From positions 4,999,501 through 5,063,500 of the forward strand of contig NZ_CP083956.1 in the NCBI RefSeq assembly GCF_006442795.2: a DNA stretch of 64,000 nucleotides, in the 5' to 3' direction. This document shows, piece by piece, positions 1 to 64,000 of the stretch (positions are counted from its first letter, which is position 1; the number at the start of each line of letters is the position of its first letter). A program made the translations under genes and the position numbers. The notes beneath the pieces are model-generated. The model made no database searches, had not been told where the DNA came from, and saw nothing but the letters and a program-made list of their open reading frames with translations. Origin of the DNA: Mesorhizobium sp. B1-1-8 (GTDB lineage: Bacteria > Pseudomonadota > Alphaproteobacteria > Rhizobiales > Rhizobiaceae).

Positions 1-564
1 CAGATCGTCGAACACCTCGCCGGTCGGCAGCACCACTTCGACGCCGAGGCAGAGCTCGCGCGCATTGCCATAGGCGAGCACGCCGGTACCGCCGGCATTG
101 GAGGAGAGATTGCCGCCGATCTGGCAGGAGCCCTGCGCGGCGAGCGACAGCGGAAACAGCCGGTCGGCGGCATCGGCAGCTTCCTGCAGCGTCTGCAGGA
201 TGACGCCGGCCTCGGCGGTGACCGTATTCGACAGCACGTCGATCTCGCGGATGCGGTTCAGCCGCGACAGCGACAGCACGATGTCGCGCCCGGACTTGTC
301 CGGCACCTGGGCGCCGACCAGCCCGGTGTTGCCGCTCTGCGGCACCACCGGCGTCCCGGTCTCGGTCGCCAGCCGCATGATGCGGCTCACCTCATCGACG
401 CTGCCCGGACGCAGCACCAGCGCCGTCCTGCCGTGCCAGAGGCCGCGCCGCTCAGTGATGTAAGGCGTAATGTCGGCCTGGTTGCGCAGCGCGTATTTGT
501 CGCCGACGATGGCTGCGAAGCGATCGATAAGGGCTGGGTCAAGGTCGAAGGGCTGGTCGTTCAT
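1..564 (-). CDS. FAD-linked oxidase (GlcD/D-2-hydroxyacid dehydrogenase type), N-terminal part, cut by window start
   Basis: The frame is open from an ATG at 564 to the window edge, giving the first 188 residues. It shows the start of a FAD-binding type 4 (PCMH) domain, with PQSGNTGLVGAQ at about residues 75-86 and GGNLSSNAGGTG at about 150-161, the usual flavin pyrophosphate-binding loops. Proteins of this family oxidise 2-hydroxy acids such as D-lactate, glycolate or D-2-hydroxyglutarate; the substrate cannot be read from this half. The gene lies 19 bp downstream of the Sua5-type gene on the same strand, so the two are probably co-transcribed. The substrate-binding C-terminal half is outside the window. 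Confidence 0.9.
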   Translation of the reverse strand, partial: MNDQPFDLDPALIDRFAAIVGDKYALRNQADITPYITERRGLWHGRTALVLRPGSVDEVSRIMRLATETGTPVVPQSGNTGLVGAQVPDKSGRDIVLSLSRLNRIREIDVLSNTVTAEAGVILQTLQEAADAADRLFPLSLAAQGSCQIGGNLSSNAGGTGVLAYGNARELCLGVEVVLPTGEVFDDL

Positions 565-583
565 GAGAGCGACCCTATGGCGC

Positions 584-1555
584 TCAGGCGATCTTGTCAC
601 GCGGCGCGGCGGCGCGCACGAGCCGGTCGTTGATCGCCTCGCCCAGACCTTCGAACGGGATCGGCTCGACGGCGATGGTCGCGGCGCCGCTGCGGTCGAG
701 GTCTTGCATATAGGCAAAGAGGTTCGCCGCGGCCTCGCGCAGATCGCCGGTCTCGGACAGATTGCGGAATGCTAGCGCATTCTCCCAGCCTTCGACGCGG
801 TCCCGGCCGAAAGCAAGCAGCGCCTCGCCCCCGGCGACCTCTTCAGCATTGAGCCGCACCGATGCGCCCGGCGCATAATGGGAGGCGAGCATGCCCGGCG
901 CCTCGATGCCGGCAGCGCCGCGCAACAGCTTCGCGCCGGCGACCGCTTCGATCTCTTCGGCGGCAATGCCGCCTGGCCGAAGCAGCCGCAGTTTCCCGTC
1001 CTCAATCTTGACGATGGTCGATTCGAGCCCGACCGGCGTTGCGCCGCCATCGACCACCAGCTTGATCCTGTCTCCAAGATCGTCGGCGACGGCTTCGGCC
1101 GTGGTGGCGCTGATCCTGCCGGAGGAATTGGCGCTCGGCGCGGCGAGCGGCCGGCCGAGGCTGGCAATCAGCTCGCCGCCGAAGCCACGCGGTATGCGCA
1201 ACGCGATGGTGTCGAGCCCGGCGGTAACAAGGGGGTGGATGCCGTTCCCCGGACGCTGCGGCAGCACCAGCGTAATCGGGCCGGGCCAGAACGCTTCCGC
1301 CAGCTTTGCCGACAGCGGATCGAATTCAGCGATGCGGGCCGCCATGGCGAGATCGGCGACATGGGCGATCAGCGGGTTGAAGCGCGGACGGCCCTTGGCC
1401 TCGAAGATGCGCGCGACCGCGACGCCGTTGGTGGCGTCGCCGGCCAGCCCATAGACGGTCTCGGTCGGGATGGCGACGACATCGCCACCCTCCAGCAGTG
1501 CCAGCGCCCGCCGCATCGCCGCGCCGACGCCAAGTATCTCAGCCAAATTCGTCAC
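584..1555 (-). CDS. tsaC: L-threonylcarbamoyladenylate synthase, Sua5/YrdC type
   Basis: The enzyme makes threonylcarbamoyl-AMP from threonine, bicarbonate and ATP for the t6A37 modification of ANN-decoding tRNAs. The YrdC domain is clear: PTETVYGLAGD near residue 30, KGRPRFNPLI near 57 and SAPSANSSGRIS near 140. A C-terminal Sua5 extension follows the linker motif APGMLASHYAPG, so this is the long (about 320-residue) Sua5 form rather than the short TsaC form. I chose the GTG at 1555, which gives 323 residues and puts family sequence almost at the N terminus. An ATG at 1627 is in frame but adds 24 residues unlike the family. It is the first gene of a probable two-gene unit with the FAD oxidase. 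Confidence 0.9.
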   Translation of the reverse strand: MTNLAEILGVGAAMRRALALLEGGDVVAIPTETVYGLAGDATNGVAVARIFEAKGRPRFNPLIAHVADLAMAARIAEFDPLSAKLAEAFWPGPITLVLPQRPGNGIHPLVTAGLDTIALRIPRGFGGELIASLGRPLAAPSANSSGRISATTAEAVADDLGDRIKLVVDGGATPVGLESTIVKIEDGKLRLLRPGGIAAEEIEAVAGAKLLRGAAGIEAPGMLASHYAPGASVRLNAEEVAGGEALLAFGRDRVEGWENALAFRNLSETGDLREAAANLFAYMQDLDRSGAATIAVEPIPFEGLGEAINDRLVRAAAPRDKIA

Positions 1556-1716
1556 CAATCTCGAATATGCCGGTCCCGTAATACGGCGGCGGACACGGGG
1601 CAAGTGCGGACATTGGCGATTTATCAATCCCTAAAATGTTAAGTTTCCGCGCAAGCCGACAGCAATGCGCCGGCATTAGGGTTGGGTTTGTTGTTGTTGC
1701 GGCTGGGGTTTCGGTC

Positions 1717-2286
1717 ATGATGTCAGTGCGTATCCTGGGAGCTGTCGGCGCCGGATTGATGGCAATGACGAGCGTCGCGCAGGCCTCGTCCATCATCGTG
1801 CTCGGGGTCTCTACCTCGACACCGTCCATCATCAGGCTGGGCACGGCAGAACCCGTCAACATCTCCGCCGCTTCGACACCATCGATCGTAGTGCTCGGCG
1901 ACCCGGTGCCCGCCGTCACCGACGAAAAGGTCGCGGCGATCCCGGAGCTCGGGCACAGGCATGCACAGGCCCCGATGATCATTCGCGCCGGCGTTGTCGG
2001 CGGCGCCTTTGCGACGCCCATGGCGACCGCATCAGCCAAGCCCGAAGCACCGGCGCCCACCACGCCAGCCGGCGGCACCGCGCCGGCATCAACGCCGGCC
2101 AAGGGCACCGCTCCGGCGACAGCAACGCCTGCCAACGGCACCGCCGAAGCGGCCCCCAACAGCGACACCAAGGCGGACAAGCCGGCCGCGACAGCGAGCG
2201 CCTCGGGCGACGGCGCGCAGAAGCAGCAGCCACAAGCCACGCCACCGAGCGCCCCGATACAGCCACGCTTCAGCAAGGCGATGTAG
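1717..2286 (+). CDS. Secreted hypothetical protein with SIIVLG-type repeats and a Pro/Ala/Thr-rich tail
   Basis: I do not recognise the family. Starting at the ATG at 1717 gives a textbook signal peptide (MMSVRILG, a hydrophobic stretch, then SVAQA before the likely cleavage site). The mature N-terminal part repeats a short motif three times (SSIIVLG, PSIIRLG, PSIVVLGDP) and has a looser fourth copy (PMIIRAG). After about residue 100 the protein is low-complexity Pro/Ala/Thr/Gly, with recurring GGTAPA, KGTAPA and NGTAEA units, as in wall-spanning or extended linkers. The frame is open upstream to 1636, but those codons precede the signal peptide. It is divergent from the Sua5 gene. Export is well supported; function is unknown. 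Confidence 0.65.
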   Translation: MMSVRILGAVGAGLMAMTSVAQASSIIVLGVSTSTPSIIRLGTAEPVNISAASTPSIVVLGDPVPAVTDEKVAAIPELGHRHAQAPMIIRAGVVGGAFATPMATASAKPEAPAPTTPAGGTAPASTPAKGTAPATATPANGTAEAAPNSDTKADKPAATASASGDGAQKQQPQATPPSAPIQPRFSKAM

Positions 2287-2399
2287 GCTACGCGGCGGCG
2301 CCCCCGGCCTGGATGCGTCGGGTGCGAGTGAGCATCCTCGAAGATTGATAAAAAAGGGCGACGCAAGCGTCTCCCTTCGCTTTCAAGCGACGAAACGGC

Positions 2400-2771
2400 T
2401 CAGGCCGCTTCTTCCTTGTCTTCCTTGTCGTCCTTGTCTTCATTGTCGTCGTCGTCCGACTCGTCTTCGTCGTCGTCCTCGCCGTCCTCGTCTTCGTCAT
2501 CCGAGTCGTCGTCGCCCGAAGCCTTGGCTTCCTCATCGGCGTCTTCGTCCTCGTCGTCGTCCTCGCCGTCCTCATCCTCGTCGTCCGACTCGTCATCGGC
2601 CGAGGCTTTGGCTTCCTCGTCGTCGCCTTCGTCCTCGTCATCGTCGGACAGAGCGGCGGCTTCGACCACCGTGGCGGCGGCGGGGTCGATGGTGTTTTCG
2701 GAAGCGGATTCGCTCGCCTCGGCGGCGGCCGGCGTTTCTTCAGTCAATTCGATATCGTGATCGGAATTCAT
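2400..2771 (-). CDS. Extremely acidic low-complexity protein
   Basis: A 123-residue protein of unknown function. The first 40 residues are Ala/Glu/Ser/Thr-rich. From about residue 43 to the end nearly every residue is Asp or Glu, broken by two copies of a unit beginning EEAKAS and continuing with SDDEDEDGEDDDEDE. The two units make an internal tandem repeat of about 27 residues. No signal peptide or membrane segment is visible, so the protein should be cytosolic and disordered. A GGAGG-like site just upstream (minus strand) supports the ATG at 2771. The antisense strand reads as a poly-serine ORF, which I treat as a shadow. Candidate roles (nucleic-acid mimic, cation buffer, chaperone) are speculation. 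Confidence 0.6.
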   Translation of the reverse strand: MNSDHDIELTEETPAAAEASESASENTIDPAAATVVEAAALSDDDEDEGDDEEAKASADDESDDEDEDGEDDDEDEDADEEAKASGDDDSDDEDEDGEDDDEDESDDDDNEDKDDKEDKEEAA

Positions 2772-2791
2772 GGCATGCCTCCGTTGTTTGG

Positions 2792-2809
2792 GGGAACGTC
2801 TAGTTCTCC
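2792..2809. promoter_or_regulatory. Dyad GGGGAAC-N5-GTTCTCCC upstream of the acidic-protein gene
   Basis: An imperfect inverted repeat centred 29 bp upstream of the ATG at 2771. It could be an operator or a leader hairpin. Its distance from the start codon is all that points to a regulatory role. Confidence 0.25.
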
Positions 2810-2935
2810 CACGCGGAGGTCATCGCCATATGACTGTAAGCCGGCTCCAGCGCATTAAATTTGGCGCGCAAAATGCCGAAGAATGTCCGCACCCTGGCGG
2901 ACAGAGGCAGCTGCGGAACCCGCTTTTTTGACTTG

Positions 2936-5392
2936 TCAGCCGACGATTTTGGAGAAATCGGCGACCTGGTCGGTGGCGGCGCGGATGCGGGCAAGCAGGG
3001 CCAGCCGGTTGGCGCGTACGGCCTGGTCCTCATCATTCACGAGAACCCGTTCAAAGAATGAATCAACCGGTTCACGCAACACGCTCAGCGCCAGCATGGC
3101 AGCGGAAAAATCTTCGTTTTGAATTGCTTGGCCGGCTTCCTTCTCGGCCTGATTCACCGCGGCAAACAGCGATTTCTCGGCATCCTCGCGAAACAGCGCC
3201 GGCTCAACAGTCTCGGCGATCAGCGTTTTCTTCTTCTCCTCGGCAGCCAGGATGTTGGCCGCGCGCTTGGTGCCGGCAAGCAGGTTCTTGCCATCCTCGC
3301 TGTCGAGGAAGGAACCCAGCGCCTCGACGCGGCGCACGATTTGCAGGAGATCGTCGGACCGCGGCGTGATGACGGCGTCGATCAGATCGTACCGCGCGCC
3401 CTGGTCACGAAGGTAGACCTTCAGGCGGTCGTGGAAGAAGGCTAGGACGTCGGACGACTGGTCCGTGCCAGCTGGGAAATTTGCAACGACTTTTGCGAAG
3501 GCCGACGCCAATTCCAGACGAATCCGGTTCTCGATCAGGATTCTCACCACGCCAAGCGCCGCGCGCCGCAATGCAAACGGATCCTTGCTGCCGGTGGGCT
3601 TTTCGTCGATGGCCCAGAAGCCGGTGAGCGTATCGAGCTTATCGGCAAGCGCCACCGCAATCGAGACTGGATCGGTCGGCACGCGGTCGGACGGACCTTG
3701 CGGTTTGTAGTGCTCCTCGGCGGCCGCCGCCACTGACGGATGCTCGCCCTGTAGCAGCGCGTATTTACGACCCATGATGCCTTGCAATTCCGGGAATTCG
3801 CCGACAACCTCTGTCTGCAGATCGGCCTTGGCCAAGACAGCAGCTCGGCTTGCGAGCGCGGTGATCTCCCCCCTTGAGGGGGAGATGGCCGGCAGGCCAG
3901 AGGGGGTCGGTCCGACCGGGCTCGGCCCTCTATCGCCGACGAAAAAGGTTGGCGCTTCACGCGAGGCGACCCCCTCTGTCGCCCTTGGCGACATCTGCCC
4001 CTCAGGGGGGGAGATCGACTGCGCCACGATCGGCGCCAGTTCTTCCGCAAGCTTTTTGATGCGCTCGACGCGCTCGCCCTGCGTGCCGAGCTTGGCGTGA
4101 AATGTCACGTTGAGATGATCGAGGCGGGCCATGCGCTGGTCGAGCGGCTTCTTCAGGTCGAGGCCGAACTTTTCCGCCGATGCCTGCAACTGGTCGAGGT
4201 CTGGCAAATCGCCCTGGTCAGTCCGCCAGAAATACAAAGCATCCGAAAGCCGTGCGCGCACCACCTTGCCGTTGCCGTAGGCGATCTCCTTGCCGCCGTC
4301 GGTCGCCTCGATGTTGGCGACGGGGATGAAGCGGTTGGAGAGATGGCTAATCTCCCCCCTTGAGGGGGAGATGCCCGGCAGGACAGAGGGGGTCGCTTCG
4401 GCTGACGCGACCTGATCTGGTCTGTCGTTGAAAGAGGAAGTTGGCGCTCCACGCGAGACGACCCCCTCTGTCGCCTTCGGCGACATCTCCCCCTCGAGGG
4501 GTGAGATTGGGCGCGACGTCACAAAACACTTCTGGTTGGCGCGGATGGTGAGCCGGATGACCTCGGCCGGGATGGTCAAAAAATCCTGCTCGAATTCGCC
4601 CATCAGCACGACCGGCCATTCGACGAGGCCGGAGACTTCTTCCAGCAGGCCCTGGTCCTCGACCAGGTCGAGCCCGTTGGCGAAGGCGATGTTGCGGGCG
4701 TCGGCCAGGATGATCTCTTTGCGCCGGTCGGCATCGAGCACGACCTTGGCCGCCTCCAGCTTGCTCACATAGTCGTTGAAGCGGCGGACGGTGATCGGGC
4801 CCGGCGCGTGGAAACGGTGGCCGTAGGTGATGTTGCCGGCGCGGATGCCGTCGATCTCGAAATCGACCACCACCGGCTCTTCGGTCTCCGGGCCGAAAGT
4901 GCAGACGATCGACTGCAGCGGCCGCACCCAGCGCAGCGAGCCGGGTTTTGCGGAGGCCGGCCCCCAGCGCATCGATTTCGGCCAGGGGAAATTGCGGATA
5001 ATGGCGGGCACCAGTTCGGCGATGATCTGATCCGCCGCCCTGCCCGGCTTGGAAACGTGGGCGACGTAAAAGTCGCCCTTCTTCGGGTCGGAATGGACAT
5101 GCGCCTCGGCAACCGAGGCAAGGCCGGCCTTGCGCAGGAAACCTTGCACGGCCTGCTCGGGCGCGGTCGTCGCGGGCCCCTTGATCTCCTCGCGAATGTC
5201 CTTGGAGCGCGCGGTCAGCCCGCGAATGTCGAGCGCCAGCCGCCGCGGCGTCCAATATTCGCGCGCCGCCTCATAGGTGAGGCCCGCCTCGACCATACCG
5301 TCGGTCAGCATCTTCCTGAGGTTGCCCGCAGCCTTGCGCTGCATGCGAGCGGGGATTTCCTCGGAACGAAGTTCAAGAAGCAGGTCGGGCAT
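2936..5392 (-). CDS. glyS: Glycyl-tRNA synthetase beta subunit with two in-frame palindromic-element insertions
   Basis: The beta subunit of the alpha2-beta2 glycyl-tRNA synthetase, needed for tRNA recognition and charging. It begins [17 protein letters not shown], the classic GlyS N terminus, and ends in the usual anticodon-binding helical domain ([16 protein letters not shown] near residue 620). At 818 residues it is about 100 longer than is normal for the family. The excess is accounted for by two insertions at about residues 295-348 and 459-510, both beginning ISP(L/P)EG(E/Q)MSP and ending ISPSRGEI. They sit between ordinary conserved blocks (KCFVTS / FIPVANIEA, and [15 protein letters not shown] / [11 protein letters not shown]). 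The insertions are encoded by copies of a palindromic repeat. glyQ lies upstream on the same strand, separated by about 400 bp. Confidence 0.97.
3863..4016 (-). repeat. Palindromic repeat element, copy B, in frame inside glyS
   Basis: About 154 bp bounded by inverted ends: GATCTCCCCCCTTGAGGGG on the left and the complement of TCAGGGGGGGAGATC on the right. Inside are a GGCAGGCCAGAGGGGGTCG block and the matching CGACCCCCTCTGTCG block in inverse orientation. It is translated as part of GlyS on the minus strand (about 50 residues, no stop). It closely matches the element at 4349-4508 and the intergenic copy at 21125-21292. Confidence 0.9.
4349..4508 (-). repeat. Palindromic repeat element, copy A, in frame inside glyS
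   Basis: About 160 bp with inverted ends: AATCTCCCCCCTTGAGGGGG on the left, and the right end read in reverse is AATCTCACCCCTCGAGGGGG. It is the same family, orientation and reading frame as copy B. The minus-strand translation starts [16 protein letters not shown] and ends GISPSRGEI. Confidence 0.9.
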
Positions 5393-5612
5393 AAATCGGG
5401 CTCATGCGGCAAAAAGGTCCGGGCGGGCATAGCAACTCAACCGGCCGCTGTCACCCTGCACGCGAACCGTCGGCGTGGCCGATTTCCGGAAATTTTCATG
5501 GCGGCTGTCGGGACGGCGCGAAGCCGCTCGTCCTTGGAGCAGAAATTCCCGTGAACCGAATGCAGCGCTGAAGCGACCAACGCTCAGGCAGAGAGCTATT
5601 GGCTGAACGACC

Positions 5613-5795
5613 ATGAAGACGGCATCGAGAACCCTGCAGATCCTGGCGCTCAGCGCCTGCTTCGCCGCGCAGATGCATGGCACGTTCGCGATGCCGGGGG
5701 TGAGACAAGCACTGCGCACGATCGACAGCGCCAGCAGCCAAATCACCCTGCCGATCACCGCCGCCACCGAAACCGCAAAAGCCGTATTGGGCTAA
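5613..5795 (+). CDS. Possible small secreted or membrane protein in the glyS-glyQ gap
   Basis: A 60-residue frame opposite to its neighbours, with G or C at most third codon positions, as expected of coding DNA here. It begins [20 protein letters not shown], which resembles a short signal peptide or anchor. It overlaps the end of glyQ by 4 bp and has no clear Shine-Dalgarno. A competing minus-strand frame (5402-5767) looks less like a protein. This may be chance; the rest of the 400-bp gap between glyS and glyQ shows nothing recognisable. Confidence 0.35.
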
Positions 5796-6766
5796 GCAGC
5801 CGCCAGGCCGCCCGCCCGCGTCTTCAGGAATGCCTCGCCGCAGGCCTTGGCCAGATTTCGCACGCGCAGGATGTAGCTCTGCCGCTCGGTGACCGAAATC
5901 ACGCCGCGCGCGTCGAGCAGGTTGAAAACGTGGCTGGCTTTGATGCACTGGTCATAGGCCGGGAAGACCATGCGATGCACCGGCAGATTGTCGTTCGACG
6001 CCGGCTGGCCGGCGTCGAGCAGCGCCCTGCACTCGGCCTCGGCATCCTCGAAATGCCGAAGCAGCATCGCCGTGTCGGCATATTCGAAATTGTGGCGCGA
6101 ATATTCCTGCTCGGCCTGCAGGAAGACGTCGCCATAGGTGACTTTTTCGGCGCCCTCGCGGCCGTTGAAATTGAGGTCGTAGATATTGTCGACGCCTTGC
6201 ACATACATGGCGAGCCGTTCCAGCCCGTAGGTGAGCTCACCCGCCACCGGGGCGCATTCGATGCCGCAGACCTGTTGGAAATAGGTGAACTGCGAGACCT
6301 CCATGCCGTCGCACCAGCATTCCCAGCCGAGACCCCAGGCGCCCAGCGTCGGGCTCTCCCAATCGTCCTCGACGAAGCGGATGTCGTGCAGCAGCGGATC
6401 GACGCCTATCGCCTCGAGCGAGCCGAGATAGAGCTCCTGCAGGTTGGGCGGGTTCGGCTTCAGGATCACCTGGTACTGATAGTAGTGCTGCAGCCGGTTC
6501 GGGTTCTCGCCGTAGCGGCCGTCCTTCGGCCGGCGCGAAGGCTGGACATAGGCGGCATTCCAGCGCAGCGGACCCAGCGCGCGCAAGGTGGTCGCCGGAT
6601 GGAAGGTGCCGGCGCCGACCTCCATGTCGTAGGGCTGCAGGATGACGCAGCCATAGGCGGCCCAGTAATTGTGCAAAGTCAGGATCAGCCCCTGGAACGA
6701 GCGGCTGGGATGCATATGGGCAGGGATGTCGATGGTCACGGCGGCCTCGGGAAGCGCGGAGATCAC
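5792..6766 (-). CDS. glyQ: Glycyl-tRNA synthetase alpha subunit
   Basis: The alpha subunit carries the class II catalytic core that activates glycine and charges tRNA-Gly together with GlyS. Conserved stretches run from [20 protein letters not shown] through [17 protein letters not shown] to the motif region [19 protein letters not shown], the usual GlyQ layout. I chose the GTG at 6766 (324 residues). A TTG at 6799 is in frame but would add non-family residues. The conserved part begins at MHPSRSFQ near residue 19. It is transcribed toward glyS. Confidence 0.96.
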
Positions 6767-6915
6767 GCATTCCCTAGTTGCCGGGCCGGCGAGCGTCAAG
6801 GCAGCCGCGCCCGTGTGCGCCGGCGAGGTTGAACGCTTTGCGGGCTACTGGCCCATTGCCGGCCGCTGCCGGTGGCCGTCCGCTCGCTCGAGTTTTCAAC
6901 GGCAAAGGTCTGGCC

Positions 6916-7377
6916 ATGTCCGGTCAATTCATCGTCCGCCCCGTCACCCGGCAGGATTACGAGCAATGGCTGCCGCTCTGGGACGGCTACAATGCGTTTT
7001 ATGGCCGCTCGGGTGAGACGGCGCTGGCTGAAGATATCACCCGGATGACGTGGTCGCGCTTCTTCGACGCCTATGAGCCAATGCACGCGCTGGTGGCGGA
7101 GCGCGAAGGCAGGCTTCTCGGCCTCGTCCACTATCTCTACCACCGCTCGACCACGGCGATCGCCCCGAACTGTTATTTGCAGGACCTTTTCACGGAACAG
7201 GCCACGCGCGGCCAGGGCGTCGGCCGGGCGCTGATCGAAGGCGTCTACGAGCACGCCAGGGCCGCCGGCTCGGGCCGTGTCTATTGGCTGACGCATGAGA
7301 CAAACCACACCGCCATGCAGCTCTACGAAAGAATGGGCGAGCGCTCCGGCTTCGTCGTCTACCGGAAAATGTTCTAG
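6916..7377 (+). CDS. GNAT family N-acetyltransferase
   Basis: A 153-residue single-domain GNAT protein. The acetyl-CoA binding loop is TRGQGVGRALI (about residues 95-105), preceded by YLQDLFTE and followed by the family's usual THETNHTAMQLYERMGERSGF ending, split here for brevity as THETNHTAMQLYERMG and ERSGF. Such enzymes acetylate small amines or protein N termini; the substrate is unknown. It is divergent from glyQ, with about 150 bp between. The ATG at 6916 fits the family start; frames extending upstream add Arg/Pro-rich sequence. Confidence 0.9.
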   Translation: MSGQFIVRPVTRQDYEQWLPLWDGYNAFYGRSGETALAEDITRMTWSRFFDAYEPMHALVAEREGRLLGLVHYLYHRSTTAIAPNCYLQDLFTEQATRGQGVGRALIEGVYEHARAAGSGRVYWLTHETNHTAMQLYERMGERSGFVVYRKMF

Positions 7378-7488
7378 GTCCTCGACATAGGGATTTTGAA
7401 AAGTCGCCATTGTCGACGAGTAAGATTTTCGCCGGTCATTTCCGCGAAATCGGCACGAACGCTGAGATTGGCTGAAGCCGCCGAACCT

Positions 7489-7669
7489 CGTCATTCCAGG
7501 GCGGAGCAGCCGCGAAGCGGCGTCGCGGAGACCCTGGGATCCATTCCGTGACCCTGATCGAAGAGTGCAGCGGAGCAGAATTCTGCGCCGCAGCAGCGCT
7601 CATGCGTTACGGAATGGATCCTCGGGTCTGCGCGCGTCGCTTCGCTCCTTGCTCCGCCCGTGGATGACG
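7489..7669. repeat. RIME-like long palindromic element, intact copy
   Basis: About 181 bp with roughly 64-bp imperfect inverted arms: CGTCATTCCAGGGCGGAGC at the left, mirrored by GCTCCGCCCGTGGATGACG at the right, with inner GGATCCATTCCGT / ACGGAATGGATCC. The centre contains GCAGAATTCTGC. It is the same family as the copy interrupted by the IS element at 27947-28950. It resembles the rhizobial intergenic mosaic elements (RIME) in architecture; family identity is inferred. Confidence 0.8.
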
Positions 7670-7814
7670 ATGGAGTGGGCGTATCTGCCAATCTCCAAAG
7701 CATGCCACCTGCCAACGCAAACACAGCCTACGGTCAAGATTTCGCCGCCAGAGATTGGTGTTGCCTACATTCAAGTGAGGCTGACCCGAGCTCGGCAGAC
7801 GTCGAGCTGAATCG

Positions 7815-7841
7815 AAAACGGGGCTCAGCGAGCCCCGTTTT
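7815..7841. terminator. Bidirectional rho-independent terminator
   Basis: Perfect 11-bp stem AAAACGGGGCT / AGCCCCGTTTT with loop CAGCG, with A/T tracts on both sides. It lies 20 bp past the stop of the TPR gene (minus strand) and downstream of the GNAT gene. The rest of the 480-bp gap holds only the palindromic repeat. Confidence 0.85.
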
Positions 7842-7861
7842 GTCAAACGCTGGCGAAAGAG

Positions 7862-9637
7862 TCAGCCCTTCGGCGCGGGCGTCGGGTCCGGCTTGACCTT
7901 CGGGGTTTCCTGCGCCGTGTTGGATTCGATCGGCGGCAGGCCCTTGAGCAGCTTCTGCTGCAAGGCGGCAAGCACGTCCGGATCGGGCTTCAGGTCGCGC
8001 GCCTGGTTCCACTGGAAGGTCGCTTCGAGCTTGCGGCCGACGCGCCAATAGGCGTCGCCGAGATGGTCGTTGAGGACCGGATCCTCCGGCTTCAGCGACA
8101 CGGCCCGCTCCATTTCGCGCACGGCATCGTCGTAGCGGCCGAGGCGGTAATAGGCCCAGCCCAGCGAATCGACGATGTAGCCGTCGCTTGGCCGCAGATC
8201 GACGGCCTTCTGGATCATCGCCAGGCCTTCCTTGAGGTTGGTGTTCATGTCGACCCAGGAATAGCCGAGATAGTTCAGGACCTGCGGCTGATCGGGCTGC
8301 AGTTCCAGCGCCTTGCGAAAGTTGGGTTCGGCCTTCGGCCATTCCTTCAGCCGCTCATAGGCGATGCCGCGCTGGTAGAAGATGTTCCAGTTGGCGGCGG
8401 TCGGCGTCTTCAGCACCTCCGCGGCTTTGTCGTAGAGATTGGCGGCCGAGCGGAAATCCTCCTTGGAGGAGTAGACCCCGCCGAGCGCCAGATAGCCGCG
8501 CATGTCGTTGGGATGCTTGTCGAGATAGGCCTTGAGATGGGCGATCGCCTCGTCGTGCTTGTCGAGATCGGCAAGGTTGAGGCCGAGCTGCAGGTCCGAC
8601 AGCTCCTTCAGCGGCGAGGAATCGGGAATGCGCCGGTAGAGCGCGATGGCGCCCTCGCCGTCCTTCAGCTGCTCGGCGACGGCGGCGAGCTGCACCAGCG
8701 CCGCATCGCTGTTCGGCTTCAGCGCCAGCGCGTATTGCAGATAGAGCCGCACGAAAGGCTCGCCGCCGCCGCGATTGAGCGCGGTGGCAAGGTCGAGCAG
8801 GATTTCAGAGGCGCCGTCCGACGGGCTGGAGACGAACGGCTCGATCTTGTCGCCCTTGCTGATCCTGTCGCGCAGCGCGGTGATTTCCAGCTTGCCCGGC
8901 GCGAATGCCTCGGCCTGGTTGAGAATTGCCAATGCCTTGGACTTGTCGCCCTTGCGGGCGAGGAAGGAGGCATAGGCCTGGGCATTGCGCAGCCAGGTCT
9001 CAGGCGCCGAGCCGCCGGCCGCGGTGTCGGCCATGGTGGCGGCGTAGATTTCATCGGCCTTGTCGGAAAGGCCGGAGGCATCGGCGATCAGCGCGCGATG
9101 GAAGGACTTGAACAGGCCGAACCAGTCTGGCCCCTTGAGCTTGTCGATGGAGGCCATCGCCTCCGAAGCATCGCCCGCGCCTTGCTTGGCCCAGCCATCC
9201 ATGACGCCCGACAGCAGCCGGTCGAGGTCGGATTCGAGCGACAGCTTCAGCCAGTACTGGGCCTTGGTGAAATCCTTCTTGTGGAAGGAATCGACCGCGA
9301 GCGCCAGCCGCGAGAAGCGCTCGACATCCGGCACTTCCTTGAGCTTGTCGGCGTAGACCAGCGATTCCTCGAAGTGGCCTTGCGCGATCAGCGCCAGCAT
9401 CAGGCTCTGCTGCAGCTCGGGGTCGCCCGGCGCGAAGGCCAGCGCCTGCTTGTAATAGGCGATGGCGTTGTCGAGGTCGTTGTCGCTTTCGGCGGTATGG
9501 GCGGCGAGATAGGCGCCCGAGAAGGACGTGATCTGGACCGGTTGGGCGGTTTCCTTGGCCTGGGCAGGCAGCGCCGAAAGCGCCACACCCGTCAGAAATG
9601 CCAGCCTCTTCAGCCAGCGCGAACGTCCTTGCCGCAT
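7862..9637 (-). CDS. Exported tetratricopeptide-repeat protein
   Basis: A 591-residue protein. The ATG at 9637 gives a signal peptide (MRQGRSRWLKRLAFLTG, a hydrophobic core, then LPAQA). TPR helices fill the rest: DNDLDNAIAYYKQALAFAPG near residue 50 (shown in part), EAIAHLKAYLDKHPNDMRGY near 360, QPQVLNYLGYSWVD near 450 and GRYDDAVREMERAVSLKPED near 510. Proteins of this type act as periplasmic scaffolds, often for envelope assembly or outer-membrane complexes. Nothing nearby names a partner. An upstream in-frame start would precede the signal peptide and is rejected. The gene ends at the strong terminator at 7815-7841. Confidence 0.88.
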   Translation of the reverse strand: MRQGRSRWLKRLAFLTGVALSALPAQAKETAQPVQITSFSGAYLAAHTAESDNDLDNAIAYYKQALAFAPGDPELQQSLMLALIAQGHFEESLVYADKLKEVPDVERFSRLALAVDSFHKKDFTKAQYWLKLSLESDLDRLLSGVMDGWAKQGAGDASEAMASIDKLKGPDWFGLFKSFHRALIADASGLSDKADEIYAATMADTAAGGSAPETWLRNAQAYASFLARKGDKSKALAILNQAEAFAPGKLEITALRDRISKGDKIEPFVSSPSDGASEILLDLATALNRGGGEPFVRLYLQYALALKPNSDAALVQLAAVAEQLKDGEGAIALYRRIPDSSPLKELSDLQLGLNLADLDKHDEAIAHLKAYLDKHPNDMRGYLALGGVYSSKEDFRSAANLYDKAAEVLKTPTAANWNIFYQRGIAYERLKEWPKAEPNFRKALELQPDQPQVLNYLGYSWVDMNTNLKEGLAMIQKAVDLRPSDGYIVDSLGWAYYRLGRYDDAVREMERAVSLKPEDPVLNDHLGDAYWRVGRKLEATFQWNQARDLKPDPDVLAALQQKLLKGLPPIESNTAQETPKVKPDPTPAPKG

Positions 9638-9832
9638 CTTATCCCTTTCAGTCAGACGCGATCCCGCCCTCGGCGGACCGCCCTTAGACTCGACCTTTTC
9701 CGAACAAAGCATGGCCTTTTTGGGGTCATGCTTCAATGCGGCGCGAATCACAATCCGATCATCCCGCATAACAAACGACGGCAAGCACGGGAAATATCCT
9801 CCTGCGAGACCGAATGCGCCAGACGGTTCGGC

Positions 9833-10249
9833 TTAAAGGCGCGTGCCGCTAAAGCCGCTCGCTGCCACCGTGCCGCACAGTTCAAACCACTCGCAACCCG
9901 GACACGCGGTGCGCGTCAGGCCGGAAGAAAACGCTTTCCGCATCCGCGCCAGGCTCGGGGCATCCAACCCAAGCCGATCGCCGGTAAGGACGGTCCTGCC
10001 GAGCAGCTCGCCGATATCGCGCGCCGCGAGTTCGTCCCGCTCGGTTGCGCTTTCGCCCCGGCAGTGCGGCTCCGGCTCGTTGAGCAGCGGCGCGCAAATA
10101 TCGTCGGCCCCGGAAACGATCAGAAAATCCTCGCCCCCGCCAAGACGCGCTACGATCCCATCATAGTTGGCGGTGAAGGCGGGGCTGTATCCCTTGCCGA
10201 CATAGGTCAGCAGGCAAAGCAGGTGGTGGGCGCGGAGCCGGACGGTCAT
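9833..10249 (-). CDS. DUF1284 domain-containing protein
   Basis: A 138-residue protein beginning VRLRAHHLLCLLTYVGKGYS, the hallmark N terminus of the DUF1284 family. Conserved cysteines follow in DDICAPL, EPHCRG and TACPGCEWFELC, suggesting an iron-sulfur or zinc site. Function is unknown. It sits 6 bp downstream of bioY on the same strand, so it probably shares the BioR-controlled transcript. Confidence 0.85.
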   Translation of the reverse strand: MTVRLRAHHLLCLLTYVGKGYSPAFTANYDGIVARLGGGEDFLIVSGADDICAPLLNEPEPHCRGESATERDELAARDIGELLGRTVLTGDRLGLDAPSLARMRKAFSSGLTRTACPGCEWFELCGTVAASGFSGTRL

Positions 10250-10255
10250 CGGTCC

Positions 10256-10846
10256 TCAGGATGCACCGGCTGCCTTAGTGCCGGAGAACAGCTTGAGTGT
10301 CGCGGCGCCCAGCGCCGACTTCAGTAAGCCGCCGACGATGAACGGCAGGAAGCCGAAGGTGATGGCTTTCCCGGCGCCGATGATGACGGCGAGCCACGCC
10401 GTGCCGAGGACCAGGCACAGGAGATTGCCTAGCAGCATGGCGGCGAAAGCAAGCATGACCCGATTGCCGTTCCAGCCGCGCTCGGCCAGCCAGCCGACGA
10501 GAGCGCCGACAACCGGAAACGAAAACAGATAGCCGCCCGTCGGACCGACGAAATGCTGCATACCGGCCGCACCGCCGGCCAGCACCGGAAAGCCCGCCGC
10601 GGCCTCGACCAGCCAGGCGGCGATGGTGAGCGCGCCGAAACGCCAGCCATAGAGGGCGCCGACCAGCGTCACTGCGAAGGTCTGCATGGTGACAGGCACC
10701 GGCACCATAGGCACCTCGATGTAGGACGACAGCGCCAGGAACAGCGTGCCGAGTGCGACGGCCACGACCTGCCAGGCGAGCGAACGGCCATCCAGCCTGA
10801 ATGGGCTGAAGGAGGGCTTGCGGGTCGGATGTGCAAAGTTGGTCAC
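10256..10846 (-). CDS. bioY: Biotin transporter BioY (ECF-type S component)
   Basis: An integral membrane protein of 196 residues with about six hydrophobic helices. It shows the BioY patterns VPMVPVPVTMQTFAV (about residues 44-58) and FVGPTGGYLFSFP (about 103-115) with GWLAERGW between helices. It captures biotin and works alone or with the BioMN energy-coupling module. No bioM or bioN is seen in the window. Tandem BioR boxes lie 23-43 bp upstream, so expression is very probably repressed by the product of the next gene when biotin is plentiful. Confidence 0.95.
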   Translation of the reverse strand: MTNFAHPTRKPSFSPFRLDGRSLAWQVVAVALGTLFLALSSYIEVPMVPVPVTMQTFAVTLVGALYGWRFGALTIAAWLVEAAAGFPVLAGGAAGMQHFVGPTGGYLFSFPVVGALVGWLAERGWNGNRVMLAFAAMLLGNLLCLVLGTAWLAVIIGAGKAITFGFLPFIVGGLLKSALGAATLKLFSGTKAAGAS

Positions 10847-10869
10847 GGTGATTTCCCTGTTTGTTGAAA

Positions 10870-10889
10870 TTATAGATAATTATCTATTT
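10870..10889. promoter_or_regulatory. Tandem BioR boxes at the bioY promoter
   Basis: TTATAGATAA at 10870-10879 is an exact match (in reverse) to the rhizobial BioR box TTATCTATAA. It is followed directly by TTATCTATTT, an 8/10 match in the opposite orientation. The box ends 23 bp upstream of the bioY ATG, a position suited to blocking transcription. Confidence 0.85.
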
Positions 10890-11037
10890 CGATCTATTAT
10901 CGAATCCACATTTTTAGCTGGATAGCAAGCGCCTGCCCTGCGAAAAGCAGGTGGACCATCCGCGACGCTAACCATTCAGGTATCACCTGGACGCCAAAAG
11001 CCGACATTTTACGGAGACGGAACGCCAGCCGCGCTCG

Positions 11038-11703
11038 CTATCCGACGATGGCGAAGGCGTCGCGGGTTCTGCCGGAGGCGGTCTTGACAGGCTTCTGGCC
11101 GATCCATTGCACGTGCCGGCCAAGCGTGGCCATGGCCGATTCCCTGTTGCCCTGCCTGAGCGCGCTCAAAATCGCGCGGTGATCCTGATCGGTGCGGGTT
11201 TCCCATTCGGAGCGCCAGGCCGCAAACAGGAAGCGGGCGCTTGCGGCATGCAGATCATCGATCGTGGAAAGCAGGCGCGGCATGTTGCAGGGCGCCAGGA
11301 TAAGCCGGTGGAAGGTGCGATTGGCCTCCTCCCAGGAGCGGACGTCACGGGACTTGTCGCCGGCCTTGGTCGCCTCCTCGGCCTGGTCGAGGATGGCGGG
11401 CGTCAGGTGCGGCGCGGCGTGGCGCAAAGCCAGCACTTCGAGCGCTGCCCGCATCTCGGCCACCTCCCTCACCTCGCTGAGATCGAAGGCAGCGACGCGC
11501 ACGCCGCGGCGCGGTTCGCTGATTGCCAGACCTTGCGCCTCGAGACGGCGAAAAGCCTCCCGCACCGGGACGTGGCTGGTGTTGAATTCTTCCGCGACAT
11601 GGTCCTGGCGTAGCCGCGACCCCGGCTCGATGGCGCCCGATATGATGCGGTCCGCCAGTGCCTTGCTGATGCGGACGGCGATGGTGTCGTCTGAACTGGC
11701 CAT
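11038..11703 (-). CDS. bioR: BioR, GntR-family repressor of biotin genes
   Basis: A 221-residue regulator with an N-terminal winged helix (SRLRQDHVAEEFNTSHVPVR at about residues 28-47, then EAFRRLEAQGLAISEPRRG) and a C-terminal FCD-type ligand domain (EEANRTFHRLIL, DQDHRAILSAL). GntR proteins of this type next to biotin genes in Rhizobiales are BioR. The assignment rests on three things: the family, adjacency to bioY, and BioR boxes upstream of both bioY and this gene. The box at 11707-11716 ends 3 bp from its own start codon, which implies autorepression. The gap to bioY (10847-11037) holds the tandem boxes and no gene. Confidence 0.88.
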   Translation of the reverse strand: MASSDDTIAVRISKALADRIISGAIEPGSRLRQDHVAEEFNTSHVPVREAFRRLEAQGLAISEPRRGVRVAAFDLSEVREVAEMRAALEVLALRHAAPHLTPAILDQAEEATKAGDKSRDVRSWEEANRTFHRLILAPCNMPRLLSTIDDLHAASARFLFAAWRSEWETRTDQDHRAILSALRQGNRESAMATLGRHVQWIGQKPVKTASGRTRDAFAIVG

Positions 11704-11706
11704 GTT

Positions 11707-11716
11707 TTATAGATAA
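11707..11716. promoter_or_regulatory. BioR box upstream of bioR
   Basis: An exact TTATAGATAA lying 3 bp before the bioR ATG (minus strand), identical to the box at bioY. It implies negative autoregulation. Confidence 0.8.
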
Positions 11717-11766
11717 TTTGTGGAGCCGTCGGTTGTCGAGACGATCGAGCCGGGATTCACAGGTAC

Positions 11767-11786
11767 CTCCCGGCGGATGCCGGGAG
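11767..11786. terminator. Hairpin downstream of the polyprenyl synthase gene
   Basis: Perfect 8-bp stem CTCCCGGC / GCCGGGAG with loop GGAT, 25 bp past the stop on the minus strand. There is no T-tract, so it may be an mRNA-end stabiliser rather than an intrinsic terminator. Confidence 0.45.
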
Positions 11787-11810
11787 CAAGGCCTGGAATC
11801 CGGCAGGCTC

Positions 11811-12836
11811 TCAGTTCACCCGGCTGATGCAGAAATCGATGACGTCGATCAGCGCCGATTTTTGCGGCGTCGCTTCCAGCGGCGCCAGCGCATCCCTGGC
11901 GATCTCGCCGAAATGGCGGGCGCGGCCTATCGTGTCGGCGATGGCGCCATGGCGGATCATCAGGCCGATCGCCTTCTCCAGCCCGGCATCGTCAGTGACA
12001 TTGTCCTCGATGGCGCGCTTCCAGAAGGTGCGCTCGGCCTTGGTGCCGCGCCGGTAGGCGAGGATCACCGGCAGCGTCACCTTGCCTTCGCGAAAATCGT
12101 CGCCGACATTCTTGCCGAGATCCTTGCTGGTGCCGCCATAATCGAGCGCATCGTCGATAAGCTGGAAGGCGAGGCCGAGATTCATGCCGTAGGAGCGCAG
12201 CGCGACGCGGTCGGTCCGCGAGGCCTGGGCAATGACCGGGCCGACCTCGGCGGCGGCCGAAAACAGCGCCGCGGTCTTGGCCTTGATGACGGCGAAATGC
12301 TCGTCCTCGGTGGTCTCCAGGTTCTTGGCGGCGGCAAGCTGCATCACCTCGCCCTCGGCGATGATCGAAGCAGCGCTGGACAGGATGTCGAGGGCTTCCA
12401 GCGAGCCGACCTCGACCATCATGCGAAAGGCCTGGCCGAGCAGGAAATCGCCGACCAGCACGCTTGCCTGGTTGCCCCAGATCATGCGCGCGGTCTTCTT
12501 GCCGCGGCGCAGCGCGCTTTCATCGACGACATCGTCGTGAAGCAGCGTTGCGGTGTGCATGAACTCGACCGCGGTCGCCAGCTTGACATGGCCCTCGCCC
12601 GAATAGCCGAACATCTGGGCGGCGGCGAGCGTCAGCATCGGCCGCAGCCGCTTGCCGCCTGACGAGATCAGGTGGTTGGCGATCTCCGGGATCATCTCGA
12701 CGTCGGAGCCGGCCTTGGACAGGATCAGCTCGTTGACTCGGCCCATGTCGGCGGCCGTCAGATCGATGAGATCCTTGATGGAGGCGGGTTCCCGCTTCCC
12801 GTTTTCAATGTTGAGAACGACACCCACCACGATCAC
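11811..12836 (-). CDS. ispB: Octaprenyl/polyprenyl diphosphate synthase
   Basis: A trans-isoprenyl diphosphate synthase of 341 residues that builds the ubiquinone side chain from farnesyl diphosphate and IPP. Both aspartate-rich motifs are present: the first in LLHDDVVDES (about residue 100) and the second in QLIDDALDYGG (about residue 227). GGKRLRPML near residue 60 binds IPP. The long-chain class is inferred from overall similarity to IspB-type enzymes and from its lone position; chain length cannot be read. It is divergent from the DUF2007 gene, with 154 bp between. Confidence 0.92.
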   Translation of the reverse strand: MIVVGVVLNIENGKREPASIKDLIDLTAADMGRVNELILSKAGSDVEMIPEIANHLISSGGKRLRPMLTLAAAQMFGYSGEGHVKLATAVEFMHTATLLHDDVVDESALRRGKKTARMIWGNQASVLVGDFLLGQAFRMMVEVGSLEALDILSSAASIIAEGEVMQLAAAKNLETTEDEHFAVIKAKTAALFSAAAEVGPVIAQASRTDRVALRSYGMNLGLAFQLIDDALDYGGTSKDLGKNVGDDFREGKVTLPVILAYRRGTKAERTFWKRAIEDNVTDDAGLEKAIGLMIRHGAIADTIGRARHFGEIARDALAPLEATPQKSALIDVIDFCISRVN

Positions 12837-12990
12837 TCCCGTCTAATCCACGCGCACGACGGCACCCCTTGTCCCGGCGGGACTCTAGGGCGGCACTACC
12901 GGGCACGGCAAGAGGCGAATTGGCGCGGCTGTTCCCGTGTGACGTGCGGCATGCGTTTACATCAACGCCGCAAACTGCGAGTTTCATTCC

Positions 12991-13215
12991 ATGATCGAGC
13001 TCATCCGCACCAACGACGCCGTCGTCATCTCCTTCGTCGAATCGCTGATGCGCGACGCCGGCATCGCCTGTTTCGTCGCCGACCAGAACATGAGCGTGCT
13101 CGACGGCTCGCTCGGCATCCTGCCGCGGCGCGTCATGGTCGATGCCGACAAGGCCGATGCGGCGCGGCGCATCCTGAAGGATGCCGGCATCGAGAACGAA
13201 ATCCGCCAGAACTAA
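12991..13215 (+). CDS. DUF2007 domain-containing protein
   Basis: A 74-residue protein matching the DUF2007 pattern: IELIRTNDAVVISFVESLM, then DAGI, then a C-terminal RRVMVDADKADAARRIL. The domain is described as a putative signal-transducing module with a ferredoxin-like fold. No catalytic residues are evident. Its stop codon overlaps the ATG of the methyltransferase by one base, so the two are translationally coupled. Confidence 0.85.
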   Translation: MIELIRTNDAVVISFVESLMRDAGIACFVADQNMSVLDGSLGILPRRVMVDADKADAARRILKDAGIENEIRQN

Positions 13216-14027
13216 TGGCAGCACAAGCAATGGAAACACCGGGCGCCCTCGCCCCCGACACGCCGGCTCACACGGTCGATGCCTTCCACCGCGGGCGCTT
13301 CTGGCTGGTGCAACCAAGGCAGAGCGGCCACCGCGCCGGCATGGACGCCATGATGCTGGCGGCCGCCGTGCCATCCGCCTTTTCCGGGCGGCTCGCCGAT
13401 TTCGGCGCCGGCGCCGGCGCGGCAGCCCTTGCCGTGCTGTCGCGTTGCCCCGCGGCGCACGCCGTGCTGGTCGAGCGCTCGGCCGAAATGGCGGCGTTTG
13501 CCGCCACCACGCTTGCCCATCCCGGCAATGCGCATCTCGGCGACCGCGCCTCGGTGCTGACGGCCGACGTCACGCTATCAGGCCGGGCGCGCGGCGAGGC
13601 CGGGCTGGCCGACAATTCCTTCGACTTCGTCATCATGAACCCGCCATTCAACGCCGCCGAGGATCGCGCCACCCCTGATGCGCTGCGCAGGCAAGCACAT
13701 GTCACGCAAGACGGGCTGTTCGAGCGCTGGATCAGGAGCGCGGCGGCCGTGGTGAAGCCGCGCGGCGGGCTCGCACTCATCGCCAGGCCCGAGCAGCTTG
13801 TTGCCATTCTCGATGCGATCGAAGGCCGCTTCGGCGATGCCGAGATGCTTTGCGTTCACCCGCGCCCCGAGGCGGCGGCGATCCGGATCGTCATCAGGGC
13901 GGTGCTCGGCGCGCGCGGCAAGCTTTCGGTCCGGCCGCCGTTGACCTTGCATGGCCTATCCGGCAACGAGCCGACGGAGCGGACCGAGATGATCAACAAT
14001 GGCCTGGCGTCGCTGTTCGGCGACTGA
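13215..14027 (+). CDS. Class I SAM-dependent N-methyltransferase (tRNA1Val TrmN6/HemK-like)
   Basis: A 270-residue Rossmann-fold methyltransferase. The SAM loop is ADFGAGAGAAALAV (about residues 60-73), the acidic residue ends VLVER, and the catalytic motif is NPPF (about 141-144), typical of enzymes that methylate amino groups of adenine or glutamine. Proteins like this are often annotated as tRNA1(Val) adenine-37-N6 methyltransferases. Chain length and the FWLVQPRQSGHRAGMDAMML N terminus agree, but the substrate is an inference. Start: the ATG at 13215 overlaps the previous stop. Confidence 0.87.
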   Translation: MAAQAMETPGALAPDTPAHTVDAFHRGRFWLVQPRQSGHRAGMDAMMLAAAVPSAFSGRLADFGAGAGAAALAVLSRCPAAHAVLVERSAEMAAFAATTLAHPGNAHLGDRASVLTADVTLSGRARGEAGLADNSFDFVIMNPPFNAAEDRATPDALRRQAHVTQDGLFERWIRSAAAVVKPRGGLALIARPEQLVAILDAIEGRFGDAEMLCVHPRPEAAAIRIVIRAVLGARGKLSVRPPLTLHGLSGNEPTERTEMINNGLASLFGD

Positions 14028-14138
14028 GCGGCCGCGCTTGCCGGCAGAGGCATTTTGCTGTTGGCCGGCGAATTCCTACATGCCAAGAGCAAAGATGAAT
14101 CCTCATCTTGTCCTGCAAATGACCGGAGACACGCTTTC

Positions 14139-14996
14139 GTGAAACGCTTCTTCAACCGCCTGCTGCCGAAATCCTGGCGCTCGACAGTCGTCACTATCCC
14201 GGTCATCCGGCTGCATGGCACCATCATGGCCGGCGGCGGCCCGCTCCGGCCGACCCTGTCGCTCGCCTCCACGGCCGGCCTGATCGAGAAGGCGTTCGCG
14301 TTCGACGCGCCGGCGGTGGCCATCTCGATCAATTCGCCGGGCGGCTCGCCGGTGCAGTCGCGGCTGATCTTCAAGCGCATCCGCGATCTCGCTGCCGAGA
14401 AGAACAAGAAGGTGCTGGTCTTCGTCGAGGACGTGGCGGCGTCCGGCGGCTACATGATCGCGATCGCCGGCGACGAGATCTTCGCCGATCCGTCCTCGAT
14501 CGTCGGCTCGATCGGCGTGGTGTCGGCCTCGTTCGGTTTCCCGGAACTGTTGAAGAAGATCGGCGTCGAGCGCCGCGTCCACACGGCCGGCCAGAACAAG
14601 GCGGTGCTCGACCCGTTCAGGCCGGAGAAGAAGGAAGATATCGAGCGGCTGAAGACGCTGCAGCTTGAAGTGCACGAGACCTTCATCGACCTCGTCAAGG
14701 AGCGGCGCGGCACTAGGCTGAAGGACGATCCGGACCTCTTCACCGGCCTGTTCTGGACCGCCAAGAAAGGCCTCGAGCTAGGCCTAGTCGATGCGCTGGG
14801 CGATATGCGCGGCGTGCTCAAGACCCGTTTCGGCGCCAAGACCGAGCTCAGGCTGGTCAGCGCCCCGCGCGGGCTTTTCGGCCGCTTCGGCCTGTTCGGC
14901 TCGCGTCTTTCGGCACCCGACATCGCCGCGGCCGCCGCCAGCGGCGTCATCGATGCGGCGGAAGAGCGCGCGCTTTGGGCGCGCTTCAGGCTTTGA
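14139..14996 (+). CDS. S49 family serine peptidase (SppA/SohB-like)
   Basis: A 285-residue short-form signal-peptide-peptidase relative. The crotonase-like core is visible: VIRLHGTIMAGGG, then AVAISINSPGGSPVQS, then VEDVAASGGYMIAIA, whose serine (ASGG, about residue 107) is the nucleophile. TAGQNK (about 152) supplies the likely general-base lysine, and GSIGVVSASFGF precedes it. No N-terminal membrane helix is obvious, so it may be cytosolic or peripheral. I chose the GTG at 14139 with a GGAG upstream; extending to 14055 adds unrelated residues. Confidence 0.9.
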   Translation: MKRFFNRLLPKSWRSTVVTIPVIRLHGTIMAGGGPLRPTLSLASTAGLIEKAFAFDAPAVAISINSPGGSPVQSRLIFKRIRDLAAEKNKKVLVFVEDVAASGGYMIAIAGDEIFADPSSIVGSIGVVSASFGFPELLKKIGVERRVHTAGQNKAVLDPFRPEKKEDIERLKTLQLEVHETFIDLVKERRGTRLKDDPDLFTGLFWTAKKGLELGLVDALGDMRGVLKTRFGAKTELRLVSAPRGLFGRFGLFGSRLSAPDIAAAAASGVIDAAEERALWARFRL

Positions 14997-15078
14997 AAAA
15001 GCCATAAAAGCCGCTAGCATTGCCACTTGACCGAGCCCATCCGGCCGGCCTTGCCGCCGATAGCGGAAGGAGTTTGAG

Positions 15079-15264
15079 ATGCCGCAGATCATTTTCTTCG
15101 CCGTCGTCGGCGCCGCCGCTTATTTCGGCTATCGCACCTTCGTGCGCGAGGCCGAGCGCGTGACGGCCAAGATCCGGCGCACCGAGAAACAGGCGGCCAA
15201 CGGCACGATGGGAACGCTGGTCAAGGATCCGAAGACCGGCGAGTACCGTCTGGCCAAGGACTGA
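15079..15264 (+). CDS. Small single-pass membrane protein, conserved hypothetical
   Basis: 61 residues: a short hydrophobic N-terminal helix (PQIIFFAVVGAAAYFGYRT) followed by a charged tail (VREAERVTAKIRRTEKQ) ending LVKDPKTGEYRLAKD. A strong Shine-Dalgarno (GGAAGGAG) 6 bp before the ATG supports it. The gene lies between the S49 peptidase and ispE on the same strand. Function unknown. Confidence 0.75.
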   Translation: MPQIIFFAVVGAAAYFGYRTFVREAERVTAKIRRTEKQAANGTMGTLVKDPKTGEYRLAKD

Positions 15265-15290
15265 ACGCCATCTCGCCAGCAGCCGACATT

Positions 15291-16187
15291 TTGGAGACCG
15301 GCACACAAGCCCGGACTTGGCTTGCACCTGCCAAGATCAATCTGGCGCTGCATGTCATCGGCCGCCGGCCGGACGGTTATCACCTGCTCGACAGCCTTGC
15401 CGTGTTCACCCGCTTCGGCGACCGGGTGGAGATCGGGCTGGCCGAGCATGACGAATTTATGGTGTCCGGGCGCTATGCCGCCGGCGTGCCGCTCGATGGC
15501 GACAATCTGGCGGTCAAGGCGCGCGATGCATTGCGGCGGGAAGCCGGCGCACGGCCGACGCCGCCGGTCGCCATCCGGCTGGAAAAGAACCTGCCGATCG
15601 CCTCCGGCGTCGGCGGCGGCTCAAGCGATGCGGCAGCGGTGCTCAACGGCCTCGCCCGAACCTGGGGCCTCGACATCGACGAAGCCGGACTGGCGCGGAT
15701 CGGGCTGTCGCTCGGCGCCGACCTGCCGATGTGCCTCAGGGCAAGGCCGCTGATCGCGCGCGGCATTGGCGACGAGCTGTCGCGGCTCAAGGATTTCCCG
15801 GCGCTGGCGCTGGTTCTCGTCAATCCCGGCGCCGCCGTCGCCACGCCCGACGTGTTCAAGGCGCTTGCCAGGCGCGACAACGAGCCGCTGCCGCCCTTGC
15901 CGCGCCGTCTCGACTTCCACGCTGTCCGAAACTGGCTGGAGACGACACGCAACGATCTCGAGCCAGTCGCGCGCTCGATCCAGCCGGCCATCGGCGAAGC
16001 GCTCAAGGCGCTCAACAAAGCGGATGCTGCCTTCGCCCGCATGTCGGGCTCCGGCGCCACCTGCTTCGGCCTGTTCGAGACCGGCAATGTCGCCAAGCGC
16101 GCTGCGATCGAGATCCGCGGCCGCCACCCCGACTGGTTCGTCGCCGCAACGCGCAGCATGGAGGCCGGCGCCCATGGCCAGGATTGA
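15291..16187 (+). CDS. ispE: 4-diphosphocytidyl-2-C-methyl-D-erythritol kinase
   Basis: A GHMP kinase of the MEP pathway that phosphorylates CDP-methylerythritol on the route to IPP and DMAPP. Visible motifs: LAPAKINLALHV at about residues 11-22, the ATP-binding LPIASGVGGGSSDAA at about 103-117, and the C-terminal MSGSGATCFGLF at about 249-260. Length (298) is normal. The start is a TTG at 15291; no ATG or GTG in frame fits better. It ends 14 bp inside moaB. With the polyprenyl synthase at 11.8 kb it is the second isoprenoid gene of the region. Confidence 0.95.
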   Translation: METGTQARTWLAPAKINLALHVIGRRPDGYHLLDSLAVFTRFGDRVEIGLAEHDEFMVSGRYAAGVPLDGDNLAVKARDALRREAGARPTPPVAIRLEKNLPIASGVGGGSSDAAAVLNGLARTWGLDIDEAGLARIGLSLGADLPMCLRARPLIARGIGDELSRLKDFPALALVLVNPGAAVATPDVFKALARRDNEPLPPLPRRLDFHAVRNWLETTRNDLEPVARSIQPAIGEALKALNKADAAFARMSGSGATCFGLFETGNVAKRAAIEIRGRHPDWFVAATRSMEAGAHGQD

Positions 16188-16737
16188 CGAAAGCCGCCCC
16201 TTCATTGCGGTGCGCATCGCGGTGCTGACGGTTTCCGACACGCGCAGCCTCGCCGACGACAAATCCGGCCAGACGCTGGCCGACCGCATCACCGAGGCCG
16301 GCCATATCCTTGCCGCGCGCGACATCGTCACCGACGACCGTGAAAAGATCCGCGACAAGGTGCTCGGCTGGTCGAAAGACGAAAATGTCGATGTCGTCAT
16401 CACCACCGGCGGCACCGGCTTCACCGGCCGCGACGTGACGCCGGAAGCGCTGGAGCCGATCTTCGAGAAGCGCATGGACGGCTTTTCGGAAGTCTTCCAC
16501 CGCATCTCCTTCGACAAGATCGGCACCGCGACGATCCAGAGCCGCGCGACCGGCGGCGTCGTCAACGCAACCTTCGTCTTCGTGCTGCCGGGCTCGCCCG
16601 GCGCCTGCAAGGACGCCTGGGACAGCATATTGAAGCCGCAGCTCGACTACCGGCACATGCCCTGCAACTTCGTCGAGATCATGCCGCGGCTTGACGAGCA
16701 TTTGCGGCGCGGCGGCAAGACCGGATCGCAAACATAG
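16174..16737 (+). CDS. moaB: Molybdenum cofactor biosynthesis protein B
   Basis: A 187-residue MoaB/MogA-fold protein expected to act in adenylylation of molybdopterin. Family motifs: RIAVLTVSDTRS near residue 14, ITTGGTGFTGRDVTPEAL near 72 and VLPGSPGACKDAWDSIL near 134. The ATG at 16174 lies inside the end of ispE (14-bp overlap), which suggests coupled translation although the pathways differ. Confidence 0.94.
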   Translation: MARIDESRPFIAVRIAVLTVSDTRSLADDKSGQTLADRITEAGHILAARDIVTDDREKIRDKVLGWSKDENVDVVITTGGTGFTGRDVTPEALEPIFEKRMDGFSEVFHRISFDKIGTATIQSRATGGVVNATFVFVLPGSPGACKDAWDSILKPQLDYRHMPCNFVEIMPRLDEHLRRGGKTGSQT

Positions 16738-16855
16738 GCAAAGCGCCGGTTCGAGATTGCCTTCGCCAGGCAGAATGGCGAGCTCGCCTTCGAAAAGCCA
16801 TTCCAAGTCCCGTGACTGAAAGTTACCTTGTCTGCGCCAGCAAGGAACTTGTGCG

Positions 16856-17284
16856 ATGGCCATGCATAGCGGCGGATGCCATTGCGGCAACATCCGCCTC
16901 AGCTTCTCAACCACGGTCGACCCTGCCCGGATCGAAGTCCGCGCCTGCCAATGCTCGTTCTGCACCCGGCACGGTTCGCGCGCCGCCGCCGATCCAAACG
17001 GCCAGTTGGTTATTTCCGTAGAGGACAAAGCGCGGCTGCAGATCTATCGCTTCGGCCTGCGCACCGCCGACTATCTTGTCTGCCGGGAATGCGGTGTCTA
17101 TGTCGCGGCGATCGCCGGCGACGGCGCCGAGGCCAGGGCGATCGTCATCGTCAACGCGCTGGACGACCGCGAGCGGTTTTCCCGCGAGCCGATCCCGGTG
17201 CGCTACGACGCCGAAGGCCGCGAGCAGCGCCTGACCAGACGCCACACCGCCTGGACGCCGGTCAAAGTCACGATCAGCGGATGA
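16856..17284 (+). CDS. GFA-family zinc protein
   Basis: A 142-residue protein of the GFA (glutathione-dependent formaldehyde-activating, CENP-V-like) fold. The zinc-binding cysteines are all present: GGCHCGNIR at residues 7-15, RACQCSFCTRHG at about 29-40 and LVCRECGVY at about 76-84. Most family members are not shown to act on formaldehyde, so the chemistry is unknown. It overlaps the convergent PhyH-like gene by 11 bp at the 3' ends. Confidence 0.85.
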   Translation: MAMHSGGCHCGNIRLSFSTTVDPARIEVRACQCSFCTRHGSRAAADPNGQLVISVEDKARLQIYRFGLRTADYLVCRECGVYVAAIAGDGAEARAIVIVNALDDRERFSREPIPVRYDAEGREQRLTRRHTAWTPVKVTISG

Positions 17285-18248
17285 CCGGCTCGCCATGGAA
17301 GCGGCGGCGCGACGGGCGCGAGACGCCGAAGCCGACTTCCATCATCAGCCTTGGCGTATGCGCCGGCACGGTGCCCATGTGGAAGCCGAATGGATCCTCG
17401 ACAAAGCCAAGGCCGGCCTCGCCGGTCAGCGTGACCGGGCTCTGCGGGCCGTAGACGCCCAGAACCTCTTCGGCCGAGTGCCCGACCAGCAGCGTCAGCT
17501 GATGCTTGATCGCCCGGCGCCTGTGGCTGCCGCGGATATAGACATGCGGTCCGGTGCCGGCATCGACCGGCACCAGGTAGAAGAAAAATTTCAGCATGCG
17601 CCAGTCGTCGAGGTCGAAATGATATTTGCCGAGCGAGGCGAGGTTCTTGTCGGCGTCGGAGGCCTTGCCGGTCGGGAAGCTCCACCAGACGCGCGTGGTG
17701 ATCAGCTTGGCCTGGCCGCCGAGATAGTGCTGGGCGATATCGAGCAGCAGCGGATCGTACTGAACGGCGAGCACTGCCTGACAGTCGAGGCTACGCTCGA
17801 AATAATGCCCGCTGAGCAGTGAGCGGCCGAAGCGCTTTTCCGCCTCGGCATGCTCGCCGGGCATGAATTCGAGGCGGCGGTCGAAATTGCCGAAACAGGG
17901 CGTGCGGCCGGCGAAGGCGCCGATCTCCTCATGGATCGCCCGCGGCAGCATCAGGCCGGAAAACAGCCCATCGGACCGCAGCGCCTCGACAGCAGCGTCG
18001 CGCTCGACGCCGGCGAACATGGTCTCATCTGCGTTCTCGAGCGGGCGGGTGCGTTTGGCGCCAAGCCAGTGCATGCGGCGTCCAGGCATGGTGCGCGCCA
18101 GCACGAACATCGGCAGCCAGGCCGGGTTCTCACGAAGGTCCGACAGATAGGTCGGGATGCGCACGGCGATGCGGCTGAACAAGCTGCCGTTTCGGGCGAT
18201 CGCCTCCAGGCTGGCCGTGCCGGATTTGTCTGGGGTAGCAAGATTCAT
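17274..18248 (-). CDS. Phytanoyl-CoA dioxygenase (PhyH)-like protein
   Basis: A 324-residue protein. A probable Fe(II) facial triad is visible: HFDLDDW (His and Asp, about residues 209-211) and a distal His in GFHMGTVP near residue 292. RLMMEVGFGVS after it can supply the 2-oxoglutarate-binding arginine. This order and spacing is that of PhyH-like 2OG-dependent oxygenases; the substrate is unknown. The N-terminal 100 residues are not recognisable. Family assignment is from motif order only. About 195 bp separate its start from the glycosyltransferase gene. Confidence 0.65.
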   Translation of the reverse strand: MNLATPDKSGTASLEAIARNGSLFSRIAVRIPTYLSDLRENPAWLPMFVLARTMPGRRMHWLGAKRTRPLENADETMFAGVERDAAVEALRSDGLFSGLMLPRAIHEEIGAFAGRTPCFGNFDRRLEFMPGEHAEAEKRFGRSLLSGHYFERSLDCQAVLAVQYDPLLLDIAQHYLGGQAKLITTRVWWSFPTGKASDADKNLASLGKYHFDLDDWRMLKFFFYLVPVDAGTGPHVYIRGSHRRRAIKHQLTLLVGHSAEEVLGVYGPQSPVTLTGEAGLGFVEDPFGFHMGTVPAHTPRLMMEVGFGVSRPSRRRFHGEPVIR

Positions 18249-18443
18249 CGGGGGTCCTCGTGATGAACGGCGACCCGACCACGCGTCGGCAGCCTACCGC
18301 TCTAGCGTTCCCCAAACCCGATTGTTCCGCACCGAGGAAATTTTAACTCCACCTAATTTTTTGTGCAACGCACAATAGAAGGCACGATCGAGATAGCGCC
18401 GAATTTTACCACACTACTCGCTGTGGCCCGCAGAACGGAAACT

Positions 18444-18947
18444 TCACTTCGGCGGCGCAACCCAGATTTCCGCGTCCAGCCGCTTCGTGGCGAGGCCGCG
18501 CGCCAAAGCTTCGGCGCTGCGCGCGCTCTTGGCGAGCGCCGCAGCCTGGCGCTTGCTGATGACAAGCCCTTCGGCGAGCGCGCGGTTGGCGGAAAAGACC
18601 CGCGCCAGGAACGGCGCGCGATTTGCCCGCGCGCGTGAAAAGCGCGCCGGCATGGTCTGTCTCGCCATGTGAGCGGCGACCGCTTCGATCCAGCCGTCGG
18701 CCAGCCGCGCGCCTGGCTCCAGGATCAGCAGCCAGTCACCCTTGGCCTGGCCGATGCCGGCCGCGATGCCGGCCGCGACATAGTGGCAGCCGGCATGTTC
18801 GGCGACGCGATGCGTCTGGTCGGTCGAGCCGGTGTCGCAGACGACGACATCGCGCACGATGCCCTCGACCGCGCCGCCGACCAGCGAGGCGAGCGTGCGG
18901 GCAAGGCCCTCTTCGTCGTTGCTGGTTTCGATCAGAACGCTGAGCAT
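18444..18947 (-). CDS. Short family 2 glycosyltransferase-like protein
   Basis: 167 residues with a GT-A start: LSVLIETSNDEEGLARTLAS, then VVVCDTGSTDQTHRVAEHAG (nucleotide-sugar binding), then KGDWLLILEPGARLADGW in place of the usual metal-binding DxD, which is not obvious here. The protein stops well short of normal GT2 enzymes (220-300 residues), and the tail is Ala/Arg-rich. It may be a reduced family member or inactive. Upstream region 18249-18443 contains only a TTGTGC-AAC-GCACAA dyad (18361-18375). Confidence 0.6.
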   Translation of the reverse strand: MLSVLIETSNDEEGLARTLASLVGGAVEGIVRDVVVCDTGSTDQTHRVAEHAGCHYVAAGIAAGIGQAKGDWLLILEPGARLADGWIEAVAAHMARQTMPARFSRARANRAPFLARVFSANRALAEGLVISKRQAAALAKSARSAEALARGLATKRLDAEIWVAPPK

Positions 18948-19005
18948 CGTCAGCCGAATAGCCGAAAGCCGGACACTGCGCCAGTCGTGCGTTTTGCACG
19001 AAAAA

Positions 19006-19020
19006 GTTCTTGATTTGTTC
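19006..19020 (+). promoter_or_regulatory. LexA-type SOS box upstream of the radical SAM gene
   Basis: GTTC-TTGATTT-GTTC, an exact match to the direct-repeat box GTTC-N7-GTTC used by alphaproteobacterial LexA. It ends 25 bp before the ATG at 19046. Only eight positions are fixed, so about two matches per 64 kb on both strands are expected by chance. Position is the main support. Confidence 0.5.
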
Positions 19021-19045
19021 TCATTGAGGAAATAGGAATAGTTTC

Positions 19046-20251
19046 ATGAACAGAGCGATTCGACAGCCTGCCGACAGTCCCTGGGAGAGGGCGAAAATGG
19101 AACAGATCGTACGTGCCGACATTGCCGCTTTCGGAGCTGGCAGAGCCGAGATGGCGAATGCGATGATCGAACAGAGCGGCATGCGGGTGCGGCCGGACCG
19201 CAATCGCGGCCGTTCGGCCGGCATCAACCCGTCGGGCCGCTTCGAGCCGGTCAGCCGGCATGTATTCGACGACGGCTGGAATTCGCTGGAGGAATTGCCG
19301 CCGTTCAAGACCGAGGTGCAGGTCGAGAAGCCGCGCACCATCATCACCCGCAACGAATCGCCGGATATTTCCTTCGACCGGTCAATCAACCCCTATCGAG
19401 GCTGCGAGCATGGCTGCGTCTACTGCTTCGCCAGGCCGACGCATGCCTTCATGGGGCTGTCGCCGGGGCTCGATTTCGAATCGAAACTGTTCGCCAAGCC
19501 GGATGCGGCGCGCATGCTCGACAAGGAATTATCGAAGCCTGGCTACCAGCCGCGCACCATCGCCATAGGCACCAACACCGACCCCTATCAGCCGATCGAG
19601 AAGCAGTACCGGATCATGCGCGAGATCCTCGAAGTGCTGGAAGCGCGCGGCCACCCAGTCGGCATCGTCACCAAGTCGGCGCTGGTGGTCCGCGACATCG
19701 ACATATTGTCGCGCATGGCCGAGCGGGGCCTTGCCAAAGTGGCATTGTCGGTGACGACGCTCGACCGCATGCTGGCGAGAACCATGGAACCCCGCGCTTC
19801 GACGCCGACCAAGCGGCTGGAGGCGATCAAGCAGCTTGCCGAGGCCGGCGTCCCGGCATCCGTGATGGTGGCGCCGATCGTTCCCGGCCTGACCGATCCG
19901 GAGATGGAGCGCATTCTCGATTCGGCGCGCGCCGCCGGCGCCCGCGAAGCCGGCTATGTCGTGCTGCGGCTGCCGCTGGAAGTGGCGCCGATCTTCAAGG
20001 ACTGGCTGCTGCGCCATTATCCGGACCGCTACCGGCATGTGATGTCGCTGATCCGTTCGATGCGCGACGGCAAGGACTACGATTCGGAATGGGGCAAGCG
20101 CATGAAGGGCGCCGGTCCCTATGCCTGGCAGATCGGCCGGCGCTTCGAGATCGCGGCCAAGCGGCTCGGCCTCAATGCCGAGCGGCGGACTCTCAGGACC
20201 GATCAGTTCGTCGCGGGAGCCAATGCCAGCGAACAGCTGATGCTGCTTTGA
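19046..20251 (+). CDS. PA0069-family radical SAM protein (spore photoproduct lyase-related)
   Basis: A radical SAM enzyme of 401 residues. The cluster-binding cysteines are in GCEHGCVYCFAR (CxxxCxxC, about residues 121-132). NPYRG precedes them, TNTDPYQPIEK (about 175-185) follows, and the C-terminal GKRMKGAGPYAWQIGRRF is typical of the PA0069 group, which is related to spore photoproduct lyase. Its reaction is unknown; a DNA- or nucleotide-directed repair role has been guessed for relatives. Two starts are possible: ATG 19046 (purine-rich GAGGAAATAGGAATAG upstream) and ATG 19097 (AGAGGG upstream). An SOS-type box lies just upstream of both. Confidence 0.9.
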   Translation: MNRAIRQPADSPWERAKMEQIVRADIAAFGAGRAEMANAMIEQSGMRVRPDRNRGRSAGINPSGRFEPVSRHVFDDGWNSLEELPPFKTEVQVEKPRTIITRNESPDISFDRSINPYRGCEHGCVYCFARPTHAFMGLSPGLDFESKLFAKPDAARMLDKELSKPGYQPRTIAIGTNTDPYQPIEKQYRIMREILEVLEARGHPVGIVTKSALVVRDIDILSRMAERGLAKVALSVTTLDRMLARTMEPRASTPTKRLEAIKQLAEAGVPASVMVAPIVPGLTDPEMERILDSARAAGAREAGYVVLRLPLEVAPIFKDWLLRHYPDRYRHVMSLIRSMRDGKDYDSEWGKRMKGAGPYAWQIGRRFEIAAKRLGLNAERRTLRTDQFVAGANASEQLMLL

Positions 20252-20404
20252 CGAAAGAAAAAGCGTGGGCACGCGATGCTGCCCAGGCGCGCAATCCCGT
20301 CCGGCCTGTCCCCCGGCCGTGAGACGGTGCCCTCCCGTTCCGACGCCCCATCGGACCCGGAGGGACTTGCGGAGAATCGGAGCCGATGCGAACCTCGCCG
20401 CACC

Positions 20405-21103
20405 ATGGCTCGCTCGCGTTCCGATTCTCCGCCCCTGTTTGAAATCGTCGAGAAGCCCGACTTCTCCGTCGAGACGAAGGCGATGGCCGAAGGCCTTTGG
20501 CCCGTGGCGGGAATGGATGAGGCCGGGCGAGGGCCGCTCGCCGGGCCGGTGGTCGCCGCCGCCGTGGTGCTGGACCCAACCAACATTCCAGAAGGCCTCG
20601 ACGATTCCAAGCGCCTCACCCATTTGCAGCGCGAGGCGCTGTTCCTGAAGATCCTGGGCTCGGCGCTCTGCGTTTCGATGGCCTCGATCAGCGCCGAGGG
20701 GATCGACAACAGCAACATCCTGAAAGCCAGCCTCGAAGCGATGCGCCGTGCCGTCGCCGGCCTGTCGCTGCGGCCGAAGCTGGCGCTGGCCGACGGCCGC
20801 GACGTGCCGCCGGGGCTGCCCTGCGACGGCCGCGCCCTGATCAGGGGCGACCAGCGCTCGCAGTCGATCGCCGCCGCCTCGATCGTCGCCAAGGTGATGC
20901 GAGACCGCATGATGTGCGGCTGCGGCGGCCATCACGATCGCTATGGCTTCGAGGTCCATATGGGGTATGCGACGGTCCGACATCGGACCGCGATCGAGGC
21001 GCATGGGCCGGTGGCGAGATTGCACCGTGCGTCGTTCGCGCCGTTCCGGCTGGGTAGCGCTGAGGTGGCGGACGAGGAAGAAAGCTTCGCCGGGCTGGAG
21101 TGA
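20405..21103 (+). CDS. rnhB: Ribonuclease HII
   Basis: Removes ribonucleotides and RNA primers from DNA. The motifs are complete: [17 protein letters not shown] (about residues 35-51, with the catalytic Asp-Glu pair), [10 protein letters not shown] with its Asp, and [17 protein letters not shown] with the downstream Asp. The ATG at 20405 gives 232 residues, near the family norm. The frame continues upstream to 20276 with unrelated Arg/Pro-rich sequence that I exclude. It follows the radical SAM gene by about 150 bp on the same strand. Confidence 0.95.
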
Positions 21104-21124
21104 GCGCCGGCGAGGGTGCGCGTA

Positions 21125-21292
21125 ATCTCCCCCCTTGAGGGGGAGATGGCCGGCAGGCCAGAGGGGGTCGCCTCGCGTGAAGCGCCAACCCTGTTTCTCT
21201 AAATTTGGTGTCCGCGCCGAATAGCGTCGCGTCCAGTCGAACCGACCCCCTCTGTCGCCTTCGGCGACATCTCCCCCTCGAGGGGGGAGATC
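21125..21292. repeat. Palindromic repeat element, copy C, intergenic
   Basis: About 168 bp with ends AATCTCCCCCCTTGAGGGGG and, in reverse, GATCTCCCCCCTCGAGGGGG. It has the same GGCAGGCCAGAGGGGGTCG / CGACCCCCTCTGTCG inner blocks as the two copies inside glyS. It lies between the 3' ends of rnhB and atpF. Its minus-strand reading begins [16 protein letters not shown] but hits a TAG, unlike the glyS copies. Confidence 0.9.
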
Positions 21293-21299
21293 ACCTGCA

Positions 21300-21791
21300 T
21301 CAGTTCAGCTTGGCTTTCACGTCCTGCAGCGCCGACTTGAACAGATCCGCTCCGGCCTTGGAATCGACCTTGGCGGCAAGCAGCGCGCGGGCCGCTTCGA
21401 CGGCGATGTCGACCGCGCTGGCGCGAACTTCGCTGACCGCCTCGCGCTCGGCCTGGCCGATCTTCTGCTCGGCAAGCGCGGTGCGCCGCGCGACATAATC
21501 CTCGGTCCGCTTTTTCGCCTCGGCGGCGACAAGCTCGGCTTCGCGCTTGGCGGCGGCGACGATGTCGGCGGCCTCCTGCTCGGCTTCCTTGCGCTTCTTC
21601 TGATACTGGGCAAGCAGTTGCTGTGCCTCCTCGCGCAGACGGCGGGCTTCTTCCAGTTCGCTGCTGATCTTGGCCGCGCGGGCATCTAGCGACTTGGCCA
21701 GCATACCCGGGACCTTCAGGTAGATGACGGCGCCGAGAAAGATGATCAGGGCAATGGTTGCCCAGAGCGTGGCGAGTGATGTGGCGTCCAT
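21300..21791 (-). CDS. atpF: F0F1 ATP synthase subunit b
   Basis: The peripheral-stalk subunit anchoring F1 to F0. 163 residues: an N-terminal membrane helix (ATIALIIFLGAVIYLKVPGM, about residues 9-28), then a long charged heptad-type helix (RAAKISSELEEARRLREEA onward) ending DLFKSALQDVKAKLN. I chose the ATG at 21791 with GGAGCGG upstream, 11 bp after the b' stop. It is the last gene of the five-gene F0 operon; F1 genes are not in the window, as usual in alphaproteobacteria. Confidence 0.95.
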   Translation of the reverse strand: MDATSLATLWATIALIIFLGAVIYLKVPGMLAKSLDARAAKISSELEEARRLREEAQQLLAQYQKKRKEAEQEAADIVAAAKREAELVAAEAKKRTEDYVARRTALAEQKIGQAEREAVSEVRASAVDIAVEAARALLAAKVDSKAGADLFKSALQDVKAKLN

Positions 21792-21802
21792 GATTCCGCT
21801 CC

Positions 21803-22381
21803 TCACCGGCTCGCGGATTTGACCGCGGCCGCGATCTCGGCCTTGTCGGTCTTGCCGCCGACAAGCGCCTCGACGATGGCCGAAGTGGTGTCCTCGGCGA
21901 TCGTGCCGACTTCCTTCATCGCCCTGGCCTTGATCGAGGCGATGCTCGCCTCGGCCTCGCCGAGCTTCTTTTCGAGCTCCGCCTCGACTTTCTTGCGCGC
22001 GGCTTCGGCATCTGCCTTGGCGGCATCGCTCGCCTGCTGGCCGATGGAATTGGCGCGGGCCTTGGCTTCCGCCAGTTCCTGCTCATAGGCGGCAATAGCG
22101 GCGTCGCCCTCGCCCTTCAGCCTGGCGGCGTGGTCGAGGTCCTGGGTGATGCGATCGTTGCGGACATCGATGATGCCGCCGACACGCGGCATCACCACAC
22201 GCTTCAGGAACAAATAGAAGAGCCCGAAGGTGATGACCAGCCACAGGATCTGCGACGGGAAGGTCGCGGCATTGAACGGCGGGAACGTGCCATGCTCGGC
22301 AGGCACGGCGGTGCCCGCGTGTGTGTCGCCTTCGGCCGCGGCCGGCGCGGTTTCTTGCGCAAAGGCAGATGTCACGAACAT
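21803..22381 (-). CDS. atpG: F0F1 ATP synthase subunit b' (second peripheral stalk subunit)
   Basis: 192 residues. After an Ala/Glu-rich N-terminal tail comes PPFNAATFPSQILWLVITFG with one membrane helix, then FLKRVVMPRVGGIIDVRNDR and a long alpha-helical stalk. The b/b' pair is typical of alphaproteobacteria. Start ATG 22381 gives MFVTSAFAQETAPA, signal-like in appearance but normal for b' proteins. Confidence 0.94.
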   Translation of the reverse strand: MFVTSAFAQETAPAAAEGDTHAGTAVPAEHGTFPPFNAATFPSQILWLVITFGLFYLFLKRVVMPRVGGIIDVRNDRITQDLDHAARLKGEGDAAIAAYEQELAEAKARANSIGQQASDAAKADAEAARKKVEAELEKKLGEAEASIASIKARAMKEVGTIAEDTTSAIVEALVGGKTDKAEIAAAVKSASR

Positions 22382-22443
22382 CTCATTCCCCTGTCCATAC
22401 GGCGGGGCCGCACCATGCGACCCCTTTCGTCAGCGCCTGCTCT

Positions 22444-22668
22444 TTACTTGAAGACCAGGAGCAGCGCGATCAGGAGCGAGAAAATGCCCAGAGCTTCGGT
22501 CACGGCGAAGCCGAAGATCAGGCGGCCGAACTGGCCGTCAGCTGCCGACGGGTTGCGCAGCGCGCCCGAGAGGTAGCTGCCGAAGATGTTGCCGAGGCCG
22601 ATGCCCGCGCCACCCATGCCGAGGCAAGCGATGCCGGCGCCGATTGCAGCTGCTGCATTTAGTTCCAT
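22444..22668 (-). CDS. atpE: F0F1 ATP synthase subunit c (rotor ring)
   Basis: 74 residues forming a helical hairpin: [20 protein letters not shown], a polar loop with RNP (ALRNPSA), then [20 protein letters not shown]. The proton-binding Glu lies in AVTEALG (about residue 58), and the loop Arg-Asn-Pro contacts F1. Length and motifs are standard. Confidence 0.97.
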
Positions 22669-22745
22669 TTCAAACTCCTGTTGGTTCCGTAGTCGTTGCG
22701 GTTGGTACGTCGGGTAAGCTGGCGCCGGGGCGCCGGGTAAATCGA

Positions 22746-23507
22746 TCAGTGGCTCGGGTGCAGAGCGTCGTTCAAATACATGCAGGTCAGCACGGCAAAG
22801 ACGTAGGCCTGCAGGAAAGCCACCAGCAATTCCAGCGCCGTCAGCGCGACCGCCATGGCGAGCGGCAGCACCGAGCCGGCGATACCGATGGCGCCGAACG
22901 CACTGAGGCTGACGACGAAGCCCGAAAACACTTTCAGCGTGATGTGGCCGGCCAGCATATTGGCGAAAAGACGAACCGAGAGGCTGACGGGGCGCGAGAC
23001 GAAGGAAATGATTTCGATCGCCACCACCAGCGGCAAAAGAAAGACCGGCACGCCCTGCGGCACGAACAGCTTGAGGAAACCGAGGCCGTGCTGGCTGAAG
23101 CCGTAGACGACGACAGTGCCGATGACCAGCGCGGCCAGCGTGAAGGTGACGATGATATGGCTGGTGACGGTGAAGAAATAAGGGAACAGGCCGAGCAGGT
23201 TGGCGACCAGCACGAACATGAACAGCGAAAACACCAGCGGGAAGAACTTCATGCCCTGCTTGCCCGCCGCATCGCGCAGCATGTTGCTGACGAACTCGTA
23301 GGCCATTTCAGAGACCGACTGCAGGCGGCCCGGGATGAGACTGCGGCTGGACGTGGTCAGGTAAAGGAAGGCCGAAGCGACGACGATGGTCAGGACCATG
23401 AACAGGGAGGAATTGGTGAAGGAGACGTCATAGCCGCCGATGTGAAGCGGAATGATCGGATGGATCTGGAACTGGTGGATCGGATCGACCTTGTCAGCAG
23501 CAGCCAC
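22746..23507 (-). CDS. atpB: F0F1 ATP synthase subunit a (proton channel)
   Basis: 253 residues with five to six membrane helices. The essential Arg is in [14 protein letters not shown] (about residue 178); [12 protein letters not shown] and the C-terminal [19 protein letters not shown] are the standard AtpB signatures. It lies 64 bp after atpI. Confidence 0.97.
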
Positions 23508-23571
23508 TTTTAATCCCCGTCAAAGCCGCAACCGGCTTCTTAAGTTCACTTCGCGCCTTGCGGCGCCTACT

Positions 23572-23964
23572 TCATTGCTTCGGCTGGCGCGGCTTGCCGC
23601 CCTGGCCGAATTCCGGTGCAAGTCCCGCCGAACGCAGGACATTGAGTATAGCGGCACCAAAGCCCAGCAACAGGCCGGCGATCAGACCCCATGGCGCCGT
23701 TCCCGCCAGGCGGTCGATGATCCAGCCCAAGCCGACACCGACCACCACTCCGGCGATGAACTCGCTGGACAGCTTCAGTGCCTGACCGTAACCGGTCGCA
23801 GCTTTCGCTTCGTCATTCCCCTCGAGCCGGTCCGTGCGTCTTGTCGCAAGCGATGTTTCAAGCTCGCGCCGGCGGCGCTCAAGTTCGTCGTCGCGGATGG
23901 TGGCTTCATGCTGCTGGCCGCGGCCGGTTTGTCCGGTTCCGTCTGGCCCGTTCTTGTCGGCCAT
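23572..23964 (-). CDS. atpI: ATP synthase protein I
   Basis: 130 residues: a charged N-terminal half (DELERRRRELETSLATRR), then two membrane helices (SSEFIAGVVVGVGLGWIIDR and GLIAGLLLGFGAAILNVLRS). It is the first gene of the F0 operon and is thought to assist c-ring assembly. The 264 bp upstream (23965-24228), which should hold the operon promoter, show no sure motif. Confidence 0.9.
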   Translation of the reverse strand: MADKNGPDGTGQTGRGQQHEATIRDDELERRRRELETSLATRRTDRLEGNDEAKAATGYGQALKLSSEFIAGVVVGVGLGWIIDRLAGTAPWGLIAGLLLGFGAAILNVLRSAGLAPEFGQGGKPRQPKQ

Positions 23965-24228
23965 CGCAACCCCCTGCCCGGTCAGACTATCGCCGTCCGT
24001 CCGCTTGTAAAGTCGCCGGCAACATAGTTAGAGGGTTTGCGCCCGTCAAGCCACGGGCAGAACTTCGGCTCGATGTATTTTGTCTAACGAAATCAATAAC
24101 TTATTCAGGTGCGACATCGTGCCCGTCGCGCCTATGCGAGGACTCGGGACGAATCCGCGCGGCGGGGCGCACCGACCGGCGCATGCAGGAAACCGCGAAG
24201 AGCCCGGCCGGAGGCAGCGCCCGAGCGC

Positions 24229-25464
24229 TCAGCTCCAGCCGCCGCCATAGGTGCGGTAGAAGATGTGCAGGCCGATCCTGGTCATGCGCTGCATGGCGCG
24301 CGCCCAGCCGGGATGGACATAATTGGCGTAGTAATGCGTCGAGGAGCCGACCTCGGGAATGAAGATCTTGCCGGCGGTCACCGCCATGGCGACATCCTGG
24401 GCGGTCTTGTACGCTTCCGGATCGTCGATACGCTTCTTGCGGCCGTCGCAGGCGAAGGAGAACTGGCAGCGGTTGAACCAGTTGTCGTTCTGATAGACGA
24501 CACCGCAGATCGTCTTGGGATAGGCCGGATTGCGGACGCGGTTGAGGATCACCTGCGCGACCGCGGCCTGGCCACGAACAGGCTCGCTGCGCGCCTCGAA
24601 ATAGATCCCCTTGGCGAGGCATGCCTGTTCCGGCATCGAGAAAACGCTCGCCGGCAGCGGGTTCTGCATCCACGCATGGTCGCCCTTGCCCATCGGCGGG
24701 ATGAAGCGGCCGTTGCTGGGATCTTCGTCCTGCAGCAGCGCCTCGAAGGGCGAAGCTTTCGCATAGTCGGGCGCCGACTGGGCATAGGCGGTGGCGAGGA
24801 TATCCGGCCTGTCGTTGTTGACGAGCGCGGCAAGGGCGGCCGGCACGCCGGGATCGGGCTTCTTGTCTTCGCGGATGTGGAAGGCCTGGGCGATCTGCAC
24901 TTCCTTGCCCTTGATCTGCGGCCTGGCGAAAGCGAGCTTCAGGCCGCTGTCCATGCTCGGGCGAAGCAGCGAGGACGTCCGCTCGAAGATCGAGCCGGCG
25001 CTGAAATTCTTCGGCGGCGCGACAGGCGAGACCTGGATGATGCGGCCCTTCTTATCGGCGCGCATGACGCGGTCCTCATCGGGTGTAGCACCGGCGACAT
25101 TGCCCTTGCCGCGAAAGGCGACCGCGCCGACACCGGGCAGCTTCACGCCGGAGCCGGAGAGCGAGCCGGTGGAGGCGGAATCGACGAACGGCATTTCGGC
25201 GGCATGCACCGAGCCGGCGGCGGATTTTTCGACATAGGCGTTCCAGCGGGCGTTGGGCTGCTCCAGGCCGGAAATCAGGCTCGTCATATCCTGATAGGCG
25301 ACCACCGAGGGAAAGCCGACCCAGATGCCGAGGCCAAGTAGCACAGGAGGAAGGACAGAACGTTTCTTCTCACCGGCGGCGGCCAAAAGCCGCTTCAAAA
25401 CGCGTCGATGCACGGAACTCTCCAGGAACGCTACTGACCCGACTGGAGAGCCAAAATGATGCAT
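24229..25464 (-). CDS. Cell-wall hydrolase, SleB type
   Basis: A 411-residue protein whose last 120 residues form a SleB (hydrolase_2) domain. CLAKGIYFEARSEPVRGQAA (about residue 285) carries the catalytic Glu, and QVILNRVRNPAYPKTICGVV and FNRCQFSFACDG follow; SSTHYYANYV is near the end. An N-terminal hydrophobic segment (SVLPPVLLGLGIWVGFPSVV, about residues 36-55) probably anchors it in the inner membrane. The middle 200 residues are a low-complexity linker. It likely cleaves peptidoglycan in growth or division. The start may be an internal GTG just upstream of the membrane segment. Confidence 0.88.
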   Translation of the reverse strand: MHHFGSPVGSVAFLESSVHRRVLKRLLAAAGEKKRSVLPPVLLGLGIWVGFPSVVAYQDMTSLISGLEQPNARWNAYVEKSAAGSVHAAEMPFVDSASTGSLSGSGVKLPGVGAVAFRGKGNVAGATPDEDRVMRADKKGRIIQVSPVAPPKNFSAGSIFERTSSLLRPSMDSGLKLAFARPQIKGKEVQIAQAFHIREDKKPDPGVPAALAALVNNDRPDILATAYAQSAPDYAKASPFEALLQDEDPSNGRFIPPMGKGDHAWMQNPLPASVFSMPEQACLAKGIYFEARSEPVRGQAAVAQVILNRVRNPAYPKTICGVVYQNDNWFNRCQFSFACDGRKKRIDDPEAYKTAQDVAMAVTAGKIFIPEVGSSTHYYANYVHPGWARAMQRMTRIGLHIFYRTYGGGWS

Positions 25465-25518
25465 TAACCTTGATGGTGGGTTAACGGCATCGATCGTGTT
25501 TATTTTATGTTGAAGCGA

Positions 25519-25548
25519 GCCGGCTTCCTGCTTACGCAGAAAGCCGGC
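25519..25548. terminator. Hairpin at the 3' end of the MFS gene
   Basis: Stem GCCGGCTT-CTGC / GCAG-AAGCCGGC with one unpaired base on each side and loop TTAC, lying 6 bp past the stop of the minus-strand MFS gene. No T-tract follows on the minus strand. Confidence 0.5.
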
Positions 25549-25554
25549 GAAAAA

Positions 25555-26835
25555 TCAGGCCCGCCGAAGGAAGGTCGGCCAGGCGACCGCCGCGCAGATG
25601 GCGGCCGCAAACCACACGCCCGGCCATGCGCAGAAAAGCAAAAGCCAGGGAATGGCGATCGGCACCAGACAGAAGCTGAGAAAGACGAAACTGTTGCCCA
25701 GGCTGAGCGCGGTGCCGACATGGCCGGCGCCGGCCAGCGTAGCGAGTTCGGTATAGGCGACGCCATGCCAGGCCGAGACGCAGATGCCGGCGACGACCAC
25801 CATGAAGGGAAGCATCGGCAGCAGCGCCGGGTGCGCGCTGGCGGCGAGCACCAGCAGCCAGAGGGTCGCAAAGGCCAGCGCGCTGAGCAGGCTGCATAGC
25901 CTCAGGAACGGACGGCGGTTGCCATGGCGGTCGGTGAAGCGGCCGCTCCAGACGCGCATCACCATGGCGCCGGTCTGCACGGCGACAAGCGTTGCGCTTG
26001 TCACCCATGTGCCCATGCCAGCGAAATCGTGCAGGAAGACGGAAGCGAAGGTTAGCACAGCCACCTGCGGGAAGCAGAGCAGGCCGATGGCCGCCGAGAG
26101 GCGCCAGACCTCGATGTTGCGCAGTGGCGGCGGACCATTCGTCACAGCAGCCGCAGCGAGGCCCCCGCCTTCGGCCGGCGGCTCGTGCAGCCAGCGCCAA
26201 GCGAAAAAGGCAGACAAAGCGGAGACGACGGCAAGCAGGCCGAAGACGGCGGCGAAGCCGCAAGCCGAGGCAAGCGACGGCAAGACGAGCGCGCCGAGGC
26301 CGCCGCCGAACGGCACCGCCGTCTGCCTGATGCTCATGGCAAAGCCGCGCTCGCCTTCGCGGAACCAGCCCATGATGGCGCGGCCGCTGGAGCCGTTGAC
26401 GCTGCCGCCGAGCAGACCGGTGAGGAGCAGGCTTGCCGAGAGCAGCGTGACACCGGGAATGGCAGCCTTCGTCGGTACGACGAGCAATGCCATGATCAAA
26501 AGCCACGCCGCCGTTGCGCCGAGCCCGGTCAGAAGCACGCGGCGGTCGCCCCATCGATCGGTGAGCACGCCCCAGGGCAACTCGCTCAAGGCGACGCCGA
26601 GACCGAGAAGGCCGAGCGCCAGGCCGAGCGCGGCATTGTCGAGATGATAGCCCTGACGCATCAGCACCGCCGTTGCCGGTATGCCGGCAAAGGTGGCGCT
26701 AAAGGCGGCATTGCTGGCGACGCCGATGCCCAGAACCTTCCAGCGGTGATTGGGCCCAAAGGTCCTGCCGGCGGAGCCGACAGCTACGGCTTTATCCGGA
26801 GATTGGCCGTCGTTGCATGTGGCGATAATGGACAT
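25555..26835 (-). CDS. Major facilitator superfamily transporter
   Basis: 426 residues with twelve predicted hydrophobic segments. The MFS loop motif is LPWGVLTDRWGDRRVLLTG (about residue 84), with a second-half counterpart RVWSGRFTDRHGNRRPFL (about residue 300). The substrate is unknown. I chose the ATG at 26835 (GGAA upstream); an in-frame start at 26877 is possible. It is divergent from the LysR gene with about 85 bp between, a layout in which the regulator usually controls the transporter. Confidence 0.87.
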   Translation of the reverse strand: MSIIATCNDGQSPDKAVAVGSAGRTFGPNHRWKVLGIGVASNAAFSATFAGIPATAVLMRQGYHLDNAALGLALGLLGLGVALSELPWGVLTDRWGDRRVLLTGLGATAAWLLIMALLVVPTKAAIPGVTLLSASLLLTGLLGGSVNGSSGRAIMGWFREGERGFAMSIRQTAVPFGGGLGALVLPSLASACGFAAVFGLLAVVSALSAFFAWRWLHEPPAEGGGLAAAAVTNGPPPLRNIEVWRLSAAIGLLCFPQVAVLTFASVFLHDFAGMGTWVTSATLVAVQTGAMVMRVWSGRFTDRHGNRRPFLRLCSLLSALAFATLWLLVLAASAHPALLPMLPFMVVVAGICVSAWHGVAYTELATLAGAGHVGTALSLGNSFVFLSFCLVPIAIPWLLLFCAWPGVWFAAAICAAVAWPTFLRRA

Positions 26836-26920
26836 GATACGGTTCCCATGGCGCCAGTTGCCCGGCTTGACGGCCACGGTTTATCGCCATAACTTCGTCC
26901 ATAAAATCAGGAAGTTTTTG

Positions 26921-27871
26921 ATGAACAATCCCGAAAAGTGGGATTATCATATGCGGCGCGTGACCTTCGACCTCGATGTCCTACGGACCTTCGTCACCGG
27001 CATGGAGCTGGGCAGCTTCGCCAGGGCTGCTGACAGGCTCGGTCGCTCGACCTCGGCCGTCAGCGCGCAATTGAAGAAGCTGGAGGAGCAGGCGGCGACA
27101 CCGATCTTCCGCAAGGCGGGGCGCGGCCTGGCGCTGACGGAAGCCGGCGAAACCATGCTCGGCTACGCGCGGCGGCTGATGGAGCTCAATGACGAGGCGG
27201 CCTCCGCCATCCGCGACGTCGAGTTGGAGGGCTGGGTGCGGCTCGGCCTGCAGGAGGATTTCGGCGAGGCGGTGCTGCCGGAAGTGCTCGGCCGCTTCGC
27301 CCGCACGCATCCCAAAGTGAGAATCGAGGCGCGGATCGCGCGCAGCCACGAGCTTACCGAACGGATCATGGCGGGCAGTCTCGACATTGCGCTCGCCTGG
27401 AACGACGGCGCGGTCCTGCCCTACAGCCGCCATGTCGCCGACGTGCAGACGCGCTGGATCGGCCCGGCCAAGCCGATCGAGATCGGCTCGCGTGGCGGCG
27501 AAGCGTTGCCGCTGGTGGTGTTCGAAGCGCCCTGCCTGCTGCGCACGGTGGCGACCGAGACGCTCGACCGCGCCGGCCTCGCCTGGCGCATGGCCTTCTC
27601 AAGCCCCAGCCTCGGCGGCATCTGGGCAGCTGTCGCGGCGGGGCTTGGGCTGACGATCCGCACCGATATCGGTCTGCCTGCCAACGTCCGGCCGATCGCG
27701 CCGGGCTCGCTTGGGCTGCCGGCCCTGCCGAAACTGGCGCTTCAGTTGTATCGGAAGGACGCCGAGCTAGATCCGGTGGCGAGGCGGCTGGCGGATATTC
27801 TTTTACAGGCGGCGCTGGAGGCGCTGCCGGAGGATGCTGAGATGAAGGAGAAGCTGCCAGAGGTTGCTTAG
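26921..27871 (+). CDS. LysR-family transcriptional regulator
   Basis: 316 residues from the ATG at 26921 (AGGAAG 6 bp upstream). The winged helix-turn-helix (FVTGMELGSFARAADRLGRS, then SAVSAQLKKLEEQ) is at about residues 25-60. The C-terminal half is a periplasmic-binding-protein-like effector domain (RIEARIARSHELTERIMAG). It is divergent from the MFS gene, which is its likely target. A TTAT-CGCC-ATAA dyad at 26881-26892 lies between them. Confidence 0.9.
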   Translation: MNNPEKWDYHMRRVTFDLDVLRTFVTGMELGSFARAADRLGRSTSAVSAQLKKLEEQAATPIFRKAGRGLALTEAGETMLGYARRLMELNDEAASAIRDVELEGWVRLGLQEDFGEAVLPEVLGRFARTHPKVRIEARIARSHELTERIMAGSLDIALAWNDGAVLPYSRHVADVQTRWIGPAKPIEIGSRGGEALPLVVFEAPCLLRTVATETLDRAGLAWRMAFSSPSLGGIWAAVAAGLGLTIRTDIGLPANVRPIAPGSLGLPALPKLALQLYRKDAELDPVARRLADILLQAALEALPEDAEMKEKLPEVA

Positions 27872-27946
27872 TCTCTTGGCCGACGCCTATCGAGTTCGTC
27901 ATCCTAGGGCGAAGCAAGGAGCGAAGCGACGCGCGCAGACCCTAGG

Positions 27947-28950
27947 TGTTTCATCCCAGGCTTTAATGGTTCATTATTTTCCCCCGATTGGAAGGAGGCA
28001 CTATGGGCCAGGTTCTGCATGGGCGCGCCACGACGACAGAGGCAATCCGTCGAGCAATACAAAATAGTCAAGAGAGCCTGAGGAAGCTGTCCAAGCGCTA
28101 CGGGATCGATCCGAAGACGGTTGCCAAATGGAAGGGGCGAACTTCGGTCGCTGATCTGCCGACTGGTCCCAAAGCCCCGAAGTCGACGGTGCTGTCGATC
28201 GAGGAAGAGGCTGTCATCGTCGCTTTCCGCCGGCATACGCTGTTGCCCCTGGATGATTGTCTCTATGCGCTGCAGCCAACGATCCCGAACCTGACGCGCT
28301 CGTCATTGCATCGCTGTCTGCAGCGTCATGGCATTTCGAGATTGCCCGAGGTTGAAGGCGACAAGCAGCCCAAGAAGAAGTTCAAGGCCTATCCGATTGG
28401 CTATTTCCACATCGACATCGCCGAGGTGCAGACCGCCGAGGGCAAGCTATATCTCTTCGTGGCCATCGACCGAACCTGCAAGTTCACCTACGTCGAACTC
28501 CACACGCGGGCCACAAAAATGATCGCGGCCGAGTTCCTGCGCCACCTCATCCAGGCAGTTCCCTACCAGATCCACACGATCCTCACCGACAACGGCGTCC
28601 AGTTCAAAAACCGCGAGCAGGACCGCACCGCCATGGAGCACATCTTCGGGCGCACCTGCCGCGACAACGGCACCGAGCATCGTACCACCAAGGTGAAGCA
28701 TCCCTGGACCAACGGCCAGGTCGAGCGAATGAACCGCACCATCAAGGACGCGACCGTCAAGCGCTTCCACTACGACGATCACGACCAATTGCGACAGCAA
28801 CTCAACGACTTCGTCGCAGCCTACAATTTCGGCCGGCGACTGAAGACCCTCAAGGGCATCACTCCCTTCGAGTTCATCTGCAATGTCTGGAAAAAAGAGC
28901 CTGAGCGGTTCAGACTCGATCCAATCCATCAAATGCCGGGACTAAACAAG
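27947..28950 (+). mobile_element. IS481-family insertion sequence
   Basis: About 1 kb carrying one transposase gene. Imperfect terminal inverted repeats: left TGTTTCATCCCAGGCTTTAA, right (read in reverse) TGTTTAGTCCCGGCATTTGA after two extra bases. The left flank is CCTAGG and the right flank begins TAGG, as expected for insertion at a CTAG-centred site, which IS481 itself prefers. Because of the two extra bases, the exact right boundary (28948 or 28950) and target duplication are uncertain. Confidence 0.85.
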
Positions 28951-28953
28951 TAG
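28003..28953 (+). CDS. IS481-family transposase
   Basis: A DDE transposase of 316 residues. An N-terminal helix-turn-helix (SLRKLSKRYGIDPKTVAKWK) is followed by an integrase core with catalytic Asp in FHIDIAEV (about residue 130), Asp in ILTDNGVQF (about 190) and Glu in NGQVERMNRT (about 240). AAGGAGG 4 bp before the ATG at 28003 fixes the start over the upstream TTG. The frame is intact, so the copy may be active. It runs through the right terminal repeat, and its TAG stop (28951-28953) lies in the flanking target sequence. Confidence 0.95.
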   Translation: MGQVLHGRATTTEAIRRAIQNSQESLRKLSKRYGIDPKTVAKWKGRTSVADLPTGPKAPKSTVLSIEEEAVIVAFRRHTLLPLDDCLYALQPTIPNLTRSSLHRCLQRHGISRLPEVEGDKQPKKKFKAYPIGYFHIDIAEVQTAEGKLYLFVAIDRTCKFTYVELHTRATKMIAAEFLRHLIQAVPYQIHTILTDNGVQFKNREQDRTAMEHIFGRTCRDNGTEHRTTKVKHPWTNGQVERMNRTIKDATVKRFHYDDHDQLRQQLNDFVAAYNFGRRLKTLKGITPFEFICNVWKKEPERFRLDPIHQMPGLNK

Positions 28954-29100
28954 GATCCATGCCGTTGCCTCGCGCGAGGAAAGCAGCGGAGCAGAATTCT
29001 GCACCTAGCAGCGCCCTGACGTCACGGCATGGATCCTAGGGTCTCCGCTTCGCTTCGCCCTCGGATGACGACCGGAGGGGGCGCCGCCGATCCCAAAGCC

Positions 29101-30531
29101 TCAGCGCTTCTTCGCCCTACCCGCGAACGGATTGTCCGAGGTGCGCAGCGCCATGCGGATCGGCACGCCCGGCATGTCGAAGGCCTCGCGCAGGCTGTTC
29201 GACAGATAGCGAACATAGGATTGCGGCATGGCGTCCGGCCGCGAGCAGGAAACGACGAAGCCCGGCGGGCGGGTCTTGGCCTGGGTGACATATTTGATCT
29301 TCAGCCGGCGGCCGGCGACGGCGGGCGGCGGATGATGCGCCAGGATGCCTTCCAGCCAGCGGTTGAGCTTGCCGGTCGAGACCCGGCTGTTCCACACCTT
29401 GTGCGTCCTGATGACTGATTCCATCAGCCTGTCGAGGCCGCGCCCGGTCTCGGCCGAGACCGTCACCGCCTGGATGCCGCGTACCTGCGGCAGCAGCCGC
29501 CCGGTTTTTTCGCGCAGCTCGGCCAGAAGCTCCTGCGGGTTGTCGATCAGGTCCCATTTGTTGAAAGCGATCACCGGCGCGCGGCCCTCGCGGATGATCA
29601 GGTCGGCGATCTGCAGGTCTTGCTTCTCGAAGGGAATGGTGGCGTCGAGCACGATGATGACGATCTCGGCGAAGCGGATGGCGCGCAGCCCGTCCTGCAC
29701 CGACATCGCCTCCAGCTTTTCGTGGATCCTGGCCTTGCGCCGCATGCCGGCGGTGTCGAACAGCTTTATGCGCCGACCGCGCCAGTCCCAGTCGACGGAG
29801 ATCGAATCGCGGGTGATGCCGGCCTCAGGGCCGGTCAGCAGCCGCTCCTCGCCGATCAGCGCGTTGATCAGCGTCGACTTGCCGGCATTGGGGCGGCCGA
29901 CGACGGCGATGCGCAGCGGCTTGGTGTCGTCATAGGCGGGCTCGGCGTCGGGATCGGCGATATCCTCGCCGACCAGCACTTCGCTCACCGCAAGCTCGTC
30001 GCTCGCTTCTTCCTCGTCCTCGCCGAAGGCGCGCTCCTCGCCAAGGGCGGCGATCACCGCGTCGCGCAGATCGGGCAAGCCCTGGCCATGCTCGGCCGAG
30101 ACCGGGATCGGCTCGCCGAGGCCGAGTTCCCAGGCCTCCAGCATCCCCCCTTGAGCGCCACGCGCTTCCGCCTTGTTGGCGACCAGCACGACCGGCTTGC
30201 CGGACTTGCGCACGATTTCGGCGAAGGTGCGGTCGTCCGGCATCAAGCCGGATTTGGCATCGACGGTGAAGAAGATCAGGTCCGCCTCGCGGATGGCGAT
30301 CTCGGTCTGCTGGCGCATGCGGCCGGGCAGCGTCGAGGCGGCCGCGTCCTCGAAGCCGGCGGTGTCGATGACGTCGAAATGTAGATCGTAAAGCTTGGCG
30401 GCGTGGACGCGACGGTCTCGCGTCACGCCCGGCGTGTCGTCGACAAGCGCCAGCTTCCTTCCCACCAGCCGATTGAAAAGAGTCGATTTGCCGACGTTAG
30501 GCCGGCCGATGATGGCTACCTTGAATGACAT
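29101..30531 (-). CDS. der: Ribosome assembly GTPase Der (EngA)
   Basis: Essential double GTPase for 50S assembly. Two G domains in tandem: [12 protein letters not shown] (residue 8) with DTPG and NKAE, then [14 protein letters not shown] (about residue 210) with DTAG and NKWD. A KH-like C-terminal domain follows ([18 protein letters not shown]). The linker between the G domains is acidic ([10 protein letters not shown]). 476 residues is normal. It lies 6 bp after the TPR gene on the same strand. Confidence 0.98.
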
Positions 30532-30537
30532 CCGGGG

Positions 30538-31206
30538 TCACGACGCGCTGCCCGAACCGCGGATCAGTTCGGACATCAGCTGCGCCCGCTGGCGTGAGTT
30601 GCGCGGGGCGCCGTCATCCGAAGCGATCTGGTCGAACAATTTCAACGCATCCTGCGACTTGCCTTCCTTCCAGGCGGCAAGGCCGAGCGCCTCGCGCGCG
30701 GCGTGGCGCAGCGGATTGGTGTCGGCGGTCAGCGCCTCGACGCGGCTGGAAACATCGGCGAAGGACCCACGGTCGACAAGCAGCAGCGCTGCCCTGAGCC
30801 GCGCCATGTCGCGGATGCCGGCGGGAATGGCGGTGTCGGCAGCGACCTCGTCGAAATCCTTGACGGCGGCGTCGACCTCGCCCTTGTCGGCCTTGACGGT
30901 CGCGGCGCGCATACGGGCGAGCAGCGGATAGGCGCCGTAGCCATCCTTCTCCAGCTGATCGAATGCGGCGATCGCTTCGTCGTTCTTGCCGTCACTGGCA
31001 AGCTTGAGGGCCTGCGAGAAGGCATCGCCCGAGCGGTTGGCGCGGGTCTCGTCCCAATAGCGGTAGCCGACGACGGCAGCGGTGCCGAGCACCACCAGAA
31101 TGGCAAGGCCGAGGATGGCCGGGCCAAACCGGTCCCACAGCGCCTGCGCCTGATCGCGACGAATCTCTTCGTTTACTTCGCGGATAAAACTGTCGTCCGA
31201 CATCAA
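30538..31206 (-). CDS. YfgM/DUF2133-like TPR membrane protein
   Basis: 222 residues: a charged cytosolic N terminus (FIREVNEEIRRDQAQALWDR), one membrane helix (AILGLAILVVLGTAAVVGYR, about residues 30-49), then a periplasmic TPR-like domain (DAFSQALKLASDGKNDEAIA onward). The layout matches YfgM, a periplasmic-chaperone partner of SecYEG. Its position just before der mirrors the yfgM-bamB-der order of other proteobacteria without bamB, which is supporting context. Confidence 0.82.
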   Translation of the reverse strand: MMSDDSFIREVNEEIRRDQAQALWDRFGPAILGLAILVVLGTAAVVGYRYWDETRANRSGDAFSQALKLASDGKNDEAIAAFDQLEKDGYGAYPLLARMRAATVKADKGEVDAAVKDFDEVAADTAIPAGIRDMARLRAALLLVDRGSFADVSSRVEALTADTNPLRHAAREALGLAAWKEGKSQDALKLFDQIASDDGAPRNSRQRAQLMSELIRGSGSAS

Positions 31207-31398
31207 TCAAAACCATTGCGGCCCCGGAGGGGGCGCTTCTTGAGCCCGCGTTTTAGCGAAATTTTGTCGGCATGGAAGGGGGCGGCCCGGAAAATCGGCG
31301 GATGAGCCAAGCTGCCCATGGCCAGGCCGGAACGCATCGGCGCCACATTTGAGCGATAGCCGGCTCTGCAACGGCCCGAAGGGGGGATCAGATTGTCA

Positions 31399-32412
31399 AT
31401 GTCACGTTCGTTGCGCGTTGTCGCGCTTTGTCTCGGCTCGCTTGCCTGCGCCGGTTCAGCCTTCGCCGATCCGCCGAAGCCACCGACGCCCGTGGCGGTG
31501 GCGCCCAAACAGATCATCCTCATCTCCTTCGATGCCGCCCGCGAGATCTCGCAGTGGGAACGCAGCCGCGCGTTGGCGAAGCGCACCGGCGCGCATTTCA
31601 CCTACTTTCTCTCCTGCGTGTTCCTGCTCTCGCCGGAAACACGCTTGCAATATGCCGGGCCCGGCAAGGCCGCCGGCAAATCCAATGTCGGCTTTGCCGC
31701 CTCGAGGCAGGAGGTCGCCGACCGGCTGGAGGAGATCCGGCTCGCGGCCGCCGAAGGTCACGACATCGGTAGCCATGCCTGCGGTCATTTCGACGGCAAG
31801 GACTGGAGCAAGGCCGATTGGCTGGCGGAATTCGGCTCTGTGCGGCGCGTTCTCGAAAATGCCTATGCAATCAACGGCATCTCACCAGAACCGGCCGACT
31901 GGCGCGACTTCGCGCGCCACGCCGTTGTCGGTTTCCGCGCGCCTTACCTGTCGGCCAACAAGGCGCTCTACGAAGCGCTGCCCGAGGCCGGCTTCCAATA
32001 CGACGCCAGTGGCGTTTCGAAAGGCCCAGAGCTGCCGCCGATCAAGAGCGGCCTGACGCACTTCGCCCTGCCGCTTATCCCGGAGGGACCGAACGCGAAG
32101 CCGGTGATCGCGATGGACTATAACCTCTATGTCCGCCATTCCGGCGGCTTCGAGAAGCCAGCCATGGCGGGCGAGTTCGCCGATCATGCCTACCAGGCGT
32201 TCCGCGCGGCCTTCGACGCCCAGTACAACGGCAAGCGCATTCCGCTGGAGCTCGGCTTCCACTTCACCCAGATGAACGATGGCGCCTACTGGGACGCGCT
32301 GGAGCGCTTCGCGGATGAAGTCTGCGTCAAAGCGGACGTCGAATGCATCAGTTTTCGCGATTATGTCGAGCGGCAACGCGCCGGCGAAAGGCAAGCGGCC
32401 GTGGGCGGCTGA
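31399..32412 (+). CDS. Secreted polysaccharide deacetylase-family protein
   Basis: 337 residues with a signal peptide (SRSLRVVALCLGSLACAGSAFA). The NodB-homology features are present: IILISFDAAREIS with the first Asp, then the metal-binding motif HDIGSHACGHFDG (His-x3-His type, about residue 120), then VVGFRAPYLS with the catalytic-region Arg. These enzymes remove N- or O-acetyl groups from chitin-like glycans, peptidoglycan or exopolysaccharide; the substrate is unknown. Start ATG 31399 has GGGGGG upstream; a TTG six bases earlier is possible. Confidence 0.85.
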   Translation: MSRSLRVVALCLGSLACAGSAFADPPKPPTPVAVAPKQIILISFDAAREISQWERSRALAKRTGAHFTYFLSCVFLLSPETRLQYAGPGKAAGKSNVGFAASRQEVADRLEEIRLAAAEGHDIGSHACGHFDGKDWSKADWLAEFGSVRRVLENAYAINGISPEPADWRDFARHAVVGFRAPYLSANKALYEALPEAGFQYDASGVSKGPELPPIKSGLTHFALPLIPEGPNAKPVIAMDYNLYVRHSGGFEKPAMAGEFADHAYQAFRAAFDAQYNGKRIPLELGFHFTQMNDGAYWDALERFADEVCVKADVECISFRDYVERQRAGERQAAVGG

Positions 32413-32427
32413 CTAAACTAGCCGCGC

Positions 32428-33705
32428 CTAGCTTGCTGGCTGATCTTCAGGACGCATACCTGCTTGCTCGCGCTCCAGATAATGCTGGTCGATATCCGGC
32501 AGCGGCTCGCCCTGCAGCGTCGCTTCGAAGGCACGCAAACGTTTGTGCACGGACTGCAGCTCGACAATCGTTGACCAGGAATTGAGCAAGAATTGCAGCG
32601 AATTCGTCACCTTGCCGAACGCGTTCGAGATCTGGTTCAGGGCGCCGAACGTGATCTTATGCGCAACCAGCGAGGGTCCCAGGATGAGCAACGAGAAGAT
32701 ATTGTCGGCCTGCAGATAGGTGTAACGGACGACGTTGAAATAGATATAGTGGAAATAAAGCCTGAAATAATTGTGGCGGACATTGGCGAACAGTTCCGCC
32801 GTCGTTGCCGGCTGCGCTCGGTCGGCATGGTCTTCGCCGTAGACGAGTTCCTTGCGATAGGCGGCCTCGACGCGTTGGTTGCGGAACTGCAGGCCCGGCA
32901 GCTTGAGACCGGCGACCATGACGGAAATCGTTCCGAACAGACACCAGCCCAATGCGGCTACGACCAAAGGCTGGGGGACCGCGCCGATGATCGGCAGCTC
33001 GGTAATGTGGGCCTGCAATTGAATCAAGACCGGCAGAAAGGCAATCAGGGTCATGATCGACTGGACGAAGGTCGAGCCCAGATCCTCCATGATCTGCGAG
33101 AAGCGCATTGTGTCTTCCTGGATACGCTGCGCGGCGCCCTCGATGTGGCGCAGCCGGCCCCAGTTCGTCATGAAGTAATCGTTCATGGCCGTGCGCCAGC
33201 GGAAGATCCAGTGGCTCACAATGAAGGCATTGACCACCTGCACATTCATGCCGACCAGCGCCAGCCAGGAGAAGTCGGCTAGTCCTATGTAAAATTCCGA
33301 GTCAGTCGACGCTGTCGTCCCCGACATCAAGCCCTGCACGTAGTCGAAGAAGGGCCCGTACCAGTTGTTGACCGCAACCGAAACCTGCACGTTGAAATAG
33401 ATGAAGAACAGGATGACGGCGGTCATCAGGATCGACCAGTTCTGCCAAGGATGCGGGGCATACCAGCTCCAGAACGCGTAGAAGATCGCCACGCAGGCCG
33501 CAAAGTAGAGGTAGAACCACAGGAACGGCTTCGACCACAAAACAGCGATGCCGATGATGGTCGGCGTGCCGGCCGCCGCTGGAGGCAGGCCGATGACAGC
33601 GCCCAACTGCTCACCGCCGAAGAACCAGAACAGGATGGCGGCAAGGCTCCAGACGGCGGCCGAGGTGAAAAAGAGCTTCGGCTGCGGGAAGAAAGATACG
33701 AACAC
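32428..33705 (-). CDS. bacA: BacA/SbmA peptide transporter
   Basis: 425 residues, closely following SbmA: FFPQPKLFFTSAAVWSLAAI at the N terminus, then HWIFRWRTAMNDYFMTNW, LRHIEGAAQRIQEDTMRFS, GLKLPGLQFRNQRVEAAYRK and ELVYGEDHADRA. This is a proton-driven importer of peptides and modified lipids with no ATP-binding domain. In rhizobia BacA is needed for bacteroid survival against plant NCR peptides in IRLC legumes and for very-long-chain fatty acid modification of lipid A. It lies convergent to the deacetylase with 15 bp between. About 120 bp separate it from the MFS gene. Confidence 0.95.
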   Translation of the reverse strand: MFVSFFPQPKLFFTSAAVWSLAAILFWFFGGEQLGAVIGLPPAAAGTPTIIGIAVLWSKPFLWFYLYFAACVAIFYAFWSWYAPHPWQNWSILMTAVILFFIYFNVQVSVAVNNWYGPFFDYVQGLMSGTTASTDSEFYIGLADFSWLALVGMNVQVVNAFIVSHWIFRWRTAMNDYFMTNWGRLRHIEGAAQRIQEDTMRFSQIMEDLGSTFVQSIMTLIAFLPVLIQLQAHITELPIIGAVPQPLVVAALGWCLFGTISVMVAGLKLPGLQFRNQRVEAAYRKELVYGEDHADRAQPATTAELFANVRHNYFRLYFHYIYFNVVRYTYLQADNIFSLLILGPSLVAHKITFGALNQISNAFGKVTNSLQFLLNSWSTIVELQSVHKRLRAFEATLQGEPLPDIDQHYLEREQAGMRPEDQPAS

Positions 33706-33827
33706 TGTGGCGGGTTTCCTCGGTCTGAGCGCAAATCAGCGGCGTTGCTGGTCGGCGGGCATAAGGTCACACATTAGCGGGAAAGAAAATGCCCATGCCC
33801 GATGCCCGGCACCGAGCAAAACCACAA

Positions 33828-34982
33828 TCATGGCGATTTTGGCGCGGCCGACCAGGCAATAATACCGGAGGCGAGCAACGCCGCCGCCGCCATGATCGAG
33901 GCCAGCACGTAATTGCCTGAAGCCTGGGCGAGCATTCCGGCGGCGATCGGACCGATGATCTGGCCAAGGCCGAAGGCGGCCGTCATTATCGCGAAGATGC
34001 GGCGCGGCGCCTGCGGCGCAAGCTGCCGCGCCGTTTGCAGGCCAAGCGCGGTGACGGCGATGAAGGTGCCGCCGAGCAGGACGCCGGCGAGCAGCGGCCC
34101 GGCAAAGCCGCCGACGGCGACGCTGGCGGTGACGCCGACCACCTCGACCAAGCAGCTCAACGCGTAGGCGGCATAAAGCCCGATCCTGCCCGCAAACTTC
34201 TGCCAGAGCCAGGTCGACGGAAAGCCGACAAGGCCGGTGACCATCCAGACCGTTGCCTCGAAGACGCGTCCGCCGCCGCCCTGGCGAACGATGGCGACGA
34301 GGAAGGTCGCCGTCACCACATAGCCGAAGCCGAACAGGCCATAAGCGAGGATCATCTTGGTCAGCGACCTGTCCCTCGGCAACGCCGGCTCGGGCCCGTC
34401 GACGCCGTTCGTCGGCGCGGCGGAGCCCGACAGCATGGCGACGGCGACGAGCCCCGCAGCAGAAATCACCGCCGACCACAGCCAGCCCGCCGCCCATCCG
34501 GCATGGGCGGTGACCAGAACGGCCAGCAGCGCCGAGGACCCTGCAATGCCGAGGCCGACGCCGCCGAAATGCAGCGCCTGCAGATTGTTGCGGCCGGCGG
34601 CGGCGAGATGGCTGAAGACGATCGACGACATGAACACCATGACGAAGGCGCTGGCCAGCCCGGCCAGGAAGCGGATGACGACAAAGGCGGTCATCGTTCC
34701 GCTGAACCCCATCAGGCCGACGAGCAAGGCGCTGGCGGCGAGACCGGCATACATCAGCAGACGCTCGCGGCCATGCGCCCAGCCGCCGGCGGCGGCTAGC
34801 GCGCCGATAAGGTAGCCGAGATAATTGGCGGAGGCGATCCAGCCGGCATCGGCCGGCGTCAGGCGCAGTTCCTCCATCATGCCCGGCAGGATGGGCGTGT
34901 AGACGAAGCGGCCGATGCCCATGGCAACCGCAAGGGCGACCATGCCGGCGATGGCGAGACGCAAGGGCGAGGCGGCGTTCAT
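33828..34982 (-). CDS. YbfB/YjiJ-family MFS transporter
   Basis: 384 residues with twelve hydrophobic segments. Family-specific features are the start RLAIAGMVALAVAMGIGRFV followed by YTPILPGM, and DAGWIASANYLGYLIGAL in helix 2. The substrate is unknown. The ATG at 34982 gives the family start; a start at 35018 would add twelve residues. The region between it and the small gene at 35211 holds a palindromic repeat. Confidence 0.88.
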   Translation of the reverse strand: MNAASPLRLAIAGMVALAVAMGIGRFVYTPILPGMMEELRLTPADAGWIASANYLGYLIGALAAAGGWAHGRERLLMYAGLAASALLVGLMGFSGTMTAFVVIRFLAGLASAFVMVFMSSIVFSHLAAAGRNNLQALHFGGVGLGIAGSSALLAVLVTAHAGWAAGWLWSAVISAAGLVAVAMLSGSAAPTNGVDGPEPALPRDRSLTKMILAYGLFGFGYVVTATFLVAIVRQGGGGRVFEATVWMVTGLVGFPSTWLWQKFAGRIGLYAAYALSCLVEVVGVTASVAVGGFAGPLLAGVLLGGTFIAVTALGLQTARQLAPQAPRRIFAIMTAAFGLGQIIGPIAAGMLAQASGNYVLASIMAAAALLASGIIAWSAAPKSP

Positions 34983-35057
34983 TGCAGTGCACAATAGGCA
35001 CGCCGATCGGCGAGACAATGTGCTTGCGTTAGGCCAGCCTACGTCCAGGGCACAGAC

Positions 35058-35186
35058 GCCCCCTCACCCAGCCTCCGCTTCGCTCGGCTGACCTCTCCCC
35101 GGCGGGGAGAGGAGCCTGTCGGCGCCGGCGCTTCCCTCTTCTCCCCGCCGGGGAGAAGGTGGCCGCGAAGCGGCCGGATGACGGGG
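35058..35186. repeat. Palindromic intergenic element with GGCGGGGAGA hairpins
   Basis: About 129 bp from CCCCTCACCCAGCCTCCGC to GGCCGGATGACGGGG. Each half contains its own hairpin, CCTCTCCCCGGCGGGGAGAGG (21 bp in total, two arms of ten) and CTTCTCCCCGCCGGGGAGAAG, and the halves are imperfect inverted copies. It resembles in layout the element at 50707-50850. Confidence 0.75.
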
Positions 35187-35210
35187 AGCGCCGCCGAAAA
35201 GGCCAATATC

Positions 35211-35417
35211 TTAGCGGCCGGCCGCGCCCATCGACTCATAGGCCGTGCAGCGCGCCGTCAGCCGGAACGGCATGTCGCCCAGCTCGCGCTCCGACATGGT
35301 GTCGAGCACCGGATGCGACAGCGGATCGACGATCCAGCGGGCAATCTCGCCATCGTTGCGGCGGTCCTGCCTCGTCGCGGTGCTGGAAAGCTCCCTCAGC
35401 AACGACAAAATCTTCAC
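35211..35417 (-). CDS. Small conserved-type hypothetical protein
   Basis: 68 residues from a GTG at 35417 preceded by a strong AGGAGG 7 bp away, which decides the start. The sequence KILSLLRELSSTATRQDRRN, then ARWIVDPLSHPVLDTMSERE, then LGDMPFR and a short tail has no signal peptide or membrane segment. I do not recognise the family. It is divergent from a LysR regulator with 96 bp between, and could be its target. Confidence 0.65.
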   Translation of the reverse strand: MKILSLLRELSSTATRQDRRNDGEIARWIVDPLSHPVLDTMSERELGDMPFRLTARCTAYESMGAAGR

Positions 35418-35513
35418 CGGATTGCCTCCTAGTCTGGGCTTGCCTCGCCAAAATCCGCCTGCTCGCGCCAAGTTTCAATTGAGATTTCGGACCTTCCGGT
35501 TTAGAAAAACTGA

Positions 35514-36428
35514 ATGGCTATGCTGAACCGCGTCCATCTGAACGGCCTGCGCGCCGTGGAGACCGTCGCCCGGCTGGGATCGCTCGCCGCCGCGGCGGCC
35601 GAGCTCAACGTTTCCGTCAGCGCCGTCAGCCAGCAGATCAAGCGCACGGAAAAGCAGCTCGGCCAAGCGCTGTTCGACCGCACGCCGGGCGGACTGGTCC
35701 CGACGGAATTCGGCACCGTTTTCACGGCCCGGCTGAGCGCCGGTTTCCGCGAGCTGGCGCAGGCGGTGGCGCTGGCCGGCGAAGCGAACGAATGCACGCT
35801 GGTGGTTTCGGTGGCGCCGGCCTTCGCCTCGAAATGGCTGCTGCCCAGGCTGTCCCGGCATTTCGCACGGCATCCCAACGTGCTGCTGCGCATCGATGCT
35901 TCGGTGCGGATCGCCGATCTCGACCATTCCGACATCGACATCGCCATCCGGCTCGGCGATGGCAACTGGCCGGGCGGACAGGCCGAGTTGCTGCTGGCGC
36001 AGGAAGTCTTCCCCGTCTGCGCGCCGTCGATCGCGGCCAGGCTGAAATCGATCGAGGATCTGGCGCAGACCTGCGCCATCACCGACGAGCGGGCCATGAT
36101 CAGCTGGGACAGCTGGTTCGAGGCGGCCGGCGTCGAGCCGGTCACCTTCCTCAAGGGCGCGCGCTTCACCGACCCGATGCTGTGCCTGGAATCGGCGATC
36201 GCCGGCCATGGCGTGATGCTTGCCTGGCAGTTGCTCACCGCCGACGCGCTGGCCGACGGCCGGCTGGTAGCTCCGTTCGGTGTCCGTGCCGAGAGCGGCC
36301 TGGGCTACTGGCTGGTGACCTCGCAGACGAAAGGCGAAAGCCGCAAGGTGCGCGATTTCAAGGCCTGGATCCGCGAGGAGATCGCCGCGACCATGGCGCA
36401 ATTCCGGGCGCTCGACAGCGCTGCCTGA
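35514..36428 (+). CDS. LysR-family transcriptional regulator, GcvA-like
   Basis: 304 residues. The winged helix is LNGLRAVETVARLGSLAAAA followed by SVSAVSQQIKRTEKQLGQ. The ligand-binding domain has the GcvA-group patterns SKWLLPRLSRHFARHPNV and DIDIAIRLGDGNWPG. The regulon is unknown; the divergent small gene at 35211-35417 and itself are the likeliest targets. Confidence 0.9.
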   Translation: MAMLNRVHLNGLRAVETVARLGSLAAAAAELNVSVSAVSQQIKRTEKQLGQALFDRTPGGLVPTEFGTVFTARLSAGFRELAQAVALAGEANECTLVVSVAPAFASKWLLPRLSRHFARHPNVLLRIDASVRIADLDHSDIDIAIRLGDGNWPGGQAELLLAQEVFPVCAPSIAARLKSIEDLAQTCAITDERAMISWDSWFEAAGVEPVTFLKGARFTDPMLCLESAIAGHGVMLAWQLLTADALADGRLVAPFGVRAESGLGYWLVTSQTKGESRKVRDFKAWIREEIAATMAQFRALDSAA

Positions 36429-36510
36429 AAACAGGCCCAGTCGATCGCGGTGGAAAGGCCGGCGGCACCGGTCTATGTAAGGACCAGACCCCATCACGGC
36501 AGGCAGGATC

Positions 36511-37764
36511 ATGACCACACATTCGCGCGTTTCAGCAACGATCGACCCGGTGAAGCTCGACAGGCTGGCCGAGGTCGCTGTCAAGGTCGGGCTGCAGCTG
36601 CAGCCCGGGCAGGACCTGGTGCTGACCTCGTCGATCGCCGCGCTGCCGCTGACCAGGCGCATCGTCGAGCACGCCTACAAGGCCGGCGCCGGGCTGGTGT
36701 CGCCGATCTTCAACGACGACGAGATCACGCTGGCGCGCTTCCGCTATGGCGCCGACGCCGGCTTCGACCGAGCCGCCGGCTGGCTCTATGAGGGCATGGC
36801 GAAAGCCTTCTCCAATAATGCGGCGCGGCTTGCCGTACGCGGCGAGGATCCGTCGCTGCTATCGGCGCAGGATCCCGCCAAGGTGGCGCGCGCCAACAAA
36901 GCGAATTCGATGGCCTACCAGCCAGCGCTGGAAAAGATCACCGGCTTCGACATCAACTGGAACATCGTCGCCTATCCCGATCTTGCCTGGGCAAAGCAGG
37001 TATTCCCTGGCGAGCCCGACGACGTCGCGGTGGCGAAGCTCGCCGAAGCGATCTTCTCGGCCTCGCGGGTCGACGTCGAGGATCCGATCGGCAATTGGAA
37101 GGCGCACAATGCAGCCTTGGCCGAGCGCACGAAATGGCTGAACGAACACAACTTCCATGCGCTGCATTTCACCGGGCCGGGCACCGACCTGACGGTCGGT
37201 CTGGCGGAAGGCCATGAATGGATGGGCGGCGCCTCGACCGCCAAGAACGGCATCACCTGCAATCCGAACATCCCGACCGAGGAGGTGTTCACCACGCCGC
37301 ATGCATGGCGCGTCGAGGGGCACGTCTCCTCGACCAAGCCGCTCTCTTACCAAGGCACGCTGATCGACGAGATCTCGGTGCGCTTCGAGGCCGGCAGGAT
37401 CGTCGAGGCCAAGGCCTCGAAGGGCGAGGACGTGCTGAAGAAGGTGCTCGACACCGATGAGGGTTCGCGCCGGCTGGGCGAAGTGGCGCTGGTGCCGCAT
37501 TCCTCGCCGATCGCAAAGAGCGGACTATTGTTCTTCAACACGCTGTTCGACGAAAACGCCGCCTGCCACATCGCGCTCGGGCAATGCTATTCGAAGTGCT
37601 TCGTCAACGGCGCCTCGCTCAGCCAGGCCGAGATCGCCGAGCGCGGCGGCAATAAGAGCTTTATCCACATCGACTGGATGATCGGCTCGGACAAGATCGA
37701 CATTGACGGCGTGGCCAAGGACGGCAGCCGCGTGCCGGTCATGCGCAAGGGCGAGTGGGCCTGA
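36511..37764 (+). CDS. M29-family aminopeptidase
   Basis: 417 residues matching the thermophilic-type M29 metallo-aminopeptidases (AmpS). The metal ligands lie in NPNIPTEEVFTTPH (Glu pair, about residue 250), EVALVPHSSPI (about 325), ENAACHIALGQCY (about 350) and SFIHIDWMIGS (about 388). These two-metal exopeptidases remove N-terminal residues in the cytosol. The start ATG 36511 has GCAGGATC just upstream. It probably forms a unit with the LysR gene 80 bp before. Confidence 0.92.
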   Translation: MTTHSRVSATIDPVKLDRLAEVAVKVGLQLQPGQDLVLTSSIAALPLTRRIVEHAYKAGAGLVSPIFNDDEITLARFRYGADAGFDRAAGWLYEGMAKAFSNNAARLAVRGEDPSLLSAQDPAKVARANKANSMAYQPALEKITGFDINWNIVAYPDLAWAKQVFPGEPDDVAVAKLAEAIFSASRVDVEDPIGNWKAHNAALAERTKWLNEHNFHALHFTGPGTDLTVGLAEGHEWMGGASTAKNGITCNPNIPTEEVFTTPHAWRVEGHVSSTKPLSYQGTLIDEISVRFEAGRIVEAKASKGEDVLKKVLDTDEGSRRLGEVALVPHSSPIAKSGLLFFNTLFDENAACHIALGQCYSKCFVNGASLSQAEIAERGGNKSFIHIDWMIGSDKIDIDGVAKDGSRVPVMRKGEWA

Positions 37765-37776
37765 GGATCTTATTTA

Positions 37777-37809
37777 TTGACGCAAATTCCGCTGGAATTG
37801 CTTAGTCAA
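37777..37809. promoter_or_regulatory. Interrupted dyad before the DUF488 gene
   Basis: TTGAC-gCAAATTCC-gct-GGAATTGC-ttaGTCAA: nested inverted arms (TTGAC/GTCAA and GCAAATTCC/GGAATTGC) ending 11 bp upstream of the ATG at 37821 and overlapping the likely promoter. Candidate operator. Confidence 0.35.
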
Positions 37810-37820
37810 CGGAGGTTGCC

Positions 37821-38183
37821 ATGGCCTTCGACATTGCGGTGAAGCGCATCTACGAAGCGCCTGACAAGGCCGATGGCCAGCGTGTGCTGGTCGACCGCAT
37901 CTGGCCGCGCGGTGTCGCCAAGAAGGACGTAGCACTCGCCTTATGGCTGAAGGAGATCGCGCCGAGCGACGAGCTGCGCAAATGGTTCGGGCACGAGCCG
38001 GAGCGCTGGGCGGAATTCCAGAAGCGGTACCGCACGGAGCTGGATGCGAATGGCGAGGCCGTGGCGCAACTGCGCGGCCTGCTACGCGACGGCAAGGTGA
38101 CGCTGCTCTACGGCGCGCATGAAGAGGCGCATAATAATGCGGTGGCGTTGATGGGGTATTTGGAAGCCAAGCATAATTATTGA
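37821..38183 (+). CDS. DUF488 (YeaO-like) family protein
   Basis: 120 residues. The DUF488 pattern is clear: RVLVDRIWPRGVAKKD near residue 22, LWLKEIAPSDELRKWFGH near 42 and KVTLLYGAHEEAHNNA near 92. Function is unknown. CGGAGG sits 7 bp before the ATG. Confidence 0.9.
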   Translation: MAFDIAVKRIYEAPDKADGQRVLVDRIWPRGVAKKDVALALWLKEIAPSDELRKWFGHEPERWAEFQKRYRTELDANGEAVAQLRGLLRDGKVTLLYGAHEEAHNNAVALMGYLEAKHNY

Positions 38184-38184
38184 G

Positions 38185-38248
38185 ACGTCGAGTTCCTGCG
38201 CCCCCTCTCTGTCCGGCAGGACAGAGAGGGGGCGCAGGAACTCGACGT
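38185..38248. repeat. Perfect 30-bp inverted repeat acting as shared terminator
   Basis: Arms 38185-38214 and 38219-38248 pair without a mismatch around loop GGCA. The stem includes CCCCCTCTCTGTCC / GGACAGAGAGGGGG. It sits exactly between two convergent genes (DUF488 and the ArsC-like reductase), so it can end transcription from both sides. The inner GGCAGGACAGAG core is the one found in the palindromic elements of glyS. Confidence 0.8.
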
Positions 38249-38265
38249 AAGTGGTCGAGCCTATT

Positions 38266-38619
38266 TTATTTCCCGCCAACCGCCGCCTGATAAACCTCCG
38301 GCTTGAACCCAACCAGGATGTCATCGCCGATCTCCAGCACCGGGCGCTTGATCATGGTCGGCTTGGCCAGCATCAGCGCCTTGGCCTTGTTCTCGTCGAG
38401 CGCCTGCTTGTCTGACTCCGGCAATTCGCGAAAAGTCGTGCTTCCCTTGTTGAGCAGCTTTTCCCAGCCGATCTTGCCGACCCAGCCATCCAGCCTGTCC
38501 GCCTCGATCCCTTCGGCCCGGTAGTCATGAAAGCGGTAGGCGACGTCGCGGCTCTCCAGCCAGACGCGCGCCTTCTTGATCGTGTCGCAGTTGGTGATGC
38601 CGTACATGGTGATCGTCAA
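38266..38619 (-). CDS. ArsC-family reductase, YffB/Spx-like
   Basis: 117 residues, thioredoxin fold. The single redox cysteine is in YGITNCDTIKKARVWL (Cys 11). YRFHDYRAEGIEA and IKRPVLEIGDDILVGFKPE follow, as in the YffB group, for which arsenate reduction is unproven and glutathione-dependent thiol chemistry is likelier. Confidence 0.9.
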   Translation of the reverse strand: MTITMYGITNCDTIKKARVWLESRDVAYRFHDYRAEGIEADRLDGWVGKIGWEKLLNKGSTTFRELPESDKQALDENKAKALMLAKPTMIKRPVLEIGDDILVGFKPEVYQAAVGGK

Positions 38620-38755
38620 GACAGACCTCGGAGATGGATCTTCGAATCTGACTGAAAACTAGGCCTGCCCTGCCCGCTTTGCCAGCGCTTTGCAGCCCTT
38701 GGACCATGGTGCTCGGCGAGTTGGCCGATCACGTGAAGACGATGTCGGATGCTTA

Positions 38756-38790
38756 CATGGCGGCCAGGGACATTCGTCCCGGCCGCCATG
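38756..38790 (-). terminator. Strong hairpin downstream of the NTF2/RNA ligase pair
   Basis: Stem CATGGCGGCC-GGGAC / GTCCC-GGCCGCCATG with one bulged A and loop ATTC, 50 bp past the stop of the NTF2-like gene on the minus strand. No clear T-tract. The rest of 38620-38839 shows nothing. Confidence 0.5.
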
Positions 38791-38839
38791 CCTGACTTTC
38801 AATGAGCAACGCTCGCTGAAGCCGGTCGACCTTCCGGCC

Positions 38840-39253
38840 TCAATAGTAGAAGCGCTCTTCGGCAATCTTGCCGTTCTTGACCGTGTACAGGCCGACCTCG
38901 TCCATGGTGACGCGCTCGCCTGTCGCCTTGGGTGTTATGTCAAACTTGAAGCGCAGTGCGAACTGGTCGCCGTTGACATAAGGTCCCTCGACAGAGCCGC
39001 CATGGACCTCGTTGTTTTCCTGCCACCACTGGCTCTTCTGCCTGACGGCCTCCTTGCCGTTGCAGACGGCCATCGGTCCTTCCATCGCCTCATAGCTGAC
39101 GATGTCGTCGGCGTTGTATTTCGCGGCAGCACCTTCCAGATAGGAAAGCACTTGCTGGCCGGCCACCGCCAGGCGGCTCCACAGGTGACAATTCGTGTCA
39201 GGATGAACGGTCAGTTTTGCAAAGGTATGATGACGGCGCGTTGGGGTACTCAC
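38840..39253 (-). CDS. NTF2/SnoaL-like protein
   Basis: 137 residues. The C-terminal 90 follow the SnoaL-like cone fold: DDIVSYEAMEGPMAVCNGKE, QWWQENNEVHGG, FALRFKFDITPK and MDEVGLYTVKNGKIAEERFY. Such domains are small-molecule binders or enzymes; this one has no assignable activity. The first 45 residues do not match the family well. The GTG at 39253 overlaps the stop of the RNA ligase gene (GTGA), so the two are translationally coupled; a later start is possible. Confidence 0.75.
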   Translation of the reverse strand: MSTPTRRHHTFAKLTVHPDTNCHLWSRLAVAGQQVLSYLEGAAAKYNADDIVSYEAMEGPMAVCNGKEAVRQKSQWWQENNEVHGGSVEGPYVNGDQFALRFKFDITPKATGERVTMDEVGLYTVKNGKIAEERFYY

Positions 39254-39885
39254 ATGACGGCCAGGACATCGTCCTGACTGCTCAATTGCCAGCGGCCACA
39301 GATCTGATATCGGCCCTGCCGCAGGAAGCTATGGATGAGGACGAAGTCCCGCACAGTCCAGCCAATCGGCTCAATCGGCCGCTCGTCAACTTTCGGAACA
39401 CGCGCCTTGTCACGCAGCAGCGTGATGTGAGGTTCGAACGAAGTCGCAACAAAAGGTTTTAGCGGACTGTCGATAAGCACGGCGCCCAAGCTGCGCCAAA
39501 AGGTCTGCAGCGGCGGGATTCCGTCACTGCCGCGCAGCACCAGCGCCCCACCACCGAATGCCGACAAGCGATCGAAGGAGACATTGAACGCATGAGCCCG
39601 GACAAGGGCACCTGCGCAGCAGGCGGCATCGACCAGGGGCCTTGGCAATCCGTCGTGATCGCCGAGACCGACAAGAGAGATATGCATCTGTTTTGCTGGG
39701 ATGAGTTTGCCACGCAATTGCAGGTCGCGTTGCCAAACAGCAGCCCGCTCCTCCAACGGGAGGGCAACTGTGCTCTCCAGAAGAATGGCGAAGAACAACC
39801 GGTCGTTCCGGTGCAGGTCGGGTTCGCCCCAGCGGAAGAATGTTTGGCCGTTTTTGCCGATCCCGAATGAAGGCAGCTCGTCCAT
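39250..39885 (-). CDS. 2'-5' RNA ligase / RNA 2',3'-cyclic phosphodiesterase family protein
   Basis: 211 residues of the 2H phosphoesterase superfamily, with both His-x-Ser/Thr motifs: KQMHISLVGLG (about residue 66) and EPHITLLRD (about residue 151). FFAILLES at residue 31 is the usual family start, so about 30 residues precede the core. Family members (ThpR/LigT) open 2',3'-cyclic phosphates or join 2'-5' RNA ends; the physiological target is unknown. A promoter with a LexA-type box inside its spacer lies 40 bp upstream. It shares a transcript with the NTF2-like gene. Confidence 0.88.
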   Translation of the reverse strand: MDELPSFGIGKNGQTFFRWGEPDLHRNDRLFFAILLESTVALPLEERAAVWQRDLQLRGKLIPAKQMHISLVGLGDHDGLPRPLVDAACCAGALVRAHAFNVSFDRLSAFGGGALVLRGSDGIPPLQTFWRSLGAVLIDSPLKPFVATSFEPHITLLRDKARVPKVDERPIEPIGWTVRDFVLIHSFLRQGRYQICGRWQLSSQDDVLAVM

Positions 39886-39924
39886 GGCTGATCCCTTTCG
39901 GACTTTTCATCCAAGGATCCGAAT

Positions 39925-39954
39925 ATAATAGAACAAATGGGGAACAAACTACAA
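39925..39954 (-). promoter_or_regulatory. Promoter with LexA-type box in the spacer
   Basis: On the minus strand: -35 TTGTAG (39954-39949), an 18-bp spacer, -10 TATTAT (39930-39925). The spacer contains GTTC-CCCATTT-GTTC (39945-39931), an exact alphaproteobacterial SOS box. Repressor placed between -35 and -10 would block initiation. The -35 overlaps the panE stop codon. Confidence 0.6.
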
Positions 39955-40935
39955 GGACGAATAGCATCCGCGCTCGATCGCGAGCCGCCGCACCAGCGCC
40001 AGCACGCTGTCGATGGTCGGCGTCGGCTGGCCGGTAAGATGTCCCAGTTCCTGCACCGCTGTCACCAGCGCGTCGATCTCCACCAGGCGGCCGCGTTCCA
40101 GATCCTGCAGCATCGAAGTCTTGTGCTCGCCGACATCGCCGGCGCCCTTGATGCGCCGGTCGACGGGAATGAGGAAACGCACGCCGAGGCTTTCGCCGAT
40201 GGCCTGCGCCTCGAACATCATGGAACGGACGACTGCCCGCGTGCCTTCATCGGCGACGATTGCCGCGAGCGTGCTGCCGGTGAGCGCCGAGATCGGATTG
40301 AAGGAGAGGTTGCCCCATAGCTTGACCCAGATCTCCGAGCGGATGTCCTCGCGCACCGGCGCTTGCAACCCGGCCTTGACCATTTCGCGGGCAAGCGCGG
40401 TCACCCGTTCGCTCTTTTCGCCCGACGGCTCGCCGAGCGAAAAGCGCGTGCCCTCGACATGGCGGATCAGGCCCGGCGCGCCGACCTCGACGGCGGGATA
40501 GACGACGGAACCGATGACGCGCTGCGGGCCGATGCGGCGCCAGATCGCGCCGCCCGGATCGACCGCGTCGAGCCGCGTGCCTTCGAGCGCGCCGCCGGCC
40601 TTGTAGAAATACCACCACGGAACACCGTTCTGCATGGTGACGACGGCCGTGTCCGGCCCGAGCAGCGGCGCGATCTGCTCGAGCGCCGGCGCCAGCGAAT
40701 GCGCCTTCAGCGCCAGCACGACATAGTCCTGGGCGCCGAGTTCCTCGGCCCGCTCAACGGCTTTGACCGATGCGACCGTTTCCCTGCCGTCCTCGATCAG
40801 CTTGAGCCCTTCGGCCTTGACCGCATCGAGATGGGCGCCACGCGCCACGACCGACAGATCGACCCGACCGGCGATCGCGAGCTTGGCGGCGAGATAGCCG
40901 CCGATCGCGCCGGCGCCAAAGACAGTGACGCGCAT
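39949..40935 (-). CDS. panE: 2-dehydropantoate 2-reductase (ApbA/PanE family)
   Basis: 328 residues. NADPH-binding GAGAIGGYLAAKLA at residues 7-20, the conserved KLWGNLSFNPISALTG (about 206-221, with the catalytic Lys region), and a C-terminal helical domain ending TPTIDSVLALVRRLA. The enzyme reduces ketopantoate to pantoate for CoA synthesis. Paralogues of this family are common and act on other 2-keto acids. The start overlaps the stop of the acyl-CoA ligase gene by one base, so the two form an operon, which may point to a catabolic paralogue. Confidence 0.85.
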   Translation of the reverse strand: MRVTVFGAGAIGGYLAAKLAIAGRVDLSVVARGAHLDAVKAEGLKLIEDGRETVASVKAVERAEELGAQDYVVLALKAHSLAPALEQIAPLLGPDTAVVTMQNGVPWWYFYKAGGALEGTRLDAVDPGGAIWRRIGPQRVIGSVVYPAVEVGAPGLIRHVEGTRFSLGEPSGEKSERVTALAREMVKAGLQAPVREDIRSEIWVKLWGNLSFNPISALTGSTLAAIVADEGTRAVVRSMMFEAQAIGESLGVRFLIPVDRRIKGAGDVGEHKTSMLQDLERGRLVEIDALVTAVQELGHLTGQPTPTIDSVLALVRRLAIERGCYSSL

Positions 40936-42464
40936 CAGCCGAGACCGAGTTTCGCAGCGAGGCCGATGCGCTGCAACTTGCCGGTGGCGCCTTTCGGGAT
41001 CTCATCGAGGATCACCACCTTGCGCGGCACCTTGAAGTCGGCGAGCCGGGTAGCGGCAAAGCCGCGAATGTCGGCCTCGCCGACGGTCATGCCTTCGCGT
41101 AGCACGACGGCCGCCGCGACCTCTTCGCCGAGCTTGTCATGCGGCATGGCGAAGGTGACGACCTGCGCCACCGCCGGATGATCCATCAGCACGCCGTCGA
41201 CCTCGAGCGGCGAGATTTTTTCGCCGCCGCGGTTGATGATCTCCTTCAACCGCCCGGTGACGCGCAGATAGCCGTCCCCGTCGAGCACGCCCTGATCGCC
41301 GGTATGGAACCAGCCATGGGCGAAGGCGCTGGCATTGGCGTCCGGGTTCTTCTCGTAGCCGGCGGTGACGTTGGGCCCGCGAATGACGATCTCGCCGATC
41401 TCGCCGGCATTGAGCAGCCGCCCGTCCGGCGCCATGACGGCCACGTCCGGCCCTGCTGCAGCCCCGACGCTGCCCGGCTTGCGCTGGCCGGGCGGCAAGC
41501 GGTTGGACGCCATCTGGTGCGCAGCTTCGGTCATGCCATAGGCCTCGATCACCGGGCAGCGGAAGGTAGCCTCCAGCTCGGCCATCACCTGCGCCGGCAA
41601 GGATGCCGAAGACGAGCGGATGAAGCGGAGTTTCGCTTCGGCCAATTGTTCCGGATTGCGCGCGGCACGCGGCAGGATCGCCTGGTGCATGGTCGGCACC
41701 GCCGTGTACCAGCTCGGCTTCGCCTCGCTCAGCCACTGGAAGAAGCGCAGTGCGTTGAAGCCGGGCGTGCAGCAGACGCTGCCGCCCGCGGCAAGCGAGG
41801 ACAGCACCGCCGCGATCAGCCCGTGGATGTGGAAAAGCGGCATGATGTTGAGGCAGCGATCAGCCGGGGTCAGGCCGAGCGTCGCGCCGATATGCCCGGC
41901 GGATGCGGCGAGATTGGCGTGGCTGAGCGGCACCAGCTTTGGACGCGAGGTAGTGCCGGAAGTGTGCAGCAGAAGTGCCGTGTCGCCGTCCTCGGCCAGA
42001 CCCGACGAAACAGGCGGGGCGACCGGGTCGCCCTCGATCGTGAAGACGCCGGCCGGCGCGCCGCCCGGCACCACCAGCCGCAGCACGGGGATGCCGAGGC
42101 GTTCAGCAACCTCGACCGAGGGACCGGCCTCGTCTTTGCCGACGAGGATCGCCTTGACGCCGATGTCGGTCAGATAGAAATCCAGCTCGTCGGTGCGATA
42201 GGCCGGATTGAGCGGCGCGGTGGAAGCCGCCGCTGCCACCACGATGAAGGCCGCCGCCATCTCCGGGCCATTCGGCAGCACGATGGCGACGCGGTCGCCA
42301 CGGCCGATGCCAAGCGCGTTGAGGCGCGCGGCGGTGTCGCGGATCAGGCGGCGCAGCCCGCCATGCGTCAGCGTTGTCCGGTCAGGCGCGGAAATCGCCG
42401 GCGCGTCGTCGGCGCCGGGTGCAAGGCGATGGGCAAGATCGGTGGCGTTTTCGCTGTTTGTCAT
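40935..42464 (-). CDS. AMP-forming acyl-CoA synthetase
   Basis: 509 residues of the ANL superfamily. Motifs: P-loop-like LLLHTSGTTSRPKLVPLSH (about residue 167), AYGMTEAAHQM (about 310), FHTGDQGVLDGDG (about 391), GRLKEIINRGGEKISP (about 408) and the C-terminal catalytic Lys in KGATGKLQR. The sequence resembles the oxalate-CoA ligase/FadD-like branch, but the acid substrate is not certain. It is the first gene of a unit with panE. Confidence 0.9.
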   Translation of the reverse strand: MTNSENATDLAHRLAPGADDAPAISAPDRTTLTHGGLRRLIRDTAARLNALGIGRGDRVAIVLPNGPEMAAAFIVVAAAASTAPLNPAYRTDELDFYLTDIGVKAILVGKDEAGPSVEVAERLGIPVLRLVVPGGAPAGVFTIEGDPVAPPVSSGLAEDGDTALLLHTSGTTSRPKLVPLSHANLAASAGHIGATLGLTPADRCLNIMPLFHIHGLIAAVLSSLAAGGSVCCTPGFNALRFFQWLSEAKPSWYTAVPTMHQAILPRAARNPEQLAEAKLRFIRSSSASLPAQVMAELEATFRCPVIEAYGMTEAAHQMASNRLPPGQRKPGSVGAAAGPDVAVMAPDGRLLNAGEIGEIVIRGPNVTAGYEKNPDANASAFAHGWFHTGDQGVLDGDGYLRVTGRLKEIINRGGEKISPLEVDGVLMDHPAVAQVVTFAMPHDKLGEEVAAAVVLREGMTVGEADIRGFAATRLADFKVPRKVVILDEIPKGATGKLQRIGLAAKLGLG

Positions 42465-42514
42465 GGTCCCAGACTATGTTTCGAACGATCGGCCGATGTC
42501 CAGCAAAGGGCTGC

Positions 42515-44101
42515 TCAATAGCCGAGCGCCAGGCCGTCCTTGCGCGGATCTGAGGCGCCGGTCAGCGTGCCTTTTTCCCAATCGATCAGCACTGCCTGTC
42601 CGCCGCCGAGCGGATGGTCCGGTTCGACCACGCGATGGCCCCGACTGCGCAGTCCCTCGGCGGCATCGGGACGCACGCTGCGCTCGGCCTCGACGACGTC
42701 GTGGTTGTAGAAGACGCGCGCGGCATCCAGCGCCTGCTGCGGGTCCATGCCGAAGTCGATCATGTTGGTCAAAAGGTGGACATGGCCGAAGGGCTGGTAG
42801 CCGCCGCCCATGACGCCGAACGGCATCACCGCACGGCCGTTCTTGGTCATCATGCCCGGCATGATGGTGTGCATCGGCCGCTTGCCGGGTGCGATTGCGT
42901 TTGGGTGCTTTGGGTCGAGGCGGAAGCTGGTGCCGCGGTTCTGCAGCACCACGCCGGTCTTAGGACCGACGACGCCACTGCCGAAGGAATAATAGGTCGA
43001 GTTGATGAAGCTCACCGCATTCATGTCTCGATCGACGATGGTGATGTAGACCGTATCGCTGCCCGGCAAATCGAGGCGCGGCAGATCGGTCATGGCGCGC
43101 TCGGGGTTAATCGCGGCGCGCAGCCGGTCGGCATAGACGCTGGAGAGCAGCTCCTTCACCGGCACCTCGACATGGTCTTGGTCAGCGATCAGGTTGTCGC
43201 GGTCCTGATAGGCCAGACGGCCGGCCTCTATCTCCAGATGCAGGCGCTCGGCGCCGTCGGGATCGAGTGAGCTAAGTTCGAAGCCGGAGAGCACGTTCAG
43301 CATCAGCAGCGCCGTCAGCCCCTGATTGTTCGGCGGCATCTGGTGGATGTCGTGGCCGCGATAGGGGGTGCTGACCGCGGTCCGGTAATCGCCCTTGGTG
43401 GCGGCGAAATCGTCGGGCGTGTGCAGGCCGCCAAGCGCGCGAAGCCGCCCGACCAGATCCTCCGCGACCTCGCCTTCGTAGAAACCGGCCCGGCCTTTCC
43501 TGGCGATGATGCGCAATGTCTCAGCGAGTTCCGGCTGGCGATGGACATCGCCGGCCTTCGGCGACTTGCCGCCGGGCAGGAACATGCGCGACGCCACCTC
43601 GTCGAGTGACAGGTCGGTTTCCGGATCTTCCCAGTCGAACGCGACGCGGTCGTGCACGACGTAGCCGTTTTCCGCGTAGTGGATGGCCGGCGCCAGCGCG
43701 TCGGCGATGCCCTTGCGGCCGTGATCCTGCAGCAGCCTACACCAGGCATCGACGGCGCCGGGAATTGTGACGGCATGCGGACCCTGCTTCGGCACTTCGC
43801 TGAAGCCGTTCTCCAGATACCAGTCGACAGTGGCCGCGGCGGGCGCGCGGCCGGAGCCGTTGAAGGCGATCACATTGCCGTCGCCCTTCGGACAATAGAG
43901 GACAAAACAGTCGCCGCCGATGCCGGTCGATTGCGGCTCGACCACCGCCTGCACGGCCGCCGCGCAGACCGCCGCGTCCATGGCATTGCCGCCGGAGCGC
44001 AGCATCTCGATCGCGGCCAGTGTGGCGAGCGGGTGCGAGGTCGCGGCCATCGCCTCGGTGGCACGGACCGGCGAGCGGCCTGGAAACTGAAAGTCACGCA
44101 T
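42515..44101 (-). CDS. Gamma-glutamyltransferase family protein
   Basis: 528 residues of an Ntn hydrolase that self-cleaves into two chains. The large-subunit start ATSHPLATLAAIEMLRSGGN followed by AMDAAV is standard. The new N-terminal nucleophile is Thr350 in GSDTVYITIVDRDMNAVSF. No signal peptide is visible, so it may be cytosolic. I chose ATG 44101 with AGGGATA upstream. The gene ends the polyamine-type ABC operon (15 bp after the last permease), which suggests that it acts on gamma-glutamyl compounds brought in by it, possibly gamma-glutamyl-polyamines; that link is inference. Confidence 0.9.
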   Translation of the reverse strand: MRDFQFPGRSPVRATEAMAATSHPLATLAAIEMLRSGGNAMDAAVCAAAVQAVVEPQSTGIGGDCFVLYCPKGDGNVIAFNGSGRAPAAATVDWYLENGFSEVPKQGPHAVTIPGAVDAWCRLLQDHGRKGIADALAPAIHYAENGYVVHDRVAFDWEDPETDLSLDEVASRMFLPGGKSPKAGDVHRQPELAETLRIIARKGRAGFYEGEVAEDLVGRLRALGGLHTPDDFAATKGDYRTAVSTPYRGHDIHQMPPNNQGLTALLMLNVLSGFELSSLDPDGAERLHLEIEAGRLAYQDRDNLIADQDHVEVPVKELLSSVYADRLRAAINPERAMTDLPRLDLPGSDTVYITIVDRDMNAVSFINSTYYSFGSGVVGPKTGVVLQNRGTSFRLDPKHPNAIAPGKRPMHTIMPGMMTKNGRAVMPFGVMGGGYQPFGHVHLLTNMIDFGMDPQQALDAARVFYNHDVVEAERSVRPDAAEGLRSRGHRVVEPDHPLGGGQAVLIDWEKGTLTGASDPRKDGLALGY

Positions 44102-44115
44102 TGGTATCCCTGCAT

Positions 44116-44916
44116 TCAACGTCCGCGGCCGAGAAACTGGGCGGCGGACAACAAGACGATCGATAGAACGATCAGGCAAGTCGAAATGGCGGCAATCGTC
44201 GGATCGATCTGGTCGCGCAGCGCATTGAACATGCGGCGCGTCAAAGTCGTGGTCTCGCCGCCCGAGATGAACAGCGAAACCACCACCTCGTCGAAGGAGG
44301 TGATGAAGGCAAACAGCGCGCCGGAGACGATCGAGAAGCGGATCTGCGGCATCGTCACCTGGCGGAAGGCCGAGAAAAGGTTCGCGCCGAGGCTGCGCGC
44401 CACCTTCTCCTGGTTCATGTCATAGGACCGCAAGCCCGACAGCACGGTCAGCACCACCAGCGGCAGGGCCTGCACCGTATGTGCGATGACGAGGCCGGTC
44501 AGCGTGTTGTTGAGGCCGATGCGGGCATAGAGGAAGAAGGTGCCGATGCCGATCAGGATGACCGGAATGATCAGCGATGCGGTGAGCAGCGCGTTGATGG
44601 CGCCGGTCAGCCTGAGCGTGCCGATGTTGATGGCGTAGGCTGCGGCGGTGCCGAGCGGCGTCGCCACGATCATCGTCATCACCGCCACCTTGACCGAGAC
44701 TATGGTGGCATCGCGCCATTCCAGCGAGCCGAAATAGCTTTCGTACCAGCGCAGCGACCATTCCTGCGGCGGGAATTGCAGCAGCGTCGAGCCGGAAAAG
44801 GACATGATGACGATGATGACCGACGGCGCGATGAGGAACAGCAGCACAAGGCCGCCGAGAAGATAGAGCCAGAGCCTTTGCCGGTGCGATATCGGCAGAC
44901 TGTTTTCGACGCTCAT
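44116..44916 (-). CDS. ABC transporter permease, PotC type (system 1)
   Basis: 266 residues with six membrane helices. The EAA-like loop that contacts the ATPase is EKVARSLGANLFSAFRQVTM followed by PQIRFSIVSG (about residue 175). The start ATG 44916 overlaps the stop of the partner permease (ATGA). The frame is open upstream for about 600 bp in Arg/Ala-rich sequence that is the shadow of the partner gene. It belongs to the PotABCD-like spermidine/putrescine/iron-type (class CUT1-like) family. Confidence 0.92.
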   Translation of the reverse strand: MSVENSLPISHRQRLWLYLLGGLVLLFLIAPSVIIVIMSFSGSTLLQFPPQEWSLRWYESYFGSLEWRDATIVSVKVAVMTMIVATPLGTAAAYAINIGTLRLTGAINALLTASLIIPVILIGIGTFFLYARIGLNNTLTGLVIAHTVQALPLVVLTVLSGLRSYDMNQEKVARSLGANLFSAFRQVTMPQIRFSIVSGALFAFITSFDEVVVSLFISGGETTTLTRRMFNALRDQIDPTIAAISTCLIVLSIVLLSAAQFLGRGR

Positions 44917-45842
44917 CGCTCGCTCCACACGCCGGTGGCGCGAGCGCCGAGCAGCCATTGGAACAGGCCGAGCAGCGCCAGCGTCACGGCAAGCAGCACC
45001 ACGCCGAGCGCTGCGCCCGCACCCCAGTTGGAATAGAGGCTGGTGGTCTGCTCCATGCGCATGGCCCACATGATCACCTTGCCCCCGCCCATCAGCGCAG
45101 GCGTGACGAAGAAGCCGAGGCAAAGCACGAAGACGATGACCACGCCCGAGGCAAGGCCGGGCACCGAGAGCGGAAAGAAGATCTGGCGGAAGGTAGCGGC
45201 CGGACTGGCGCCGAGATTCATGCCGGCGCGCAGGATATCGGTGTCGATGGTTTTCATCGAGGCATAGAGCGGCAGCACCAGGAACGGCAGCATGATATGC
45301 GTCATGCCGATGACGACGCCGGCGAAATTGTTGGCGAGCGGCAGCGGTTGGCTGATCACGCCGAGATCGATCAGCCAGCTGTTGACCAGGCCCTTGCGCT
45401 GCAGGATGACGAGCCAGGCATAGGTACGCACCAGCACGGAGGTCCAGAATGGCAGGATAACGAAGATCAGGCAGATCGAGGCGGCGCGGCGCGGCAGCTG
45501 CGACAGCATGTAGGCGAGCGGATAGCCGAGCAGCACGCAAGCGCTGGTGACCGCAAAGGCGACCTTGAAGGTGGTGACGAAGGTCCTGATGTAGGACGCC
45601 TGCTCGAAGAAGCGGGCATAGTTGGCAGCGCTGAGCTGCCCGGTCTCGTCAAACAGCGAGAGCCAGAACAGCCAGCCGATCGGCACGATAATGACGGCAA
45701 AGACGAGCAACAGGCCAGGCGACAAGAGCGCCAGAAGCCCGAACGCCTCCCGGCGCGCATCGGCGCGCAAAGCATCAGCGTTGAGGGGCCTGTCCAGTCG
45801 GCCAGCGGTGGTATTTTGAAGACTGACGGATTGCATGCTCAT
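44913..45842 (-). CDS. ABC transporter permease, PotB type (system 1)
   Basis: 309 residues. A 35-residue cytosolic tail, then six helices starting GLLALLSPGLLLVFAVIIVP. The ATPase-contact loop is RAGMNLGASPAATFRQIFFP (about residue 220), and PFWTSVLVRTYAW is typical of PotB. The start overlaps the end of the ATPase gene (TGATG). Confidence 0.93.
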   Translation of the reverse strand: MSMQSVSLQNTTAGRLDRPLNADALRADARREAFGLLALLSPGLLLVFAVIIVPIGWLFWLSLFDETGQLSAANYARFFEQASYIRTFVTTFKVAFAVTSACVLLGYPLAYMLSQLPRRAASICLIFVILPFWTSVLVRTYAWLVILQRKGLVNSWLIDLGVISQPLPLANNFAGVVIGMTHIMLPFLVLPLYASMKTIDTDILRAGMNLGASPAATFRQIFFPLSVPGLASGVVIVFVLCLGFFVTPALMGGGKVIMWAMRMEQTTSLYSNWGAGAALGVVLLAVTLALLGLFQWLLGARATGVWSER

Positions 45843-46939
45843 CAGTCGGCCGCCACCAGCACTACGTCCTCAGCATTTATGCCGAGATTGACCGGCTCGC
45901 CGGGCGCCGGCAGTTTCGCCAACACGTCGGAGCGGCAATAGTCGCGCAAAGTCAGCTGGCGGCCATCGCGCAGCATTGCGTAGCAGACGAAGCTGTCACC
46001 CTGATAGATGACGTCGCCGACCGTGGCCGGGATCACATTGACATTGCCCGCCGGGTCGGCCTCAGCGACCAGGCGCAGCTTTTCCGGCCGCACCACCATG
46101 AGGTGATTGCCGGAGGACGGCGCCGCTGCCGTCATGCGGATCTTCCTATCCTCGTACCAGGCGCTGCCATTGCGGCATTCGACCGGGATGAAGCTGGAGT
46201 CGCCGATGAAGCCGGCGACGAAACGTGTCCGGGGGCTGGCATAGAGCGTCTCGGGCCGGTCGATCTGCTCGATGCGCCCGGCATTCATGACGGCGATGCG
46301 GTCCGACATGGTGATCGCCTCGCGCTGGTCGTGCGTGACGTAGACAGTCGTCATGCCGAGCCGGCGGTGCAGGTTGCGCAACTCGATCTGCATGTGCTCG
46401 CGCAACCCCTTGTCGAGCGCCGACAGCGGCTCGTCCATCAGCACGATGCGCGGTTCGAAGACGATGGCGCGGGCCAGCGCCACGCGCTGCCGCTGGCCGC
46501 CTGAAAGCTGGTCGACGCGGCGTTCGCCGAGCCCCTTCAGCTGCACGAGATCCAGCGCCTTTTCGACGCGCTCGACGGTCTCCGTCATGGAAACGCGGCG
46601 TTGCTTCAGCGCAAAGGCGATGTTGTGGAAGACGTTCATGTGCGGGAACAGCGCATAGTTCTGGAACACCATGCCGATGTTGCGCCGGTGCGGCGGCATG
46701 GCGATGATCTCTTCGCCGCCGACCTTGATGCTGCCGGCGTTCGCCCGCACGAAGCCGGCCAGGATCATCAGCAGCGTCGTCTTTCCCGAGCCGGACGGCC
46801 CGAGCAGCGTCAGGAATTCGCCTGCCGCGACGTCGAGGCCGAGATCATGCAGCACCGACACGCCGCCGAAGCGCTTCTCGATACCGCTGATGCCGATGGG
46901 AAGCGCGGACTGCGCGAGAGACAAGAGCATCTCCTTCAA
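45842..46939 (-). CDS. ABC transporter ATP-binding protein, PotA type (system 1)
   Basis: 365 residues. Walker A GPSGSGKTT at about residues 48-56, Q-loop FQNYALFPHM, signature LSGGQRQRVALARAI at about 145-159, Walker B VLMDEPLSALD, and switch THDQ. A C-terminal TOBE-like domain (FIGDSSFIPVE onward) follows, as in PotA/FbpC-type subunits. Confidence 0.95.
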   Translation of the reverse strand: MKEMLLSLAQSALPIGISGIEKRFGGVSVLHDLGLDVAAGEFLTLLGPSGSGKTTLLMILAGFVRANAGSIKVGGEEIIAMPPHRRNIGMVFQNYALFPHMNVFHNIAFALKQRRVSMTETVERVEKALDLVQLKGLGERRVDQLSGGQRQRVALARAIVFEPRIVLMDEPLSALDKGLREHMQIELRNLHRRLGMTTVYVTHDQREAITMSDRIAVMNAGRIEQIDRPETLYASPRTRFVAGFIGDSSFIPVECRNGSAWYEDRKIRMTAAAPSSGNHLMVVRPEKLRLVAEADPAGNVNVIPATVGDVIYQGDSFVCYAMLRDGRQLTLRDYCRSDVLAKLPAPGEPVNLGINAEDVVLVAAD

Positions 46940-46966
46940 CTCCGGATCATTTTTCGCGAAACGATG

Positions 46967-46995
46967 CGGAGCGGCGCCTCGTAGACACCGCTCCG
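46967..46995 (-). terminator. Intercistronic stem-loop between binding protein and ATPase genes
   Basis: Stem CGGAGCGG / CCGCTCCG with a 13-nt loop, 10-38 bp downstream of the binding-protein stop. Such hairpins often protect the binding-protein mRNA or attenuate read-through, giving more binding protein than ATPase. Confidence 0.5.
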
Positions 46996-47004
46996 ATCCG
47001 ATCG

Positions 47005-48045
47005 CTACTGCTGGATCAGGTTGTTGAACTTCTCGGTCGCCTCGACGAGCGTGTCGCGCCAGAATTCAGGATCCTGCAGTACCTGCTTCTTGACGTTTTC
47101 AGGGGCGGAATTGATGTCCTTGATCCGCTCCTGCGGGATCTTGCCGGTCTCGAAGGCCTTCTCGTTTGCCGGCCCATTGTCGACATAGAGCGGCAGATTG
47201 GCCTGGAGCTCGGGGCTGACGAACCTGGCCAGCGCCTTCATGGCGACATCCTTGTTCTTCGAGCCTTTCGGGATGACCATGCAGTCGGCGGTCAGCACGC
47301 CCTGGTCGAAGGAGAAGCTGACCGGCGCGCCTTGCTTCTTCAAGGTGCCGGCGCGGCCGTTCCAGATGCTCGCCATGTCGACCTCACCATCCTTGACCAA
47401 CTGCATGGCCTGCGCGCCGGACGTCCACCAGGCGTCGATATGGCCCTTGACCTTGTCGACGGATTGCAGCGCGCCGTCGATGTCGACCGGATAGACCTTG
47501 TCGATCGGAGTGCCCTTGGCAAGTGCGGCGACGCTTAGCGTTTCGGTCGCCTGGCTGCCGGAGAGCGCGCGGCGACCGGGGAATTTTTCGACGTCCCAGA
47601 AATCGGCCCAGGTCTTCGGCCCCTTGTCGCCGAAAACATCGGTCCGGTAGATCAGCACGACCGAGGTGTAGGAGATGCCGACCCAGTCGTCATGGACAAG
47701 CTTCGGGTTGATGCCGCTCTTGTCGATGACGTTGTAGTCGAGCTTCTCGAACAGGCCCTCCTTGGAGCCGCGCGCGCATTCGTCGGCGCCAAGCTCGGTG
47801 ATGTCCCATTTGACGGCGTTGCCGGTGACCTGCAGGCGCACATCGTCGAGGCCGTTGGTGGTGTCCTGCTTGATGGTGATGCCGAGATCCTTGGCCGTTG
47901 GATCGAAGAAGGCCTTGGTCTGCGCCTCCTGGTAAGTGCCGCCCCATGAGGCGACGGTGATCGTATCGGCGGCCGACGCCGGAACGGCGACGGACGCCAG
48001 CAGGCCGGCGACGGCCATGCCGTGAATGCAAAGTCTCTTCGTCAT
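47005..48045 (-). CDS. ABC transporter substrate-binding protein, PotD/spermidine type (system 1)
   Basis: 346 residues. I chose ATG 48045 with GGAG 7 bp upstream; it gives a signal peptide (KRLCIHGMAVAGLLASVAVP, then ASA). The mature protein begins ADTITVASWGGTYQEAQTKA, a pattern of the PotD/PotF-like class 1 extracellular solute-binding family. DITELGADECARG and WTSGAQAMQLVKDGEVDMAS follow. The likely ligand class is polyamines or similar cations; this is by family only. It is the first gene of a five-gene unit ending with gamma-glutamyltransferase. Confidence 0.92.
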   Translation of the reverse strand: MTKRLCIHGMAVAGLLASVAVPASAADTITVASWGGTYQEAQTKAFFDPTAKDLGITIKQDTTNGLDDVRLQVTGNAVKWDITELGADECARGSKEGLFEKLDYNVIDKSGINPKLVHDDWVGISYTSVVLIYRTDVFGDKGPKTWADFWDVEKFPGRRALSGSQATETLSVAALAKGTPIDKVYPVDIDGALQSVDKVKGHIDAWWTSGAQAMQLVKDGEVDMASIWNGRAGTLKKQGAPVSFSFDQGVLTADCMVIPKGSKNKDVAMKALARFVSPELQANLPLYVDNGPANEKAFETGKIPQERIKDINSAPENVKKQVLQDPEFWRDTLVEATEKFNNLIQQ

Positions 48046-48095
48046 TTTCGCTTCTCCAACCGGTGTTCCCATTATCGTTGCTTTGGTATGCGAAT

Positions 48096-48105
48096 TTGTA
48101 TACAA
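48096..48105. promoter_or_regulatory. GntR-type operator TTGTATACAA
   Basis: A perfect 10-bp palindrome in the 230-bp divergent region between the binding-protein gene (51 bp from its ATG) and the GntR gene. FadR/VanR-type GntR proteins usually bind palindromes of the TNGTATACNA form. Confidence 0.65.
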
Positions 48106-48275
48106 TTTTGAGTGTAATTCACCGGAAGCCGATGTCAACATGGGCCATGTGCTTTTTGGCCGCGGCAGGAAAAGGGGCGGTTCGGAGCGCTTGCTTGCCC
48201 CGATTTGGTCCTGTTCATGCAGGGGCTGAAAGGCACTAGACTGCGAATCCATATAGACCGTTGGAGGCGGGACGT

Positions 48276-48977
48276 TTGAGCAAGGAGAGAAAGAACACGC
48301 TGCGCGACTCGGTGTTCGAGGCGCTGAAGGCGATGATCATCACCGGCCAGATCCCGCCCGGCTCCCGCGTCACCGAAAGCGACATGGCCGAGCGCCTGAA
48401 AGTGAGCCGCACGCCGGTGCGCGAAGCCTTCAACCGGCTGGAACGCGACGGCCTTGTCGTCGGCCGGCCGCGCCAGGGCTATGTCGTCACCGAGTTCAAC
48501 CTGACCATGTTCCGCGAGGCCTTCGATATTCGCGAATTGCTCGATGGACGCGCCACCGAGCTGGCGGCGGCCAACGCCACCGCCGCCGACAAGGCGCGGC
48601 TGCGCGGGATGCTGGCCGAGTGCGAGCGGCTGGCGGCGATCCCCGACCGCAGCACGCGGGAGAAATTCGAGGAACTGCAGGTCGGCATCGACCTGCACCG
48701 GGTGATCGCCGAAATCAGCGGCAATGAGATGCTCCATGGCATGCTCTGCGGCATCCTCGACAAGTGCCAGCAATATGTCTGGACGGAGCTTTTATGGCTG
48801 GACGAGTGGAAGCTTACCCGCGAGGAACACAGCGGCATCGTCGATGCGATCTGCGCCGGCGACGTGGCGCTGGCTGGCGAGCGCGCCCGTGCGCATGTGC
48901 GCGGGTCGCGCGAAAACATCCTGCGGCTGCTGCAGGCCAAGTCCGACTACCAGGTGTTTTTCGCCAAGGCGTCGTGA
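48276..48977 (+). CDS. GntR-family regulator with FCD domain
   Basis: 233 residues from a TTG at 48276 preceded by GGAGGCGGG. The winged helix is at about residues 9-70 (DSVFEALKAMIITGQIPPGS, then VSRTPVREAFNRLERDGLVV). The FCD ligand domain has metal-binding-type residues in FDIRELLDGRATELAA, DLHRVIAEISGNEML and EEHSGIVDAICAGD. It is divergent from the PotABCD-like operon with a TTGTATACAA site between, so it most likely controls that operon and itself. Confidence 0.9.
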   Translation: MSKERKNTLRDSVFEALKAMIITGQIPPGSRVTESDMAERLKVSRTPVREAFNRLERDGLVVGRPRQGYVVTEFNLTMFREAFDIRELLDGRATELAAANATAADKARLRGMLAECERLAAIPDRSTREKFEELQVGIDLHRVIAEISGNEMLHGMLCGILDKCQQYVWTELLWLDEWKLTREEHSGIVDAICAGDVALAGERARAHVRGSRENILRLLQAKSDYQVFFAKAS

Positions 48978-48999
48978 GCGGCCGGCCTCGCCACGGAGA

Positions 49000-50085
49000 T
49001 CAGTTCGCGAGCATGGGACAGTTGGCGCCGCGCCGCAGGCTGATATGCGCCACGTCGCCGGCGCTGAATTGAAAACCATCGGCGCGGCGCGGCGCATCGA
49101 TCACCACCGGCGTCCCCTGCCCGAGCCTGGCGTGCAGGCGCAACGTGCGGCCGTGAAAGACGATGCCGCTGACGCGCGCCGGCGTGGTTCCGGCGGCGGC
49201 TTCGGTGGTTGCCAGCAGATCCTCCGGACGTACGCCGATGGTGCGTATGTCGCCTTCGCCGGGCAGGTCGCCGCCTTCCGAGACGGCTTCCAGCAGCAGG
49301 TCGCCGGCTGCAAAGCGCAGCCGCTCGCCGTCGCGGCCGATGAAGCGGGACTGCAGCAGGTTCATGGTGCCGATGAAGGAGGCGACGAATTTGGTCGCGG
49401 GCCGGTCGTAGAGCGTTGCCGGCGGCGCGATCTGTTCGATCCGGCCCTTATTCATGACGACGATGCGATCGGAGATCGACAGCGCCTCGGTCTGGTCGTG
49501 GGTGACCATGACGAAGGTGGTGCCGAGGCTCGCCTGCAGCCGCTTCAGCTCGACCTGCATCTGCTCGCGCAGATGCGCATCGAGCGCCGACAGCGGCTCG
49601 TCAAGCAGAAGCACGCGCGGCTCGCAGACGATGGCGCGGGCGAGCGCGACGCGCTGGCGCTGACCGCCGGAGAGTTCGGAAACGCGGGAAGCGAGCTTAT
49701 CCGCAAGGCCGACCATGTCGAGCGCCTCGCCAACGCGCTTGGCCTGCTCGGAGCCCGATAGTTTGCGCAGCGACAGGCCGAAGCCGACATTTTCGGCGAC
49801 GTCCATATGCGGAAACAGCGCGTAGTCCTGGAAGACGGTGTTGACCGGGCGGTCGAAGGGGCGCAGCGCCGTGATGTCGCGGCTTTCGAGCAGCACCTTG
49901 CCGCTGGTCGGGCTTTCGAAGCCGGCAATGACGCGCAGGCTCGTGGTCTTGCCACAGCCGGAAGGGCCGAGCAGGGTCAGGAACTCACCTGGCGCAATGT
50001 CGAGGTCGACCGAATCCAGGCCGACGATGCCGCCAGGAAAAACCTTCGAGACCCCGTCCAGCCGCACGAGTGCGTCAGGCGCCAT
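49000..50085 (-). CDS. ABC transporter ATP-binding protein, PotA type (system 2)
   Basis: 361 residues. Walker A GPSGCGKTT at about residues 38-46, Q-loop FQDYALFPHMDV, signature LSGGQRQRVALARAI, Walker B LLLDEPLSALD and THDQTEAL, then TOBE-type C-terminal domain (FIGTMNLLQSRF onward). The ATG at 50085 lies inside the end of the XRE/cupin gene (11-bp overlap). It is the last gene of the unit that starts at the PuuB-like oxidase or at the permeases. Confidence 0.94.
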   Translation of the reverse strand: MAPDALVRLDGVSKVFPGGIVGLDSVDLDIAPGEFLTLLGPSGCGKTTSLRVIAGFESPTSGKVLLESRDITALRPFDRPVNTVFQDYALFPHMDVAENVGFGLSLRKLSGSEQAKRVGEALDMVGLADKLASRVSELSGGQRQRVALARAIVCEPRVLLLDEPLSALDAHLREQMQVELKRLQASLGTTFVMVTHDQTEALSISDRIVVMNKGRIEQIAPPATLYDRPATKFVASFIGTMNLLQSRFIGRDGERLRFAAGDLLLEAVSEGGDLPGEGDIRTIGVRPEDLLATTEAAAGTTPARVSGIVFHGRTLRLHARLGQGTPVVIDAPRRADGFQFSAGDVAHISLRRGANCPMLAN

Positions 50086-50683
50086 CGCGCACCTCTGACG
50101 GCCTGGTGGTGTTGACCCAGAGGATCTGGCAGCGCTCGGCGCCGGGGTTGCGGAAGGCATGCAGCAGCGTGCTCTTGAAGGCGAAACTGTCGCCGGCTTT
50201 GAGCGTGTATGTGGTCGCATCCACCACCAGTTCGACCTCGCCGGTCATCACCAAGCCGAATTCATGGCCGGCATGGGCATAAGCCTCGGCAGTACCGCCA
50301 CTGGCCTCGACCGTCACCAGCATGCCGGTAAGCGTGGCGCCGGGCGGCGACAGCAGCGCCTTGGCGATGCCTTCCGACTTGACCGGGATCGAGCGCCTTT
50401 TGTCGGCGCGGACGCAATAGAGGTCGTTGACGGCGTCATTGCCGTCGGCGATCAGCGCCGACGGCTCGATGTCCAAAGCAGCAGCAAGCGGCCAGATCAC
50501 CTTGACGCGCAGTGATGACATGCCGCGCTCGATCTGGCTCAGCGCGCCGATGGAGATGCCGGCCTTGGCGGCAAGCTCGGCCAGCGACAGCTTGCGCTCG
50601 AGCCTCAGCGCCCGCACGCGCCGGCCGACGCGGATATCGGCATCGTCCTTTGGTTTTGTCGCCGCTTCGTCCAGAACATCCAT
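50075..50683 (-). CDS. XRE-family regulator with cupin domain, PuuR-like
   Basis: 202 residues. The XRE helix-turn-helix is LSLAELAAKAGISIGALSQI (about residues 33-52). The C-terminal cupin spans about 110-195, with GHEFGLVMTGEVELVVD and KAGDSFAFKSTLLHAFRNPG. This domain pair matches PuuR, the repressor of putrescine catabolism. Position within a PotABCD-like cluster with a PuuB-like oxidase supports that. The frame is open upstream through the palindromic repeat, so I start at ATG 50683. Confidence 0.85.
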   Translation of the reverse strand: MDVLDEAATKPKDDADIRVGRRVRALRLERKLSLAELAAKAGISIGALSQIERGMSSLRVKVIWPLAAALDIEPSALIADGNDAVNDLYCVRADKRRSIPVKSEGIAKALLSPPGATLTGMLVTVEASGGTAEAYAHAGHEFGLVMTGEVELVVDATTYTLKAGDSFAFKSTLLHAFRNPGAERCQILWVNTTRPSEVRDGA

Positions 50684-50706
50684 GCAATGATCCTCGTTTG
50701 CTTTCT

Positions 50707-50850
50707 CCTTCTCCCCTTGTGGGAGAAGGTGGATCGGCGCGCAGCGCCGAGACGGATGAGGGGTGTTCCAGCGGAGTGAGACGCTGGTTTTCCCTGGAAC
50801 ACCCCTCATCTGGCCGCTTCGCGGCCACCTTCTCCCACAAGGGGAGAAGG
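50707..50850. repeat. Palindromic element with perfect 26-bp terminal inverted repeats
   Basis: 144 bp. Outer arms 50707-50732 and 50825-50850 are perfectly complementary, and each arm can itself fold (CCTTCTCCC-CTTGT-GGGAGAAGG). Inner arms GATGAGGGGTGTTCCAG (50755-50771) and CTGGAACACCCCTCATC (50794-50810) are also perfect. It lies between the PuuR-like gene and the binding-protein gene of system 2, both minus strand, so it is transcribed within the cluster. Confidence 0.9.
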
Positions 50851-50859
50851 CAAGAGCGC

Positions 50860-51930
50860 TCACCCGCCTGCTTTCACCTTCTCGAACATTTTCGCCATAT
50901 CGTCATTCTGCTTCATCGGTCCGGTGAAGATGGTGGTCTTCAGCATCACTTCCGGGTCCGCCGGCAGCTGTAGCTTCTCCAGTTCCTCCTTCGACACGCC
51001 GGCGAAAGCTGTGGAGAGGGAGCTGCCATAGCCATAGGACTGGATCAGGAACTTGCCGGAGTCGGCATCGAGCCGGCTGTTGATGAAGTCATAGGCGAGG
51101 TCGACGTTCTTGGCGTCCTTCAGCATGACGAAGCCGCAGGCCCAGGTCAGCATGCCTTCCTTCGGCTTCATGAATTCGACCGGCACGCCCTGCTTCTTCA
51201 GCGATGTGGCGGATGCGTTCCAGGTCATCGCGGCAACCAGTTGGCCGCTGGCCAGCGCCTGCTCCACCGAAGTCATATCTGTCGTGTAGCTCGACAGCAG
51301 CGGCCGCTGCTCGCGCAGTTTTTCCGCCACCTTGTCCATCTGGTCAGCCGTCATGTCGAACGGATTGACGCCGGCCAGCAGCGCGGCGACGATCGGCGTG
51401 TCATGCACGGCGTCGATGGTCGCCATGCGGCCGGCATATTGCTTGTCCCACAGCAGCTTCCAGCTCGCTTCCGGGTTTTTCACCAGATCGGTGCGGTAGA
51501 GGATCGAGGTGTTGCCCCAGTCCCAAGGAACCATCCATACCTTGCCGTCGCCGGCCTGCAGGTCGGGCAGGTTCTTGAATACCGGGAAGATCGAATCCCA
51601 GTTCTTGATGCGCTTGGTGTCGATCGGCTGCAGCAGCCCTTCTTTGTTCCAGCGCGCCACCTTGTCGTAGCAGGGATGCGCGATATCGGGCCGGAAGCCG
51701 GCCTTGACTTTGGTGAAGGCATCGTCGTCGTCGCCGAAGATCGAGGCCTCGACGCCGTCCGGATGCGCGGCAAGGAAGCTCTTGTTGAAGTCGGGCAATT
51801 CATAGCCCGACCAGGTGAAGTATTGCAGCTTGTCGGCGGCCAATGCGACAGTCGACGACAGCGCCAGAGCAAGTGCGGCAAAGCCCGCCCGGGCTTTGTG
51901 TCCAGTGACCGATTTCAGGTGGAATGTCAT
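50860..51930 (-). CDS. ABC transporter substrate-binding protein, PotD type (system 2)
   Basis: 356 residues. The signal peptide is RAGFAALALALSSTVALAA (about residues 14-32). The mature sequence starts DKLQYFTWSGYELPDFNKSF, the PotD/PotF start in which aromatic residues bind the polyamine. VPWDWGNTSILYRTDL and MTWNASATSLKKQGVPVEF follow. The likely ligand is putrescine or spermidine by family and context. It ends 10 bp from the palindromic element. Confidence 0.93.
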   Translation of the reverse strand: MTFHLKSVTGHKARAGFAALALALSSTVALAADKLQYFTWSGYELPDFNKSFLAAHPDGVEASIFGDDDDAFTKVKAGFRPDIAHPCYDKVARWNKEGLLQPIDTKRIKNWDSIFPVFKNLPDLQAGDGKVWMVPWDWGNTSILYRTDLVKNPEASWKLLWDKQYAGRMATIDAVHDTPIVAALLAGVNPFDMTADQMDKVAEKLREQRPLLSSYTTDMTSVEQALASGQLVAAMTWNASATSLKKQGVPVEFMKPKEGMLTWACGFVMLKDAKNVDLAYDFINSRLDADSGKFLIQSYGYGSSLSTAFAGVSKEELEKLQLPADPEVMLKTTIFTGPMKQNDDMAKMFEKVKAGG

Positions 51931-51958
51931 TTTTCGTTCTCCTCTTCTTTGTTGTGGT

Positions 51959-52792
51959 TCAGGCTGGATTAGCGGTTGCTGGCCGGCGCGCGGCGCCGAG
52001 GCCCCGATGGCGCAGCATTTCGGCGATACCGGCGATGATGAAGGACACAGTCAGGATCACCGTTCCGAGCGCCATGACGGTCGGCAGCGAGCGGGGGAAG
52101 CGCAGCTGGCTCCAGATGTAGAGCGGCAGCGTCGGCTGGGTGCCGGCAAGGAAGAAGACGACGATGAATTCGTCGAACGAGATCAGGAAAGCCAGCATGA
52201 AGGCCGACAGCACCGCGGGCGCACTCAGCGGCAGCATGACGCGCCGGAACGTCGTCCAGTCGGAGGCGCCAAGATCGAGCGCGGCCTCGCGAATGGTCTT
52301 CGGAATGGCGGCGAAGCGGCTGCGCATCACCACCACGGTGGTCGGCAGAGCGACAAGGATATGGCCAAGCACGATGGCGATGCGAGAAGGTCCAAGGCCG
52401 ATAAGGTTGACTAGGATCAGCAGCGAGATGCCGACGATGACCCCGGGAATGAGGATCGGCAGCCGGGCGATGGCGCTGACCGCGGCGGCAAGCGGCGAGC
52501 GGCCGTAGAGGTCCATATAGGAAACGGTGATGCCGCAGAGCGTCGCGCCCGAGGCGGCGATGGCCCCGATGACCAGGCTGTTGGCGAGCGCGCCGGAGAG
52601 CGCCGGATTGCCGTAGAGCGTCCTGTACCATTCAAGCGTGAAGCCCTGCAGCGGGAACGCCGCCTGGATCGAGTTGTTGAAGGAAAACAGCGGGATCAAA
52701 AGGATCGGCAGATAGAGAAAGACCAAATAGGCAAGCACGTAGAGGCCGAGCCAGCGGCCGCTCGCGTTGGTGTCGAGGCGCGCCGCGCTCAT
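51959..52792 (-). CDS. ABC transporter permease, PotC type (system 2)
   Basis: 277 residues, six helices. The ATPase-contact loop is REAALDLGASDWTTFRRVML followed by PLSAPAVLSAF (about residue 160), and SFDEFIVVFFLAGTQPTLPL is typical of PotC. ATG 52792 overlaps the stop of the partner permease (ATGA). Confidence 0.93.
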   Translation of the reverse strand: MSAARLDTNASGRWLGLYVLAYLVFLYLPILLIPLFSFNNSIQAAFPLQGFTLEWYRTLYGNPALSGALANSLVIGAIAASGATLCGITVSYMDLYGRSPLAAAVSAIARLPILIPGVIVGISLLILVNLIGLGPSRIAIVLGHILVALPTTVVVMRSRFAAIPKTIREAALDLGASDWTTFRRVMLPLSAPAVLSAFMLAFLISFDEFIVVFFLAGTQPTLPLYIWSQLRFPRSLPTVMALGTVILTVSFIIAGIAEMLRHRGLGAARRPATANPA

Positions 52793-53700
52793 GCGCGGCT
52801 GCCGAATCTGCGGTCGGCGCCGCGCGCCACCAGCACCACGCACAGGATGACCAGCATGACGCAGACCGAGAGTGCGGCGCCGAACGGCCAGTCATTGGCC
52901 TTGCCGAACTGCGACTGGATCAGCGTGCCGATCATGGTGCTGGACGGGCCGCCGACCATGGCCGGCGTGACATAGTCGCCGACGGTCGGCACGAAAACGA
53001 CGAGGGCTGCCGCCAAAACGCCCGGCATCGAGTTCGGCAGCACGACGCGCCGGAACGACGTGAACGGCCGCGCGCCGAGATCGGAGGCGGCTTCGAGCAG
53101 CGATTTCGGGATGGTGTCCAGCGCCACATAGATCGGCAGGATAGCAAAGGGCGCGTAGGCGTGGGCGAGCGTGACGACCACCGCCGCCGGCGTGTTGAGG
53201 AAGGCCAGCGTCGGCTCCGACCAGATGTGGCTTTCGATCAGCGCCGAATTCAGCACGCCATTGTAGGCGAGCACGATCTTCCAGGCGAAGACGCGCAAAA
53301 GGTAGCTGGTCCAGAACGGCAGCGTCACCAGGAAGAGCAGCAGGTTGCGGCGGCGATCGGCGTGAAAGGCGAGGTAATACGCGACCGGATAGGCAGTGAC
53401 CACGGTCGCCAGCGTCACCAGACCGGCGATGACCAGCGAGCGCAGCGTGACCGTCCAGTAGAGCGGGTCGGTTGCCACTGTGACGAAGTTTTCAACGGTC
53501 AGGCCGGCGCCGAGCAGCGAGCCGTCATTGCTCCTGAAGGCGAGGAAGATCACCAGGCCGAGGGCGAAGAGGATCAGGAAGAAGGTGACCAATCCGCCCG
53601 GCAGCAGCATGGCGAAACGGAAGGCCGGCGAAGTGCGGGCTTCCGGCGATGGCCGCGCTGCAACGATGATCGACATCTTATTGCCTATTGGGGCTGCCAT
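52789..53700 (-). CDS. ABC transporter permease, PotB type (system 2)
   Basis: 303 residues, six helices starting FAMLLPGGLVTFFLILFALG. The contact loop is LEAASDLGARPFTSFRRVVL followed by PNSMPGVLAAA, and PFWTSYLLRVFAWK is a PotB signature. A downstream ATG at 53676 (MSIIVAARP) is an equally possible start. It follows the oxidase gene by about 80 bp. Confidence 0.92.
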   Translation of the reverse strand: MAAPIGNKMSIIVAARPSPEARTSPAFRFAMLLPGGLVTFFLILFALGLVIFLAFRSNDGSLLGAGLTVENFVTVATDPLYWTVTLRSLVIAGLVTLATVVTAYPVAYYLAFHADRRRNLLLFLVTLPFWTSYLLRVFAWKIVLAYNGVLNSALIESHIWSEPTLAFLNTPAAVVVTLAHAYAPFAILPIYVALDTIPKSLLEAASDLGARPFTSFRRVVLPNSMPGVLAAALVVFVPTVGDYVTPAMVGGPSSTMIGTLIQSQFGKANDWPFGAALSVCVMLVILCVVLVARGADRRFGSRA

Positions 53701-53782
53701 CCGATTTTTGAAATCGGCTAATGCTTTTTCATATTCATGAAACTGTCAAGCGGAATCGCTTGTGCGCTGCACGCGCTCAGCG

Positions 53783-55114
53783 TCAGCGCTCGAATGCGTC
53801 GAGCATCCGGTACCAGGCGATCGTCGCGGCGACGCCGACCTGCCGGAAGGCATGGAACGGGATTGGCCGGATCGGCGAGAGAGGGAACGGCAATTCTGTG
53901 GCGTCGCCGGTCGCCAGATAGCTCGCCATGCGCTTGCCGAGCGCGCTCATCAGGCCGACACCCCTGCCCTGGCAGCCGACCACGGCGAGGAGGCCCTTTT
54001 CGGGCTCGTGCAGGTGCGGCAGATGATCCGGCGTCATCGCCACGCGGCCGAACCAGCGTTTCTCGATCGCAATGCCGGCAAGGACGGGATAGAGGCGAAG
54101 CAGCGCGCGTTCGCAATGCGCCCAGTCGGCGGGGCTGGAAGGCAGCGCCATGCGGCCGCGACCGCCAAGCACCAGCCGGCCATCGGCGCTTTTGCGGTAG
54201 TAGACAAGAATGCGGCGCGAATCCGATACGGCCTGGCCGCCGGGCAAGACAGTGGCAGCCAGGTCGGCCGGCAGCGGCGCGGTAGCGATCTGGAAGGAAT
54301 GCAGCGGCACGATCGTCTGCGCCAGGCCGGGCAGCAGGCCGTCGGTATAGGCATTGGTGGCGAGCACGACCGCCTTGGCGCGCAGCTCGGCTCCGCCTGC
54401 CGTTGCAACTCGCCAGAGGCCGGCCTCGTTGTTGAGCTTCAATACCTTCTGCCGTTCGGCGATCTTCGCGCCGGCCGCCGTGGCAACACGCGCCAATTCC
54501 ATCGTGTAGGAAAGCGGATCGATGACGCCAGCGCGGCGATCGAGCCAGCCGCCGAGATAGCCTTTGGCGCCGGTGATCGCCGCGATCTCGGCCTGGTCGA
54601 GCAGCTTGACGTCGGCGCCGCGCGCCCGCCATTGGCGATCCCGGTTCGCTGCCGCGGTCAAAGCGGTTTCGGTGTGGGCGGCCTGGATCCAGCCATTGCG
54701 CGCAAACGGCACCGCCAGTTTCTCGTCGCGGATCAGGTCGAATACGGCATCGGCCGTCGACGCGGCGAAATCGACCAGGGCCTCGCCGCGCTCCCTGCCG
54801 AAGTGCTCGATCAGCCATTCCGGATCGTATTTCAGGCCGGGGATGACCTGGCCGCCATTGAGGCCTGAGGCGCCCTGCCCGATCATACCTGCCTCCAGCA
54901 CCTGCACCGACAGACCGGCGCGGGCCGCATGCAACGCGGTCGACAGGCCCATGATGCCGCCACCGACGATGACCGCATCGACAGTGCCGCCTGCCATAAG
55001 CTCCCGCTCAAATGCCAGGGCTATTTTGGGCTTCTGCCAGATCGGATCGGAAAAGGCTGCGGGCAAGAGGTCACCTACGGACTGAACTCGTGAAAATCCT
55101 ATTGTTGATTTCAT
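53783..55114 (-). CDS. FAD-dependent oxidoreductase, gamma-glutamylputrescine oxidase (PuuB)-like
   Basis: 443 residues of the DAO family. The dinucleotide fold is AVIVGGGIMGLSTALHAARA near residue 48 with VLEAG as its acidic end. GASGLNGGQVIPGL (about 82-95) and the C-terminal YYRKSADGRLVLGGRGRM resemble PuuB and its ordF-type relatives. PuuB oxidises gamma-glutamylputrescine to the aldehyde, releasing ammonia and H2O2. Substrate assignment depends on context: PuuR-like regulator and PotABCD-like genes on the same strand. I start at ATG 55114; the frame extends to 55198. Confidence 0.85.
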   Translation of the reverse strand: MKSTIGFSRVQSVGDLLPAAFSDPIWQKPKIALAFERELMAGGTVDAVIVGGGIMGLSTALHAARAGLSVQVLEAGMIGQGASGLNGGQVIPGLKYDPEWLIEHFGRERGEALVDFAASTADAVFDLIRDEKLAVPFARNGWIQAAHTETALTAAANRDRQWRARGADVKLLDQAEIAAITGAKGYLGGWLDRRAGVIDPLSYTMELARVATAAGAKIAERQKVLKLNNEAGLWRVATAGGAELRAKAVVLATNAYTDGLLPGLAQTIVPLHSFQIATAPLPADLAATVLPGGQAVSDSRRILVYYRKSADGRLVLGGRGRMALPSSPADWAHCERALLRLYPVLAGIAIEKRWFGRVAMTPDHLPHLHEPEKGLLAVVGCQGRGVGLMSALGKRMASYLATGDATELPFPLSPIRPIPFHAFRQVGVAATIAWYRMLDAFER

Positions 55115-55260
55115 GAATTTGAAAGTGCGCTTCACTGGGCCAGTTTGAGCGATGACTGTGAGACAGCGCGCCCATTGGCCCATCAACGATCCCATCAACG
55201 GGATAGACGTTTGGTCAAAATCCGGGGAAAGTGCCGCGCGACAATCGAGAGGACAAGACC

Positions 55261-56418
55261 ATGACCGACCCGACCCGCCTGCCCGCCGATGGCCTTTTCG
55301 TTGGCCGCGCCAGGACCAGCGAAGCTCCGCATCCGCTGGTGGTCACGGTGCGCGACGGCCAGGTCATCGACATCACCTCCAGAGCAGCGCCAACCGTGCG
55401 CGACCTTTGCGGGTTGAAGGACCCGGCCGGCCATGTGCGCTCAGCCAAGGGCAAACCGATCGGCGCGCTTGAAGAGATCGCCGCGAACAGTTTTGAGGCC
55501 AAGCGCGACGCGACGAAGCCGATCCTGCTTTCGCCCGTCGACCTGCAAGCGGTGAAAGCCTCCGGCGTCACCTTCGTCGTCAGCCTGCTCGAACGGGTCA
55601 TCGAGGAACAGGCGCGCGGCTCGGCCGAAAAGGCCGACGCCATCCGCGCCGACATCGCCGGGCTGATCGGCCACGATCTGTCGAAGCTGAAGCCCGGCTC
55701 GCCCGAAGCGATGGAGATCAAGGCCAAGCTGATTTCGCGCGGCGCCTGGTCGCAATATCTGGAAGTCGGCATCGGCCCGGATGCCGAGATCTTCACCAAA
55801 TGCCAGCCGATGGCCTCCGTCGGCTTCGGCGCCGATGTCGGCCTGCATCCGGTCTCGACCTGGAACAATCCGGAGCCGGAGATCGCCATGATCGCCGACA
55901 GTTCGGGCCGCATCGTCGGCGCCACCATCGGCAACGATGTCAATTTGCGCGACGTCGAAGGACGCTCGGCGCTGCTGCTCGGCAAGGCCAAGGACAATAA
56001 CGCCTCGGCGTCGCTCGGCCCCTTCATCCGCCTGTTCGACGAGACATTCTCCATCGATGATGTGAAAAACGCAGTGGTGCGCCTGAAGGTCGAAGGCGAG
56101 GACGGGTTTTCGCTGGAAGGCGCAAGCTCGATGGCCGAGATCAGCCGTTCGCCGGAGGAACTGGTTGCGGCTGCCATGGGCCCGCACCACCAATATCCCG
56201 ATGGGCTGGCGCTCTATCTCGGCACCATGTTCGTGCCATCGAAGGATCGCGGCGAGAAGGGCAAGGGCTTTACCCACAAAATAGGCGACATCGTCACCAT
56301 CTCGTCGGAAAAGTTCGGCGCGCTGGTCAACCGGGTGCGGCTGTCGCCGGACTGCCCGCACTGGACCTATGGCGCCAGCCATCTGATGCGGGACCTCGCC
56401 AAAGCCAATCTGATCTAG
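55261..56418 (+). CDS. Fumarylacetoacetate hydrolase-family protein
   Basis: 385 residues. The FAH-fold core lies in the C-terminal two-thirds: AEIFTKCQPMASVGFGADVG and EPEIAMIADSSGRIVGATIGN followed by DVNLRDVEGR, which supply the usual metal ligands and active-site residues. Family members are hydrolases, decarboxylases or 2-keto-3-deoxy-sugar-acid dehydratases. Beside a sugar-type ABC transporter, a keto-deoxy-sugar-acid role is the best guess. I chose ATG 55261 with GAGAGGAC upstream. It is divergent from the PuuB-like gene. Confidence 0.85.
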   Translation: MTDPTRLPADGLFVGRARTSEAPHPLVVTVRDGQVIDITSRAAPTVRDLCGLKDPAGHVRSAKGKPIGALEEIAANSFEAKRDATKPILLSPVDLQAVKASGVTFVVSLLERVIEEQARGSAEKADAIRADIAGLIGHDLSKLKPGSPEAMEIKAKLISRGAWSQYLEVGIGPDAEIFTKCQPMASVGFGADVGLHPVSTWNNPEPEIAMIADSSGRIVGATIGNDVNLRDVEGRSALLLGKAKDNNASASLGPFIRLFDETFSIDDVKNAVVRLKVEGEDGFSLEGASSMAEISRSPEELVAAAMGPHHQYPDGLALYLGTMFVPSKDRGEKGKGFTHKIGDIVTISSEKFGALVNRVRLSPDCPHWTYGASHLMRDLAKANLI

Positions 56419-56503
56419 CATCGCGTCCCAAGCGACATTGTCCAGCGCCTCCCTGGCAAGCTGGTGTGAGACGGCGCCGCTGCCCCGGAAAATATCACCT
56501 CAG

Positions 56504-56526
56504 CTGATGCAATCTGATGGGATTGC
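56504..56526. promoter_or_regulatory. Candidate LacI operator upstream of the sugar ABC operon
   Basis: CTGATGCAATC-TGATGG-GATTGC: the 6-bp arms GCAATC / GATTGC are inverted around 6 bp. The 11-bp word GATTGCATCAG (here on the minus strand) recurs exactly at 59525-59535 before the LacI gene. The rest of the 270-bp gap 56419-56688 holds no gene. Confidence 0.45.
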
Positions 56527-56688
56527 TGATGGCGCGCTTTGTTGTGCCAACATCCATTGGCGATGGAGGCTTGCCATCGGTCGAAAAAGGGAATGCTCTA
56601 AAGCTCCCGGTCGGCGCTGGCAGGAGATGCGGTCTTCGATCGCATCGCGCATGACTTGGAACTGTTTTTCAACATGGGAGGAAATCGA

Positions 56689-57621
56689 ATGCTTTCGAGG
56701 CTAAGACTGCTTGTGCTTGGCTTGGTCGCCATGCTCGCCATTCCGGCGATGGCTGAAGCCAAGACGTTCTACTGGATTTCGCATGGCGGCCCGGCCGATC
56801 CGGTCTGGACCTACTTCCTCGCCGGCGCCAAGCAATGGGCGACCGATACCGGCAACAAGGTGAACACCTCGTTCCACAACGGCGATGTCGCCTCGCAGCA
56901 GGAGGCTGTCCGCGCCGCCATATCGGCCAAGGCCGACGGCATCGTCACCACCAGTCCCGATCCGGGCAGCCTTGTCGAGATCGTCAAGGAAGCACGCGCG
57001 GCCAATATCCCGATCATCAACTTCAACACGCCCGATCCGAAGGCGAATTTCAACGCCTATGTCGGCGGCGACAACGTCACCTTCGGCAAGCACTGGGCGC
57101 AGTATCTGGTCGACAAGGGCCTGGTGAAGAAGGGCGACTTCGTCTGGATGCCGGTCGAGGTTCCCGGCGCCACCTATGGCGTGCAGGAAGAGGAAGGCAT
57201 CAAGAGCGTGTTCGGGCCGGCCGGTATCACCTATGAGGTGACCGAAGCGACCCTCGACCAGGCCGAAGTGATCAACCGCATGGTCGACTATCTCACCGCA
57301 CATAAGGGCAAGGTGAAGGCGATCATCGGCCTCGGCGACCTCGTCACCGGCTCGATCAAGCGCGTGTTCGACCAGGTCGGCATCAAGCCGGGCGAAATCC
57401 CGGTCGTCGGCTGGGGCAACTCGCTCGACACCACCCAGGAAGTGTTGAACGGCTACGTCAATGCCGGGCAGTGGCAGGACCCGCAGGCGACCAGCTATGT
57501 GGCGCTTTCGCTGGCCAACATGGCCGCCAGCGGCATTCCCCCGGGCTTCAACGTCATCACCGGCGCGCTCTATGAGAAGGATACCGCCGGCGTTTACGAC
57601 AAGATCCTGTCCGGCAAATAA
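56689..57621 (+). CDS. Sugar ABC transporter substrate-binding protein (RbsB/FrcB-like)
   Basis: 310 residues from ATG 56689 preceded by GGGAGG. Signal peptide SRLRLLVLGLVAMLAIPAMA, then EA. The mature protein is a type I periplasmic-binding fold: QEAVRAAISAKADGIVTTSP near residue 70 and GIGIKPGEIPVVGWGNSLD-like stretches near 240. The ligand is probably a monosaccharide or sugar acid. Confidence 0.93.
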   Translation: MLSRLRLLVLGLVAMLAIPAMAEAKTFYWISHGGPADPVWTYFLAGAKQWATDTGNKVNTSFHNGDVASQQEAVRAAISAKADGIVTTSPDPGSLVEIVKEARAANIPIINFNTPDPKANFNAYVGGDNVTFGKHWAQYLVDKGLVKKGDFVWMPVEVPGATYGVQEEEGIKSVFGPAGITYEVTEATLDQAEVINRMVDYLTAHKGKVKAIIGLGDLVTGSIKRVFDQVGIKPGEIPVVGWGNSLDTTQEVLNGYVNAGQWQDPQATSYVALSLANMAASGIPPGFNVITGALYEKDTAGVYDKILSGK

Positions 57622-57635
57622 TCTGCGCGCAAAAG

Positions 57636-57660
57636 GCCGTGGCCGCTTTGCGGCCACGGC
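57636..57660 (+). terminator. Intercistronic stem-loop after the sugar-binding-protein gene
   Basis: Perfect 11-bp stem GCCGTGGCCGC / GCGGCCACGGC with loop TTT followed by TCTCTTT. It lies 15 bp after the stop and before the permease gene; it probably gives partial termination or transcript protection. Confidence 0.75.
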
Positions 57661-57723
57661 TCTCTTTCCGTCGAGCCTGCTGCCGCGCGGGCTTAAGCCA
57701 TTCCTTCACGTCGCGGGCTCACT

Positions 57724-58710
57724 GTGGAAAATCACTCCTTCGTCCAACGCCTGATTGCCAGGCCGGAACTCGGCCCGCTGGTGCTGCTGGTCATCGAGAT
57801 CGCCGTCTTCTGGAGCATCAACCCGGATTTTCTGTCGCCGCAGAACATCTCCAACACGCTGGCCTTCACCGTCGAACTCGGACTGATCGCGCTGGCCATG
57901 ACCTTGCTGATGACATCGGGCGAATTCGATCTTTCCGTCGGCTCGCTGTTCGGCTTCTCACCGGTGCTGATGTGGACCCTGTTCAACGGCGGCGTCACCT
58001 CGCTGGAGATGGGCTTCGTCATCGCGCTGGTGGTCGCGGCGTTCATCGGCCTCGTCAACGGCTGGTTCGTCACCCAGCTCAAGATCCCGTCCTTCCTGGT
58101 GACGCTCGGCATGCTGCTTGTCGTGCGCGGCACGGCGCTGTTTGTCACCGACGGCTTTCCGCAGCGCACCTGGAGCGCCGAAGGCAGCTGGCTGGCGGAA
58201 ATCCTGGTCGGCGATTTCTATATCGGGCCGTTTCGCATCTACGCGTCGCTGTTCTGGTTCATCGGCGCCGCGATCGCGCTGGGTTACGTGCTGACGCAGA
58301 GCCGCACCGGCAACTGGATCCAGGCCGCCGGCGGCAACCCCAATGCGGCACGCGCGCGCGGCGTCAACGTCAGCCGCGTCAAGATCGGCCTGTTCGTGCT
58401 GTCGTCGCTCATGGCCTCGCTTGCCGGCGTCATCTCCTCGCTGCGCACCTCGGCCGCCAATCCCAACAGCGGCACCGGCTACGAGCTCGAAGTCATCGCC
58501 ATGGTGGTGATCGGCGGCACGGCGCTGACCGGCGGCCGCGGCACCATCATCGGCACCGTGCTCGGCATCCTGATCCTGCGCGTGATGCGCAACGGCATCG
58601 TGCTAATCGGTGTGCCGGGGCTTGCCTACAACATCTTCATCGGCGCCATCATCCTCGGCATGATGGCCCTGCATTCATGGCTCGAACGCCGGCACCAGGC
58701 AGGGACCTAG
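57724..58710 (+). CDS. Sugar ABC transporter permease (RbsC/FrcC-like)
   Basis: 328 residues with eight to ten hydrophobic segments. GEFDLSVGSLFG (about residue 62) is the family signature, and IQAAGGNPNAARARGVNVSR (about 200) is the ATPase-contact loop. The start is a GTG at 57724. It couples to the ATPase 4 bp downstream. Confidence 0.94.
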   Translation: MENHSFVQRLIARPELGPLVLLVIEIAVFWSINPDFLSPQNISNTLAFTVELGLIALAMTLLMTSGEFDLSVGSLFGFSPVLMWTLFNGGVTSLEMGFVIALVVAAFIGLVNGWFVTQLKIPSFLVTLGMLLVVRGTALFVTDGFPQRTWSAEGSWLAEILVGDFYIGPFRIYASLFWFIGAAIALGYVLTQSRTGNWIQAAGGNPNAARARGVNVSRVKIGLFVLSSLMASLAGVISSLRTSAANPNSGTGYELEVIAMVVIGGTALTGGRGTIIGTVLGILILRVMRNGIVLIGVPGLAYNIFIGAIILGMMALHSWLERRHQAGT

Positions 58711-58714
58711 AACC

Positions 58715-59509
<795 letters not shown>

Positions 59510-59524
59510 CTTCATCTGGCACGG

Positions 59525-59535
59525 GATTGCATCAG
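59525..59535 (+). promoter_or_regulatory. Candidate operator GATTGCATCAG before the LacI gene
   Basis: Exact 11-bp match to the word in the ABC operon upstream region (56504-56514, opposite orientation). It lies in the 31-bp gap between the ATPase stop and the regulator ATG. Confidence 0.4.
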
Positions 59536-59540
59536 ATCCT

Positions 59541-60575
59541 ATGACTGGACCCATGAAAGCTACGGTATCCGACATCGCCAGGAACTGCGGCCTGTCGACC
59601 GCAACGGTCGACAGGGTCTTGAACAACCGGCCGGGCGCGAGTGCCGCCAACCGGCAGCGCGTGATGGAGGCGGCCAAGCAACTCGGCTATCTGCCGGTCG
59701 TCGACCAGGTCGTGCTGCCGTCGCGGCCGGCGCATCTGGAATTCTTCCTGCCGATCGGCTCCAACGCCTTCATGATCGACCTCGCCCGCCATATCGAGGA
59801 CTATGCGGCACGTCTGCCGCTGGTCGCCTCCTGCCGCATCCACAACCTTGCCGGCATTGCGCCGGACGCGCTGCAGGGCGCCGTCGAGAATCTCTCGCTG
59901 AAGGCCAACGGCGTCGGCGTGATCGCCGTCGACCATCCGCGCACGCGCAACATTTTGCGCGAGGTGGTCGAGGCCGGCATCCGGCTGGTGACGCTGGTCT
60001 CCGACGTGCCGGCAGCACCCCGCTCGGCCTATGTCGGCATCGACAACCGGGTGGCGGGACGCACGGCGGCGCTTTTGATGGGACGCTTCCTCGGCGGCCG
60101 GACCGGACATCTGGCGATGGTGGTCGGCTCGCGTTCCTATCGCGGCCATGAAGAGCGCGAGATGGGTTTTCGATCGGTGCTGGGCGAGGAATTCCCCAAC
60201 CTCACCGTCTCGAGCGCCGTCGAGAGCAATGACGAGCCGGATGCCAGCTATGCCGCGACCATGAAGGCGCTGCACAACGAACCGGAACTGCTCGGCATTT
60301 ACTGCGTCGGCGCCGGACGCTCGGGCGTGGCCAAGGCGCTGCTCGAATCCAGGCCACGCAAGAAGCCCGTCTTCATCTGTCATGACCTGACCAAGGAAAC
60401 GCGCGGCTATCTGGTCGACGACCTGGTGGACGTCGTCATCGACCAGAATGCGCGGCTGATCGCCGAGCAATCGGTGATCCGCCTGCTCGGATCGATCGCC
60501 TCATCGGCGCCATACCTGACCAAGAAATTCATCGAGCCGCGACTGATCTTCAAGGAAAACGTGCCGGTGCAGTGA
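59541..60575 (+). CDS. LacI-family transcriptional regulator
   Basis: 344 residues. N-terminal LacI helix-turn-helix (VSDIARNCGLSTATVDRVLN, about residues 8-27) with the hinge helix after NRPGASAANRQRVMEAAKQL. The periplasmic-binding-like effector domain covers the rest (NGVGVIAVDHPRTRN, AYVGIDNRVAGRTAALLMG). I chose ATG 59541; MKATVSD at 59553 is also possible. It is encoded at the end of the sugar ABC cluster and presumably controls it. Confidence 0.92.
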   Translation: MTGPMKATVSDIARNCGLSTATVDRVLNNRPGASAANRQRVMEAAKQLGYLPVVDQVVLPSRPAHLEFFLPIGSNAFMIDLARHIEDYAARLPLVASCRIHNLAGIAPDALQGAVENLSLKANGVGVIAVDHPRTRNILREVVEAGIRLVTLVSDVPAAPRSAYVGIDNRVAGRTAALLMGRFLGGRTGHLAMVVGSRSYRGHEEREMGFRSVLGEEFPNLTVSSAVESNDEPDASYAATMKALHNEPELLGIYCVGAGRSGVAKALLESRPRKKPVFICHDLTKETRGYLVDDLVDVVIDQNARLIAEQSVIRLLGSIASSAPYLTKKFIEPRLIFKENVPVQ

Positions 60576-60699
60576 ACGGGCGGCTGCCCGCTGGCAGTCC
60601 GTTTCACCGATTTGTCTGATAATTGATCCCACAAATCTGCACACCAGCTATGCACGTTTGGCAATTGCCGAATCATTGGGCAGACCGTAATTACTGGGT

Positions 60700-60815
60700 G
60701 TCGGCCATCTCCTCCTCCCAGATGTGATGCCGACGCTGAATGCGGTGTATCCTCCTCCCACGCCGTGTTCGAAATCGAGCCCGCTGCCACCTCCTCCCGG
60801 CAGCGGGCTTTTTCT
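60700..60815 (+). ncRNA. Small RNA with three CCTCCTCCC-loop hairpins (alpha-r14 / 'cuckoo' type)
   Basis: Three consecutive stem-loops, each presenting CCTCCTCCC. Hairpin 1 is 60700-60734 (GTCGGC-CATCT / AGATG-GCCGAC, loop CCTCCTCCC). Hairpin 2 is 60738-60770 (GAATGCGGTGT / ACGCCGTGTTC with three G-U pairs, loop ATCCTCCTCCC). Hairpin 3 is 60779-60808 (GCCCGCTGCC / GGCAGCGGGC, loop ACCTCCTCCC) followed by TTTTTCTT. The loops are complementary to Shine-Dalgarno sequences, as in the alpha-r14 RNAs of Sinorhizobium and CcsR/'cuckoo' RNAs of other alphaproteobacteria. The exact 5' end is not determined; no coding frame covers it. Confidence 0.85.
60779..60815 (+). terminator. Rho-independent terminator of the small RNA
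   Basis: 10-bp GC-rich stem with a 10-nt loop and a TTTTTCTT tract. It forms hairpin 3 of the small RNA. Confidence 0.9.
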
Positions 60816-60871
60816 TGCCCGTGCGGAAAATAGTGCAGAGGCGGCCGCGAAGCGGTCGGATGAGGGACGTT

Positions 60872-61453
60872 TCAGCGCGCCCGGAACGAGCCGATCAAGC
60901 CTTCCGCCATACGCACGAACTGCGCGCTCGGGCCTTCGGCGCCAACGCTCTGCATGGAGACGCGGGCGCCTTCGAGCAGCAGCGACAGCGTGTCGGCAAG
61001 AAGCTCGGCCTGGCCGATGCCGGCGTCACGGCAGAGCGCGACCAATTTTTCGCGCTGGGCTTCCTTCAGTTCCTTGATAACGCGCCTTGCCGGGTGATCG
61101 GTCTCGCTGAGCTCGACGGCAGCGTTGGCCATGTCGCAGCCGCGACAGTCGGCGCTGAGCATTTCCGAAGCCTTGCGGACCCAGGCATGCAACTGCGCGA
61201 GCTTGTCGCCGGGATGCTGAGCTTCGAACTCGTCCCATATCCTTGATGCTTTCGCGGCCGTGGCTCGCAGGCATTCGATGATCAGCTCGTCCTTCGATTC
61301 GAAGTGACGGTAGAGCGTCATCTTGTTGGTGCCGGCCGCTTCGGTTATGGCGTCGACGCCCACGCCCTTGATGCCATGCTTGTGGAACATATCCTGCGCC
61401 GTCTCCAGGATCCGGTCCCTGGGGCGAGAACGCTCCACGACGCCGTCTGTCAT
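60872..61453 (-). CDS. TetR-family regulator of the adjacent efflux pump
   Basis: 193 residues. The helix-turn-helix is ILETAQDMFHKHGIKGVGVD followed by AITEAAGTNKMTLYRHFESK (about residues 15-55). The C-terminal domain has CRGCDMANAAVELSETDHPA typical of one TetR subgroup. ATG 61453 has AAAGGAG 6 bp upstream. It is divergent from the efflux genes with two GTTAC-N6-GTAAC sites between. Confidence 0.9.
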   Translation of the reverse strand: MTDGVVERSRPRDRILETAQDMFHKHGIKGVGVDAITEAAGTNKMTLYRHFESKDELIIECLRATAAKASRIWDEFEAQHPGDKLAQLHAWVRKASEMLSADCRGCDMANAAVELSETDHPARRVIKELKEAQREKLVALCRDAGIGQAELLADTLSLLLEGARVSMQSVGAEGPSAQFVRMAEGLIGSFRAR

Positions 61454-61504
61454 CACAATCTCCTTTCGTTTCCAAAAAACCCTCGGCCACCTCTTGACTA
61501 GGGT

Positions 61505-61545
61505 GTTACCGGTCTGTAACTTCCAGAATGTTACTTACTGGTAAC
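61505..61545. promoter_or_regulatory. Two TetR operators (GTTAC-N6-GTAAC)
   Basis: Two copies of the dyad, 61505-61520 and 61530-61545, with centres 25 bp apart. Together they make a larger inverted repeat (GGTGTTACC ... GGTAACACC). They begin 52 bp upstream of the TetR ATG and lie before the efflux genes. Confidence 0.7.
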
Positions 61546-61699
61546 ACCTATAGCGCTCGACGTCAACGACAAGGCACCACCGATAGCCCTGCCAGAGCGA
61601 GATGGGACAAGAAACCTGCATGTCATGCGGCTTCGGCCGGTGAAAAAGGAAAAACGGTTCGTGATCAGCTGATGCGAGCCGCAGCAAGGAGCCGCTCCT

Positions 61700-61939
61700 A
61701 TGCACAAGGCAAAAGACCTGACGATCGACGAAGCCGTCCGGGATCCGATGATCCGGCTGGTGAACAAGGCGGACGGGGTCAACCCGCGCGCCTTCGAGGC
61801 GATGCTGCGCTCGCTGGCTGCCGAACAGGCGCCGGGCGGCAAGGCCCTGCCGGATTTCCTGGAGGATTCCGGCTCGGGCCGGGCCCGGCGCATGCACCGC
61901 GCCGCAAAGCCGTTCGGAGAGGCATCCGCATCATGGTAA
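61700..61939 (+). CDS. Small hypothetical protein preceding the RND pump
   Basis: 79 residues, charged, without signal peptide or membrane segment: KAKDLTIDEAVRDPMIRLVN, then KADGVNPRAFEAMLRSLAAE. GGAGC lies 7 bp upstream of the ATG, and the end overlaps the RND gene by 7 bp, which suggests coupled translation. I do not recognise the family. It occupies the place where a membrane-fusion protein gene is common in such operons. Confidence 0.6.
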   Translation: MHKAKDLTIDEAVRDPMIRLVNKADGVNPRAFEAMLRSLAAEQAPGGKALPDFLEDSGSGRARRMHRAAKPFGEASASW

Positions 61940-64000
61940 ATTTCTTCATCCACCGCCCGATCTTCTCTTCGGCGATCGCCATCATCATGGTGCTCGCCGG
62001 GGCGATCGCCTATTTCCTGCTGCCGGTCTCGCAGTTTCCCGACGTCACGCCGCCTCAGGTCGTGGTCAGCGCCCATTATCCGGGCGCCAGCGCGCAGGTG
62101 GTGGCCGATACGGTGACCACGCCGCTCGAACAGCAGATCAACGGCGTGCAAGGCATGACCTACATGTCGTCGACGAGCTCGAACGACGGCTCCTCGACGA
62201 TCACCATCACCTTCGATGTCGGCTATCCGCTGAGCACCGCTGCCGTCGATGTGCAGAACCGCGTCAGCCAAGCGTCCTCCTCGTTGCCGGCGATCGTCAA
62301 CCAGGGCGGCGTGACGATCAAGAAGCAGAACCCCAATTTCGTGCTGATCGTCGACCTCACCTCGCCGGACGGTTCGGTCGATCCGGTGGCGCTGAGCAAC
62401 CTCGCCTATCTGCAGGTGGTCGATCCGCTGAAGCGGCTGCCCGGCGTCGGCGACGTGCAGATCTTCGGCGAGCGGCGCTATTCGATGCGCGTCTGGCTCG
62501 ATCCGGACAAGCTAGCCAACCTCGGCATCACCGCCGTCGATGTGCAGAACGCGATCGCCGAGCAGAACGTCCAGGTCGCCGCCGGCAAGATCGGCCAGTC
62601 GCCGGCCCCCGCCGGCACGGCGTTCGAAATGCAGGTCAACGCAGTCGGCCGATTGAGCGATCCCAAGGAATTCGGCGACATCGTCGTGCGCGCCGACTCG
62701 GCCAATGGCTCGCTCGTGCGGCTGCGCGACGTCGCCCGCATCGAGTTAGGCGCGCTGCAATATTCGTCGTCCGCCTTCTTCGGCAAGAACCCGACGGTGG
62801 TGCTGGCCGTCTACCAGATGCCCGGCTCCAACGCGCTCGACCTGCAGCAGCGGGTCAAGGACAAGATGCAGGAACTGTCGGCGCGGTTCCCGAAGGGCGT
62901 CGCCTACGCCATGCATTATGATACGACGCGCTTCGTCTCGGCCTCGATGCATGACGTGCTGATCACGCTCGGCGAGGCATTGGTGCTGGTCGTGGCGGTG
63001 GTGTTCGTTTTCCTGCAGAGCTGGCGCACCACCATCATCCCGACCATCGCCATCCCGGTGTCGCTGATCGCGACGCTGGCGGTGATGTATATGCTGGGCT
63101 TTTCGCTCAACATGCTGTCCCTGCTCGGCATGGTGCTGGCGATCGGCCTCGTCGTCGACGACGCCATCGTCGTGGTTGAAAATGTCGAGCGACAGCTCGA
63201 TGCCGGCCTCAAACCGCTCGCCGCGACGCGGGCGGCAATGGCCGAGGTGACGGGGCCGATCATCGCCACCACCGCCGTGCTGATGGCGGTGTTCGTTCCG
63301 GTCGCCTTCATCCCCGGCGTCTCGGGGCGGCTCTACAACCAGTTCGCGCTGACCGTCGCCATCTCGGTCGGCATCTCGGCCTTCAATTCATTGACTTTGA
63401 GCCCGGCGCTCAGCGCTGCCTTCCTGCGTCACCGCGGCGAAACGCAGTTCATCCCGTTCCGCTGGTTCAATGCCGGTTTCGACTGGCTGTCGCATGCCTA
63501 TGCGCATGGCGTGCGTATCCTCATCCGGCTGCGCTGGATCATGCTCGGCCTGTTCGCGGCCGGCCTGGTGGCGACCTATTTCGTCTGGCAGAAGCTGCCC
63601 TCGACCTTCCTGCCGGTCGAGGACCAGGGCTATTTCTTCGTCGTCATCCAGCTGCCCGACGGCGCTTCGCTGGAGCGCACCGACGCGGTGGCGCAGAAAG
63701 CGCGCGACATCCTGCAGAACACACCCGGCGTCGACATCGTCGGCTCGATCAGCGGCCTCAATTTCCTGACCAGCGCCGCGCAGTCGAATTCGGCGGTGGA
63801 GTTCGCGATCCTGAAGCCATGGGACCAACGCGGCCCCGACCAGAGCGCCTCGAAGCTCGTCGCCGACGTACGCAACAAGCTCTTGCAGATGCCGGAAGCC
63901 TTCGCGCTGTCCTTCGATCCGCCTTCAATCCCGGGCCTCGGCACCACCGGCGGCTTCGAGTTCCAGGTCGAGGATCTCACCGGCCGCGGCAGCGCCGCGC
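61933..64000 (+). CDS. RND multidrug efflux pump, inner-membrane transporter (HAE1/AcrB type), cut by window end
   Basis: The frame is open from ATG 61933 (VNFFIHRPIFSSAIAIIMVL) to the window edge, 689 residues. Family features in order: periplasmic start PVSQFPDVTPPQVVVSAHYP, then GASAQVV near residue 40, GMTYMSSTSSNDGSSTITIT, LPGVGDVQIFGER near 171, and the transmembrane proton relay GLVVDDAIVVVENVE near 405. SVGISAFNSLTLSPALSA and FLPVEDQGYFFVVIQLPDG begin the second half. It exports drugs or metabolites across both membranes with an MFP and an outer-membrane channel, neither of which is seen here. Confidence 0.95.
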   Translation, partial: MVNFFIHRPIFSSAIAIIMVLAGAIAYFLLPVSQFPDVTPPQVVVSAHYPGASAQVVADTVTTPLEQQINGVQGMTYMSSTSSNDGSSTITITFDVGYPLSTAAVDVQNRVSQASSSLPAIVNQGGVTIKKQNPNFVLIVDLTSPDGSVDPVALSNLAYLQVVDPLKRLPGVGDVQIFGERRYSMRVWLDPDKLANLGITAVDVQNAIAEQNVQVAAGKIGQSPAPAGTAFEMQVNAVGRLSDPKEFGDIVVRADSANGSLVRLRDVARIELGALQYSSSAFFGKNPTVVLAVYQMPGSNALDLQQRVKDKMQELSARFPKGVAYAMHYDTTRFVSASMHDVLITLGEALVLVVAVVFVFLQSWRTTIIPTIAIPVSLIATLAVMYMLGFSLNMLSLLGMVLAIGLVVDDAIVVVENVERQLDAGLKPLAATRAAMAEVTGPIIATTAVLMAVFVPVAFIPGVSGRLYNQFALTVAISVGISAFNSLTLSPALSAAFLRHRGETQFIPFRWFNAGFDWLSHAYAHGVRILIRLRWIMLGLFAAGLVATYFVWQKLPSTFLPVEDQGYFFVVIQLPDGASLERTDAVAQKARDILQNTPGVDIVGSISGLNFLTSAAQSNSAVEFAILKPWDQRGPDQSASKLVADVRNKLLQMPEAFALSFDPPSIPGLGTTGGFEFQVEDLTGRGSAA

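Follow-up and report, generated by a model that had tools for sequence, protein, structure and literature searches.

The window, by which we mean the whole stretch of 64,000 nucleotides analysed here, carries the gene for the beta subunit of glycine--tRNA ligase (glyS), with the alpha-subunit gene glyQ upstream of it (Table 1). GlyS scores 722 bits against the curated glyS model TIGR00211 (cut-off 300) and passes it. The initial annotation had described two palindromes within this gene, and the alignment of copies confirms them, at 152 and 158 bp: they are 80% and 83% identical to each other over two ungapped blocks, have the ISP...GEI reading phase in common, and contain no stop in that phase. 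It had also put GlyS at about 100 residues over the normal length, which is right, since insert-free GlyS proteins of the genus (e.g. L252, L254, and L257) have about 717 aa compared with the 818 aa found here. A third copy of the same element lies elsewhere in the window, and the observation that it is closed in the ISP phase was borne out on both strands. Adjoining glyS is an ORF of 123 aa (window 2400-2771, minus strand) that is very rich in Asp and Glu and has no Pfam match.

Table 1 Features of the glyS region and of the palindromic element in the window
Feature	Position	Strand	Basis or remark
glyS, beta subunit of glycine--tRNA ligase (818 aa), carrying two palindromic inserts	2936..5392	-	ORF and NCBIfam TIGR00211
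glyQ, alpha subunit of glycyl-tRNA synthetase, upstream of glyS	5792..6799	-	PF02091, 471 bits
Site A element, 158 bp, GlyS residues ~296-348, reading ends GISPSRGEI	4350..4507	-	Copy alignment
Site B element, 152 bp, GlyS residues ~460-510, reading ends AISPSRGEI	3864..4015	-	Copy alignment
Site A element, outer hairpin, one arm	4350..4372		Arm alignment
Site A element, outer hairpin, other arm	4485..4507		Arm alignment
Site B element, outer hairpin, one arm	3864..3886		Arm alignment
Site B element, outer hairpin, other arm	3993..4015		Arm alignment
Site D, empty in window glyS (residues 675-679), with palindromic elements there in other genomes	3356..3370	-	GlyS alignment
Third copy of the glyS element, 167 bp, no recognised gene around	21125..21291		Stops in ISP phase, both strands

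Architecture and dispersal of the element

The ends of the element are inverted repeats, with arms that are 92% complementary. An alignment of 30 copies reveals a plan of two mirror-image half units around a variable centre, in which each half unit combines an outer hairpin (ATCTCCCCCCTTGAGGGGGAGAT) with a 12- or 15-nt inner hairpin that occurs in three main versions and with AGAGGGGGTCG; the element ends are ATCTCC/GGAGAT. Folded as RNA, the site A element reaches -99.3 kcal/mol (z -9.0).

The core sequence CCCCCTCTGTC occurs four times in the window, compared with 0.04 expected. Exact matches to CAGAGGGGGTC number 71 in the genome (one for the reversed control); the larger contig has all of them and the 494-kb contig has none. 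When the 6.19-Mb genome was searched on both strands with a 161-base query, 82 matches were obtained, at 40 or more distinct places, with 40 of the 147 candidates scored. From the stretches fetched around the CAGAGGGGGTC matches, 28 complete copies were recovered, 26 of them outside glyS, together with 23 groups of incomplete copies. The genome-wide count proposed in the initial annotation thus reveals a dispersed element, and the possibility raised there that no similar DNA would occur elsewhere does not hold. The element has the traits of a MITE: terminal inverted repeats, a length within 70-300 bp, and no transposase of its own. Comparison of filled and empty alleles gave no clear target duplication and no clean empty orthologous site.

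A tblastn search with an insert peptide against plasmids returned no match. Half units of the element, at the nucleotide level, are present in 156 plasmid records, mostly from Sinorhizobium, Rhizobium, and Shinella, and a 46-nt half unit that is 93.5% identical is present in S. meliloti pSymB, in a record with hardly any annotated genes. Osteras et al. reportedly described, in 1995, the Rhizobium-specific intergenic mosaic elements (RIME). The glyS element resembles these in being a rhizobial repeat with related half units dispersed in other rhizobia, S. meliloti included, and the half units in pSymB suggest that kinship with RIME is likely. Unlike RIME as intergenic repeats, it has two copies inside glyS and incomplete copies inside hydantoinase and gcrA ORFs.

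Half-sites on the larger contig of the window genome (G000) are clustered in two bands, at 0.68-1.67 Mb and 3.92-5.02 Mb. Outside these bands are two half-sites, one of them in the hydantoinase gene, and the second contig has none. The half-site bands of genome G077 resemble those of G000. An origin or terminus was considered as the cause of this clustering and set aside, the GC skew being too weak to place either.

Three insertion sites in GlyS and five palindrome types

One glyS locus was taken from each genome searched in the genus, Mesorhizobium, and the proteins were aligned; GlyS is present in 146 of 146. Open frames are mostly 705-955 aa long, with the shorter ones at contig ends or breaks. 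Seven proteins were dropped, leaving 139 readable genus GlyS, and the exclusion of GlyS shorter than 650 aa (7 of 246) left 239 for the motif counts below. Insertions occur at three sites, namely A (residue ~291, after QKCFV), B (residue ~457, after AEELAPIV), and D (residue ~674, between LIDAV and DDLLQIV). A palindromic element is present at some site in 63 of the 139 readable proteins, and 73 are empty at all three. The element found in the window, here called the ISP type (this and the type names GGGR, HLLP, REER, and HPND were coined in this analysis), occupies site A in 10 of the 139, with two further partial forms, site B in 40, and site D in 35. Filled sites are also found in the named strains M. 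metallidurans STM 2683 (D), M. escarrei STM5069 (B and D), and Mesorhizobium sp. WSM3862 (A and B), whose loci overlap in part with the genus genomes. An alignment of GlyS across relatives, as first suggested in the initial annotation, therefore has the blocks present in some Mesorhizobium and absent from others.

The palindromes themselves could have misled sequencing or assembly, and some loci have the marks of this: N gaps lie at the element in L034 and L116, N occurs in the site D DNA of L057, the frame is broken in L059, L060, and L138, and the site D end of L139 is rearranged. However, the same inserts recur at the same sites in numerous separate assemblies, among them genomes in one contig and those of named strains, and the probability that the inserts are artefacts, which the initial annotation had allowed for, is negligible.

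Across genera, five distinct palindrome types (ISP, GGGR, HLLP, REER, and HPND) are found at the GlyS sites. The GGGR type (PLEGGGR/LWGGR...GEG) occurs at A, B, and D, and its hosts include, among others, Rhizobium rhizogenes, R. tropici, Peteryoungia, and Tianweitania at A and R. tubonense at D. The HLLP type (SSGPSGHLLPQGEK) occurs at A and D, the REER type at D, and the HPND type at A. Genome dispersal was checked for ISP, HLLP, and GGGR, and the palindromic nature of REER and HPND was judged by eye. HLLP is dispersed, with 25 matches in G055 and 77 in G177. GGGR has 8 matches in G193; two of these are GlyS sites B and D, 95% identical to each other, and another lies ~0.1 kb upstream of glyS. 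The pattern given in the initial annotation, in which glyS was hit twice, thus stands for the window and is wider than was described there, with three sites, five palindrome types, many genera, and other host genes now involved.

All 208 motif matches in the 239 GlyS fall in A, B, or D, although the motifs were derived from these inserts, so that other types elsewhere in GlyS would be missed. Twenty family-level glyS loci were picked for their long ORFs and therefore yield no frequency. Outside the family but within the order, 27 GlyS loci were read, some with unreadable sites, and repeat-like inserts are present at A or D in two of them (L443 and L453). On a FastTree phylogeny of 227 GlyS cores (12 duplicate cores were left out), parsimony requires 27 changes at A, 26 at B, and 29 at D, and these counts lean high because the tree was built from GlyS alone. 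Tree error and recombination both inflate the number of changes, and the minimum of separate insertions is more safely taken from the number of types. Alleles filled at A and at D have extra flanking DNA in common beyond the element, which means that copying from one site to another, or the exchange of glyS segments, is involved as well.

How these loops are chosen may have to do with the palindromes already there. If the elements, or the repair of hairpins, preferred DNA that holds a palindrome, an early insertion would turn its site into a hot spot. The GGGR matches of G193 fit such site-directed insertion, in that as few as eight matches include GlyS B and D and the place just upstream of glyS, and so do the other palindromes found inside or replacing the element at the locus orthologous to the third window copy (L337 and L346). 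On the other hand, the empty A and B alleles have no hairpin obvious to the eye, and pieces of the repeat occur in other genes too. We consider site-directed insertion rather doubtful, though it is compatible with the explanation preferred below and the two can hold together. Equally tentative is the idea that GlyS is a true shared landing pad, whether by insertion directed from palindrome into palindrome or because long disordered loops are favoured.

Two other kinds of variation in GlyS were observed. A different insert of 30 aa is present at site B in five genus GlyS (L077, L127, L131, L144, and L165); it resembles NFFDGKLLSADDLNVEQKYLRER in four of the five, and a similar motif occurs in L249, which belongs to another genus. 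A fourth, hypervariable segment lies in the HD region (window ~3455-3517, residues ~626-646), where many unlike sequences of 6 to 111 aa without palindrome motifs occur at one place across Mesorhizobium. This looks like the repeated exchange of a small domain.

Reading frame, constraint, and decay of the inserts

The glyS frame is uninterrupted in 136 of the 146 genus loci, two of which are cut only by the fetched stretch. The remaining loci comprise four that end with the contig, two with N gaps, three with frame breaks (L059, L060, and L138), and one that is rearranged (L139). The frame breaks fall in an insert or scar and the rearranged end of L139 at site D, and sequencing or assembly error is likely behind all six of the gapped, broken, or rearranged loci.

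From the single closed intergenic copy, the initial annotation had argued that openness in glyS is selected. This argument is weak, because 33 of the 52 strand readings of the 26 complete copies outside glyS are also open in the ISP phase; the same is true of 42 of 58 non-glyS readings in G077, and an open reading phase was accordingly rejected as proof of selection. Only 18 of the 52 readings are open and also have a length that preserves the frame.

A better argument than openness comes from phase-specific pN/pS. For the elements alone, pooled over five length groups from genus genomes in which pairs are not independent, pN/pS is 0.64 in the real phase (bootstrap 0.52-0.80), compared with 0.94 and 1.17 in the shifted phases. 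The groups have real-phase values of 0.58, 0.74, 0.45, 0.97, and 0.71, and the one with the opposite trend (site D, 49 aa, n 4) has 0.97 in the real phase and 0.25 in phase 1. Values for inserts with flanks (0.42, 0.67, and 0.47) look stronger, but this comes in part from the host flanks, and the weaker element-only figure is therefore used here. Variable columns within the element are distributed over the three codon positions as 79/64/94, a modest bias (p 0.058), and six non-coding orthologues of the 21125 locus have no such periodicity (21/28/27). Arg and Lys make up a fraction of 0.07-0.10 of the GlyS inserts, compared with 0.15 for copies elsewhere in the same phase and 0.23 in the next phase. 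Cys is almost absent from the inserts and less frequent there than in other same-phase copies. Taken at the sequence level, the inserts are probably translated under weak constraint.

Alternatively, the element could be spliced from the mRNA or bypassed by the ribosome, leaving a GlyS protein of normal length. Hairpins occur in known ribosome bypass systems, and both the very strong RNA fold of the element and the frame breaks of L059, L060, and L138 would be in keeping with removal of this kind. If the insert were spliced or bypassed, however, its frame and codons would drift, whereas nearly all genus glyS genes are uninterrupted against the 18 of 52 non-glyS readings that could be so, and the real phase alone has a pN/pS clearly under 1. 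Splicing or bypass is thus very unlikely.

Structure prediction places both inserts in turns between structural elements. In the model, the A insert lies between strands 290-293 and 351-356 and the B insert between helices 438-460 and 507-520; residues 300-348 (A) and 466-501 (B) have predicted pLDDT values below 50, suggesting that both are disordered. A search for folds beyond GlyRS gave single-domain matches only.

Longer loops might also have been domesticated, that is, positively selected as useful to GlyRS in tRNA handling, partner binding, or escape from an inhibitor. This would account for the collection of inserts at three sites in GlyS and for the separate hypervariable, non-palindromic segment, and it would agree with the recurrence of several types in the same loops in many genera, with the constraint on the peptide, and with the low Arg/Lys and Cys content. 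Yet more than half of the readable genus GlyS are empty at every site and scars exist, the inserts with their flanks are far less constrained (pN/pS 0.41-0.67) than the GlyS core (0.10-0.16), and they are predicted to be disordered. We regard domestication as unlikely.

Remnants of the insert are found in several genus proteins. Eight codons resembling ISPSRGEI remain at site B in L037, L128, and L139 and at site D in L037, L041, L052, L054, L056, and L089. The spacer orthologous to that of the 21125 copy is occupied by the full element in some relatives and by a single hairpin in L339, L342, L345, L351, and L352. Deletion between the arms would explain both the GlyS scars and the single hairpins of the spacer. 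In two relatives (L337 and L346), another palindrome (CATCCTCGGGCTTGACCCGAGGATC) is inside the element of this spacer or replaces it. The arms covary at site D, where 10 of 5000 shuffles were as good, and covariation was not significant at A (464 of 5000) or B (1190 of 5000). Among the other copies of the window genome, 4352 of 5000 shuffles were as good, and the arms differ by indels.

These data are very probably explained by non-autonomous, MITE-like repeats that have been inserted repeatedly into GlyS, are tolerated there as translated, disordered loops, and decay to scars. Such palindromic repeats would have spread through the genome by transposition, mostly outside genes. A repeat landing in frame in a flexible GlyS loop would not close the gene, as stops are usually missing from two of the three phases, and the insert would be translated in the cell as a disordered loop of ~40-65 residues, rich in Pro, Ser, and Gly, whose disorder may be what makes it tolerable. 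Selection would then maintain the frame and constrain the peptide weakly, until a later deletion between the arms dropped the middle and left the 8-codon hairpin scar. Three loops of GlyS may tolerate inserts so readily, or attract them so strongly, that distinct types have entered them again and again in the family and outside it.

Other host genes and known palindromic elements

Complete copies within recognised genes of the window genome are limited to the two in glyS, and 16 ORFs that span complete copies outside glyS have no Pfam match. Incomplete copies are found in other genes. One, at 2631359, lies in a 1267-aa hydantoinase/oxoprolinase ORF (L191:7356-11156:-) between the matches to PF05378 (23-201) and PF01968 (298-552); it has diverged, with the ISP phase kept. 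A half unit at 4427549 lies in an ORF for the cell-cycle regulator GcrA (L201:9127-9948:-; PF07750, 27.2 bits, cut-off 26.9), in a phase that differs from ISP. Ten further ORFs spanning incomplete copies yielded one Pfam match, a permease domain beyond the repeat, and three more were Pfam-negative, part of the spanning ORFs having been scanned. For G077, 30 copies were examined, of which the one in glyS alone passed the flank test, a test that recognises both flanks in just 4 of the 8 known glyS copies; the 18 spanning ORFs of G077 gave one Pfam match, a GNAT domain downstream of the element.

In genome G177, GlyS is filled at all three sites, and two more HLLP copies are in frame in IleS and in a PcrA/UvrD helicase. 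The IleS match (TIGR00392, 767 bits, residues 16-953) spans the element at 500-543, and the helicase match (TIGR01073, 744 bits, below the cut-off of 911, residues 61-788) contains it at 301-343. All four in-gene HLLP copies of this genome (two in GlyS, one each in IleS and PcrA) use one reading, PSSGPSGHLLPQGEK or a variant of it, with 3 to 5 of the 6 readings open in each copy. With the hydantoinase, GcrA, IleS, and PcrA copies, the notion of glyS as the sole host gene was abandoned.

The initial annotation had likened the inserts to Rickettsia palindromic elements (RPE), pointing to the two in-frame palindromes held by one gene, that of an essential synthetase. This likeness is supported by the variable filling of the sites and the dispersal of the element. 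RPE (Ogata 2000, 2002) comprise several families and occur in frame in genes of unrelated function, according to PMC10969869, where the 2002 paper is listed among the references under a title in which protein-coding palindromes are termed "unique but recurrent" in Rickettsia. Going by these descriptions, the two have in common a length of ~150 bp, palindromic structure, several families, in-frame positions in unrelated genes, and a peptide conserved within the family. The elements described here differ in being outside Rickettsia, in that most copies tested (in two genomes) are outside recognised genes, and in that several types converge on three GlyS loops. Judged by these described traits, the glyS elements seem to work like RPE.

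Intragenic GTAG/CGTC REPs (Di Nocera et al. 2013, PMC3733652) occur in tRNA synthetases and UvrD/Rep helicases, sometimes twice per gene, and different REPs lie at about one recB site in two Xanthomonas species. In-frame palindromes in these two classes of enzyme, at times two per gene, are thus a feature that the REPs and our elements share. However, the ends of the element have no GTAG/CGTC tag, and a search for Y1 transposases (Y1_Tnp, PF01797, the one family covered) gave 0 matches in the window genome, with matches in 5 of 14 genomes as a positive control. REP units are also given there as 20-40 bp, whereas the element is ~150 bp, and the common GlyS sites span many genera and five types. 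RPEs and intragenic REPs are the same kind of phenomenon as the glyS inserts, and one already known. The QMITEs of Coxiella, as outlined in PMC5896051, are likewise MITE-like and sometimes in frame in ORFs, a likeness by description only; they belong to another lineage and have direct repeats, which were not resolved for the glyS element.

A literature search that reached few subscription papers found no report of palindromic inserts in rhizobial GlyS, and the palindrome families and the three-site landing pad common to relatives, as recognised from sequence comparison, appear to be new. This system has many sequenced and mostly free-living members, and an essential enzyme with solved homologues in which three fixed loops have been invaded by several palindrome types. 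Its natural filled, scarred, and empty alleles therefore make old questions testable, namely whether such inserts are translated, what they cost, how the repeats move, and whether new protein sequence comes of them. Annotators should bear in mind that a block that looks conserved in GlyS, IleS, PcrA, or GcrA may consist of repeat DNA. Elsewhere in the window, an Rfam match to ar14, an alphaproteobacterial sRNA, is present at 60696-60815 on the plus strand, with 79.1 bits against a gathering threshold of 58.8.
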